NCBI GenBank assembly: GCA_026398785.1
Contig: JAPLSF010000085.1
Coordinates: 1-35,033 of the forward strand
Source: Pseudomonadota bacterium
Lineage (GTDB): Bacteria; Pseudomonadota; Gammaproteobacteria; Steroidobacterales; Steroidobacteraceae
Direction: 5' to 3'
Length of the DNA: 35,033 bases
Below, piece by piece: positions 1 through 35,033 of the stretch. The position numbers and the translations under genes were made by a program. A model generated the notes under the pieces. The model was not told the DNA's origin. It worked only from the letters and a program-made list of their open reading frames with translations, and did no database searches. Within the stretch, counting starts at the first letter, position 1. Every line of letters begins with the position of its first letter.

Positions 1-7
1 GCAACCA

Positions 8-1831
8 ATGGCTTTCCTCGCTGAAATCAAACGCCGTCGCGTCGGCAAAGTCGCCATCGCGTACGGCGCGGTGGCCTGGGCGGTCACCGAGGCCGCCTCC
101 GTCGTGCTGCCCGCGTTGTACGTGCCCGAATGGGCCATGACCTTCCTCGTCATTTTCCTGCTGGTCGGGTTCCCGATCGCGATGGTGCTCGCGTGGGTGT
201 TCGACGTCAGTGCGACCGGCATCGAACGGACGGAGCCGCTGCCCGGGGCACCGCCGCAGATGCAGTTCCGCACGCGTGCGGCGTTCGGCGCCGCCGTGCT
301 GATCGCGATGGCCGGGCTCGGCTACCTGCTCTATGAACGAGGCATGGGCCGCGCCGAGGCTGCCGGCAACCGCAGCTCGATCGCCGTGCTGCCATTCACC
401 AACCTGAGCGGCGACGCCAGCAAGGATTACTTCAGCGACGGCATGTCCGAGGAACTGCTCGACCTGCTGGCACGAATTCCCGGGCTCAAGGTGGCTGCGC
501 GCACTTCTGCATTCGCCTACAAAGGCCGCAACGTCGACGTCCGCGAAGTCGGCAAGGAACTCGGCGTTGAAACGGTGCTGGAGGGCAGCGTCCGTCAGTC
601 CGCCGACCAGGTGCGCATCACGGCACAACTGATCGACACGGAGTCGGGCTTCCACATCTGGTCGGAAACCTACGACCGCCGGATGGCGGACATCTTCACG
701 GTGCAGGACGAGATCGCGACGGCGATCGTCGACAAGCTGAAGATCGAACTCGCGCCCAAGGAGCAGCAGCTTGCGCAGCGTGAAACGGCACCCACCCAGA
801 ATGTCGAAGCCTACGAGTTTTACCTGCAGGCACGCGCAATCTGGAAGCGCCGCGGTGAAGACAACCTGAATCGCGCCATCGAGTTGTACCAGGCCGCGCT
901 CGCCCGCGACCCGGCATTTGCCCGCGCGCATGCGGCGCTGGCCTCCGCCTATGTCGTGCTGCCCGGCTACAGCATGGACGATGGCGACGAGGAGAAATTC
1001 CTGAAGATGGCGGAGCAGTCGGCGCGACAGGCGCTTGCGCTGGATCCGAACATCGGCGAGGCGCACGCCGTGCTGGCCCAGATCAACGCCGCGCGCGGGA
1101 ATTTCCTCGACGCGGAATCCGGGTTTTTCTTTGCCATCTCGCTCGAGCCGAACGAACCTACACCGCACCACTGGTATTCGATCCTGCTGAACAAGGTCGG
1201 GCGCCTCGATGCCGGGCTCGAGCAGGCCCGCCGCGCGTACGAACTCGATCCAAGTTCGCCGGTGCTCGTGTCCAACCTCGCCAATACCTACCTGTTGCTT
1301 GGCGAGGACGAGCAGGCCCTGCGTTACTCGACGCTCGCCAGGGAGCTGGGTATCGGCAGTGGCGCGAGCGAAGGCGTGGAGGCGACCGTCGCGATGCGCC
1401 GCGGTCAGTGGGACGAGGCAAAGCGGCTGCTGGCGGCTCAGGTGACACTGCCGGCTGAACTGCGGCCGCTGGTCGGCCAGTTCGTCGACGCGATTGCAGA
1501 CCCTGCCAGGCGCCCGGCCGTAGTCGCAGGATTCCGTTCCATCGACCCGAAGGTTGCCACCCAGGAAGACCTGTTGATGCCGTACCTGCAGCTGCAGCAG
1601 TACGACCTCGTCTATCGCATTGTCGACGAATCGCTGGACCATGACCGTATGGCCTGGGCGCATGACTGGGATCTCATGCACGCGTGGACGAGCGAGGGGG
1701 CAGCCTTCCGCAAGGATCCACGCTTCTCGAAGCTCGTCGAGCGCATCGGCCTGGTCGACTACTGGAAGCAGTACGGCTATCCGGACCGCTGCCGCGCCGG
1801 CGCGGGCGACGTCGCCCTCGTCTGTTCGTGA
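8..1831 (+). CDS. TolB-like/TPR inner-membrane protein
   Basis: 607 aa. The N-terminal ~110 residues hold about three hydrophobic segments (roughly residues 15-37, 43-65 and 92-108). A TolB/FlgO-like domain follows (about 120-255), with the signatures IAVLPFTNLSGD, FSDGMSEELLDLLARIPGL and VLEGSVRQ. The rest, about 265-600, is helical repeat of TPR type (for example AIELYQAALARDPAFARAHAALASAY). This architecture is common in proteins annotated as adenylate cyclase-like or winged-helix TolB/TPR proteins, but I see neither a cyclase nor a DNA-binding output domain before the membrane segments. A role in envelope sensing or as a scaffold is a family-based guess. The ATG at position 8 is the first possible start in the window; a little upstream sequence is missing, so an earlier start cannot be excluded. 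Confidence 0.85.
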   Translation: MAFLAEIKRRRVGKVAIAYGAVAWAVTEAASVVLPALYVPEWAMTFLVIFLLVGFPIAMVLAWVFDVSATGIERTEPLPGAPPQMQFRTRAAFGAAVLIAMAGLGYLLYERGMGRAEAAGNRSSIAVLPFTNLSGDASKDYFSDGMSEELLDLLARIPGLKVAARTSAFAYKGRNVDVREVGKELGVETVLEGSVRQSADQVRITAQLIDTESGFHIWSETYDRRMADIFTVQDEIATAIVDKLKIELAPKEQQLAQRETAPTQNVEAYEFYLQARAIWKRRGEDNLNRAIELYQAALARDPAFARAHAALASAYVVLPGYSMDDGDEEKFLKMAEQSARQALALDPNIGEAHAVLAQINAARGNFLDAESGFFFAISLEPNEPTPHHWYSILLNKVGRLDAGLEQARRAYELDPSSPVLVSNLANTYLLLGEDEQALRYSTLARELGIGSGASEGVEATVAMRRGQWDEAKRLLAAQVTLPAELRPLVGQFVDAIADPARRPAVVAGFRSIDPKVATQEDLLMPYLQLQQYDLVYRIVDESLDHDRMAWAHDWDLMHAWTSEGAAFRKDPRFSKLVERIGLVDYWKQYGYPDRCRAGAGDVALVCS

Positions 1832-1832
1832 C

Positions 1833-2402
1833 GTGCACCGTCGCGCCACTTCCGCCGGGGTCCTGGTCGGCGTTCTCTGCGCCGGGCTGATCTCGCCTGC
1901 GGCGCACGCATTAGAGGTGCTGCGCGCGGACGCAGTCTACGACAAAGGGGTTTTCCATATTCGTTTCGAGGCACTCCTCGCTGCGCCGGTAACCGGCGTG
2001 GCTGCGGTGCTCGGGGACTATGCCGGCTACGGCAAGCTGGACTTGCGCATTCGTCGCGTGGAACTGCTCGGATCCCAGCCGGACGGCGCTGTGCTGTTGC
2101 GCACGCTGATCCATGCCTGCGCGGGCATTTTCTGCCGTACGGTGGAGCGCGTAGAACGTGTGAAGAGGATACCGGACAGCCTGGTGGCCGAGGTGATCCC
2201 GGAGCGCAGCGACATTCGTCGCGGCGTCGCGCGAACCAGTTGGCGGCAGCAAGGTGCTGGCACGGTCGTACGCTACGAGGCCGAATTCGAGCCGGACTTC
2301 TGGGTGCCCGGATTCATCGCGCAGCGTTCCGGGGTCAAGGAACTGCGGGAGTCGACGCTGCGGATGTTCAAGAGCGTGGAGCGCGAGGCCAATGACAGGT
2401 GA
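1833..2402 (+). CDS. secreted SRPBCC/cyclase-dehydrase-like protein
   Basis: 189 aa from a GTG one base after the stop of the preceding gene. This start is chosen because it gives a clean Sec signal peptide: a short basic n-region, a hydrophobic core, then the likely cleavage site AHA-LE. The mature part has the pattern of a START/SRPBCC fold: an N-terminal segment with [18 protein letters not shown], alternating strands, and a C-terminal helix ending [16 protein letters not shown]. Such periplasmic domains bind hydrophobic ligands, but the ligand here is unknown. Two cysteines ([14 protein letters not shown]) could form a disulfide. The gene lies between the TolB/TPR gene and mutY, overlapping mutY by 11 bp, so the three are probably co-transcribed. 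Family call by pattern only. Confidence 0.7.
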
Positions 2403-3798
2403 AGGGGCCGCCACGCGTGCCCGCATTCTGCGCTTTGCACCCGCACTGCTGGCCTGGCATGAATCCGAAGGGCGCAAGGACCTCCCGTGGCAGCGAGACC
2501 GCACTCCGTACCGCGTCTGGGTCGCCGAGGTCATGTTGCAGCAGACGCAGGTCGGCACGGCCGCCGGCTACTACGAGCGCTTCATGGCGCGTTTTCCGAA
2601 GGTGCGCGATCTCGCTGCGGCGCAACTCGACGAGGTGCTGCATCTCTGGTCCGGTCTCGGCTACTACGCGCGCGCCCGTAACCTGCAGCGTGCGGCCCAG
2701 ATACTGGTGCAGCGTCACGGTGGCGAGTTTCCCGCGACACTCGCTGAGTTGATGGCGCTGCCCGGCATCGGGCGCTCGACGGCCGGCGCGATCCTGGCGT
2801 TGTCCCGCGGCGAACGTCATCCGATCCTCGATGGCAACGTCAGGCGCGTGCTGGCGCGCTACTTTGCGGTCGACGGATATCCTGGCGACACGACGGTCGA
2901 ACGCAGGCTCTGGGCCCTGGCGGAAGCATGCACGCCGCATTCGCGCGTGGACGAATACACGCAAGGCATCATGGATCTCGGCGCGACGATCTGCACGAGG
3001 GCCAACCCAGCCTGCCTGTTGTGTCCGGTCAATTCGGCATGCGAGGCCCGGCAGAATGACGCGCAGCGCCTGTATCCCGCACCGAAGCCGCGCAAGGCGC
3101 GCCCGCAGCGCGAGGCGTGGGTGGTGCTCGCGCGCCGCGGCAGCAAGGTGCTGTTGGAGCGACGGCCGCCGAGCGGCATCTGGGGCGGCCTGTGGGGCCT
3201 GCCGGAATTCCCTACGCGCCAGCACGCCGCCCAATGGTGCAGGGAGTACCTCGCGGGTTCGTCGGCGTTGCGGCCGGAAGAACCGCTCAAGCACGCGTTC
3301 AGTCACTTCGACTACGACATCAAGCCGCTCACGGTGCATTGCGCCGGCAAGGCGCCTGCACTGCGCGACGACGATCGCTACCGCTGGTACGACGTCGATG
3401 ACCCGGCCGAGGTTCGAACGTTCGGCCTGCGCTGCATCTTCGCCGGCGCGCTGTTGATGTTGCTTGGAGTAATTCTCGGGGCGTTTGGCGCGCATGCCCT
3501 GCAGAAAATGCTCACGCTCAAGCAACTGTCGAGCTACCAGACGGGTGTGATGTATCAGCAGCTGCACTCGCTGGCACTGATCCTGGTGGGGATCCTTGCG
3601 TTGGTGACGTCGGCCTCGCGCTGGTTGCCGCGCGCCGCCGTGCTGTTCGGCGTCGGCATCTTCTTCTTCTCGGGTTCAATCTACGCGCTGACGTTCGGCG
3701 CACCCCGCTGGCTCGGCATGGTCGCGCCGATGGGCGGACTCAGCTTCATGCTCGCGTGGCTCTCGATCGCGTTGCACGCAGGGAAGGGGGGAAGGTGA
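2392..3798 (+). CDS. mutY: adenine DNA glycosylase MutY fused to a DUF423 membrane domain
   Basis: 468 aa. Residues 1-346 are MutY, the glycosylase that removes A opposite 8-oxo-G. Visible are the catalytic Glu in [13 protein letters not shown] (E46), the HhH motif [12 protein letters not shown], the catalytic Asp in ILDGNV (D147), the iron-sulfur ligands C201-x6-C208-x2-C211-x5-C217, and the C-terminal NUDIX-like domain with its FSH motif (about 303-305). At FGL (residue 346) the protein runs directly into [13 protein letters not shown]...GAFGAHAL, the first helix of a DUF423 (YgdD-like) membrane protein with four hydrophobic segments through residue 468. The usual MutY tail (PAPV..LL type) and the usual DUF423 initiator Met are both missing. 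The ATG at 2392 overlaps the previous gene and begins just before the conserved domain. An internal ATG at 3457 could start a shortened DUF423 product. Confidence 0.88.
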
Positions 3799-3810
3799 GG
3801 AAGAGGGGAA

Positions 3811-3876
3811 GGGGAGGAAGGGGAGGAAGGGGAGGAAGGGGAGGACGGGGAGGAAGGGGAGGAAGGGGAGGAAGGG
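3811..3876 (+). repeat. 9-bp purine minisatellite, unit GGGGAGGAA, 7 copies
   Basis: Seven head-to-tail copies run from 3811 to 3873, followed by GGG. Unit 4 (3838-3846) ends in C instead of A; the others are identical. Degenerate purine-rich sequence extends back to the stop of the mutY fusion. The + strand is all purine apart from that one C, so triplex or G-quadruplex structures are possible. Confidence 0.95.
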
Positions 3877-3914
3877 CTTAGACAGAGGTGCGCACTTTCG
3901 ACTGACCCTTTGCT

Positions 3915-3959
3915 CCTTCCTGACCTTCCTGACCTTCCTGACCTTCCTCCCCTTCCTCC
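3915..3959 (+). repeat. 9-bp pyrimidine-rich array, 5 copies, complementary to the upstream array
   Basis: Units are CCTTCCTGA three times (3915-3941) and CCTTCCTCC twice (3942-3959), ending next to the stop codon of yggX. The last two units plus the following C are the exact reverse complement of two units of the 3811-3876 array. Either transcript could therefore fold a 20-bp or longer hairpin here. It sits between the convergent genes mutY-DUF423 and yggX, where a terminator is expected. Confidence 0.9.
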
Positions 3960-3960
3960 C

Positions 3961-4227
3961 CTACTCCGGCCGGTATTCAGCCGGCTTCGCGCTGCCGCCG
4001 CCGAACAGGAACTTCTCCATTTCCTCGGCGAGGAACTGGCGCGCCTTCGGCTCGATCGTCGACAGGCGGTACTCGTTGATCAGCATCGTCTGGTGGCCGA
4101 CCCACGCGCGCCACGCTTCCGCCGAGATGTTTTCATGGATTCGCTTGCCCAGCTCGCCCGGGTAAGGAACACGATCGAGGCCGTCGGCCTCGCGCTTCAG
4201 GTATTGGCAGTAGATGGTGCGGGGCAT
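3961..4227 (-). CDS. yggX: YggX-type Fe(II)-trafficking/oxidative-stress protein
   Basis: 88 aa, the usual length of the family. The conserved N-terminal pattern [16 protein letters not shown] includes the single conserved Cys at residue 7. [10 protein letters not shown] and [18 protein letters not shown] follow, then [12 protein letters not shown] near the end. YggX proteins protect iron-sulfur enzymes and limit Fenton damage; MutY is one such iron-sulfur enzyme. In many gammaproteobacteria yggX lies directly downstream of mutY on the same strand, whereas here it is convergent with it. The gene starts 28 nt after the stop of rraA on the same strand, so the two are probably co-transcribed, although the ribosome-binding site is weak. 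Confidence 0.95.
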
Positions 4228-4255
4228 CGGGTGAGGGTTATTGAATAGAGGTTGA

Positions 4256-4750
4256 TCAAGTCAGGGTGGTGGCAGCGACGATGATGCCGTCTTCATCCAC
4301 GTAGATGAACTCGCCGGGCCGGAACGTCACGCCGGCGAAACGGACCGGTACGTCGCGGTCGCCTTCGCCGCGCTTGTCGCTGCGCAATGGCATGGTGCCA
4401 AGCGCGCGGATGCCGAGATCCATGCGGCCGAGCTCGGCCGAATCGCGGATGCAGCCGTGGATGATCACGCCCGCCCAGCCGTTGCTGACCGCGGCGAGCC
4501 CGAGTTTGTCGCCCAGCAATGCCCGCCGGCGCGATCCGCCCCCGTCGACGATAAGCACGCGACCTTCGCCCGGGCTATCCACCGCTTCCTTGACCCGCGA
4601 ATTGTCTTCGAAGCAGCGGATCGTACTGATCGGCCCATGAAACGCCCGGCGTCCGCCGAACATGTGGAAGACCGGCTCACACACCTGCACGCGATCACCG
4701 TGATCGTCGCAGAGGTCGGCCGTGCCCTTGGCCAGGGTGGGGGTCGTCAT
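4256..4750 (-). CDS. rraA: RraA family protein (RNase E activity regulator / HMG aldolase-like)
   Basis: 164 aa from the ATG at 4750, which gives the family-typical N-terminus [19 protein letters not shown]; a longer reading upstream has no similarity. Motifs along the chain are [59 protein letters not shown] and [18 protein letters not shown]. In Escherichia coli RraA binds RNase E and inhibits it; related proteins are 4-hydroxy-4-methyl-2-oxoglutarate or oxaloacetate-decarboxylating aldolases that use the same G-x-x-R-D type site, which is present here. Sequence alone does not separate these roles. Upstream of yggX on the same strand. Confidence 0.9.
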
Positions 4751-4840
4751 CGTCGCGGTGCCTCGTCGTCGGCTGAAAATCGTCGCCGGCGAATTATAAG
4801 GCGCGACAGCGGCCGATCGTGCGGCGATGAGCATGCGGAC

Positions 4841-4868
4841 GGGACGGGCGCCTTGCGACGCCCATCCC
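4841..4868 (-). terminator. hairpin downstream of hsp20
   Basis: Arms at 4841-4850 and 4859-4868, loop of 8. On minus-strand RNA all ten pairs form (one U-G); on the plus strand the same position is a C-A mismatch. This fits a terminator for the Hsp20 gene, whose stop is 24 nt upstream. No U-run follows, so termination by this hairpin alone is uncertain. Confidence 0.4.
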
Positions 4869-4891
4869 GGCAATCCGCGGGCCGCAACGGC

Positions 4892-5335
4892 TTACTGGAT
4901 CCGGATCTGCCGCGGCTGCGGCTCGACGACACGCTGCTTCGGGATGTGGATGACGATCAGCCCGTCACGGCTCTCGGCGCTGATGCCCTGCTGGTCGGCG
5001 TTCTCCGGCAACGCGAAGCGGCGCGCGAACGCGCCGTAGCAACGCTCGATGCGATGCGCCTTCTCCTGGTCCTCGCGCTGCTCCTGCTTGCGCTCGCCGG
5101 CGAGCGTCAGTACGCCGTCCTGGACGGTGATGCTGACGTCTTCCTTGCGGACTTCCGGCAGTTCGGCCTTGATGAGGTACTCGCCTTCGGTCTCGCTCAC
5201 GTCCGCGAGCGGTGCCCACTCGCTGGCCTGCGGCGACTGCGCGGCCTGCCGCGGCAAGCGGCGCATCGTTTCGGCGAAAAAACGGTCGAACAGGTCGTCC
5301 ACGTCTCGGAACGGTTCCCATTTGATGACACGCAT
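4892..5335 (-). CDS. Hsp20/alpha-crystallin small heat-shock protein
   Basis: 147 aa, an ATP-independent holdase that binds unfolding proteins as oligomers. The N-terminal arm is MRVIKWEPFRDVDDLFDRFF. The alpha-crystallin domain (about residues 40-135) contains DVSETEGEYLIKAELPEVRKEDVSI, the GVLTLAGER turn, YGAFARRFALPENAD and the C-terminal DGLIVIHIPK. A C-terminal anchor of I-x-I type follows (RQIRIQ). The start at 5335 is preceded by AGGAG at a normal distance; in-frame codons further upstream lack family similarity. A heat-shock-type promoter and a leader hairpin are visible upstream and are listed separately. Confidence 0.95.
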   Translation of the reverse strand: MRVIKWEPFRDVDDLFDRFFAETMRRLPRQAAQSPQASEWAPLADVSETEGEYLIKAELPEVRKEDVSITVQDGVLTLAGERKQEQREDQEKAHRIERCYGAFARRFALPENADQQGISAESRDGLIVIHIPKQRVVEPQPRQIRIQ

Positions 5336-5353
5336 GGTTGCATACTCCTGCCC

Positions 5354-5374
5354 GGGATTGCCCACTGCAATCCC
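5354..5374 (-). promoter_or_regulatory. stem-loop in the hsp20 leader
   Basis: Perfect 7-bp arms GGGATTG (5354-5360) and CAATCCC (5368-5374) around a 7-nt loop, ending 19 nt before the hsp20 start codon and just upstream of its AGGAG. It may simply stabilise the leader; an RNA-thermometer role is possible, but the hairpin as drawn does not cover the ribosome-binding site. Confidence 0.4.
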
Positions 5375-5385
5375 ACGTGCCGCTT

Positions 5386-5414
5386 TAGTTGTGCGCTGCG
5401 GGCGGCGTTTCAAG
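5386..5414 (-). promoter_or_regulatory. sigma-32-type heat-shock promoter for hsp20
   Basis: On the minus strand CTTGAAA (5414-5408) matches the sigma-32 -35 consensus exactly. After 14 nt, CACAACTA (5393-5386) partly matches the CCCCATNTA-type -10. Transcription would begin near 5379, giving a leader of about 44 nt. The assignment rests on consensus match and on the gene being a heat-shock gene. Confidence 0.5.
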
Positions 5415-5467
5415 GGGGGAGGGCGCCGCCAGTCGTTTGCCGAAACCCGTCACCAACCGGAAATGAA

Positions 5468-5499
5468 AGCGGCGCGACCGGTTGCCCGATCGCGCCGCT
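5468..5499 (-). terminator. rho-independent terminator after the HiPIP gene
   Basis: Perfect 10-bp arms AGCGGCGCGA (5468-5477) and TCGCGCCGCT (5490-5499) with a 12-nt loop. On the minus strand the hairpin begins 22 nt after the HiPIP stop and is followed by TTCATTT, a weak U-rich tail. Confidence 0.65.
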
Positions 5500-5521
5500 G
5501 TTCGAGTCTTCGAAGCGCGGG

Positions 5522-5857
5522 TTACGGCTTCTTGACGTACACCTTGCACCAGCCCTTCGCGGCGACCGGCCGGCCGCCAAAGATGTTGCACGCCACTTCG
5601 GCGTCGCCGGGCTTGGCTGTCGGTGCCTGCAGGCAGTTGCTGCACATCTGGCCCGGCTTGTGGTTCGGGTTGGCCTTGGCGTCGACCTTCGTCGAATCAA
5701 CGACGTAGCCGAGCGACTTGGCCTGCGGCTCGTTCGGGTCGACCTTGGCGCCCGCCGCAGTTGCGGTTCGGCCCAGCAGCGCAGACACCGGCACAGCCGC
5801 TACGCCCAGGAGCGCACCCTTCAGCAGCGTGCGACGCGGAAACTTCTGTTCGGACAT
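5522..5857 (-). CDS. high-potential iron-sulfur protein (HiPIP) with Tat signal
   Basis: 111 aa. The N-terminus MSEQKFPRRTLLKGALLG holds a twin-arginine motif and a hydrophobic stretch up to TATAAGA, so the folded protein is exported to the periplasm by Tat. The mature part has the four-cysteine HiPIP pattern: C-S-N-C, then a Cys about 15 residues on in AEVACNIFGG, then one in AKGWCKVYV. These carry a [4Fe-4S](3+/2+) cluster. HiPIPs are small soluble electron carriers, often between the bc1 complex and oxidases or reaction centres. The partner is not encoded nearby. The start at 5857 follows GAGGAGAAG. Monocistronic, with its own hairpin terminator. Confidence 0.93.
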   Translation of the reverse strand: MSEQKFPRRTLLKGALLGVAAVPVSALLGRTATAAGAKVDPNEPQAKSLGYVVDSTKVDAKANPNHKPGQMCSNCLQAPTAKPGDAEVACNIFGGRPVAAKGWCKVYVKKP

Positions 5858-5989
5858 TTGGATACTTCTCCTCGAGAGGGGACAATCGACCAACCGCGGG
5901 AATTCTACGCAGCCTGAATCCAGCTTGTGTATTCGACCGCGTTTCCAGGTGGAGGTTTCGTCCTAGACTCGCAGATAGTTGCAAACATT

Positions 5990-6008
5990 ATTGAGAATTA
6001 CTCGCAAT
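5990..6008. promoter_or_regulatory. Fur-box-like 19-bp palindrome
   Basis: ATTGAGAATTACTCGCAAT matches its own reverse complement at 14 of 19 positions and resembles proteobacterial Fur boxes of the GAGAATTATTCGCA type. It lies between the divergent HiPIP gene (132 nt to its start) and the YbhN-like gene (52 nt to its start), so it could control either. Visual match only. Confidence 0.4.
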
Positions 6009-6060
6009 TGAACGACCGTGCCATGGGTTCTGCCCCGGCCGTCAAGCTTCGAGAGCCCTG

Positions 6061-7071
6061 ATGTCCGATCCCCGCCGCAATCGCTTCAAGACTTACGCCG
6101 GTGTGCTGGTGAGCGTGCTGCTCGCCGCGCTTGCCGGGTGGGTACTGTGGCGCACGTTCCAGCGCATCAGGTTTGCGGACGTCCTCGCGCAGATGGAGGC
6201 GGTGCCCGCGTCGACGCTCGCACTCGCCGGCCTGTGTGCCGCCGGTGCGTTCACGGTACTCGCGCTCTACGAAGTCGCGGTGGTGCGTTACGTGAAGCAG
6301 GCGGTCGGGCGCGCCAAGCCGATGCTCACGGCCTACATTGCGTTCCCGCTGGGACACGCCGTCGGTCAGGCGATGCTGAGCGGAGGCGCGTTGCGTTATC
6401 GCATGTACACGCCGGCCGGCTTTTCGGCGACGGACGTCGGCGCCACCGTGCTGCTCGCGAACATGCCGTATGCGCTCGGCTTCGGGCTGCTGCTCGACAT
6501 CTCGCTGGTCTTTGCGGCAGAGATGCTCGAACCGATGTTCCGCATTTCGAGCGGCTGGCTGCGCGTGCTCGGCCTCATCGGCCTCTGCAAGGATGCGGCC
6601 TACGTGCTGCTGATCCTGTTGCGCAAGCGGCCGGTGCAGCTCGGCGGCTGGTCGGTCAACCTGCCCACGCCTGCGATGACGGCACTGCAGCTCTGCGTCG
6701 GACTCGCCGATATTTTCCTCGTCTCGACGGTGCTCTACCTGCTGCTGCCGGCGTCACTGGGCATTCCGTACCTCGCGTTCCTCGGCGCCTATCTTGCGAG
6801 CATTCTCGCGGGCGTACTGAGCCACGTACCGGCGGGGCTCGGCGTGCTCGAGTCGGTGCTGCTGCTGCTGTTGCCCGACGTTCCGCCCGAGCAGTTGCTC
6901 GCGGCCGTGCTGATGTACCGGGTGATCTACGAGATCATTCCGGTGCTGCTCGCGCTGGCGCTCTGGGGCATCTTCGAAGGCTTTTCGCGCGACGGCGTGC
7001 TGTTGCGCGTGTTCGGCCGTCAGGGGCGGGCCATGCGCGCCGAGAGTCCGACCATCGACAGCAGCGAGTGA
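6061..7071 (+). CDS. YbhN/lysylphosphatidylglycerol synthase-type integral membrane protein
   Basis: 336 aa with about eight hydrophobic segments and no soluble domain. It matches the flippase-like membrane half of MprF (the LPG_synthase_TM or UPF0104 family). Signs are the N-terminal helix VLVSVLLAALAGWVLWRTF, the loop GHAVGQAMLSGGALRYRMY, and the helix GVLSHVPAGLGVLESVLLLLL, which carries the conserved P-x-G-x-G-x-x-E pattern. The lysyl-transferase domain of MprF is absent, so lipid lysylation is not expected; stand-alone members are thought to move lipids or lipid-linked groups, with substrate unknown here. A Fur-like palindrome lies upstream. Its 3' end overlaps the convergent oxidoreductase gene by 52 bp. 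Confidence 0.85.
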   Translation: MSDPRRNRFKTYAGVLVSVLLAALAGWVLWRTFQRIRFADVLAQMEAVPASTLALAGLCAAGAFTVLALYEVAVVRYVKQAVGRAKPMLTAYIAFPLGHAVGQAMLSGGALRYRMYTPAGFSATDVGATVLLANMPYALGFGLLLDISLVFAAEMLEPMFRISSGWLRVLGLIGLCKDAAYVLLILLRKRPVQLGGWSVNLPTPAMTALQLCVGLADIFLVSTVLYLLLPASLGIPYLAFLGAYLASILAGVLSHVPAGLGVLESVLLLLLPDVPPEQLLAAVLMYRVIYEIIPVLLALALWGIFEGFSRDGVLLRVFGRQGRAMRAESPTIDSSE

Positions 7072-8024
7072 GCGAGGCTGCGGCCGCTCTCGAATGCGGC
7101 TTCGACGCGCGGCGCGATGCACCAGTCGCCGCAGGCGCCCGCGCTCATTTCTTCATCGACCAGGCACGACAGGCCGAGCGGCTGCTCCACCAGCGCCTGA
7201 CGCCAGCGATGCGCGTCCTGATGCACGGGCGTGGGCAGCTTGCAACCGAGTTTGTCCTCGAACGCCTGCAGCAACAGGCGCGCGGCTTCCGTCGCATCGA
7301 GTTCGATGTGCTCGCGCGACCATCCGGATGAGGCGTGTAACACCCAGCATTGCGGCGTGTGCGGACGGCCAGGCTTGCTCGAGTTGCACGCCGCCCAGAC
7401 GATCGGCCCCTTGGTCCAGCGCCGCGCATCGGCGCCTGCGTCGATCGGCGGATCGAAAGCGAACATGCCCGTCCAGCACGGTGCCATCCGCACGTCGGCG
7501 ATGTGCTTGAACGAGCGGCCATGCGGTACCAGCAGTGAATGTGCATGCGGTGCCGGCACCGCGACCGCCACGGCGCGAAAGGTCACGTTCTGCCGGCCAA
7601 AGTCTGTCTGCAGTTGCCAGCCGCGCTGGCTCGGGATCAGTTCGTGGACCGCGATGCCGCCATGGATCTCGATGTTGCGCGCGAGCGGTCGCACCAGCGC
7701 GCTCATGCCCGGCTGGCCAATCCACCAGTCTTCGATCGGTGCGGGCCACGCGCGGTCGTCTTCCATGATGCGCGGACGCCAGGCATCGAGCTTGCCGGCT
7801 CGCAACGCGGTTTCCGCGTAACGGCTGAAAGGGTGGCTGCGCGTCGTGATGAACTGCGCGCCGTGATCGAACGCGAGTGACCCGATTCGACGCGTGGCGA
7901 GACGTCCACCCAGGCCGCGTGAGCGCTCGAATACCGTGACCCTGGCATCGGCCCGCGCGAGTTCGTGGGCGCAGGCCAGCCCTGCCATGCCGGCACCGAT
8001 CACCGCAAACCGCACGTCATCCAT
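7020..8024 (-). CDS. renalase-like FAD-dependent amine oxidase family protein
   Basis: 334 aa. The N-terminal Rossmann motif VIGAGMAGLACAHEL with the acidic residue in VTVFERSRGLGGRLATRR binds FAD. DHGAQFITTR and, further on, QPGMSALVRPLA fit bacterial renalase-like NAD(P)/FAD proteins. The C-terminal segment W-R-x-A and GDWCIAPRVEAAFESGRSLA is the usual flavin-proximal end of this family. Bacterial renalases oxidise off-pathway dihydro-NAD(P) isomers; whether this one does is not shown by sequence. The ATG at 8024 is preceded by AGAGGAAA; an in-frame ATG 45 nt upstream has no family-like residues. It reads into the 3' end of the YbhN-like gene on the other strand. Confidence 0.85.
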   Translation of the reverse strand: MDDVRFAVIGAGMAGLACAHELARADARVTVFERSRGLGGRLATRRIGSLAFDHGAQFITTRSHPFSRYAETALRAGKLDAWRPRIMEDDRAWPAPIEDWWIGQPGMSALVRPLARNIEIHGGIAVHELIPSQRGWQLQTDFGRQNVTFRAVAVAVPAPHAHSLLVPHGRSFKHIADVRMAPCWTGMFAFDPPIDAGADARRWTKGPIVWAACNSSKPGRPHTPQCWVLHASSGWSREHIELDATEAARLLLQAFEDKLGCKLPTPVHQDAHRWRQALVEQPLGLSCLVDEEMSAGACGDWCIAPRVEAAFESGRSLAHSLLSMVGLSARMARP

Positions 8025-8200
8025 CGTTCGGGTTTCCTCTGGCGTCGCGACCCGAGCCTGCGCCGACACAGCGCCACCCGATCGGCCCAGAATGGTGCCC
8101 GCAGGGGGGCAGGGTCAAGGCCGATGGTTGCTCAAGTGAGGCAGGCCTACAATTCGCGCGCAACCTTCCGGCCGCACACCACACCAAAGGCAGACCTGCC

Positions 8201-9946
8201 ATGAGCCGCACCGCAGCTGCGATGCTTCGCGAAGCCCTCGAAAACGTCGGCGTGAAATACACGTTCGGTATCCCCGGGGTGCACAACACCGAGATCTACG
8301 ACGAACTAGCGCAGTCGAGTTTGATCACCCCGGTGCTGGTGACGCACGAGGGCGGGGCCGCGTTCATGGCGGACGCCGTGAGCCGCAGTGGAACGAGCCT
8401 CGGCACGCTCGTCATCGTGCCGGCGGCGGGCGTTACGCACGCGGCGAGCGGAATCGGCGAAGCCTTTCTCGATGGCATTCCGATGCTGGTGATTGCGGGA
8501 GGCGTACGGCGCGACACGGGTCGCAAGTACCAGCTGCACGACATGGACCAGCACGCGCTGCTGAAGCCCATCACCAAGGGCACCTGGCTGGTCGAGAAGC
8601 ACGCTGACGTGATTGCCACGATCTACGAGGCGGTGCGTGTCGCGACCAGTGGCGAACCCGGGCCGGTGTTCGTCGAAATTCCCGTGCACCTGCAATTGCT
8701 CACGGGTGATGAAGGCCCAGCCGTTGCAGCGCCGGCGAGGGCGGCGGCTCCCGTCCGCTGCACTCTGCAGCACGTTGCGGCTGCCGCGGAATTGCTACGC
8801 AACGCCAGGTCGCCCACGCTCTTCGTCGGCTGGGGCGCGGTCGACGCCACGCCCGAAGTCGCGTTGCTGGCTGAGAGACTCGGCGCGCCGGTTTCGACCA
8901 CGCTGCAGGGTGTGAGCTCGTTTCCGGCAAACCATCCGCTGCACGCCGGCTTCTGCCTCGGTCGCGCTGCCGTGCCCGCGGTCGAAAAATCATTCGCCGG
9001 AACCGACTGCATGCTGGCCGTGGGCACGCGCTTCGGTGAAATCGCAACGGGCAGCTATGGCTGGACGCCGCCGGCCAGTCTGATCCACGTCGACATCAAC
9101 CCTGCAGTGTTCAGCGCCAACTACCCCGCGGCCGTTGCGCTCGAAGGCGATGCGAAGGCGGTGCTGCAACTGTTGCTGCAGGCGCTGGGTGAGACACCCG
9201 TTGCCGCTGCTCACGCACGCCGCTTGCAGGTCGAGGGCACGCTCCGCGAACATAAGGCCGCGTATCTCGAGGAATGGTTGCGCCACGACACGCAAGGCCG
9301 CGTGAGTCCCGCGCGGTTCTTTGCCAGCCTGCGCCGGCAGTTGCCAGACGATGCGACCGTCGTGCTTGACGACGGCAACCACACATTTCTGGCCGCCGAA
9401 CTGCTGCCGATCCATCGTTCGCGCGGGTTGATCTCGCCGACCGACTTCAACTGCATGGGTTACTGCGTGCCGGCGACCATTGGCGCCAAGCTCGCGCGAC
9501 CGGACTCGCCCGTGGTCGGCATCGTCGGCGACGGAGCTTTCCGCATGACCGCGATGGAGTTGGCGACTGCGACTGCGCAGGAACTCGGGCTGGTCGTGTT
9601 CGTGTTCAACGACGGCGAGCTGGCGCAGATCGCACAAGCCCAGGAGATTCCCTATAACCGCAAGACCTGCACCGTGCTCGGTCTGCTCGACATCGCCGGC
9701 GTCGCCCAGGCGACGGGTGCGAAATTCCTGCGTATCGGCAGCGACGGCGACATCGACGCAATGATTCGCGATGCGCTGGCCTGCGCCAGTCGTGAGCGCA
9801 AGCCGGTGCTCGTCGACGTGGTCGTGGATTACTCGAAGCACACTCGCTTTACGCAAGGCATCGTCAAGACCAACCTCGAGCGCTTCGATTTCGCGACGAA
9901 GGCGCGACTCGTCGGTCGCGCCTTGTGGCGGCGGCTCAGCGGCTGA
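8201..9946 (+). CDS. thiamine-diphosphate-dependent enzyme, acetolactate synthase-like large subunit
   Basis: 581 aa, full three-domain ThDP enzyme. The N-terminal PYR domain has GIPGVHNTEIYDEL and the cofactor-activating Glu in VTHEGGAAFMADA. The central domain begins around residue 190. The C-terminal PP domain carries the metal and diphosphate motif GDGAFRMTAMELATA...VFVFNDGE, close to GDG-x26-N. Members of this superfamily include acetolactate synthase, benzoylformate decarboxylase, glyoxylate carboligase and oxalyl-CoA decarboxylase. I cannot assign the substrate, and no small regulatory subunit gene is nearby, which argues against biosynthetic IlvB. The gene stands alone, convergent with the cytochrome c peroxidase 18 bp away. 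Confidence 0.85.
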   Translation: MSRTAAAMLREALENVGVKYTFGIPGVHNTEIYDELAQSSLITPVLVTHEGGAAFMADAVSRSGTSLGTLVIVPAAGVTHAASGIGEAFLDGIPMLVIAGGVRRDTGRKYQLHDMDQHALLKPITKGTWLVEKHADVIATIYEAVRVATSGEPGPVFVEIPVHLQLLTGDEGPAVAAPARAAAPVRCTLQHVAAAAELLRNARSPTLFVGWGAVDATPEVALLAERLGAPVSTTLQGVSSFPANHPLHAGFCLGRAAVPAVEKSFAGTDCMLAVGTRFGEIATGSYGWTPPASLIHVDINPAVFSANYPAAVALEGDAKAVLQLLLQALGETPVAAAHARRLQVEGTLREHKAAYLEEWLRHDTQGRVSPARFFASLRRQLPDDATVVLDDGNHTFLAAELLPIHRSRGLISPTDFNCMGYCVPATIGAKLARPDSPVVGIVGDGAFRMTAMELATATAQELGLVVFVFNDGELAQIAQAQEIPYNRKTCTVLGLLDIAGVAQATGAKFLRIGSDGDIDAMIRDALACASRERKPVLVDVVVDYSKHTRFTQGIVKTNLERFDFATKARLVGRALWRRLSG

Positions 9947-9964
9947 TCGCTCCGGAAGTTGGCC

Positions 9965-11005
9965 TCAGTCGATGAGGTCGCCAGGGGTCGGCGGCAGCCG
10001 CGGCATCTGCTGGGTCGGGAACGGTCCCGAGAGGGTCTCCAGGAACGCCACGATGTCGGCCACCTGCGCGTCGCTGAGCGACTGGTTCAGCTGCGTGCTC
10101 GCCATGATGCGGACGGCCTCGCCGATCGTGTGGACCTGGCCGTTATGGAAGTACGGAGCCGTGTACACCAGGTTTCGCAGGCCGGGGACCCGCCAGACGT
10201 TCTTGTCCGCGTCGTCCTTGGTCGCACTTGCGCGTCCGGTGTCGCTCAGAAAATCGTACTTCGTGACGTACGGGCTGTCCGGGAAGGTCGGGAACTTCAT
10301 GAAGAACCCCGTGCCGACCGGCAGCGGCGGGCCGCTGAACGTCGGGCCCTGGTGGCAACTGGTGCACCCGACGTCGGCGAAAGTGTTGAGGCCGCGGACC
10401 TGCTGCTCCGTCAGCGCCTGCGCGTCGCCCTTGGCGTACTTGTCGTACGCGCTGTTCGGCGTGATCAGCGTGCGCTCATAGGCGGCAATGGCCTTGGCCA
10501 CGTTGTCCATCGTGACCACCTCACCCGCGCCGAACGCTTTTTCGAAATAGGGCTTGTAGCCGGGGATGTTGCGCACGCGGCCGATAACCGCATCGAGATT
10601 CGGCATTCCCATTTCGATTGCGTTTGCCGGCGGCCCCTTCGCCTGGTCCTCGAGCGTCGCCGCGCGGCCGTCCCAGAACTGGCTGGACAGGAACGCAGCA
10701 TTCCACACGCTGGGCGCGTTGCGACCGCCGACATGACCGTGCACCCCGATCGACGTCGGCCGGTGGTCGTCACCGCCTTCCATGACGTTGTGGCAGGAGA
10801 AGCACGACACGTTGCCGCTCGACGACAGGCGTGGGTCGAAGTACAGCATCTTGCCGAGTTCGACCTTGTCGGCAGTCGTCGGATTGTCCGCGGGTGCCGG
10901 GGCTACGTCTGGCAAGGCCTGCCAGGGGCCGCTTGCTGCGGCCGCAGGCGTCGCGGCGAACAGTGTCGAAACCAGAATGATAGCGGTGATCGTAACGAGG
11001 CGCAT
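9965..11005 (-). CDS. di-haem cytochrome c peroxidase (CcpA/MauG family)
   Basis: 346 aa from the ATG at 11005, which gives a typical Sec signal (MRLVTITAIILVSTLFAATPAAAA), so the protein is periplasmic. Two haem c motifs are present: CFSCH near residue 70 with the following HN, and CTSCH near residue 215. Other family marks are LGKMLYFDPRLSSSGNVSC, GGRNAPSVWNAAF, FWDGRA, a YERTL motif between the haem domains, the segment LRNLVYTAPYFHNG, and VADIVAFLETLSG at the end. The enzyme reduces hydrogen peroxide with electrons from small cytochromes or possibly a HiPIP. The ribosome-binding site is weak. Isolated gene on the minus strand. Confidence 0.93.
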   Translation of the reverse strand: MRLVTITAIILVSTLFAATPAAAASGPWQALPDVAPAPADNPTTADKVELGKMLYFDPRLSSSGNVSCFSCHNVMEGGDDHRPTSIGVHGHVGGRNAPSVWNAAFLSSQFWDGRAATLEDQAKGPPANAIEMGMPNLDAVIGRVRNIPGYKPYFEKAFGAGEVVTMDNVAKAIAAYERTLITPNSAYDKYAKGDAQALTEQQVRGLNTFADVGCTSCHQGPTFSGPPLPVGTGFFMKFPTFPDSPYVTKYDFLSDTGRASATKDDADKNVWRVPGLRNLVYTAPYFHNGQVHTIGEAVRIMASTQLNQSLSDAQVADIVAFLETLSGPFPTQQMPRLPPTPGDLID

Positions 11006-11110
11006 GGCATTGCACTCATGGAACGGACAGGATGCCAATACGCTAAGACAGCTGAGGTCGCCCCGTAAGTCGGAAAAATACCGAACTCCGCCCCGCCATC
11101 CAATCGACGA

Positions 11111-11593
11111 TCAAAGCGCGATCGGCAGGATCGTCGTTTCCTTGATCACGGTGACCGTCACCGACGAATTGATCGACTGCACGTAGGGGAGCTTCGACAG
11201 GTGATCGAGGTAGAAGGCTTCGTAGGCCTTGATGTCGCGCGTGACGACCCGCAGCATGAAGTCCCACTCGCCCATCGTGGTGTAGCAGTCGAGCACTTCT
11301 GGTCGCTCGCGGATCGCCTCCGAAAACGCGGCGATGGCATCGCGGCCCTGCGTCGAGAGCTTAACGTGGGCGAAGATAGTGACGTCGAGGCCGAGCGCGG
11401 CGCGGTCCAGCAACGCCACGCGTCCCTTGATGACGCCTGCCTGCTCGAGGCTCTGAATGCGGCGCCAGCAGGTCGTGGTGGACAGTCCCGTGCGCGAGGC
11501 AACTTCAGCGACCGAGAGGGCGCCTTCGCGTTGCACCAGGTCCAGAATCCGCCGATCGACTTTGTCCAAACGAGAAGACAATGCCTCTTCCAT
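11111..11593 (-). CDS. bkdR: Lrp/AsnC-family regulator, probable BkdR
   Basis: 160 aa. The N-terminal helix-turn-helix is LDKVDRRILDLVQREGALSVAEVASRTGLSTTTCWRRIQSLEQAGVI; the C-terminal half is the ligand-binding RAM domain (VTIFAHVKLS...EVLDCYTTMGEWDFMLRVVTRDIKAYEAF). The start at 11593 has AGGGAG at good spacing; other in-frame ATGs upstream do not. The gene is divergent from bkdA1-bkdA2-bkdB, the arrangement in Pseudomonas putida where BkdR activates the operon in response to branched-chain amino acids. The specific name rests on that context, the family on sequence. Confidence 0.88.
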   Translation of the reverse strand: MEEALSSRLDKVDRRILDLVQREGALSVAEVASRTGLSTTTCWRRIQSLEQAGVIKGRVALLDRAALGLDVTIFAHVKLSTQGRDAIAAFSEAIRERPEVLDCYTTMGEWDFMLRVVTRDIKAYEAFYLDHLSKLPYVQSINSSVTVTVIKETTILPIAL

Positions 11594-11622
11594 TAAGGTG
11601 GGCTCCCTGAAACATTCATTTC

Positions 11623-11642
11623 GCATTGCTGCACCGCAATGC
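11623..11642. promoter_or_regulatory. candidate Lrp/BkdR operator
   Basis: Perfect 7-bp inverted repeat GCATTGC (11623-11629) and GCAATGC (11636-11642) with a 6-nt spacer, 29 nt upstream of bkdR and 81 nt upstream of bkdA1. An Lrp-type dimer site is expected in this divergent region; the match is by symmetry and position only. Confidence 0.4.
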
Positions 11643-11723
11643 AACAATTTCCGCACCCCGGCGTAACGGCCAGTAATCTACCGCGACAACCGTTCCAACG
11701 CATCGGTAATAAGCGAGGAAGCG

Positions 11724-12962
11724 ATGGCCCGCCGCTCACGCCTGCACATTCCGCAACACCATTCGCGTCCGGGTGAAGAACCGGATTTCAGCTACCTGGA
11801 AACGTCGCCGGCCGGTGCCGTGCCACGCCCCGACGTGAATGCCCGGGTTCGCGACATCGGCAGCCTGTCGATCGACCTCGTGCGCGTGCTCGACGACAGC
11901 CACGTCGCGGTCGGGCCGTGGAACCCGCACCTCGAGGTGCCGGACCTGCAGATCGGCCTGCGCCACATGCTGCTCACGCGCATCTTCGACGAACGCATGC
12001 AGCGCGCGCAGCGCCAGGGCAAGACGTCGTTCTACATGCGCTGCCTCGGCGAGGAAGCGGTATCGGTCGCGCAGGGCATGGCACTGCGGCCGAAGGACAT
12101 GCTGTTCCCGGCCTATCGCAACCAGGGTCTCTACGTGGTCCGCGGGCGACCGCTGGTCGATCTGATGTGCCAGCTGCTATCGAATACGCGTGATATGTGC
12201 AAAGGCCGGCAGCTGCCGGTGATGTACCACTGGGCGGAGGGCCGCATCTTCTCGATCTCCGGCAACCTGACGACGCAGTTCCCGCAGGCCGTGGGCTGGG
12301 CCATGGCCGCGGCGATCAAGGGCGAGGACGACATCGCAGTGTCGTGGATCGGCGAAGGTTCGAGCGCCGAAGCCGACTTCCACCACGCGATGCTGTTCGC
12401 CTCCGTCTACATGGCGCCGGTGATCCTCAACATCGTCAACAACCAGTGGGCGATCTCGACGTTCCAGGGTTTCGCGGGCGGCGAACAGCGTTCGTTCGCG
12501 GCGCGCGGCCCGGGCTATGGCATGGCCGGCATCCGTGTCGACGGCAACGATTTCCTGGCCGTGCATGCCGTGACGCAGTGGGCGGCGGAGCGCGCGCGCA
12601 CCGGCGCAGGTCCGACGTTGATCGAGCACGTCACCTATCGCGGGGCGGCGCACTCCACTAGCGATGATCCTGCGCGCTACCGGCCCAAGGACGATTACGA
12701 GAAATGGCCGCTCGGCGACCCGGTGCTGCGACTCAAGAATCACCTGATCGCGCTTGGCGAATGGTCCGAAGAACGCCACCAGGCGCTGGCACAGGAACTG
12801 GAAGTACACGTGACCGAAAGCTGGAAGGAAGCCGTGCAGTACGGAACGCTCACGGACGGACCGCGCCTCAATCGCGACCTCATGTTCCAGGACGTGTTCA
12901 AGGAGATGCCGGAGCAGTTGCGCAAGCAGCGCGAGCAGCTGCGCGCCGAGCAGGGAGTCTGA
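11724..12962 (+). CDS. bkdA1: branched-chain 2-oxoacid dehydrogenase E1 alpha
   Basis: 412 aa, the size of Pseudomonas BkdA1. It is the ThDP-binding half of the E1 heterotetramer that decarboxylates 2-oxoisovalerate, 2-oxo-3-methylvalerate and 2-oxoisocaproate. Visible are RIFDERMQRAQRQGKTSFYM, LGEEAVSVAQGMAL, the segment PAYRNQGLYVVRG, and the ThDP/Mg motif WIGEGSSAEADFHHAMLFASVYMAPVILNIVNNQWAIST, which is G-E-G-x(n)-N-N. HSTSDDPARYR matches the conserved phosphorylation-loop region of mitochondrial homologues. The start ATG at 11724 follows GAGGAAG. First gene of the bkd operon; the next starts one base after its stop codon. Confidence 0.95.
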   Translation: MARRSRLHIPQHHSRPGEEPDFSYLETSPAGAVPRPDVNARVRDIGSLSIDLVRVLDDSHVAVGPWNPHLEVPDLQIGLRHMLLTRIFDERMQRAQRQGKTSFYMRCLGEEAVSVAQGMALRPKDMLFPAYRNQGLYVVRGRPLVDLMCQLLSNTRDMCKGRQLPVMYHWAEGRIFSISGNLTTQFPQAVGWAMAAAIKGEDDIAVSWIGEGSSAEADFHHAMLFASVYMAPVILNIVNNQWAISTFQGFAGGEQRSFAARGPGYGMAGIRVDGNDFLAVHAVTQWAAERARTGAGPTLIEHVTYRGAAHSTSDDPARYRPKDDYEKWPLGDPVLRLKNHLIALGEWSEERHQALAQELEVHVTESWKEAVQYGTLTDGPRLNRDLMFQDVFKEMPEQLRKQREQLRAEQGV

Positions 12963-12963
12963 C

Positions 12964-13980
12964 ATGCCACAGATGAACATGATCCAGGCGCTCAACTCCG
13001 CCATGGACATCATGCTGGCGCGTGACCCGAACGTGGTCATGCTGGGCGAGGACATCGGTTATTTCGGCGGCGTGTTCCGCGTCACCGACGGGCTGCAGCG
13101 CAAGTACGGCGAACACCGCGTGCTGGATACACCGATCGCCGAAGGCGCGATCGTCGGCGCCGCCATCGGCATGGGTGTGAACGGTCTGCGCCCAGTGGCG
13201 GAAGTACAGTTCGCGGATTACATCTATCCCGCGTGTGACCAGATATTCTCGGAGCTTGCGCGCTTGCGCTATCGCAGTGCCGGCGACTTCTGGGCGCCCG
13301 TCACGATCCGTACTCCCTGCGGCGGCGGCATTCGCGGTGGGCAGACGCACTCACAGAGTCCGGAAGGCATCTTCACGCACGTCTGCGGCATCAAGGTAGT
13401 CATGCCCTCGACGCCGTACGATGCAAAGGGCCTGCTGATCGCGTCGATCGAGGACGACGACCCGGTCGTGTTCTTCGAGCCGAAGCGGCTGTACAACGGC
13501 CCGTTCGACGGCGATGTGAACAAGCCGGCTGTGCCGTGGAGCACGCATCCGAAGGGTGAAGTCCCCGACGGTTACTACACCGTGCCGATCGGCAAGGCCG
13601 AGATCGTGCGCAAAGGCAGCGCGGTCACGATGGTTGCGTACGGCACGATGATCTATGTGTGCGAAGCGGCGGCCAGGGCCCTCGGCATCGATGCGGAGAT
13701 CATCGACGTGCGTTCGATGGTACCGCTCGACACCGACACGATCTGCACGTCGGTCAAGAAGACCGGCCGTTGCCTGATCGCGCACGAAGCGACGCGCTTC
13801 TCTGGTTTCGGCGCAGAGTTGTCCGCGACGATCCAGGAAGAGTGCTTCTGGGACCTCGAGGCGCCGATCGGCCGCGTCGCTGGCTGGGACACGCCGTATC
13901 CGCACGCGTTCGAATGGGAGTACTTCCCCGGTCCGCTGCGCGTGGCTGCGGCCCTGCAGGCCGTGATGGAGGCCGCATGA
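12964..13980 (+). CDS. bkdA2: branched-chain 2-oxoacid dehydrogenase E1 beta
   Basis: 338 aa. It pairs with the alpha subunit to form the active site and bind E2. Family marks are MNMIQALNSAMDIMLARDPNVVMLGEDIGYFGGVFRVTDGL, where the Glu in GEDIG contacts ThDP, then DTPIAEGAIVGAAIGMG, RPVAEVQFADYIYPACDQI, and the C-terminal transketolase-like domain with RSMVPLDTDTI and HEATRFSGFGAELSATIQE. It starts one base after the bkdA1 stop and overlaps bkdB by 4 bp (ATGA), implying coupled translation of stoichiometric subunits. Confidence 0.96.
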   Translation: MPQMNMIQALNSAMDIMLARDPNVVMLGEDIGYFGGVFRVTDGLQRKYGEHRVLDTPIAEGAIVGAAIGMGVNGLRPVAEVQFADYIYPACDQIFSELARLRYRSAGDFWAPVTIRTPCGGGIRGGQTHSQSPEGIFTHVCGIKVVMPSTPYDAKGLLIASIEDDDPVVFFEPKRLYNGPFDGDVNKPAVPWSTHPKGEVPDGYYTVPIGKAEIVRKGSAVTMVAYGTMIYVCEAAARALGIDAEIIDVRSMVPLDTDTICTSVKKTGRCLIAHEATRFSGFGAELSATIQEECFWDLEAPIGRVAGWDTPYPHAFEWEYFPGPLRVAAALQAVMEAA

Positions 13981-15263
13981 CACGTTACGTCTTCAAGATG
14001 CCGGATCTCGGCGAAGGCACCGTCGAAGCCGAAGTCGTCGCGTGGCACATCAAGGTCGGCGACATGGTGCTGGAAGACCAGGTCATGGTCGAGGTCATGA
14101 CCGACAAGGCGGCGGTGGAAGTGCCGGCGCCCGTCAGCGGCAAGGTCGTGACGATCAATGGGCAGCCGGGTGACATGGTGCGCGTGGGCTCGGAGCTGAT
14201 CGTGTTCGAGACCGCAGCGGCCGATGATGATGACGTCGCTCCTGCGCCTTCCGTCGCTGCCCCCGCTCCTGCTCACGTGGGAGAGGTGAAGAAGCCAGAG
14301 CCCTCCCCCGCACTGCGTGCGACCACTCCCGTTCACGTGGCAGAGGTGAGGAGCGAAGTGGGAGAGGTGAGCGGACGCGTAAAGGCCTCGCCGGCCACGC
14401 GGCGCAAGGCACGCGAGGCGGGAATCGACCTGCGGCAGGTCCCAGGCTCCGGTCCGAGCGGCCGCATCATGCCGAAGGACTTCGATGCCGTTATGAGCGG
14501 TGCCGCGCCCACGGGCAACAACGGTGGCTCGGCGGCCGCGCCGTCGCTGCTGCGACAGCGCACCGGCACCGACGAAGTCAAGGTCATCGGCGTGCGTCGC
14601 GTCATCGCGCAACGCATGACGGATGCGGCGCGGACGATCCCGCACTTCTCGTACGTCGAGGAAGTCGACGTCACCGAACTCGAGTCGCTGCGCGCGCACC
14701 TGAACTCGAAGGCGCCGAAGGGCACGCCGGCTCTCACGTACCTGCCATTCCTTGCAGCTGCGCTCGCGCGCGTGCTCGAAGAGTTTCCCCAGTGCAACGC
14801 GCATTACGACGCCGAGCGCAACGTACTGATCCGGCATCGCCCGGTGCACCTGGGCGTGGCGACGCAGACAGCCGACGGCCTCAAGGTGCCGGTCGTGCGC
14901 CATGCCGAAGCCCGCACGCTCTGGGAGCTGTCGGACGAAATCCGCCGCGTCTCCGAGGCAGCCAAGGGCGGCAAGGCCTCGCGCGAGGAACTGAGCGGCT
15001 CGACGATCACGATCACCAGCCTTGGCAGGATGGGCGGCATCGTTTCGACGCCGATCATCAACGCGCCCGAGATGGGCATCATTGGCGTCAACAAGGCGAT
15101 CGACCGTCCGGTCGTCCTCGACGGTGCCATCGCCATTCGCCGCATCATGAATCTTTCATCATCGTTCGATCACCGCTTTGTGGATGGCTACGACGCCGCG
15201 GCCATGATCCTGGCGCTCAAGGACCTGCTCGAGCACCCGGCGACGATCTTCATCCCCCGCTAG
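13977..15263 (+). CDS. bkdB: dihydrolipoyl acyltransferase E2 of the branched-chain complex
   Basis: 428 aa. The N-terminal lipoyl domain (1-78) carries the modified lysine in MTDKAAVEVP (K44). A flexible linker follows (about 80-130). The E1/E3-binding domain (about 133-172) reads ASPATRRKAREAGIDLRQVPGSGPSGRI, and the catalytic acyltransferase domain (about 200-428) ends with the active-site DHRFVDG. Start chosen at 13977, overlapping the bkdA2 stop as ATGA; an in-frame reading upstream has no homology. The linker contains three in-frame copies of a CACGTGGSAGAGGTGA-like DNA motif that resembles a REP element, so part of the linker may derive from an intergenic repeat. No lpdV (E3) gene follows; a general lipoamide dehydrogenase elsewhere must serve. 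Confidence 0.95.
   Translation: MTRYVFKMPDLGEGTVEAEVVAWHIKVGDMVLEDQVMVEVMTDKAAVEVPAPVSGKVVTINGQPGDMVRVGSELIVFETAAADDDDVAPAPSVAAPAPAHVGEVKKPEPSPALRATTPVHVAEVRSEVGEVSGRVKASPATRRKAREAGIDLRQVPGSGPSGRIMPKDFDAVMSGAAPTGNNGGSAAAPSLLRQRTGTDEVKVIGVRRVIAQRMTDAARTIPHFSYVEEVDVTELESLRAHLNSKAPKGTPALTYLPFLAAALARVLEEFPQCNAHYDAERNVLIRHRPVHLGVATQTADGLKVPVVRHAEARTLWELSDEIRRVSEAAKGGKASREELSGSTITITSLGRMGGIVSTPIINAPEMGIIGVNKAIDRPVVLDGAIAIRRIMNLSSSFDHRFVDGYDAAAMILALKDLLEHPATIFIPR
14274..14370 (+). repeat. REP-like motif copies inside the bkdB linker
   Basis: Copies of a (C)ACGTGG-G/C-AGAGGTGA motif begin at 14274, 14334 and about 14355; the spacings of 60 and 21 keep the same reading frame. The stretch 14301-14350 (CCCTCCCCC...GCAGAGGTGAGG) parallels the REP-like hairpin at 34774-34828 (CCCTCACCC...GGAAAGGTGAGG). 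Confidence 0.55.
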
Positions 15264-15305
15264 AATCACACCTAAACTGCGCAGACCCGTCCCGAGAACA
15301 TTCCC

Positions 15306-16322
15306 ATGACCACGACTCCCCAGGCGCGCCCGGCTTTCGGCACCGTCCTCGCCGACCAGATGAGCATCGCCACCTACGCCAACGGTGCGTGGGGCGCGGA
15401 CAAGCTCGTGCCGGTCGCCCCGATCCCCATGCACCCGTCTGCGCACGTGCTGCACTACGCCAGCACCTGCTTCGAAGGCTTCAAGGCCTATCGCTACGCG
15501 GACGACAGCATCCACGTCTTCCGCATGGACCGGCACGTGGCGCGCCTGCGCCAGAGCGCGCAGCTGCTGATGCTGCCGGTGCCGGACGAGGCGCAGCTCG
15601 AGCGCATGATCCTGCAGACGATCGATCGCAATCGTGCACAGGTGCCGGAGCCTCCGGGCGCGCTGTACATGCGGCCGGTGCTGTTCGGCACGATGCCCAA
15701 CATCGGTGCTGCGTCGCAGCCTTCGAACGAGGCCACGCTGATCGTGCTGGCGAGCCCCGTATGGGATTACTTCGCGGGCGGCATGAAGCCCCTGCGCATC
15801 TATGTCGAGGACCAGAAGCACCGCACTGCGGAGCATCTCGGCATGGTGAAAACCGGTGGCAACTACGCCGCGGCCATGGGCCCGACGCTCGCGGCCAAGG
15901 CAAAGTACCAGATCGACCAGGTGCTGTTCTGTCCGGAAGGCTCCGTGCAGGAAACCGGCGCCGCGAACTTCCTGCTGATCCGCGCAGGTCACATCCTGAC
16001 GCGCAGCCTCGATTCGACCTTCCTGCACGGCGTGACGCGCGATTCGCTGCTGACCATGGCGAAGCAGATGGGGTTCAAGGTCGAGGAGCGCGTGTTCGAC
16101 GTTGCCGAGATGATGGAGTGGGTCAAGACCGGTGAAGCCGCGCTTTCCGGCACGGCGGCCGTGCTCGCGGGTGTCGGTACGCTCGTGCGCAGCGATGGCA
16201 CTGAATTGAAGGTGGGCGGTACGGGCGACGTGGGCCCGGTGACGCAGAAGCTGCGCGCCGCGCTGGTCGCGATCCAGAACGGCACCGCACTCGACACCTT
16301 TGGCTGGACCCGCAAGGTCTGA
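15306..16322 (+). CDS. ilvE: branched-chain amino acid aminotransferase
   Basis: 338 aa, fold-class IV PLP enzyme interconverting Leu/Ile/Val and their 2-oxoacids with 2-oxoglutarate/Glu. Family marks are HYASTCFEGFKAYR, RMDRHVARLRQSA, the region RPVLFGTMPNIG, and the PLP lysine in GMVKTGGNYAAAM (about residue 183). QVLFCPEGSVQETGAANFLLI and FLHGVTRDSLL follow, then EAALSGTAAVLAGVG near the end. It lies 42 nt after bkdB on the same strand and probably in the same transcript. Its product 2-oxoacids are substrates of BkdA, so the operon covers the first two steps of branched-chain amino acid breakdown. A biosynthetic role is also possible. Confidence 0.94.
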   Translation: MTTTPQARPAFGTVLADQMSIATYANGAWGADKLVPVAPIPMHPSAHVLHYASTCFEGFKAYRYADDSIHVFRMDRHVARLRQSAQLLMLPVPDEAQLERMILQTIDRNRAQVPEPPGALYMRPVLFGTMPNIGAASQPSNEATLIVLASPVWDYFAGGMKPLRIYVEDQKHRTAEHLGMVKTGGNYAAAMGPTLAAKAKYQIDQVLFCPEGSVQETGAANFLLIRAGHILTRSLDSTFLHGVTRDSLLTMAKQMGFKVEERVFDVAEMMEWVKTGEAALSGTAAVLAGVGTLVRSDGTELKVGGTGDVGPVTQKLRAALVAIQNGTALDTFGWTRKV

Positions 16323-16336
16323 AGCCGTTACGGCGA

Positions 16337-16897
16337 TCAGTCCGTCAGCAGCAGCGAGCCGCCGGCCGACCCACGCGCAAACACCGCGCCACACACGGCA
16401 AACACCGCGCCGAGTGCGATGGAGAACGTCAGCGTCGCACTCATGCCCGCGCCGACGAGGCCGAACGATTGCAGCAATCCCGGCGCGACAGCATCGAGAC
16501 CGACGATGACGCCGCCGACGACAGAGCCCAATGCCGCCGCATTCAGCACCGTTCGCCAGCTGAGGCCGCGACCCAGGTTCTGCAGCAGCCACGCGTGCTC
16601 GCGTTCCGCTGCGGCGAGCGCTGCCGTACGATCCGGCACCTGCGTGAGTTCCGCAATCTGTTCCCGCAAGCGAGCGTCGAAGTCCGGCGACAACGCGGGG
16701 CGTGGCAAGGCATCGGCGAGCGCTGCATCGAGTTCGCCAAGCGCCGAGGCGTACGCGCGGCAGCGGGCGCAGTGCGCCATGTGGTGTTGCACGGCGCCGG
16801 CGCGGCCGGCTTCCAGCGAGCCCTCATGCAGTTCGACGAGGTCGAACTCGTAGTCGGCACAGGGCCCGAGCGTCAGGGCGAAGTGATCGGTATTCAT
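16337..16897 (-). CDS. anti-sigma factor, zinc-finger (ZAS-like) membrane protein
   Basis: 186 aa. The N-terminal cytoplasmic part contains H-x3-C-x2-C (HHMAHCARCRAY, about residues 38-49), the signature of zinc-binding anti-sigma domains. About 70 residues of helical, charged linker follow. Two hydrophobic segments near the C-terminus (TVLNAAALGSVVGGVIVGL and LTFSIALGAVFAVCGAVF) anchor it in the inner membrane. Its start codon overlaps the stop of the ECF sigma gene (ATGA, 16894-16897), the usual arrangement of a sigma/anti-sigma pair. The signal that releases the sigma factor is not evident. Confidence 0.85.
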   Translation of the reverse strand: MNTDHFALTLGPCADYEFDLVELHEGSLEAGRAGAVQHHMAHCARCRAYASALGELDAALADALPRPALSPDFDARLREQIAELTQVPDRTAALAAAEREHAWLLQNLGRGLSWRTVLNAAALGSVVGGVIVGLDAVAPGLLQSFGLVGAGMSATLTFSIALGAVFAVCGAVFARGSAGGSLLLTD

Positions 16898-17442
16898 GCG
16901 GCCTGCACCTCTTCGGGCTGGGCAAGTTCCATCAGGCGCTTGCGGGCCCGGAACAGAAGATTCTTGACCGTCCCGAGCGGCATGCCGAGCGCCTCGGCGA
17001 CGGCATCGTAGGAACGGTCTTCGAGATAAAACAGTCGCACCGCCTGCTGCTGGTTGGCGGGCAGCATCTCCAGCAGCCGCAGCAGGTTGTCGCGTTCGGG
17101 GTCGTCCGCCGGTCCCGTCGCAATGCTCGTGGCCGCGTGTTGCGCCTCGGTCGAGTCCGGGTCGTCGAACGAAACGGTCGGTCGGCGCTTGCGCAGCTCC
17201 ATCAGGCAGGTGTTCCTGGTAATGGCGTAGATCCAGGTGCCCAGTGCCGCCCGGCCATCGAAACCCGGCAGGGCCTTCCAGACGCGGACGAGCGTTTCCT
17301 GCGCCGCGTCTTCCGCTGCCGCCCGGTCCTTGAGGATCGAAAAGGCGAGCCGAAACACACGGTTACGGAATTCCGGCACGATCAGGTCGAAGGCGCGGGC
17401 ATGCCTGCCTGCCGCCAGATGACCTTCGATTGCCGCGTCCAT
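16894..17442 (-). CDS. ECF-type RNA polymerase sigma factor
   Basis: 182 aa with region 2 (about 18-85: FRNRVFRLAFSILKDRAAAEDAAQETLVRVWKAL then LGTWIYAITRNTCLMELRKRR) and region 4 (about 120-172: LLRLLEMLPANQQQAVRLFYLEDRSYDAVAEALGMPLGTVKNLLFRARKRL). Regions 1 and 3 are absent, as in all ECF factors. The ATG at 17442 is needed to keep the first helix of region 2, and no in-frame start lies closer. The promoter motif upstream places the likely transcription start at or next to this ATG, so the mRNA may be leaderless. Co-transcribed with the anti-sigma gene. Confidence 0.95.
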   Translation of the reverse strand: MDAAIEGHLAAGRHARAFDLIVPEFRNRVFRLAFSILKDRAAAEDAAQETLVRVWKALPGFDGRAALGTWIYAITRNTCLMELRKRRPTVSFDDPDSTEAQHAATSIATGPADDPERDNLLRLLEMLPANQQQAVRLFYLEDRSYDAVAEALGMPLGTVKNLLFRARKRLMELAQPEEVQAA

Positions 17443-17448
17443 GGGCCT

Positions 17449-17478
17449 TTATATGCCTCCGGGAGCCGGAAGGTTGCA
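17449..17478 (-). promoter_or_regulatory. candidate ECF-dependent promoter of the sigma/anti-sigma operon
   Basis: Read on the minus strand: TGCAACCTT - 13 nt - GCATATAA. The same two boxes with the same spacing occur on the plus strand at 17491-17520. From AACCTT to TATAA is 16 nt, normal for ECF promoters, and AAC in the -35 is the usual ECF core. The TATAA ends 7 nt before the sigma ATG. Confidence 0.65.
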
Positions 17479-17490
17479 AGCAAAGGCCGC

Positions 17491-17520
17491 TGCAACCTTT
17501 CTCCGGGGCGATGCATATAA
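17491..17520 (+). promoter_or_regulatory. candidate ECF-dependent promoter of the DUF6249-like gene
   Basis: TGCAACCTT - 13 nt - GCATATAA, a mirror copy of the motif at 17449-17478; the two -35 boxes face each other 12 nt apart. Transcription would start near 17527, leaving a leader of about 20 nt that contains AGGAGG. Confidence 0.65.
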
Positions 17521-17546
17521 CCATCAACAGCCCAGGAGGCACGTCC

Positions 17547-17966
17547 ATGAACGAAGAAGTGGTTGCAGTTTTCATCCCGATCGTCGCGATCGTCATGTCG
17601 CTTGGGATTCCCATCATTTACCAGATCCTCGATTACCGGCGCCGTCGCGACGTCGTCGAGGCGCACCACAAGGAGCGCATGGCCGCCATCGAGCGCGGCA
17701 TGGAACTGCCGGCGTTGCCGGACGCGTATTATGGCCCGCTGGATCGCAACAAGCGTCCGCGCCATCTGCTCACCGGCATGGTCTGGCTGTTCATCGGCAT
17801 CGCGCTGTTCCTGGCGCTCGGCGCCGTGGCAGGTGAGGACGTGCGGTTCTTCGGCCTGATTCCCGCCGGGGTTGGCCTCGCATTCCTGATCTACTACTTC
17901 ATCGAAGGCAAGCACGAGGCCGCGGCCTTCAGGGCCAAGGAAGCCGCTCGCGACGCGGCCGCCTGA
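17547..17966 (+). CDS. small inner-membrane protein, DUF6249-like, ECF target
   Basis: 139 aa. The start at 17547 follows a perfect AGGAGG (17533-17538). The N-terminal helix EEVVAVFIPIVAIVMSLGIPIIYQ is followed by a basic and helical cytoplasmic part, YRRRRDVVEAHHKERMAAIERGMELPALPD. Two more helices (HLLTGMVWLFIGIALFLALG and FFGLIPAGVGLAFLIYYFIEG) and a charged tail complete the protein. The pattern KERMAAIERG-x-x-x-P-x-P is seen in small proteins annotated DUF6249, often beside ECF sigma genes. The mirror promoter makes it a likely direct target of the neighbouring sigma factor. Biochemical function unknown. Confidence 0.8.
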   Translation: MNEEVVAVFIPIVAIVMSLGIPIIYQILDYRRRRDVVEAHHKERMAAIERGMELPALPDAYYGPLDRNKRPRHLLTGMVWLFIGIALFLALGAVAGEDVRFFGLIPAGVGLAFLIYYFIEGKHEAAAFRAKEAARDAAA

Positions 17967-17981
17967 CTCCGCGGGCCGCAG

Positions 17982-18010
17982 GGATGCGAAGATGCCTGCA
18001 TCTTCCATCC
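17982..18010 (+). terminator. hairpin between the DUF6249-like and aldose dehydrogenase genes
   Basis: GGATG-C-GAAGATGC, CT, GCATCTTC-CATCC: 13 pairs with one bulged C, 16 nt after the stop of the small membrane protein. No U-run follows, so it may act as a weak terminator or transcript-end stabiliser. Confidence 0.4.
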
Positions 18011-18026
18011 TCGCCCGGAGTTCTTC

Positions 18027-19208
18027 ATGTCGCGGCCGGTCCGGTCCTCGCCCCGAGCGCAGCTCGTCACTGCCTCGGTCGTTCCCGCCTTGAGCGCGAT
18101 CGCACTGCTGGCCTTTGCCCCGGCGGCTTGCGCCCTCGACGACACCATGGGCGTCGTCACCCAGAAAGCCAGGGTGGAGTTGACGGTCGTCACGAGTGGG
18201 CTCGAGCACCCCTGGGGCATCGCCTTTCTCCCGGACGGTCGAGCGCTGGTCACCGAACGTCCCGGCCGGCTGCGTGTACTCGACCGCAACGGCAAGGCCG
18301 GCGAGCCACTCACCGGCGTGCCGGCGGTGGACGCGGTCGGGCAGGGCGGCCTGCTCGACGTTGCGCTCGATCCTGATTTCGCGCGCAACCAGCGCATCTA
18401 TCTTTCGTACGCGGAACCCCGCGGCGGGGGAACGAATGGCACGAGCGTCGTCCGCGCGAAGCTCGGGGCCAGCGGGCTCGGCGACGTCACCGTCATTTTT
18501 CGACAGCAGCCGGCGATGGCCAGCAGGCACCACTTCGGCTCGCGCCTCGTGTTTGGTCGCGACGGCAACCTGTTCGTGACGCTGGGAGACCGCAACTCCG
18601 GGCGCGACAAGGTGCAGCTGCTCGACAATCACATCGGCAAGGTCGTGCGCATCGACCGCGATGGCAAGGCACCGGCGGACAACCCGTACCTCAAGCAGGC
18701 GGGCGCACTGCCGGAAATATGGTCCGTCGGGCATCGCAACGTCCAGGGCGCGGCGCTCGATCCTGCGACCGGCGATCTCTGGACGGACGAACACGGCCCG
18801 AAAGGCGGCGACGAACTCAACCGCACGCTCGGTGGCCGCAACTACGGCTGGCCGCTCGTCACGTACGGGATGGAGTATTCAGGCAAGCCGATCAGCGATC
18901 GCACCGCAGCGCCAGGATTGGAATCGCCTGTGCATTACTGGGTACCTTCGATCGCGACGAGTGGACTCGCGTTCTATACGGGGGCAGCGATCCCGGAGTG
19001 GTACGGCAACGTGTTCGTGGGCGGGTTGAAGGTGGGCGAACTGGCGCGACTCGAGCTGCGCGACGGTAAGGTCGTGAGCGAGGAACGACTGTTCGTCGAG
19101 GCGCTCGGGAAGCGGATTCGCACCGTCGTGAACGGGCCGGATGGCGCGTTGTACCTGCTTACCGACGAGGAAGACGGGCAGCTGATCCGGGTGACGGCGG
19201 CGAAGTAA
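18027..19208 (+). CDS. periplasmic PQQ-dependent aldose/sorbosone dehydrogenase-type protein
   Basis: 393 aa. A basic then hydrophobic N-terminus ending in PAACALD indicates Sec export. The rest is a six-bladed beta-propeller of the glucose/sorbosone dehydrogenase (GSDH, YliI) family: LEHPWGIAFLPDGRALVTERPGRL, GQGGLLDVALDPDF, RHHFGSRLVFGRDGNLFVTLGDR, IGKVVRIDRDG, IWSVGHRNVQGAALDP, DEHGPKGGDELN and GRNYGWPLVTYG. These residues shape the PQQ and calcium sites in known members. It would oxidise aldoses in the periplasm and needs PQQ, for which no synthesis genes are here. The start follows CCGGAG at good distance. Its TAA lies inside the first copy of a 33-bp direct repeat. Confidence 0.92.
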   Translation: MSRPVRSSPRAQLVTASVVPALSAIALLAFAPAACALDDTMGVVTQKARVELTVVTSGLEHPWGIAFLPDGRALVTERPGRLRVLDRNGKAGEPLTGVPAVDAVGQGGLLDVALDPDFARNQRIYLSYAEPRGGGTNGTSVVRAKLGASGLGDVTVIFRQQPAMASRHHFGSRLVFGRDGNLFVTLGDRNSGRDKVQLLDNHIGKVVRIDRDGKAPADNPYLKQAGALPEIWSVGHRNVQGAALDPATGDLWTDEHGPKGGDELNRTLGGRNYGWPLVTYGMEYSGKPISDRTAAPGLESPVHYWVPSIATSGLAFYTGAAIPEWYGNVFVGGLKVGELARLELRDGKVVSEERLFVEALGKRIRTVVNGPDGALYLLTDEEDGQLIRVTAAK

Positions 19209-19272
19209 GTCCCTAGGCCCGTCGCCGCCCGACCTGTAAGTAAGTCCCTAGGCCCGTCGCCGCCCGACCTGT
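19205..19272 (+). repeat. tandem duplication, 33 bp twice, period 35
   Basis: 19205-19237 and 19240-19272 are identical (GTAAGTCCCTAGGCCCGTCG... to ...GACCTGTA), joined by AG-containing linker bases. The first copy contains the stop codon of the aldose dehydrogenase gene; the second ends 13 nt before the tRNA-Ile gene. It looks like a recent local duplication, not a phage attachment site, as it shares nothing with the tRNA. Confidence 0.9.
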
Positions 19273-19277
19273 AGTAT
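19272..19277 (+). promoter_or_regulatory. possible -10 box of the tRNA-Ile gene
   Basis: TAGTAT followed by a GC-rich discriminator (TCGCGCGG) 8 nt before the mature tRNA 5' end, as in stringently controlled stable-RNA promoters. No clear -35 box is visible. Confidence 0.3.
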
Positions 19278-19285
19278 TCGCGCGG

Positions 19286-19597
19286 GGGCCTGTAGCACAG
19301 CGGTTAGTGCAGGGGACTCATCGAAAGGTGCCTCCGCGGAGTAATCCACGGAGTGGACGGGATGAATTCAGGGAAACCTAATGGCGAAGGCGCCGATGGC
19401 AATCCTGAGCCAAGCCGGCGGTACACCGCCGGAAGGTGCAGAGACTACCTGAGGGCTGCAGTGCCCTTGATAACAGGTTCAGCTTCCCGCACCCGACCGG
19501 CATTAGGCCGAGGGTGAAGAGATAGTCCACGCCCGAAGGAAACTTCGGGGCCACGTGAATCCCTTGGTCCTGGGTTCGAATCCCAGCGGGCCCACCA
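19286..19597 (+). tRNA. ileX: tRNA-Ile(CAU), interrupted by a group I intron
   Basis: Exons 19286-19321 and 19558-19597 join into a 76-nt tRNA with all arms paired. Acceptor GGGCCTG pairs with CGGGCCC, then ACCA encoded. The D-stem is GCAC/GTGC, the anticodon stem GGGGA/TCCCT with loop CTCATAA, and the T-arm CTGGG-TTCGAAT-CCCAG. Anticodon CAU would fit Met or Ile2. C4-G69 and C5-G68 in the acceptor, which TilS recognises, and the GACTCATAATC...TTGGTC context indicate the minor isoleucine tRNA, whose C34 becomes lysidine to read AUA. Splicing is needed for function because the intron splits the anticodon loop after U36. The gene symbol follows E. coli usage and is tentative. Confidence 0.93.
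19322..19557 (+). ncRNA. self-splicing group I intron (IC3-like), 236 nt, no ORF
   Basis: Starts after U36 of the tRNA and ends with G, as group I introns do. P1 can form between exon CAU and intron GUG (19328-19330), giving the required U-G pair at the 5' site. The conserved core elements are in order: P, AATTCAGGGAAACCTAA (near 19364-19381); Q, AATCCTGAGCCAAGCC (19401-19416); R, GGTGCAGAGACT (19435-19446); S, AAGAGATAGTCC (19517-19528). R and S can form P7 (AGACTA with TAGTC). P6 is a perfect CCGGCGG/CCGCCGG hairpin (19415-19432) and P9 a CCCGAAG/CTTCGGG stem capped by GAAA (19532-19549). It matches in site and core the ~205-nt tRNA-Ile(CAU) intron of the betaproteobacterium Azoarcus. No homing endonuclease is encoded. 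Confidence 0.95.
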
Positions 19598-19608
19598 CGA
19601 TTTCATCC

Positions 19609-19728
19609 GTGAAGCTGCGCGCGGCAATGAGGATTGAATGCAGTGCCGAGCTGCAGGACTATGACGCCATGACTGCCCGACTCCGAAAGCCATCGCTGCG
19701 CCACTCCGGCTGGCCAAGCACCGGATGA
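19609..19728 (+). CDS. possible 39-residue leader peptide before the ATP-grasp gene
   Basis: GTG at 19609 (or ATG at 19627, 33 residues) reads in frame to a TGA that overlaps the ATP-grasp start as ATGA (19725-19728). The peptide has two acidic patches (CSAELQDYD) and a basic tail. No good ribosome-binding site is visible and I recognise no family, so it may be chance. It is listed because the overlap matches the coupling used by the three genes that follow. Confidence 0.2.
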   Translation: MKLRAAMRIECSAELQDYDAMTARLRKPSLRHSGWPSTG

Positions 19729-21110
19729 GTTCCTCGCCCCGCATCGGTTGGCTTTTCGCCTACGACTGGGATCGAGGAGCGATGCAGCGCCTCGGCGCGC
19801 CCGGTGGCACGGTGCGCTGCGATCATGCCGGCTTCGACCTGTTCTCGTTCCCGAGCAATCTCAGGTTGCCGCGATTCGACCTCGAGTGCTTCGCGGCGCG
19901 GCAGGCGGAGCGCGGGCGGCGGCGCGGTTGGCGCGCTGTGCTGTCCCATCATGAGCAATTCGGCACCCTCGCCGCGGCGCTGGTGGCCGAGCGGCTCGGG
20001 CTGCCTGGCGCGACGCCGGAAAGCATCCTCGCCGCGCAGCACAAGCTGCACGCGCGACGCGTACTGGCGCAGGTTGCGCCCGCTGCCAACCTGCATTTCA
20101 CTGGCCTGGACAAGGGCGAAGACGCGCCCGTTCCCGGGGACCTCGGCTACCCCGTGTTCGTAAAGCCGGTGAAAGGCGCGTTTTCGGTGCTCGCACGCCG
20201 CATCGAGGAGCCTGATCAGCTGCGCGCGCATACGCGCTTCGGCTGGCCCGAGCGCTGGCTCATCCGCCAGCTGGTCGAGCCCTTCGAGCGCGTGTGCCGT
20301 GCCCGGCTGCCGCAGGCGGGCAGCGCGTACCGGATGCTGCTCGAAGAGCCGGTGGCACCGCAGACCGCGCAGTTCAACCTCGACGGCTGGGTGCAGGACG
20401 GCCGCGTGCACGCACTGGGCGTGGTGGACGCCGTCATGTACCCCGGCACCCAGGCCTTCATGCGCTGGGAACACCCGAGCCGGCTCGCCGCGGAGGTGCA
20501 GCGGCGCGCACTCGAGGTGGCGCAGCGCTTTCTCGGCGCCATCGGTTACGCGCACGGGTTCTTCAACCTGGAATTCTTCTACGACGATCGCGACGACCGC
20601 CTCCGCGTGATCGAGTGCAATCCCCGGCTGGCTTCGCAGTTTTCCGACCTGTATGAGCGCGTGCATGGCGTGGACGCCCACGCCATGGCGCTGGCGCTGG
20701 CACTAGGCGCGGATCCGCAGTCGCTGCCGCTCCGCCGGCCCACCGCCGGGGCGGCCGCCAGCCTCGTATACCGGGCCTTCGATGCGAGTGGTGTCGTGCC
20801 GTCGGCACCGACCGCGCCGCAGCGCGAGGCCCTGGCCCGCGGATTTCCAGATGCACTCTTGCTCAGTTTTTCCAAGAGGGGGCGCTCGCTCGCCCGCGAC
20901 TTCCACTGGACCGGCAGCCACCGCTACGGGATCGTGCACCTGGGCGGGCGCGACCGCGAGCACCTGCGCCAGCGCTGTGAGGATGCCAGCGCGCTGCTCG
21001 GCTGGCCGGCGCCCTACCTCGACCATGGCCCGCTGCCAGCGCGCGTGCACGCCGCGACGCCAGGCTTCTCCTCGCTCGGCGCGCCGGCGGCCGAGGCATC
21101 CACGGCATGA
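19725..21110 (+). CDS. ATP-grasp domain protein, carboxylate-amine ligase type
   Basis: 461 aa. An N-terminal ~90-residue domain with LSHHEQFGTLAAALVAERLGLPG precedes an ATP-grasp fold. AAQHKLHARRVLAQVA marks the entry to the fold. GYPVFVKPVKGAFSVLARRI (about residues 143-162) is the P-loop-like strand pair with the ATP lysine. The Mg-binding end is HGFFNLEFFYDDRDDRLRVIECNPRLASQF (about 281-310), with Glu and the E-x-N-P-R motif. Such enzymes activate a carboxylate as acyl phosphate and join it to an amine or thiol. The substrate is unknown. The C-terminal ~140 residues resemble no domain I recognise. It overlaps the methyltransferase gene by 4 bp, so the operon products probably act together. 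Confidence 0.8.
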   Translation: MSSSPRIGWLFAYDWDRGAMQRLGAPGGTVRCDHAGFDLFSFPSNLRLPRFDLECFAARQAERGRRRGWRAVLSHHEQFGTLAAALVAERLGLPGATPESILAAQHKLHARRVLAQVAPAANLHFTGLDKGEDAPVPGDLGYPVFVKPVKGAFSVLARRIEEPDQLRAHTRFGWPERWLIRQLVEPFERVCRARLPQAGSAYRMLLEEPVAPQTAQFNLDGWVQDGRVHALGVVDAVMYPGTQAFMRWEHPSRLAAEVQRRALEVAQRFLGAIGYAHGFFNLEFFYDDRDDRLRVIECNPRLASQFSDLYERVHGVDAHAMALALALGADPQSLPLRRPTAGAAASLVYRAFDASGVVPSAPTAPQREALARGFPDALLLSFSKRGRSLARDFHWTGSHRYGIVHLGGRDREHLRQRCEDASALLGWPAPYLDHGPLPARVHAATPGFSSLGAPAAEASTA

Positions 21111-21808
21111 GCAGGGCGCCGTCACGGCAGGGTCCTGCGACCTTGCCCGACGCGGAGGTCCGTGCTCGCTCGGTGCTGAAGTACCGGCAACGGGCCGCGG
21201 GCTATGACGCCACCTGCGGTCCGACCTGGCCGATCCGCGAGCGTACGGTGGCCGCGCTGCGGCTGCAGCCCGGGCAGCGCGTGCTCGATGTCGGTTGCGG
21301 CACCGGCCTCAGCCTGGCCCTGCTGCGCGACGCGGTCGGCGAGACCGGCTTGGTCTTCGGCTTCGACCAGAGTCCCGAGATGCAGGCGCGCGCGCGCGCG
21401 CGTGTCGCCGCGGCCGGGTGGAGCAACGTGCTGCTGTTCGAGACACCCGCGCAGGCGCTGCGCCTGCCGGAACCGGTCGATGCGCTGTTCTTCCACTACA
21501 CGCACGACATCCTGCGCTCGGCGTCCGCGGTGAGCGCGGTGCTGGCTTGCGCGCGTGCGGGTGCCGCGGTGGCGATCGCCGGCATCAAGTACTTCCCGTG
21601 GTGGCTCGCGCCGCTGAATCCCTGGGTCCATCTCAAGAACCGCGGCTACAACGGGGCGCCGGGCGAGCTGCGCACGCCGTGGGACCGCATTGCGCCTCAG
21701 CTGCTGGATTGGCACATCACGCCGGTGCAGTTCGGCATGGGTTACATCGGCGTCGGGCGGGTAGCGGAACGCGGCGCGGCGGCGCCGGATGCGGACGCCG
21801 GGCCATGA
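21107..21808 (+). CDS. class I SAM-dependent methyltransferase
   Basis: 233 aa. Motif I VLDVGCGTGLSLALL (about residues 62-76) binds S-adenosylmethionine and the acidic end of strand 2 is in VFGFDQSPEM. DALFFHYTHDILR occupies the motif IV position. AGIKYFPWWLAPLNPWVHLKNRGYN in the C-terminal half is hydrophobic and aromatic, which suits a lipophilic or membrane-near acceptor. The UbiE-like fold is clear but the acceptor is not. Both ends overlap neighbours as ATGA, so it is translationally coupled to the ATP-grasp gene before it and the sulfatase-like gene after it. Confidence 0.88.
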   Translation: MSRAPSRQGPATLPDAEVRARSVLKYRQRAAGYDATCGPTWPIRERTVAALRLQPGQRVLDVGCGTGLSLALLRDAVGETGLVFGFDQSPEMQARARARVAAAGWSNVLLFETPAQALRLPEPVDALFFHYTHDILRSASAVSAVLACARAGAAVAIAGIKYFPWWLAPLNPWVHLKNRGYNGAPGELRTPWDRIAPQLLDWHITPVQFGMGYIGVGRVAERGAAAPDADAGP

Positions 21809-23439
21809 CGGCCGGTCGCCGAACTGCGGCAGCGCTGCTCGCGCTGGTGTTCCTCAATGGCATCCTGAGCTTTCGCAACTGGTGGCCCACGCCGGGCATC
21901 GTGCCCGATGCGCGGCTGGCGCCCGGCTTCGTCTGGCTGTGGTTGCTCCTGCTGCTCGCGGTCGCGTGGCGCGGCGCATTGCCACGGCGCGCTGCTGGCC
22001 TGTTGGCCGCCGTCTATTCGCTGCTCGTCCTGCTGCGCTACGCCGACGTAACCGCACCTGCCTTGTTTGGACGCGCCGTCAATCTGTATTGGGACGTGCC
22101 ACGGATCCCGCGCTTCCTGTGGGTCGCGGTGCAAGGGGGCGCGTGGTGGCAGGCACTCGTTGCGTTGACGGCGTTGGTGCTGCTCGGGTGGGGACTGCAT
22201 CGCCTGTTGCGCGTGTCCATCGAGGTTGTCGCGCGCGAGGCGGTGCCCTATGCGTTGCGCGCGCGCTGGACCTGGCTGGCGACGGTCGCTGCGCTCGGGC
22301 TCGTGCTGGCAAACTACGCCGGCGTGCGTGCCACCTGGCCGCTGGTGTCAAAGCCAGTGCTGCCGACCTATTGGCACCAGCTCGACCTGCTGGCTTCGGC
22401 CGCTTCCACGCAGCGGCTGGCCCTTGCGCTGCCGCCGACCTCAGTCGTGGACGGTGCGATGGCGAGCGCGAACGGCCGCGCGCTCGAGGCATTGCAGGGG
22501 CGCGATGTTTACCTCGTGTTCCTGGAGTCGGTCGGCGCTGTCGTTTACGACAATGCGCGTGCTGTCCGCATGCTCGGGCCGGCTCGAGCGCGTCTGGCCG
22601 AGGACATTGCGGCTGCCGGATTGCACGTGGTGTCTGCCTTCGTGCGTTCGCCGACGATCGGCGGTGGATCGGACCTCGCGCACGTGTCGTTGCTCTCCGG
22701 TATTGATCTCTCGGATCCACGGCGACACGACCTGCTGCTGACCACGACGCGTCCGTCGCTGATCAGCGTCTTTCGCTCGCACGGCTACCAGACTTTCGGC
22801 CTGTACTCATCAGTGTCCTGGGACTGGCCGGAACGCGCCTGGTACGGGTACGACGTCTACGTCGACGGGCGCACCCTCGACTACCGCGGGCCGTCACTCG
22901 GCAACTGGTGGAAAATCCCGGACCAGTTCGCCTTTGCCCGCTTCGAGCAGTTGTATCCCCGTCCACCTTCGGCGCCGCCGCGCTTCGTGTTTGCGGGGAC
23001 GATCAACACTCACGTGCCGTTCGGCCCGGTGCCGCCCTACCAGCCGGACTGGCAACGCGTGCTGGGCGAGCGGCCCTTCGATGAAGCCGACGCGGCGCGT
23101 GCGCTGGCGGTGCCCGTCGATTGGCTCGACATGCTGCCGGCCTATCTGCGGTTGGTCGAGTACACCTACCGCTGGATCGGTGGTTACCTGCGCCAGCCGC
23201 CAGCGCGCGACACGGTGTACGTGCTGCTGGGGGACCACCAGCCGACCGCCAATGTCAGTGGCGAGGGCGCGTCCTGGGATGTCCCGGTGCACATCATTTC
23301 CTCCGATCCGGAGCTGCTGGCGCGCTTCACCGCGCAGGGCTTCGCCGCCGGGCTGGAGCCTCCGCGCACACCGCTCGGCGACATGCACGAGCTGACTGCG
23401 ATGTTGCTGCAGGCCTTCGGACCGGTTGCTCCGCCCTGA
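21805..23439 (+). CDS. membrane-anchored alkaline-phosphatase superfamily protein (LTA synthase/sulfatase-like)
   Basis: 544 aa, start at 21805 overlapping the methyltransferase stop. About five hydrophobic helices fill residues 7-175 (for example FVWLWLLLLLAVAW and ALVALTALVLLGWGLHRLL). A periplasmic catalytic domain follows from about 230. Metal-site pieces are DVYLVFLES (Glu about 241), TIGGGSD (284-290, where the nucleophile is expected), NTHVPFGP (His about 403) and VYVLLGDHQPT (Asp-His about 477-478). This is the layout of LtaS, OpgB/MdoB and phosphoethanolamine transferases, which move phospho-head groups between lipids or glycans. The usual Thr nucleophile seems replaced by Ser or sits one turn earlier. 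Likely acts on the product of the two preceding genes. Confidence 0.82.
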   Translation: MTAGRRTAAALLALVFLNGILSFRNWWPTPGIVPDARLAPGFVWLWLLLLLAVAWRGALPRRAAGLLAAVYSLLVLLRYADVTAPALFGRAVNLYWDVPRIPRFLWVAVQGGAWWQALVALTALVLLGWGLHRLLRVSIEVVAREAVPYALRARWTWLATVAALGLVLANYAGVRATWPLVSKPVLPTYWHQLDLLASAASTQRLALALPPTSVVDGAMASANGRALEALQGRDVYLVFLESVGAVVYDNARAVRMLGPARARLAEDIAAAGLHVVSAFVRSPTIGGGSDLAHVSLLSGIDLSDPRRHDLLLTTTRPSLISVFRSHGYQTFGLYSSVSWDWPERAWYGYDVYVDGRTLDYRGPSLGNWWKIPDQFAFARFEQLYPRPPSAPPRFVFAGTINTHVPFGPVPPYQPDWQRVLGERPFDEADAARALAVPVDWLDMLPAYLRLVEYTYRWIGGYLRQPPARDTVYVLLGDHQPTANVSGEGASWDVPVHIISSDPELLARFTAQGFAAGLEPPRTPLGDMHELTAMLLQAFGPVAPP

Positions 23440-23497
23440 TGCGCGGCGCGCCGTATCCGAAGTGGACCCACCCTCCAATCCAATTCCAGGAAATTTC

Positions 23498-24658
23498 ATG
23501 TCCTTCGACCCGCAAGCGACCACCGCCGCCTACATCGACTCACTCGGCGCGGACGCGCTGGCGAAGGCTGCGGCCTACACCGCTGGTAATCACTGGCTGC
23601 TGCTATGGAACCTGCTGGTGACGGCCGTCATCACGTGGATCGTCGTGCGCACCGGCCTGCTCGATCGCATCAATGCGAAGCTGGCCAGGCGTGGACTCAA
23701 CGTGAAGGCCTGGGTCGTAGCCGCCGTTTATATCGTGGTGTCGGGCCTGATCTCGTTGCCCTGGACGATCTACACCGACTGGTGGCGCGAGCGCGGCTAC
23801 GGCCGCACCAGCCAGCCGCTGGTCGATTACCTGGGCCAGGGCGTGCTTTCGCTTCTGATCGCCGCCGTGTTCGTCGCGCTGTTTTTCGTCGGCGTTTACT
23901 CGCTGATCCGTCGGGCTGGACGGTTCTGGTGGGTGTGGTCGGGCGGCCTGACGGCGTTTGCGCTGTCGCTGTTCCTGCTCGCGGGCCCCGTGTTCATCGA
24001 GCCGCTGTTCAACGACTACAAACCCGTGCCCGCGGGTGCAGTGCGCGATGCACTGGTCGTGATGGCGCAGCAGGCCGGCGTCCCGGAAAACCGCATCTTC
24101 GTCTACGACGGTTCACGCCAGTCGAATAACTTCACCGCCAACGTCTCAGGTCTTGCAGGCTCGGCACGCATCGCGATTTCCGATATTGCGTTCAAGGGTG
24201 CATCGCTCGACGAAGTGCAGGCAGTGACGGGCCACGAGATGGGTCACTACGTGCTCGGCCACGTGTGGCGGACCGTGCTCCTGCTGTCCGCGCTCGCGAT
24301 CGTGTTCTTCTTTCTCGCGGACCGCCTGTTCCCGCGGGTTGCGCGTGCCTTTGGCAGCGCGGCGTCGATCAGCGATCCCACGGGTCTGCCCGTGCTGTTG
24401 TTCATGGTCTCGCTGTTCCTGCTGCTGGTGCAGCCGATCGTCAACGGCCAGATCCGCAAGGGCGAAAACGAGGCCGATCAGTATTCGCTCGAGACAGTAA
24501 ACCTGCCGGATGCACTTGCGTCGGCGCTGGTGAAGACGGCGGAGTACCGCAACCCGCGGCCAGGCAGACTGGAGGAGGTGCTGTTCTACACGCACCCTTC
24601 GGTCGAGCGGCGAGTGCGACGCGCCATGGACTGGAGGGCAAGCCATCCCGCGCCCTGA
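23498..24658 (+). CDS. M48 family (Ste24/HtpX-like) membrane metalloprotease
   Basis: 386 aa. The start at 23498 follows CCAGGAAA; an in-frame ATG 72 nt upstream overlaps the previous gene and lacks homology. The zinc motif HEMGH is in VQAVTGHEMGHYVLGHVW (about residue 248), and the third ligand Glu is in GENEADQYSLE. About six or seven hydrophobic helices, IFVYDGSRQSNNFTANVSGLAGSARI and the C-terminal FYTHPSVERRVRRAMDW place it in the Ste24/CAAX protease 1 branch. Bacterial members cleave misfolded or small membrane proteins. It lies 58 nt after the sulfatase-like gene and may share its transcript. Confidence 0.93.
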   Translation: MSFDPQATTAAYIDSLGADALAKAAAYTAGNHWLLLWNLLVTAVITWIVVRTGLLDRINAKLARRGLNVKAWVVAAVYIVVSGLISLPWTIYTDWWRERGYGRTSQPLVDYLGQGVLSLLIAAVFVALFFVGVYSLIRRAGRFWWVWSGGLTAFALSLFLLAGPVFIEPLFNDYKPVPAGAVRDALVVMAQQAGVPENRIFVYDGSRQSNNFTANVSGLAGSARIAISDIAFKGASLDEVQAVTGHEMGHYVLGHVWRTVLLLSALAIVFFFLADRLFPRVARAFGSAASISDPTGLPVLLFMVSLFLLLVQPIVNGQIRKGENEADQYSLETVNLPDALASALVKTAEYRNPRPGRLEEVLFYTHPSVERRVRRAMDWRASHPAP

Positions 24659-24685
24659 GATCGCTGGCAGCGGGCTGCGCCGCGG

Positions 24686-26542
24686 CTAGGTGTCGCGTCG
24701 GGTCTGCAGGATCTCGAGCATCCGCGTGCGCGCGCTACTGGAGTGTATGAGCAGCACCAGCGCATCGCCGGGGCGCGCCCAGTCGAGCGCCAACAGCGCC
24801 GCATCGACTTCCGACGGACAGATCGGCACAGCGGCGAGCGGCATGCCGGTTCTCAGCAGCGCGTTCTGGATGATCGCGGGCACCTCGCCCTGCTGTCGCC
24901 CGCGCAGGTGGCCTTCGTCTTCTTTCACCACGATCAGGTCGGGACCGAATTCGGTCGCAACGAGGGCAAGTTCCTCGATGTCGGCATTGAGCCGGTTGCC
25001 CGCGTGGCCGAGCAGCATGCCGATGCGCCCGTCCGGTGCGCGCAGTTGCTGCGCCACGTGCATCACGCCGCGCAAGCCGTCCGGATTGTGGGCGTAATCG
25101 AGGATGATCTTCACGCCGCCGATGTCGAAGCGCATGAGTCGCCCCGCGTTGTCGGCGAGGTCGCGACCGAATGCTGTAAACACCTGCGCGATGACCGCCG
25201 GCGGCACGCCGAGTTTGGTCGCGACGAGCGCCGCGCCCGCGAGATTCTCGACGTTGTAGGTCGCGGTTGCAGCGACCGTCAGCGGCATGGCGTTGATGGC
25301 GCCCAGGTCGTGTTCGCGGTTGCCTGACGACAGCCACAAGTGTCCCGCGCGCACACCGCACGTGACTCCCTCCAGGACGCGATGCTGCACGAGTGCCGGA
25401 TGATCGTAATTGCGCGAAAACCAGCCGAGAGTTGGTTGCCAGCCCAGCCGTTGCTGGAGCACGTCACTCTTGGCGCAGAGCAGGGCGTCATCGGCATTCA
25501 GCACCAGCAGCCCGTCGCGGTCGAGCAGGTGGGTGATGCTGAGCTTCACGTCCGCGAGGCCGTCGAGGTCGTCGATGCCGTATTCGCCGAAGTGATCGGG
25601 ACTGATGTTGGTGACGATGGCCACATCCGCACGATCTGCTGCGAGCCCGCGGCGCAGGATGCCACCCCGTGCTGTTTCGAGGACGGCTGCTTCCACGCTC
25701 GTGTTGCGCAGCACGAGGCGAGTTCCTGCCGGACCCGAGTAATCTCCCGACGCCACCAGCTTGCGGTCGATGACGACGCCGTCCGTGCAATTGAAGCCGT
25801 CACGCCAGCCATGGGCCCGGGCGCAGGCGGCGACGAGTCGCACCGTGGTGGTCTTGCCATTCGAGCCGGTGATGGCCGCGATCGGGATGGCGTGCAGCGA
25901 AGCCCACGGCACAGTGTCGGTGGCAGGGAGCGCATCGAGGGAGAAGCTCTGGCTGCCCTTGCCTGAGCCAAGCGTCAGTGTCGCTTCGTCGAGCAGGTGA
26001 CCGACGCGACGCGCACTCGCGGCCTCGATCAGCGTGACGACGTCGGGACGCCGTTCACTCGCTGCGCGCACTGCGAGCCTGGCCAGTGCGGCGTGTTCCT
26101 CCAGCACCGGCGGAATCACGTCGGCCGGATCGCTGGCGTCCTCGAGGTAATCCGCGAGCAGGTCGACCGTGACGTTGGCCCAGCGGACCGGATCGCGCTC
26201 GAATACCGTCGCGCACAGTGCCCACTCATTGAGTTCGGTCGCGGTGAAGAGCTGGTCGACGGGTGCTTGCAGCGCAAGGGACGCCCCCGTGGCGTGCCGG
26301 CGTGCAACGATGGCGGGTGCGGGCGGCGAACCCGGTGCGGTCCGGTCCCAGCCAAGGTGTCGACGCGCACGTTCGACGCGCGCGTGCCAGCCGCACAACA
26401 GCGCATCGTCGATTGCGACGCCGACCGTTTCCAGCACTGCGCCGGTGCCAGCAAAGAACAGGTTCCCCCCCATCAGGCGACGGGAATCGTCGAGGGGCAG
26501 GGTGTGCCCGGCGTTCAGTCTTCCGTCTCCGGGGCGATCCAC
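24686..26542 (-). CDS. Mur ligase family protein related to the CphA C-terminal half, without ATP-grasp
   Basis: 618 aa, from a GTG overlapping the end of cphA by 28 nt; the conserved start LDDSRRLMGGNLFFAGTGAVLE (about residues 17-38) requires an early start. The first ~210 residues are a domain I do not recognise. From there it is a Mur ligase: P-loop ITGSNGKTTT (about 224-233), TDGVVIDRK, ETARGGILRRG, NISPDHFGEYGIDDL, then DYAHNPDGLRGVMHVAQQL and GHAGNRLNADIEELA. These motifs parallel the Asp-Arg-adding M domain of CphA next door, and the catalytic residues look intact, but the whole ATP-grasp domain is missing. It may add an amino acid to cyanophycin or to its dipeptide. Last gene of the operon. 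Confidence 0.85.
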   Translation of the reverse strand: MDRPGDGRLNAGHTLPLDDSRRLMGGNLFFAGTGAVLETVGVAIDDALLCGWHARVERARRHLGWDRTAPGSPPAPAIVARRHATGASLALQAPVDQLFTATELNEWALCATVFERDPVRWANVTVDLLADYLEDASDPADVIPPVLEEHAALARLAVRAASERRPDVVTLIEAASARRVGHLLDEATLTLGSGKGSQSFSLDALPATDTVPWASLHAIPIAAITGSNGKTTTVRLVAACARAHGWRDGFNCTDGVVIDRKLVASGDYSGPAGTRLVLRNTSVEAAVLETARGGILRRGLAADRADVAIVTNISPDHFGEYGIDDLDGLADVKLSITHLLDRDGLLVLNADDALLCAKSDVLQQRLGWQPTLGWFSRNYDHPALVQHRVLEGVTCGVRAGHLWLSSGNREHDLGAINAMPLTVAATATYNVENLAGAALVATKLGVPPAVIAQVFTAFGRDLADNAGRLMRFDIGGVKIILDYAHNPDGLRGVMHVAQQLRAPDGRIGMLLGHAGNRLNADIEELALVATEFGPDLIVVKEDEGHLRGRQQGEVPAIIQNALLRTGMPLAAVPICPSEVDAALLALDWARPGDALVLLIHSSSARTRMLEILQTRRDT

Positions 26543-29457
26543 ACGCCGCGCTCGTCACGGATCACGCCGGGCATGAGTTGCTCGGTGAGTTCGCCGGCTT
26601 CGTGCGTGCCGACGACGTCCATGGGTTCCGCGGGAGCGGGCCGCGGCGCCGGCTTGCGCACAGCCTCGCTCGTCGTGCGGGTCAGGTCCTGGATGTCAGG
26701 CATTGGCGCCGGGCTGTCGACCGCCATGAAGCCGCCGATACCGGAGACTTCGCCCGCGCCCGGCGTGGCTTCGCCCGCCATGGTCAGCGCTGAACCCGGG
26801 GCCGGCGACGTGGCGGAACGAAACTTGGTGATCTGCTTCCACGACCGGATCAGCGCATCGGCGAAGATCAGCAGCAGGTCGCCGGGCTGGCCCATGGCGA
26901 GCGCGGCGTCGATCGCTTCCTGTTCGTCGGGAATGATCGAGATCGCCGAGGCCGGCACGCCACGCGACTGCAGGTGTACGGCCTGCAGCTTCGGCACTTC
27001 GTCCGGAGCGCGATCGCGCAGGCTGTCGTCGCGCCGGCAGATGTAGTGGTCGAAGCGGCCAGCCACCGCGTCCGCGATCGCACGCAGGTCTTCGTCGCGA
27101 CGATCGCCCGGGCCCGCCAGCACTACGATGCGACGCCCGGTGACGTCGAGCCGCTGTGCGAGGTCGGCCATCGCGGCGACCGCGTGCGCGTTGTGACCGT
27201 AGTCGAACAGCACCTTGAACGGGTGCTCGTTGAACACGTTCATGCGGCCCGGCGCCTGGAAGAAGGTCGAGTCGAACGTGCGCAGGCCGTGACGGATCGC
27301 ATCGAGCTTGATGCCGAGCGAATACGCCATTGCCGCTGCGAACATCGCGTTCTGCACATTGTGCATCGCGCGGCCTTCGAGCGTCGCGGGAATCAAGTGG
27401 GTCCACACCAGCGGAATGTGACTGCTGCGGTCGTACAGCGTGATCATCTGGCCGTTGACGCCGGCCTCGAGCGCGCAGGCGCGGCCGCCCGCGCGTATGT
27501 GCTCACGCACCAGCCCGTGCTGCGGGTTCACCGTGACGTAGCAGATGCTCTTGGCTTCGGTGTAGCCCGACATCCTGAGCACGAGCGGATCGTCGGCGTT
27601 CAGCACCGCACAATCCTTCGCCACTTCGATCACGACGCGCTTCACTTCGGCAAGCTGATCGAGGGTATCGATGCCCTTGAGGCCAAGGTGATCCGACTGC
27701 ACGTTGAGCACGGCGCCGACGTTCACGTCGGGCACGCCCATGCCGGCGCGCAGCAGGCCGCCACGCGCGGTTTCGAGTATCGCAATGTCGATCTGCGGGT
27801 CGGCGAGCACCATGCGTGCGGACACCGGGCCGGTCATGTCGCCCTGCACCGTGCGCTGTCCGTTGATGTAGACGCCGTCGGTCGTGGTGAGTCCGGGCGT
27901 GTAGCCCGCCATCTTGGCGATGTGCGAGAGCATGCGCGCCGTGGTCGTCTTGCCGTTGGTGCCGGTCAGCGCCGCGATCGGCACCCGCGTCGGCGAGCCC
28001 GTGGGGAACAGCATGTCGATGACGGGGCCCGCGGCGTCACGCGGGGTACCTTCACTCGGCGCCACGTGCATACGGAACCCGGGAGCTGCGTTCACTTCGC
28101 AGATGCCGCCACCGATCTTGCGATAGCTCTCGGTGATGTCCGTCGAAAGAAAGTCGACGCCGCCGACGTCGAGGCCCACGGCCTGTACGGCGCGCACCGC
28201 CATTTCGCGATTGTCCGGATGGATGACGTCGGTGACGTCCGTCGCAGTCCCGCCCGTCGACAGGTTTGCCGTGGAGCGCAGGTAGACGACCTGGCCCGGC
28301 ACCGGAATCGACTCCGGCGTCATGTCGACTTTTTCCAGCATCTTGAGCGCCTGCGCATCGAGCTCGAGGCGCGTCAGCACCTTTTCGTGGCCGACGCCGC
28401 GGCGCGGATCCTGGTTCACGACCTCGATCAGTTCGACGATGTTCTTGACGCCGTCGCCGACGACGTGACCCGGCGTGCGGCGCGTGGCCGCGATGAGTTC
28501 GCCGTTCACCACCAGCAGGCGGTGGTCATCGCCTTCGAGGTACGTCTCGACGATCACCGACCGGGAATGTTCCTTCGCGACGCGGAAGCCCTGCACGACT
28601 TCGTCTTCCGTCGCGAGCTTGATCGAAATGCCACGGCCGTGATTGCCGTTGTACGGCTTGGTGACAACGGGGTAGCCGATGCGCCGCGCGGCGCGGGCCG
28701 CTTGGCCTTCGGTCTGCACCAGTTCCTGCTGCGGCACGGGCAGGCCCAGTGTCGCGAGGATCTTGTTGGTCTCTTCCTTGTCGCTCGCGAGTTCGACCGC
28801 GATGTGCGACGTGCGACCGGTGACGGTCGCCTGGATGCGCTGCTGGTACCGGCCGTGGCCCAATTGCACGAGGGACTGGTCATTCAGGCGCAGCCAGGGG
28901 ATGCCGCGTGCTTCGGCCGCGCGTACCAGCGACGCCGTCGACGGGCCGAGCGCACGCCGTTGCGCAAAGCGAATGAATTCGTCGCGTGCCTCGGGCCAGT
29001 TCCAGCCTTCGGGCACGCTGCCTGCGGGGCGGATCGCGTCGGGCAGCAGCGAGCAGAGCAGCCGGAGCGCGAGTTCGCCGGCAGCGATGCCTTCGTCGCG
29101 TTGCGCGTATTCGTAGACGACTGTGTAGACGCCCGGCGCGCCGGCGCTGCGCGTCTTGCCGAAGGTGACGCTCTCACCCGCGATATTCTGCAGTTCGATC
29201 GCGACGTGTTCGAGTACGTGGCCGAGCCAGGTGCCTTCGTCTTCGCGCATGCGGCGGAAAAAGCCGCCCGGCTCGCGATACGAGCAGCCGTGTTCAGCGA
29301 GCCCGGGGAGCGCGGCCGCGAGCCCGTCGAGGAAGGCGTTGCCGAGCCGGACCGTCGGCCAGTGCTCGAGTTCGCCCAGGTCCAGTTCGAGCCGGATGAC
29401 GGGGAAATGTGCGTAAAGCGAAGGCCCGACGTAAACGGACCGATCCAGGATGCGCAT
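26515..29457 (-). CDS. cphA: cyanophycin synthetase
   Basis: 980 aa. The enzyme builds multi-L-arginyl-poly-L-aspartate using two ATP sites. Residues 1-160 are the N domain, with G-H-x2-E-H-x3-E at 79-88. About 215-480 is the ATP-grasp domain adding Asp (VTKPYNGNHGRGISIKL, ICEVNAAPGFRMH). About 490-865 is the Mur-ligase domain adding Arg (GTNGKTTTARM at 499-509, DGVYINGQ, ETARGGLLRAG, NVQSDHLGL, FDYGHNAHAV). The ~100-residue C-terminal tail is rich in Pro/Ala and exceeds the ~875-aa cyanobacterial enzyme, ending in the conserved-looking DERGVWIAPETED. AGGGAGGAAG precedes the ATG. It lies between cphB (28 nt upstream) and the second Mur ligase in one minus-strand operon. Confidence 0.97.
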   Translation of the reverse strand: MRILDRSVYVGPSLYAHFPVIRLELDLGELEHWPTVRLGNAFLDGLAAALPGLAEHGCSYREPGGFFRRMREDEGTWLGHVLEHVAIELQNIAGESVTFGKTRSAGAPGVYTVVYEYAQRDEGIAAGELALRLLCSLLPDAIRPAGSVPEGWNWPEARDEFIRFAQRRALGPSTASLVRAAEARGIPWLRLNDQSLVQLGHGRYQQRIQATVTGRTSHIAVELASDKEETNKILATLGLPVPQQELVQTEGQAARAARRIGYPVVTKPYNGNHGRGISIKLATEDEVVQGFRVAKEHSRSVIVETYLEGDDHRLLVVNGELIAATRRTPGHVVGDGVKNIVELIEVVNQDPRRGVGHEKVLTRLELDAQALKMLEKVDMTPESIPVPGQVVYLRSTANLSTGGTATDVTDVIHPDNREMAVRAVQAVGLDVGGVDFLSTDITESYRKIGGGICEVNAAPGFRMHVAPSEGTPRDAAGPVIDMLFPTGSPTRVPIAALTGTNGKTTTARMLSHIAKMAGYTPGLTTTDGVYINGQRTVQGDMTGPVSARMVLADPQIDIAILETARGGLLRAGMGVPDVNVGAVLNVQSDHLGLKGIDTLDQLAEVKRVVIEVAKDCAVLNADDPLVLRMSGYTEAKSICYVTVNPQHGLVREHIRAGGRACALEAGVNGQMITLYDRSSHIPLVWTHLIPATLEGRAMHNVQNAMFAAAMAYSLGIKLDAIRHGLRTFDSTFFQAPGRMNVFNEHPFKVLFDYGHNAHAVAAMADLAQRLDVTGRRIVVLAGPGDRRDEDLRAIADAVAGRFDHYICRRDDSLRDRAPDEVPKLQAVHLQSRGVPASAISIIPDEQEAIDAALAMGQPGDLLLIFADALIRSWKQITKFRSATSPAPGSALTMAGEATPGAGEVSGIGGFMAVDSPAPMPDIQDLTRTTSEAVRKPAPRPAPAEPMDVVGTHEAGELTEQLMPGVIRDERGVWIAPETED

Positions 29458-29485
29458 TCCCGGCTTCCTCCCTGTCTATGAAACC

Positions 29486-30325
29486 TTATTCTTTCGGAAC
29501 GATGAGCGACCCAGCCTGCGCCAGCCGCGTGTGCAGGTTGAAAGTCGCGCCGGCGACGAGGATGTGCAGCTTGAGGTCCAGCAGGCACACCGGTTGCCCT
29601 TCGTTCACCGCATCCATCGACGAGAACGAGACGTCGCTTGCGTCGACGATCGTCACGCCGCCGCTGCCTTCCACCTCGACGGTTTCGTCTGGTCCGATGA
29701 AAGCCGCTGTGTCTTCGTCGAGGCCGATGCCGACGGCGAACGGGTTGTAAGCCAGTGCCGTGAGCAGGCGGCCGAGCCGGTCGCGCTGACGGAAGTGCTG
29801 GTCGATGATGAAGCGGTTGGTGAGGCCGAGGCCCGGCGCGAGCCGCACGCTGCCCGAGATCACCGAGGAGCCTTCGTCGCCGAATGCGATCATGTGCTCG
29901 CTCAGGATGCTGGCACCCGCGCTGGTGCCGCCGACGGTCACGCCGTTGGCATTGCGCAGGCGGATGAGCTTGGCGACGGGCGTGCCGCCGAGCAGCGTCG
30001 AAATTCGCAGCTGGTTGCCACCCGTAAAGAAGACACCGGTCGCTGCTTCGAGCCGTTGCAGGCGGCCAGGCTCATGGCAATCGCGGCGCGTATCGAAGTC
30101 CATCGACGTGACGCGGGCGGCGCCGAGGTCGCGGAACAGTTTTTCGTAGCGTGGCCCGGTCTCGGTGAGCCGGCTTGCGGTCGGGATCACGACGATGTCG
30201 GCGTCACGGCCACCCGACACGTTCACGAACCGTTCGAGTATATGACGGTCGTTCTCTTTGTTCTCGGCGCCGCCGATCGGGATGATCCAGCCGCGGGTTC
30301 CGCCTTCGGGGACGATGCTCGGCAA
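29486..30325 (-). CDS. cphB: cyanophycinase (serine-type, peptidase S51 family)
   Basis: 279 aa, close to the 271 aa of the Synechocystis enzyme. It cuts cyanophycin to beta-Asp-Arg dipeptides. The nucleophile Ser135 lies in VGGTSAGASILSE, TGGNQLR is at about 102-108, and IPIGGAENKEN and LTNRFIIDQHFRQRDRLGRLL are family blocks. The start is a TTG at 30325: it follows TAGGAG at good spacing, lies 10 nt after the iadA stop, and the next residues PSIVPEGGTRGWIIPIGG match the family's N-terminus. No ATG or GTG serves in this stretch. Placed between iadA and cphA, so synthesis and breakdown are co-transcribed. Confidence 0.94.
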   Translation of the reverse strand: MPSIVPEGGTRGWIIPIGGAENKENDRHILERFVNVSGGRDADIVVIPTASRLTETGPRYEKLFRDLGAARVTSMDFDTRRDCHEPGRLQRLEAATGVFFTGGNQLRISTLLGGTPVAKLIRLRNANGVTVGGTSAGASILSEHMIAFGDEGSSVISGSVRLAPGLGLTNRFIIDQHFRQRDRLGRLLTALAYNPFAVGIGLDEDTAAFIGPDETVEVEGSGGVTIVDASDVSFSSMDAVNEGQPVCLLDLKLHILVAGATFNLHTRLAQAGSLIVPKE

Positions 30326-30335
30326 CGTGCTGCTC

Positions 30336-31511
30336 CTAGCGATTCTCGAATGTTCCCCGCCGGACGGGCTGGCCGTCCCGGACGTGGATTTCCCCACGAA
30401 TGATGACCGTATGCGCGCCGCCTGTCGCGTCCAATGCAACGAAATCGGCATCGGCGCCCGACTCGACCCGGCCCTTGCCGGCGAGGCGCAGCAGGCGGGC
30501 CGGATTGGCGGTGAAAGCGGGCAGGGCGGTCTGGAGCGGCATTCCGCCCTCCACCAAAGCACGCAGCGTCTCGAGCAGGGCGCCGGAGTGGCCGACGTCC
30601 ATGCTGCTGACGTGGCCCTCGGCGTCGAAGCAGGGCAGGCAGCCGCCGGCATCGGAACTGATCGTGACCCGGTCCGCCGCGGCCCCGCTCGCCAGGTAGC
30701 GCTGCAGGCCTTCCGCTGCGCTCCACGCGTCATCGCCATCCTCGACCGGGAAGGCGGTCAGGTCGATAAAGCAACCGTTCTCGGCCAGTGTGACGGCCTC
30801 GTTAAACAGTGCCTTGCGGCGGTTGACGTGGGTTGGGTTGAACACGCGCGCCGGGATTTCGCTCTCGTGCAACGCACGACGCACGAAATCAAGGCCACGA
30901 GGACCATCGCCGAGGTGCAGGTGCAGCACGCCGGCTTTGCCAGTCATCAGGCCCGACACATGGGCATCGGCGGCGAGCCGGAGAATTTCGTCGAAGGTCG
31001 GTTGGCTCGAGCGATGGTCGCTGATCGCGAGTTCGCCGATGCCGAGCAGCGGCTCGAGCAGCACCAGGTCTCCTCGCACGCTGCCCGTGAGGGTTGCGAG
31101 GGGGACGTGATAGCCGCCGGCGTAGCCGAACGCATTGAGACCTTCTTCGCGCAGCGCATAGATCTGTGCGAGCAGGTCGCGCGGTCCGCGCGTCACGTCG
31201 TCCGTGCCCAGGAGTCCGACCACGGTCGTGACGCCGGCGAGCGTGTAGCGCGTCAGCGGCACCGCGGGGACGCGCGTCTTGAAGCCTGCTTCGCCGCCGC
31301 CGCCCGTGACGTGCACGTGGCCGTCGATGAGGCCGGGGATCAGTCGCAGTCCTGCGACGTCGATTGCGGTCGCGCCTGCGGCGAGCGCGGCTGGCAGCGC
31401 AGGGAGATCCTTGCCTGGACCCATCCAGAGCACCGTGCCGCCGCCGATCAGGAGGGACTGCAGGCCCAGTGGGCGCGGTGCGTAGACGTCGGCGTTACGG
31501 AGTAGCAGCAC
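30336..31511 (-). CDS. iadA: isoaspartyl dipeptidase
   Basis: 391 aa from a GTG, matching the ~390-aa E. coli IadA. This amidohydrolase splits beta-aspartyl dipeptides, here most likely beta-Asp-Arg released by cyanophycinase. Metal ligands are the HVH of LIDGHVHVTGGGGEAG (65-67), a His in HLHLGDG, a His in NPTHVNR, and the Asp of ISSDAGG. At residue 160 GELAISDHRSS has Glu where E. coli has the carboxylated Lys (VKCAISDHRS, from memory). Upstream in-frame codons carry no homology. The ribosome-binding site is weak. First enzyme gene of the cyanophycin operon. Confidence 0.93.
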   Translation of the reverse strand: MLLLRNADVYAPRPLGLQSLLIGGGTVLWMGPGKDLPALPAALAAGATAIDVAGLRLIPGLIDGHVHVTGGGGEAGFKTRVPAVPLTRYTLAGVTTVVGLLGTDDVTRGPRDLLAQIYALREEGLNAFGYAGGYHVPLATLTGSVRGDLVLLEPLLGIGELAISDHRSSQPTFDEILRLAADAHVSGLMTGKAGVLHLHLGDGPRGLDFVRRALHESEIPARVFNPTHVNRRKALFNEAVTLAENGCFIDLTAFPVEDGDDAWSAAEGLQRYLASGAAADRVTISSDAGGCLPCFDAEGHVSSMDVGHSGALLETLRALVEGGMPLQTALPAFTANPARLLRLAGKGRVESGADADFVALDATGGAHTVIIRGEIHVRDGQPVRRGTFENR

Positions 31512-31574
31512 GTTGCACAGGTTACCAGACACCGCAGCGCAGTCAGTGACCGCTGGAAACCCGCGGATGGGAGC

Positions 31575-31600
31575 AGGGGCACCTGTTGCCGGGTGCCCCT
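31575..31600 (-). terminator. perfect hairpin after the histone-like gene
   Basis: AGGGGCACC (31575-31583) and GGTGCCCCT (31592-31600), 9 bp, loop of 8, starting just past the stop of the lysine-rich gene on the minus strand. No U-run follows, so iadA may still be reached by read-through. Confidence 0.5.
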
Positions 31601-31605
31601 TGGGA

Positions 31606-31842
31606 TCACTTCTTCTTCGCAGCGGCCTTTTTCCTGGCCGGTGCCTTCTTCTTGGCTGCTTTCTTCGTCGCCTCTGCCTTCGAGGACTTGCGGATATCCG
31701 CCGAGTGCGCGCGCTTGTAGGTCTGGATGTCCTTGAACGTGCCGTCTGCTGCGCGCACTGCGTAGAGCTTGGTGCCCTTCGAGCTGCGCAGCGTCGTGCG
31801 ACGGATCGTCTTCTTCTTCGCTGCCTTCTTCTTCGCTGCCAT
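31606..31842 (-). CDS. lysine-rich histone H1-like DNA-binding protein
   Basis: 78 aa. Both ends are Lys/Ala runs (MAAKKKAAKKK and ATKKAAKKKAPARKKAAAKKK), of the kind seen in bacterial histone H1-like and AlgP-type tails. The middle, TTLRSSKGTKLYAVRAADGTFKDIQTYKRAHSADIRKSSK, looks like a small folded core and includes an H-x-D-I-R-K-x-S motif. Very basic, so it probably binds nucleic acid non-specifically. The ATG at 31842 follows AAGGA and begins the basic run. It lies 94 nt upstream of iadA on the same strand with a hairpin between. Link to cyanophycin is positional only. Confidence 0.8.
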   Translation of the reverse strand: MAAKKKAAKKKTIRRTTLRSSKGTKLYAVRAADGTFKDIQTYKRAHSADIRKSSKAEATKKAAKKKAPARKKAAAKKK

Positions 31843-32027
31843 GGTCTTGAATCCTTGTGTTCTCGAGTCAGTAAGTCGGGTTCGTCGGTGCGCAACGTAA
31901 CCGTGACGCGTGTGCAGGTCAATGAGCACAGTGTCCACCGCACTGGTTCCTGCCTGTGGGCAGGTCGATTGCCGCGCGGCGCCAACCGCACGCTTGCTAG
32001 ACTCGCCGCATCGTTCGCCGGGGACCC

Positions 32028-32687
32028 GTGCCTTTGAACAAGCTGCCGCAACTCTTTGCCAACAACCGCCGCTGGGCCGCGGCTACGGAGCAACGTCATC
32101 CGGGCTTCTTCGGTGAACTCTCGTCACAGCAGTCGCCGCGTTATCTCTGGATCGGCTGCTCCGACAGTCGCGTGCCCGCCAACGAGATCGTGGGTCTCGC
32201 GCCGGGCGAGCTGTTCGTGCACCGCAACGTCGCGAACCTCGTTTTCCACAACGATTTCAGCTGTCTCTCCGTGCTGCAGTACGCGATCGACGTGCTCGGC
32301 ATCGAGCACGTCATCGTCTGCGGGCACTACGACTGTGGCGGCGTGAGCGCGGCTTACGAGCAGCGGCCGCTGGGTCTCGTCGACAACTGGCTGCTGCCGA
32401 TCCGCGACATCGCCCGTGCGTACGCACCGCAGCTGGCGGAATTGCCGACGGACCTCGAACGCGCCGATCGACTGTGCGAACTGAACGTGCTGTTCCAGGC
32501 CAACCGCGTGTGCCGCACGACGATCGTGCAGCAGGCCTGGGAGCAAGGGCGGTCGCTCACCGTGCACGCCTGGGTCTATCGACTCAACGACGGTCTGCTG
32601 CGCGACCTCGGTTTCTGCGCCATCGACCTCACGACCGCCGATGCCGACTTTGAACGCACAGCCGGAGCCGGTACGATCGGACGATAG
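32028..32687 (+). CDS. can: beta-class carbonic anhydrase
   Basis: 219 aa, the size of E. coli Can. It converts CO2 and water to bicarbonate. Zinc ligands are Cys and Asp in WIGCSDSRVPA, then His and Cys in VIVCGHYDCGGV. FVHRNVANLV, NDFSCLSVLQYAIDVLGIEHV, VDNWLLPIRDIA and LCELNVLFQANRV are family blocks. The start is a GTG (32028) with a weak ribosome-binding site; the first residues PLNKLPQLFANNRRWA align with the family N-terminus. Divergent from the histone-like gene. The 185-bp gap between them shows no clear regulatory motif. Confidence 0.95.
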   Translation: MPLNKLPQLFANNRRWAAATEQRHPGFFGELSSQQSPRYLWIGCSDSRVPANEIVGLAPGELFVHRNVANLVFHNDFSCLSVLQYAIDVLGIEHVIVCGHYDCGGVSAAYEQRPLGLVDNWLLPIRDIARAYAPQLAELPTDLERADRLCELNVLFQANRVCRTTIVQQAWEQGRSLTVHAWVYRLNDGLLRDLGFCAIDLTTADADFERTAGAGTIGR

Positions 32688-32779
32688 CAAGATATCAGCC
32701 CAGCCCGCGTGACCCTCAACCTCAACCTGTTCTCGACGCCGTGACCCGGCACGTCGCGCCTACGGGCGGGGCGGCGACG

Positions 32780-33958
32780 ATGACGCCGGCGCGGCGACTC
32801 AAGAACATCCTCGGCGGCTCGGCCGGCAACTTCGTCGAGTGGTTCGACTGGTTCGCGTACTCGGCCTTCGCCATCTATTTCTCGCGTGCGTTCTTCCCGG
32901 CAGGCGACCAGACAGCGCAGTTGCTCGGCGCGGCGGCGATCTTTGCCGTCGGCTTCATCGCGCGGCCCGTAGGCGCGCTGCTGTTCGGCATGTATGCCGA
33001 CCGTGCTGGTCGCCGTACTGCGCTCACACTGTCCGTGGCGCTGATGTGCGGCGGTTCGTTGATGATCGCGCTGATTCCGACCGGGCTCGGCGTGCTGTCA
33101 CCGGCGTTGCTGCTCGTCGCGCGCCTGCTGCAGGGCCTGTCGGTGGGCGGCGAGTACGGTGCGTCTGCGACGTATATCAGTGAGATGGCGGAACGCACCC
33201 AGCGCGGCTTCTGGTCGGGCTTTCTCTACGTCACGCTGACGGGTGGACAGCTGGCCGCGTTGTTGTTGCAAGTCCTGCTGCAGCGTTTGCTCACGGAGCA
33301 GCAGCTCTACGACTGGGGTTGGCGCATTCCGTTCGCAGTCGGTGCGGTCCTCGCGATCGTCGTGTGGTGGATCCGCCGGGGTATCCACGAGACCCGCTCG
33401 TTCACGCACGCGTCCGTGCCCGAGCGGGAGCGTGGCCGCGCGTGGGCGCTCTTCGCGCAGTACCCGAAGGAAACCCTCACCGTCATGGCGCTCACGGCCG
33501 CCGGTGGACTCGGCTTCTACACTTACACGGCGTACATGCAGAAGTTGCTGATCAACAGCGCCGGCTTCTCGAAGCCCGTGGCGTCGCAGGTCATGACGCT
33601 GCTGCTCACGACGTTCCTGTTCCTGCCGCCGCTCGCCGGCTGGCTCGCCGACCGGGTCGGGCATCGACGCACGCTGCTCGCGTCGTATGCAGGACTTGCG
33701 CTCGTCAGCGTGCCGATCCTCAGCGCGATCTCGACGTCGACGAATCCAGTGGCTGCCTATTTCCTCGGGCTCATACCGCTGCTGTTGCTCTCGGGGTATT
33801 GCGGGCTCAGCGCGATCTTCAAGGCCGAGCTTTACCCGGTGCACGTGCGCGCGCTGGGCGTTGCAGTGCCCTATGCGATCGCCCAGGCGATCTTCGGCGG
33901 CAACGCGGAGACGGCTGCGCTGTACCTGAAGCAGATCGGGCACGAGATGGCGGGTTGA
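32780..33958 (+). CDS. MHS-family dicarboxylate/2-oxoglutarate transporter, C-terminally truncated
   Basis: 392 aa from the ATG at 32780 (a GTG at 32741 would add 13 residues). It resembles KgtP throughout: GGSAGNFVEWFDWFAYSAFAIYF, the loop FGMYADRAGRRTAL, LLLVARLLQGLSVGGEYGASATYISE, WGWRIPFAVGAVLAIVVWW, AAGGLGFYTYTAYMQKLLINSAGF and LYPVHVRALGVAVPYAIAQAIFGGNAE. Proton-coupled uptake of a di- or tricarboxylate is likely. The protein stops at LKQIGHEMAG, where KgtP goes on with a twelfth helix (FFWYV type) and a basic tail. The stop codon abuts the stop of the convergent regulator gene. Eleven helices remain; function may be lost or altered. Confidence 0.88.
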   Translation: MTPARRLKNILGGSAGNFVEWFDWFAYSAFAIYFSRAFFPAGDQTAQLLGAAAIFAVGFIARPVGALLFGMYADRAGRRTALTLSVALMCGGSLMIALIPTGLGVLSPALLLVARLLQGLSVGGEYGASATYISEMAERTQRGFWSGFLYVTLTGGQLAALLLQVLLQRLLTEQQLYDWGWRIPFAVGAVLAIVVWWIRRGIHETRSFTHASVPERERGRAWALFAQYPKETLTVMALTAAGGLGFYTYTAYMQKLLINSAGFSKPVASQVMTLLLTTFLFLPPLAGWLADRVGHRRTLLASYAGLALVSVPILSAISTSTNPVAAYFLGLIPLLLLSGYCGLSAIFKAELYPVHVRALGVAVPYAIAQAIFGGNAETAALYLKQIGHEMAG

Positions 33959-34180
33959 TCAGCCGTCTGCACTGAACTGGAATACGTCGTCGACTGGCCG
34001 CTTGAACACCCGAGCCTGCTTGAATGCCAGTTCCAGCGAGGGCGCGTATTTCTCGGCCTCGATCGCAATGATGGTCTGCCGCGTCGCGCCGACGCGTTCC
34101 CCCAGCTCCGCCTGCGTCATGACCGCGGCCTCGCGCAGGCGACGCACGTTGTTGGTCACGCGCCCGCGCCCGACCGTCAC
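33959..34180 (-). CDS. small XRE-family (Cro/CI-type) transcriptional regulator
   Basis: 73 aa, nearly all helix-turn-helix: VRRLREAAVMTQAELGERVGATRQTIIAIEAEKYAPSLELAFKQARVFKRPVDDVF. It starts with GTG inside a GTGA overlap with the upstream membrane protein gene (34177-34180), so translation is coupled. Small HTH proteins of this type are often encoded with a short multi-helix membrane protein and autoregulate. The two palindromes upstream of the pair are probable binding sites. Convergent and end-to-end with the truncated transporter. Confidence 0.9.
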   Translation of the reverse strand: MTVGRGRVTNNVRRLREAAVMTQAELGERVGATRQTIIAIEAEKYAPSLELAFKQARVFKRPVDDVFQFSADG

Positions 34181-34629
34181 CGGCGGTACTGCCAGAGCAC
34201 GACCGCCTGCTTGACCGCCTCGGCCAGGAAAAGCGTCGTCAGCAACGCAAAGATCAACGCCGTTGTGGAGCCGAGGTCCGGGAGCGGCACGCTCGGAGTA
34301 CGGTCAGCGAACAAGCCGCGGGCGAGCAGGTGGACAACCAGCACGTTGATCGCGATCACCACCACGTAGCCTTCCCAGCGATCTCCCATTGCGTCGATCA
34401 CGCGGTCGCGCTCGTCCTTGACCTGGCCCGCCGGATTCTTCGCGGCCATCACCGCCGGCACGATCGCTGCGACGATCCACAGCACGATCATCTCGATGTA
34501 GGTTTCGAGCGCCATGCCCGCTGGCAGTTCGACGATGCGGCCATCGTCGGTAAAGCGCATGGCGAGGAACAGCCAGATCAGCACTGTTGCACCGATCGAC
34601 CACCAGGCTGCCTTTTCATGTTCTGACAT
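34177..34629 (-). CDS. four-helix membrane protein paired with the XRE regulator
   Basis: 150 aa. The start at 34629 follows AGGAG; in-frame codons upstream would run through the operator palindrome. Hydrophobic segments are about residues 6-25 (AWWSIGATVLIWLFLAMRF), 42-62 (YIEMIVLWIVAAIVPAVMAA), 85-106 (GYVVVIAINVLVVHLLARGLF) and 120-145. The loop after the second helix, KNPAGQVKDERDRVIDAMGDRWEGY, is charged and has the D-E-R-D pattern common in small membrane partners of XRE genes. No enzyme motif. It may sense a membrane condition or bind the regulator; this is inferred from pairing only. Confidence 0.8.
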   Translation of the reverse strand: MSEHEKAAWWSIGATVLIWLFLAMRFTDDGRIVELPAGMALETYIEMIVLWIVAAIVPAVMAAKNPAGQVKDERDRVIDAMGDRWEGYVVVIAINVLVVHLLARGLFADRTPSVPLPDLGSTTALIFALLTTLFLAEAVKQAVVLWQYRR

Positions 34630-34647
34630 CGCGCGACTCCTGCATTT

Positions 34648-34669
34648 CATGTTAAACATGTTTAACATG
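34648..34669. promoter_or_regulatory. perfect 22-bp palindrome, operator of the membrane protein/XRE operon
   Basis: CATGTTAAACA followed by its exact reverse complement, 19 nt upstream of the operon's start codon. Centre 34658.5. On the minus strand TTTACA (within 34681-34690) lies 17 nt before TAAACA, so the palindrome would cover the -10 region of a plausible promoter and repress it when bound. Confidence 0.7.
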
Positions 34670-34680
34670 CAGGTGCACGA

Positions 34681-34700
34681 ATGTAAAGGATGTTTTACAT
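34681..34700. promoter_or_regulatory. second operator-like palindrome
   Basis: ATGTAAA (34681-34687) and TTTACAT (34694-34700) around 6 nt; similar outer bases to the 34648-34669 site. Centres are 32 bp apart, about three helical turns, so two dimers would bind the same DNA face. Confidence 0.6.
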
Positions 34701-34734
34701 CGCATCCGGCGGGGCGAGGCTCCTGCACCAAAGA

Positions 34735-34767
34735 AAAACCCCCTGCCACGAGAGTGGAGGGGGTTTT
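34735..34767 (-). terminator. strong rho-independent terminator of rpoD (possibly bidirectional)
   Basis: AAAACCCCCT (34735-34744), a bulged G, CCAC, a GAGA loop, GTGG, and AGGGGGTTTT (34758-34767). On the minus strand the hairpin is followed by further T-rich sequence (TTCTTTGG), fitting termination of rpoD. On the plus strand it ends in TTTTC. Confidence 0.85.
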
Positions 34768-34773
34768 CGGAAA

Positions 34774-34828
34774 CCCTCACCCGGCGCTGACGCGCCCACC
34801 TCTCCCGCTGTGGCGGGAAAGGTGAGGG
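34774..34828. repeat. REP-like composite hairpin
   Basis: Outer arms CCCTCACC (34774-34781) and GGTGAGGG (34821-34828) enclose an inner perfect hairpin TCCCGC-TGTG-GCGGGA (34803-34818). This is the form of the CCCTCACC...GGTGAGGG intergenic repeats common in gammaproteobacteria. It lies between the rpoD stop codon and its terminator. Related motifs appear in the bkdB linker. Confidence 0.65.
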
Positions 34829-34831
34829 AGG

Positions 34832-35033
34832 TCAATCCTCGAGGAAGCTCCGCAGCTGCTCGCTGCGGCTCGGATGCCGCAGCTTCCGCAGTGCCTTCGC
34901 CTCGATCTGCCGGATGCGCTCGCGGGTGACGTCGAACTGCTTGCCCACTTCTTCGAGCGTGTGGTCCGTCGTCATGTCGATGCCGAAGCGCATGCGCAGC
35001 ACCTTGGCTTCGCGCGGAGTCAGGCCGGCCAGC
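34832..35033 (-). CDS. rpoD: RNA polymerase primary sigma factor RpoD, C-terminal part
   Basis: At least 66 codons, entering from the right edge; the 5' portion is outside the window. The translated end reads [20 protein letters not shown], then [20 protein letters not shown], then [20 protein letters not shown] and RSFLED. This is region 4.2 of the housekeeping sigma-70, whose helix-turn-helix ([19 protein letters not shown]) binds the -35 element, and it is nearly identical to gammaproteobacterial RpoD. Complete at the C-terminus. Followed on its strand by a REP-like hairpin and a strong terminator. Confidence 0.97.

Follow-up and report, generated by a model that had tools for sequence, protein, structure and literature searches.

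A P7.1-bearing group I intron after U36 of tRNA-Ile(CAU) in a Steroidobacteraceae genome

The window analysed here is a 35,033-nt stretch of DNA from a Steroidobacteraceae genome. It carries a tRNA-Ile(CAU) gene at 19286-19597 that is interrupted after U36 by a 236-nt insert. The insert is a real group I intron at the classic site, and it belongs to a lineage other than the one named in the original prediction. Our reading, held at a probability of about 0.9, is that this is a functional tRNA-Ile(CAU) gene with a P7.1-bearing group I ribozyme after U36, from a lineage related to tmRNA and phage introns and not to Azoarcus, kept mainly by descent with repeated loss; within this reading we infer catalysis, in vivo splicing, essentiality and ultimate origin. 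Sequence, structure, clade and patchy distribution are direct results, as is the splice junction, which is given by a natural intronless allele.

The interrupted tRNA gene

19286..19321, forward strand: 5' exon of tRNA-Ile(CAU), positions 1-36, its last bases being the anticodon C34-A35-U36
19322..19557, forward strand: group I intron, 236 nt, final base G (omega G), identified by an RF00028 match and by compensatory changes over 57 sequences
19558..19597, forward strand: 3' exon of tRNA-Ile(CAU), from A37 to the encoded CCA, identified by the match of the joined exons to an uninterrupted tRNA (L211)

The joined exons, GGGCCTGTAGCACAGCGGTTAGTGCAGGGGACTCAT followed directly by AATCCCTTGGTCCTGGGTTCGAATCCCAGCGGGCCCACCA, form a 76-nt tRNA that is identical at 76 of 76 positions to L211, an uninterrupted tRNA in a genome (G032) from another genus of the same family. 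L211 is thus a natural empty site, which fixes the junction after U36, where a group I intron had been predicted; the predicted length of 236 nt is exact. C4-G69 and C5-G68, which had been named as TilS determinants, are both read in the acceptor stem, and TilS is encoded in the window's genome (G000:C359, 167 bits). By its CAU anticodon, these two pairs and the presence of TilS, the tRNA is identified as tRNA-Ile2, a predicted TilS substrate.

Six genomes of the window's genus have identical exons, whereas five of the six diverge in the intron by 1-15%; exons that stay fixed as the introns diverge indicate selection maintaining the spliced product.

Structure of the intron

The Rfam search put forward in the original prediction returns a full-model match to RF00028 (Intron_gpI) at 19309-19549; it scores 67.2 bits where the gathering threshold is 50 (E 3.9e-15). 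This is the sole group I match in the genome. The modelled elements are as follows; cell percentages refer to an alignment of 57 relatives.

19319..19330, forward strand: P1, C34-A35-U36-C1 with G6-G7-U8-G9 of the intron (CAUC/GGUG), GAAA loop, splice pair U36.G
19332..19353, forward strand: P2 hairpin with a GUAA loop; 8 of 8 pairs vary on both sides, and GNRA loops are common among relatives
19358..19364, forward strand: P3 5' strand, CGGGAUG; P3 is paired in 95.7% of cells, with a U42.U163 mismatch in the window's genome
19368..19408, forward strand: P4-P5 domain, elements P and Q; P4 is paired in 98.8% of cells
19409..19437, forward strand: P6/P6a, paired in 97.9-100% of cells, with changes on both sides in P6a
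19443..19447, forward strand: P7 5' strand, GACUA, element R, invariant over 57 rows
19448..19477, forward strand: P7.1 hairpin between P7 and P3, CCUG AGGGC-loop-GCCCU UGAUAA CAGG, 30 nt; 9 of 9 pairs are present in 100% of cells
19483..19489, forward strand: P3 3' strand, from the pair counts over 57 relatives
19490..19516, forward strand: P8, paired in 97.2% of cells
19523..19527, forward strand: P7 3' strand, UAGUC, element S, invariant
19529..19556, forward strand: P9.0 (19529-19531 with 19554-19556) around P9 (19532-19549, GAAA loop)

For the 71 pairs modelled on the window intron, standard pairs fill 92.8% of cells in the 57 relatives, and 42 of the 71 vary on both sides; when partner columns are slid by 1-3, pairing falls to 33-48%. 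Alignment A1 includes one misparsed row, L073, in which an intact upstream tRNA was taken as the 5' exon. The RNA folding energy gives z = -3.6 against shuffled sequences. The full-model match and the pair counts define a conserved, covarying P3-P8 catalytic core with the guanosine site in P7. P9.0, which places the omega G in the modelled structure, is paired in 97.7% of cells with AU/GC/UA exchanges, and P9 in 89.8%. The outer pairs of P5 are weakly supported in the alignment (45.6%). P3 of the window has one U.U mismatch, which is U.G in close relatives; a standard pair is missing there in 9 of 57 rows.

Several further details of the original prediction also hold. Elements P, Q, R and S are located in the P4-P5 domain and the strands of P7. 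The splice pair is UG in 57 of 57 aligned relatives, and all 104 distinct introns end in G between CTCAT and AATCC, in a set partly selected by these motifs. The GAAA cap described for P9 is seen in the window and recurs in L9 of 92 of the 104. The longest open frame within the intron has 64 codons; it therefore contains no real ORF, as had been stated. By analogy with Azoarcus, the GUAA loop of P2, a GNRA loop, would be expected to dock in P8, and CCUAAU/GAUGG in the P4-P5 domain resembles the 11-nt receptor for a GAAA loop.

One detail that had been missed is the P7.1 hairpin. Between the 5' strand of P7 and the 3' strand of P3, 33 nt find no place in the Rfam alignment; this stretch is the hairpin. 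Among the 57 relatives its outer stem shows compensatory changes of CG to GC and UA to GC, and in three of the inner pairs both partners vary. Instead of CCUG/CAGG, the Verrucomicrobiota rows of the alignment have GCGG/CCGC as the outer stem; GCGG/CCGC is also read, outside the alignment, in Fibrobacter and betaproteobacterial relatives.

Distribution of P7.1-type introns

The window's genome groups with MAGs that bear the label Steroidobacteraceae or Gammaproteobacteria (L068, L071 and L041 are contigs of its genus). The suspected gammaproteobacterial host is supported. A scan of GTDB genomes with a pattern of P7 plus P7.1 found at least 120 stretches; since the pattern requires P7.1, this number is no measure against other intron types. 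Most of the matches listed are tRNA-Ile(CAU) genes in Gammaproteobacteria (Rhodanobacteraceae, Lysobacteraceae, Woeseiaceae, Steroidobacteraceae, Granulosicoccaceae and others). A few listed matches come from MAGs with the label Verrucomicrobiota or FCPU426, which may be misbinned. Group I introns of some kind occur in 43 of 276 sampled genomes of the class. No description of a P7.1-bearing tRNA-Ile intron lineage was found in the open-access literature, outside which most subscription journals lie.

Read from their exons, P7.1-type introns are also present in tRNA-Thr(UGU) (L146, L149, L152), tRNA-Lys(CUU) (L004, L074, L154) and tRNA-Asn(GUU) (L183). All of these hosts have U36, without which no U.G splice pair could form at this position. 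In four cases (L031, L087, L103, L117) the host is a tRNA-Leu and the intron apparently lies near positions 32/33, not after 36; the U36 rule thus fits most hosts, not all. Group I introns reported in tRNA-Arg(UCU) and tRNA-Leu(UAA) of Beggiatoa and Thiomargarita also interrupt gammaproteobacterial tRNAs, but other ones, and their subgroup was not determined in that paper (PMC4853749).

The P7.1 element is shared with group I introns of the tmRNA T-loop (PMC11915505). Two P7.1-type introns in the tmRNA T-loop of Hymenobacter (L066, L069), where RF00023 and RF00028 matches overlap, share the P7.1 motif of the window intron and lie within the P7.1-bearing clade. Host RNA and site differ: the tmRNA introns lie in the T-loop, that of the window in the anticodon loop.

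Endonuclease-like frames were seen near some other introns. In a Paludibacteraceae MAG (L049), a P7.1-type intron with such a frame upstream precedes the 3' exon of a tRNA. In two genomes of the same order as the window (L268, L269), a 23S rRNA group I intron has a long endonuclease-like frame upstream of P7.

Descent with loss or recent gain

The survey of tRNA-Ile(CAU) in related genomes that had been suggested shows a patchy distribution within the family. An intact tRNA-Ile(CAU) pattern is matched in 32 of 60 sampled family genomes (one mismatch allowed; at least one match, G514, is a tRNA-Lys) and in none of the 12 intron-bearing family genomes checked in this sample. On a LepA tree, intron presence needs 9 changes among 31 scored genomes. 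Such patchiness could reflect a recent horizontal gain in the window's genus, from a phage or another gammaproteobacterium, and a homing-endonuclease version at the same site on a viral contig is in keeping with this. We regard such a gain as possible but unlikely, as the introns of the window's genus mostly cluster and intron distances track host distances (Mantel test of intron against LepA distances: r 0.76, p 0.0001; when the window's genome is the only one kept from its genus, r 0.47, p 0.015). In addition, the window intron has no homing endonuclease gene, and its compact relatives are too short for one.

The original prediction had offered transfer or old descent. Given that the P7.1 type occurs widely among Gammaproteobacteria and diverges in step with a host gene, descent with repeated loss is a better account than a recent transfer out of Betaproteobacteria. 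The distances and distribution fit an intron kept mainly by long descent with repeated loss, and some local transfer is possible.

Two intron lineages at one site

The group IC3 intron in tRNA-Ile(CAU) of Azoarcus sp. BH72 and the window intron have much in common: the host tRNA, the site after U36 (as originally pointed out), small size without an ORF, GNRA loops on P2 and P9 (GAAA in L9), the U.G splice site, the omega G and a similar P4-P6 sequence. The Q/R sequence of the window intron (GGCAAUCCUGAGCCAAGC) also looks IC3-like to us, though P7.1 is an IA-type element. Azoarcus-type introns exist at the tRNA-Ile(CAU) site even in the window's own family, where L267 (G020:C4) is one. That the window intron is itself a subgroup IC3, Azoarcus-type intron acquired from Betaproteobacteria is nevertheless very improbable. 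In the Azoarcus-type introns L184 and L185, found by searching the order of an Azonexus genome, and in L267, P7 GACUA continues directly into P3 GACGGC; none of the three has P7.1. The window intron lacks this direct passage from P7 to the P3 3' strand, an IC3/Azoarcus trait, and has instead the extra helix between P7 and P3 that is an IA trait.

The rest of the core gives the same division. In a tree of 109 columns outside P7.1, from which columns aligning P7.1 to P3/P8 of P7.1-less introns were left out, a 99/99 branch splits P7.1-bearing introns from P7.1-less tRNA introns. Azoarcus-type Ile introns join those of tRNA-Leu and tRNA-Arg on one side; the window intron is on the other. A single clade of all tRNA-Ile introns is rejected on these columns (p-AU 0.007). 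The label "Azoarcus-type" in the original prediction is therefore abandoned. The split and the rejected clade imply that the tRNA-Ile(CAU) site has been occupied at least twice; judged by their cores, two ribozyme lineages are found at the same site, even within the window's family. A P7.1-bearing tRNA-Ile intron is also present in an Azonexus MAG (L032), so the lineage split is not simply one of Beta- against Gammaproteobacteria.

Introns in tRNA-Ile2 of the betaproteobacteria Acidovorax and Burkholderia have been noted in the tRNAscan-SE 2.0 paper (PMC8450103). The picture of the tRNA-Ile(CAU) anticodon-loop intron as being of the Azoarcus kind is corrected by the present results: a structurally different lineage holds the site across Gammaproteobacteria. 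The td (IA2) ribozyme is described as set apart from the IC3 ribozymes of Azoarcus and Synechococcus by an extension, P7.1/P7.2, that lies between P7 and P3 (PMC4498298). An extra helix in this position is shared by the window intron, group IA2 introns such as phage T4 td, and the psbA region of cyanophage S-PM2. Unlike the window intron, td and the psbA region have protein-coding hosts, and the extension in td is P7.1/7.2. Introns that share an exon context but differ in having or lacking P7.1 form a natural ribozyme pair, which is useful for asking what P7.1 does.

Viral relatives

The P7.1 motif is also found in viral contigs among the matches listed, and the cyanophage S-PM2 psbA region gives a 74% match to intron positions 77-175. 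On one viral contig (L393, 6921-7769), a 777-nt group I intron of the P7.1 type interrupts a phage-type tRNA directly after its CAU anticodon, the insertion site that is also used in the window. This intron contains an HNH endonuclease ORF at 7028-7645 (PF13392, E 1e-10); the tRNA has two further tRNAs and phage genes resembling RNA polymerase beta as neighbours. A sequence 100% identical to L393 is on an 84.8-kb contig (L419) and is probably the same record. In another viral contig (L308), a tRNA 3' exon follows a P7.1-type intron and has an endonuclease-like frame upstream.

According to a 2014 review, all phage introns known at that time were in protein-coding genes (PMC3984707). The L393 intron suggests a route of spread, with homing from phage into bacterial tRNA genes as a concrete hypothesis. 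The tree that includes viral sequences has 145 columns and many unresolved forks; for this reason no direction of transfer is read from it. A wider scenario, to which we give an even chance, is that P7.1-less (Azoarcus) and P7.1-bearing lineages colonised the site after U36 independently, that the P7.1 lineage spreads mainly among tRNAs for ANN codons, since U36 is required for splicing at this site, and that phages with a homing-endonuclease form at the same site are a source.

Splicing and AUA decoding

Structure and conservation suggest that the intron is spliced. The transcript of the tRNA-Ile(CAU) gene would fold, and GTP would attack just behind the U36.G pair of P1; U36, once released, would then attack after omega G236, joining the exons with the anticodon loop intact. 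TilS would subsequently convert C34 to lysidine-34, allowing the tRNA to read AUA.

A second tRNA-Ile(CAU) was not found in the genome, where the pattern CTCATAATC matches only two non-tRNA places; neither tRNA-Ile(UAU) nor another Ile2 is among the 23 tRNAs detected (assembly 85% complete, 409 contigs), and no plasmid copies were found. The interrupted gene is probably the only AUA-reading tRNA-Ile of the genome, a second copy being possible in an assembly that is 85% complete. The predicted dependence of AUA decoding on splicing is supported to this extent, and the tRNA-Ile(CAU) is likely to be essential. AUA is used but rare in the larger ORFs of the window. Its rarity and the U.U mismatch in P3 might point to a decaying gene, with a splicing-dead intron in a dispensable tRNA, a reading that is hardly credible given an intron that drifts between exons which stay unchanged over six genomes of the genus, a conserved intron structure, AUA in use with no other tRNA found to read it, and a retained TilS.

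Detection by tRNA finders and flanking DNA

Common tRNA finders miss or miscall a tRNA-Ile(CAU) with an intron; consequently, tRNA-Ile2 can look absent from such genomes. With default settings ARAGORN reports no tRNA in the window. When introns are allowed, it reports a tRNA-Gln(CTG) with a misplaced splice site; this call is ruled out by the relatives and by intronless L211, which place the junction after U36.

A scan for the sigma-70 consensus found no full site. A possible -10 box was picked out by eye in six genomes of the genus:

19272..19277, forward strand: possible -10 box TAGTAT, 8 nt ahead of the tRNA, with TAGAAT or TACAAT close to this place in relatives

Directly upstream of the tRNA, in a position where five relatives lack it, the window has an exact 35-nt tandem duplication (19203-19272), which overlaps the end of a glucose/sorbosone dehydrogenase ORF.
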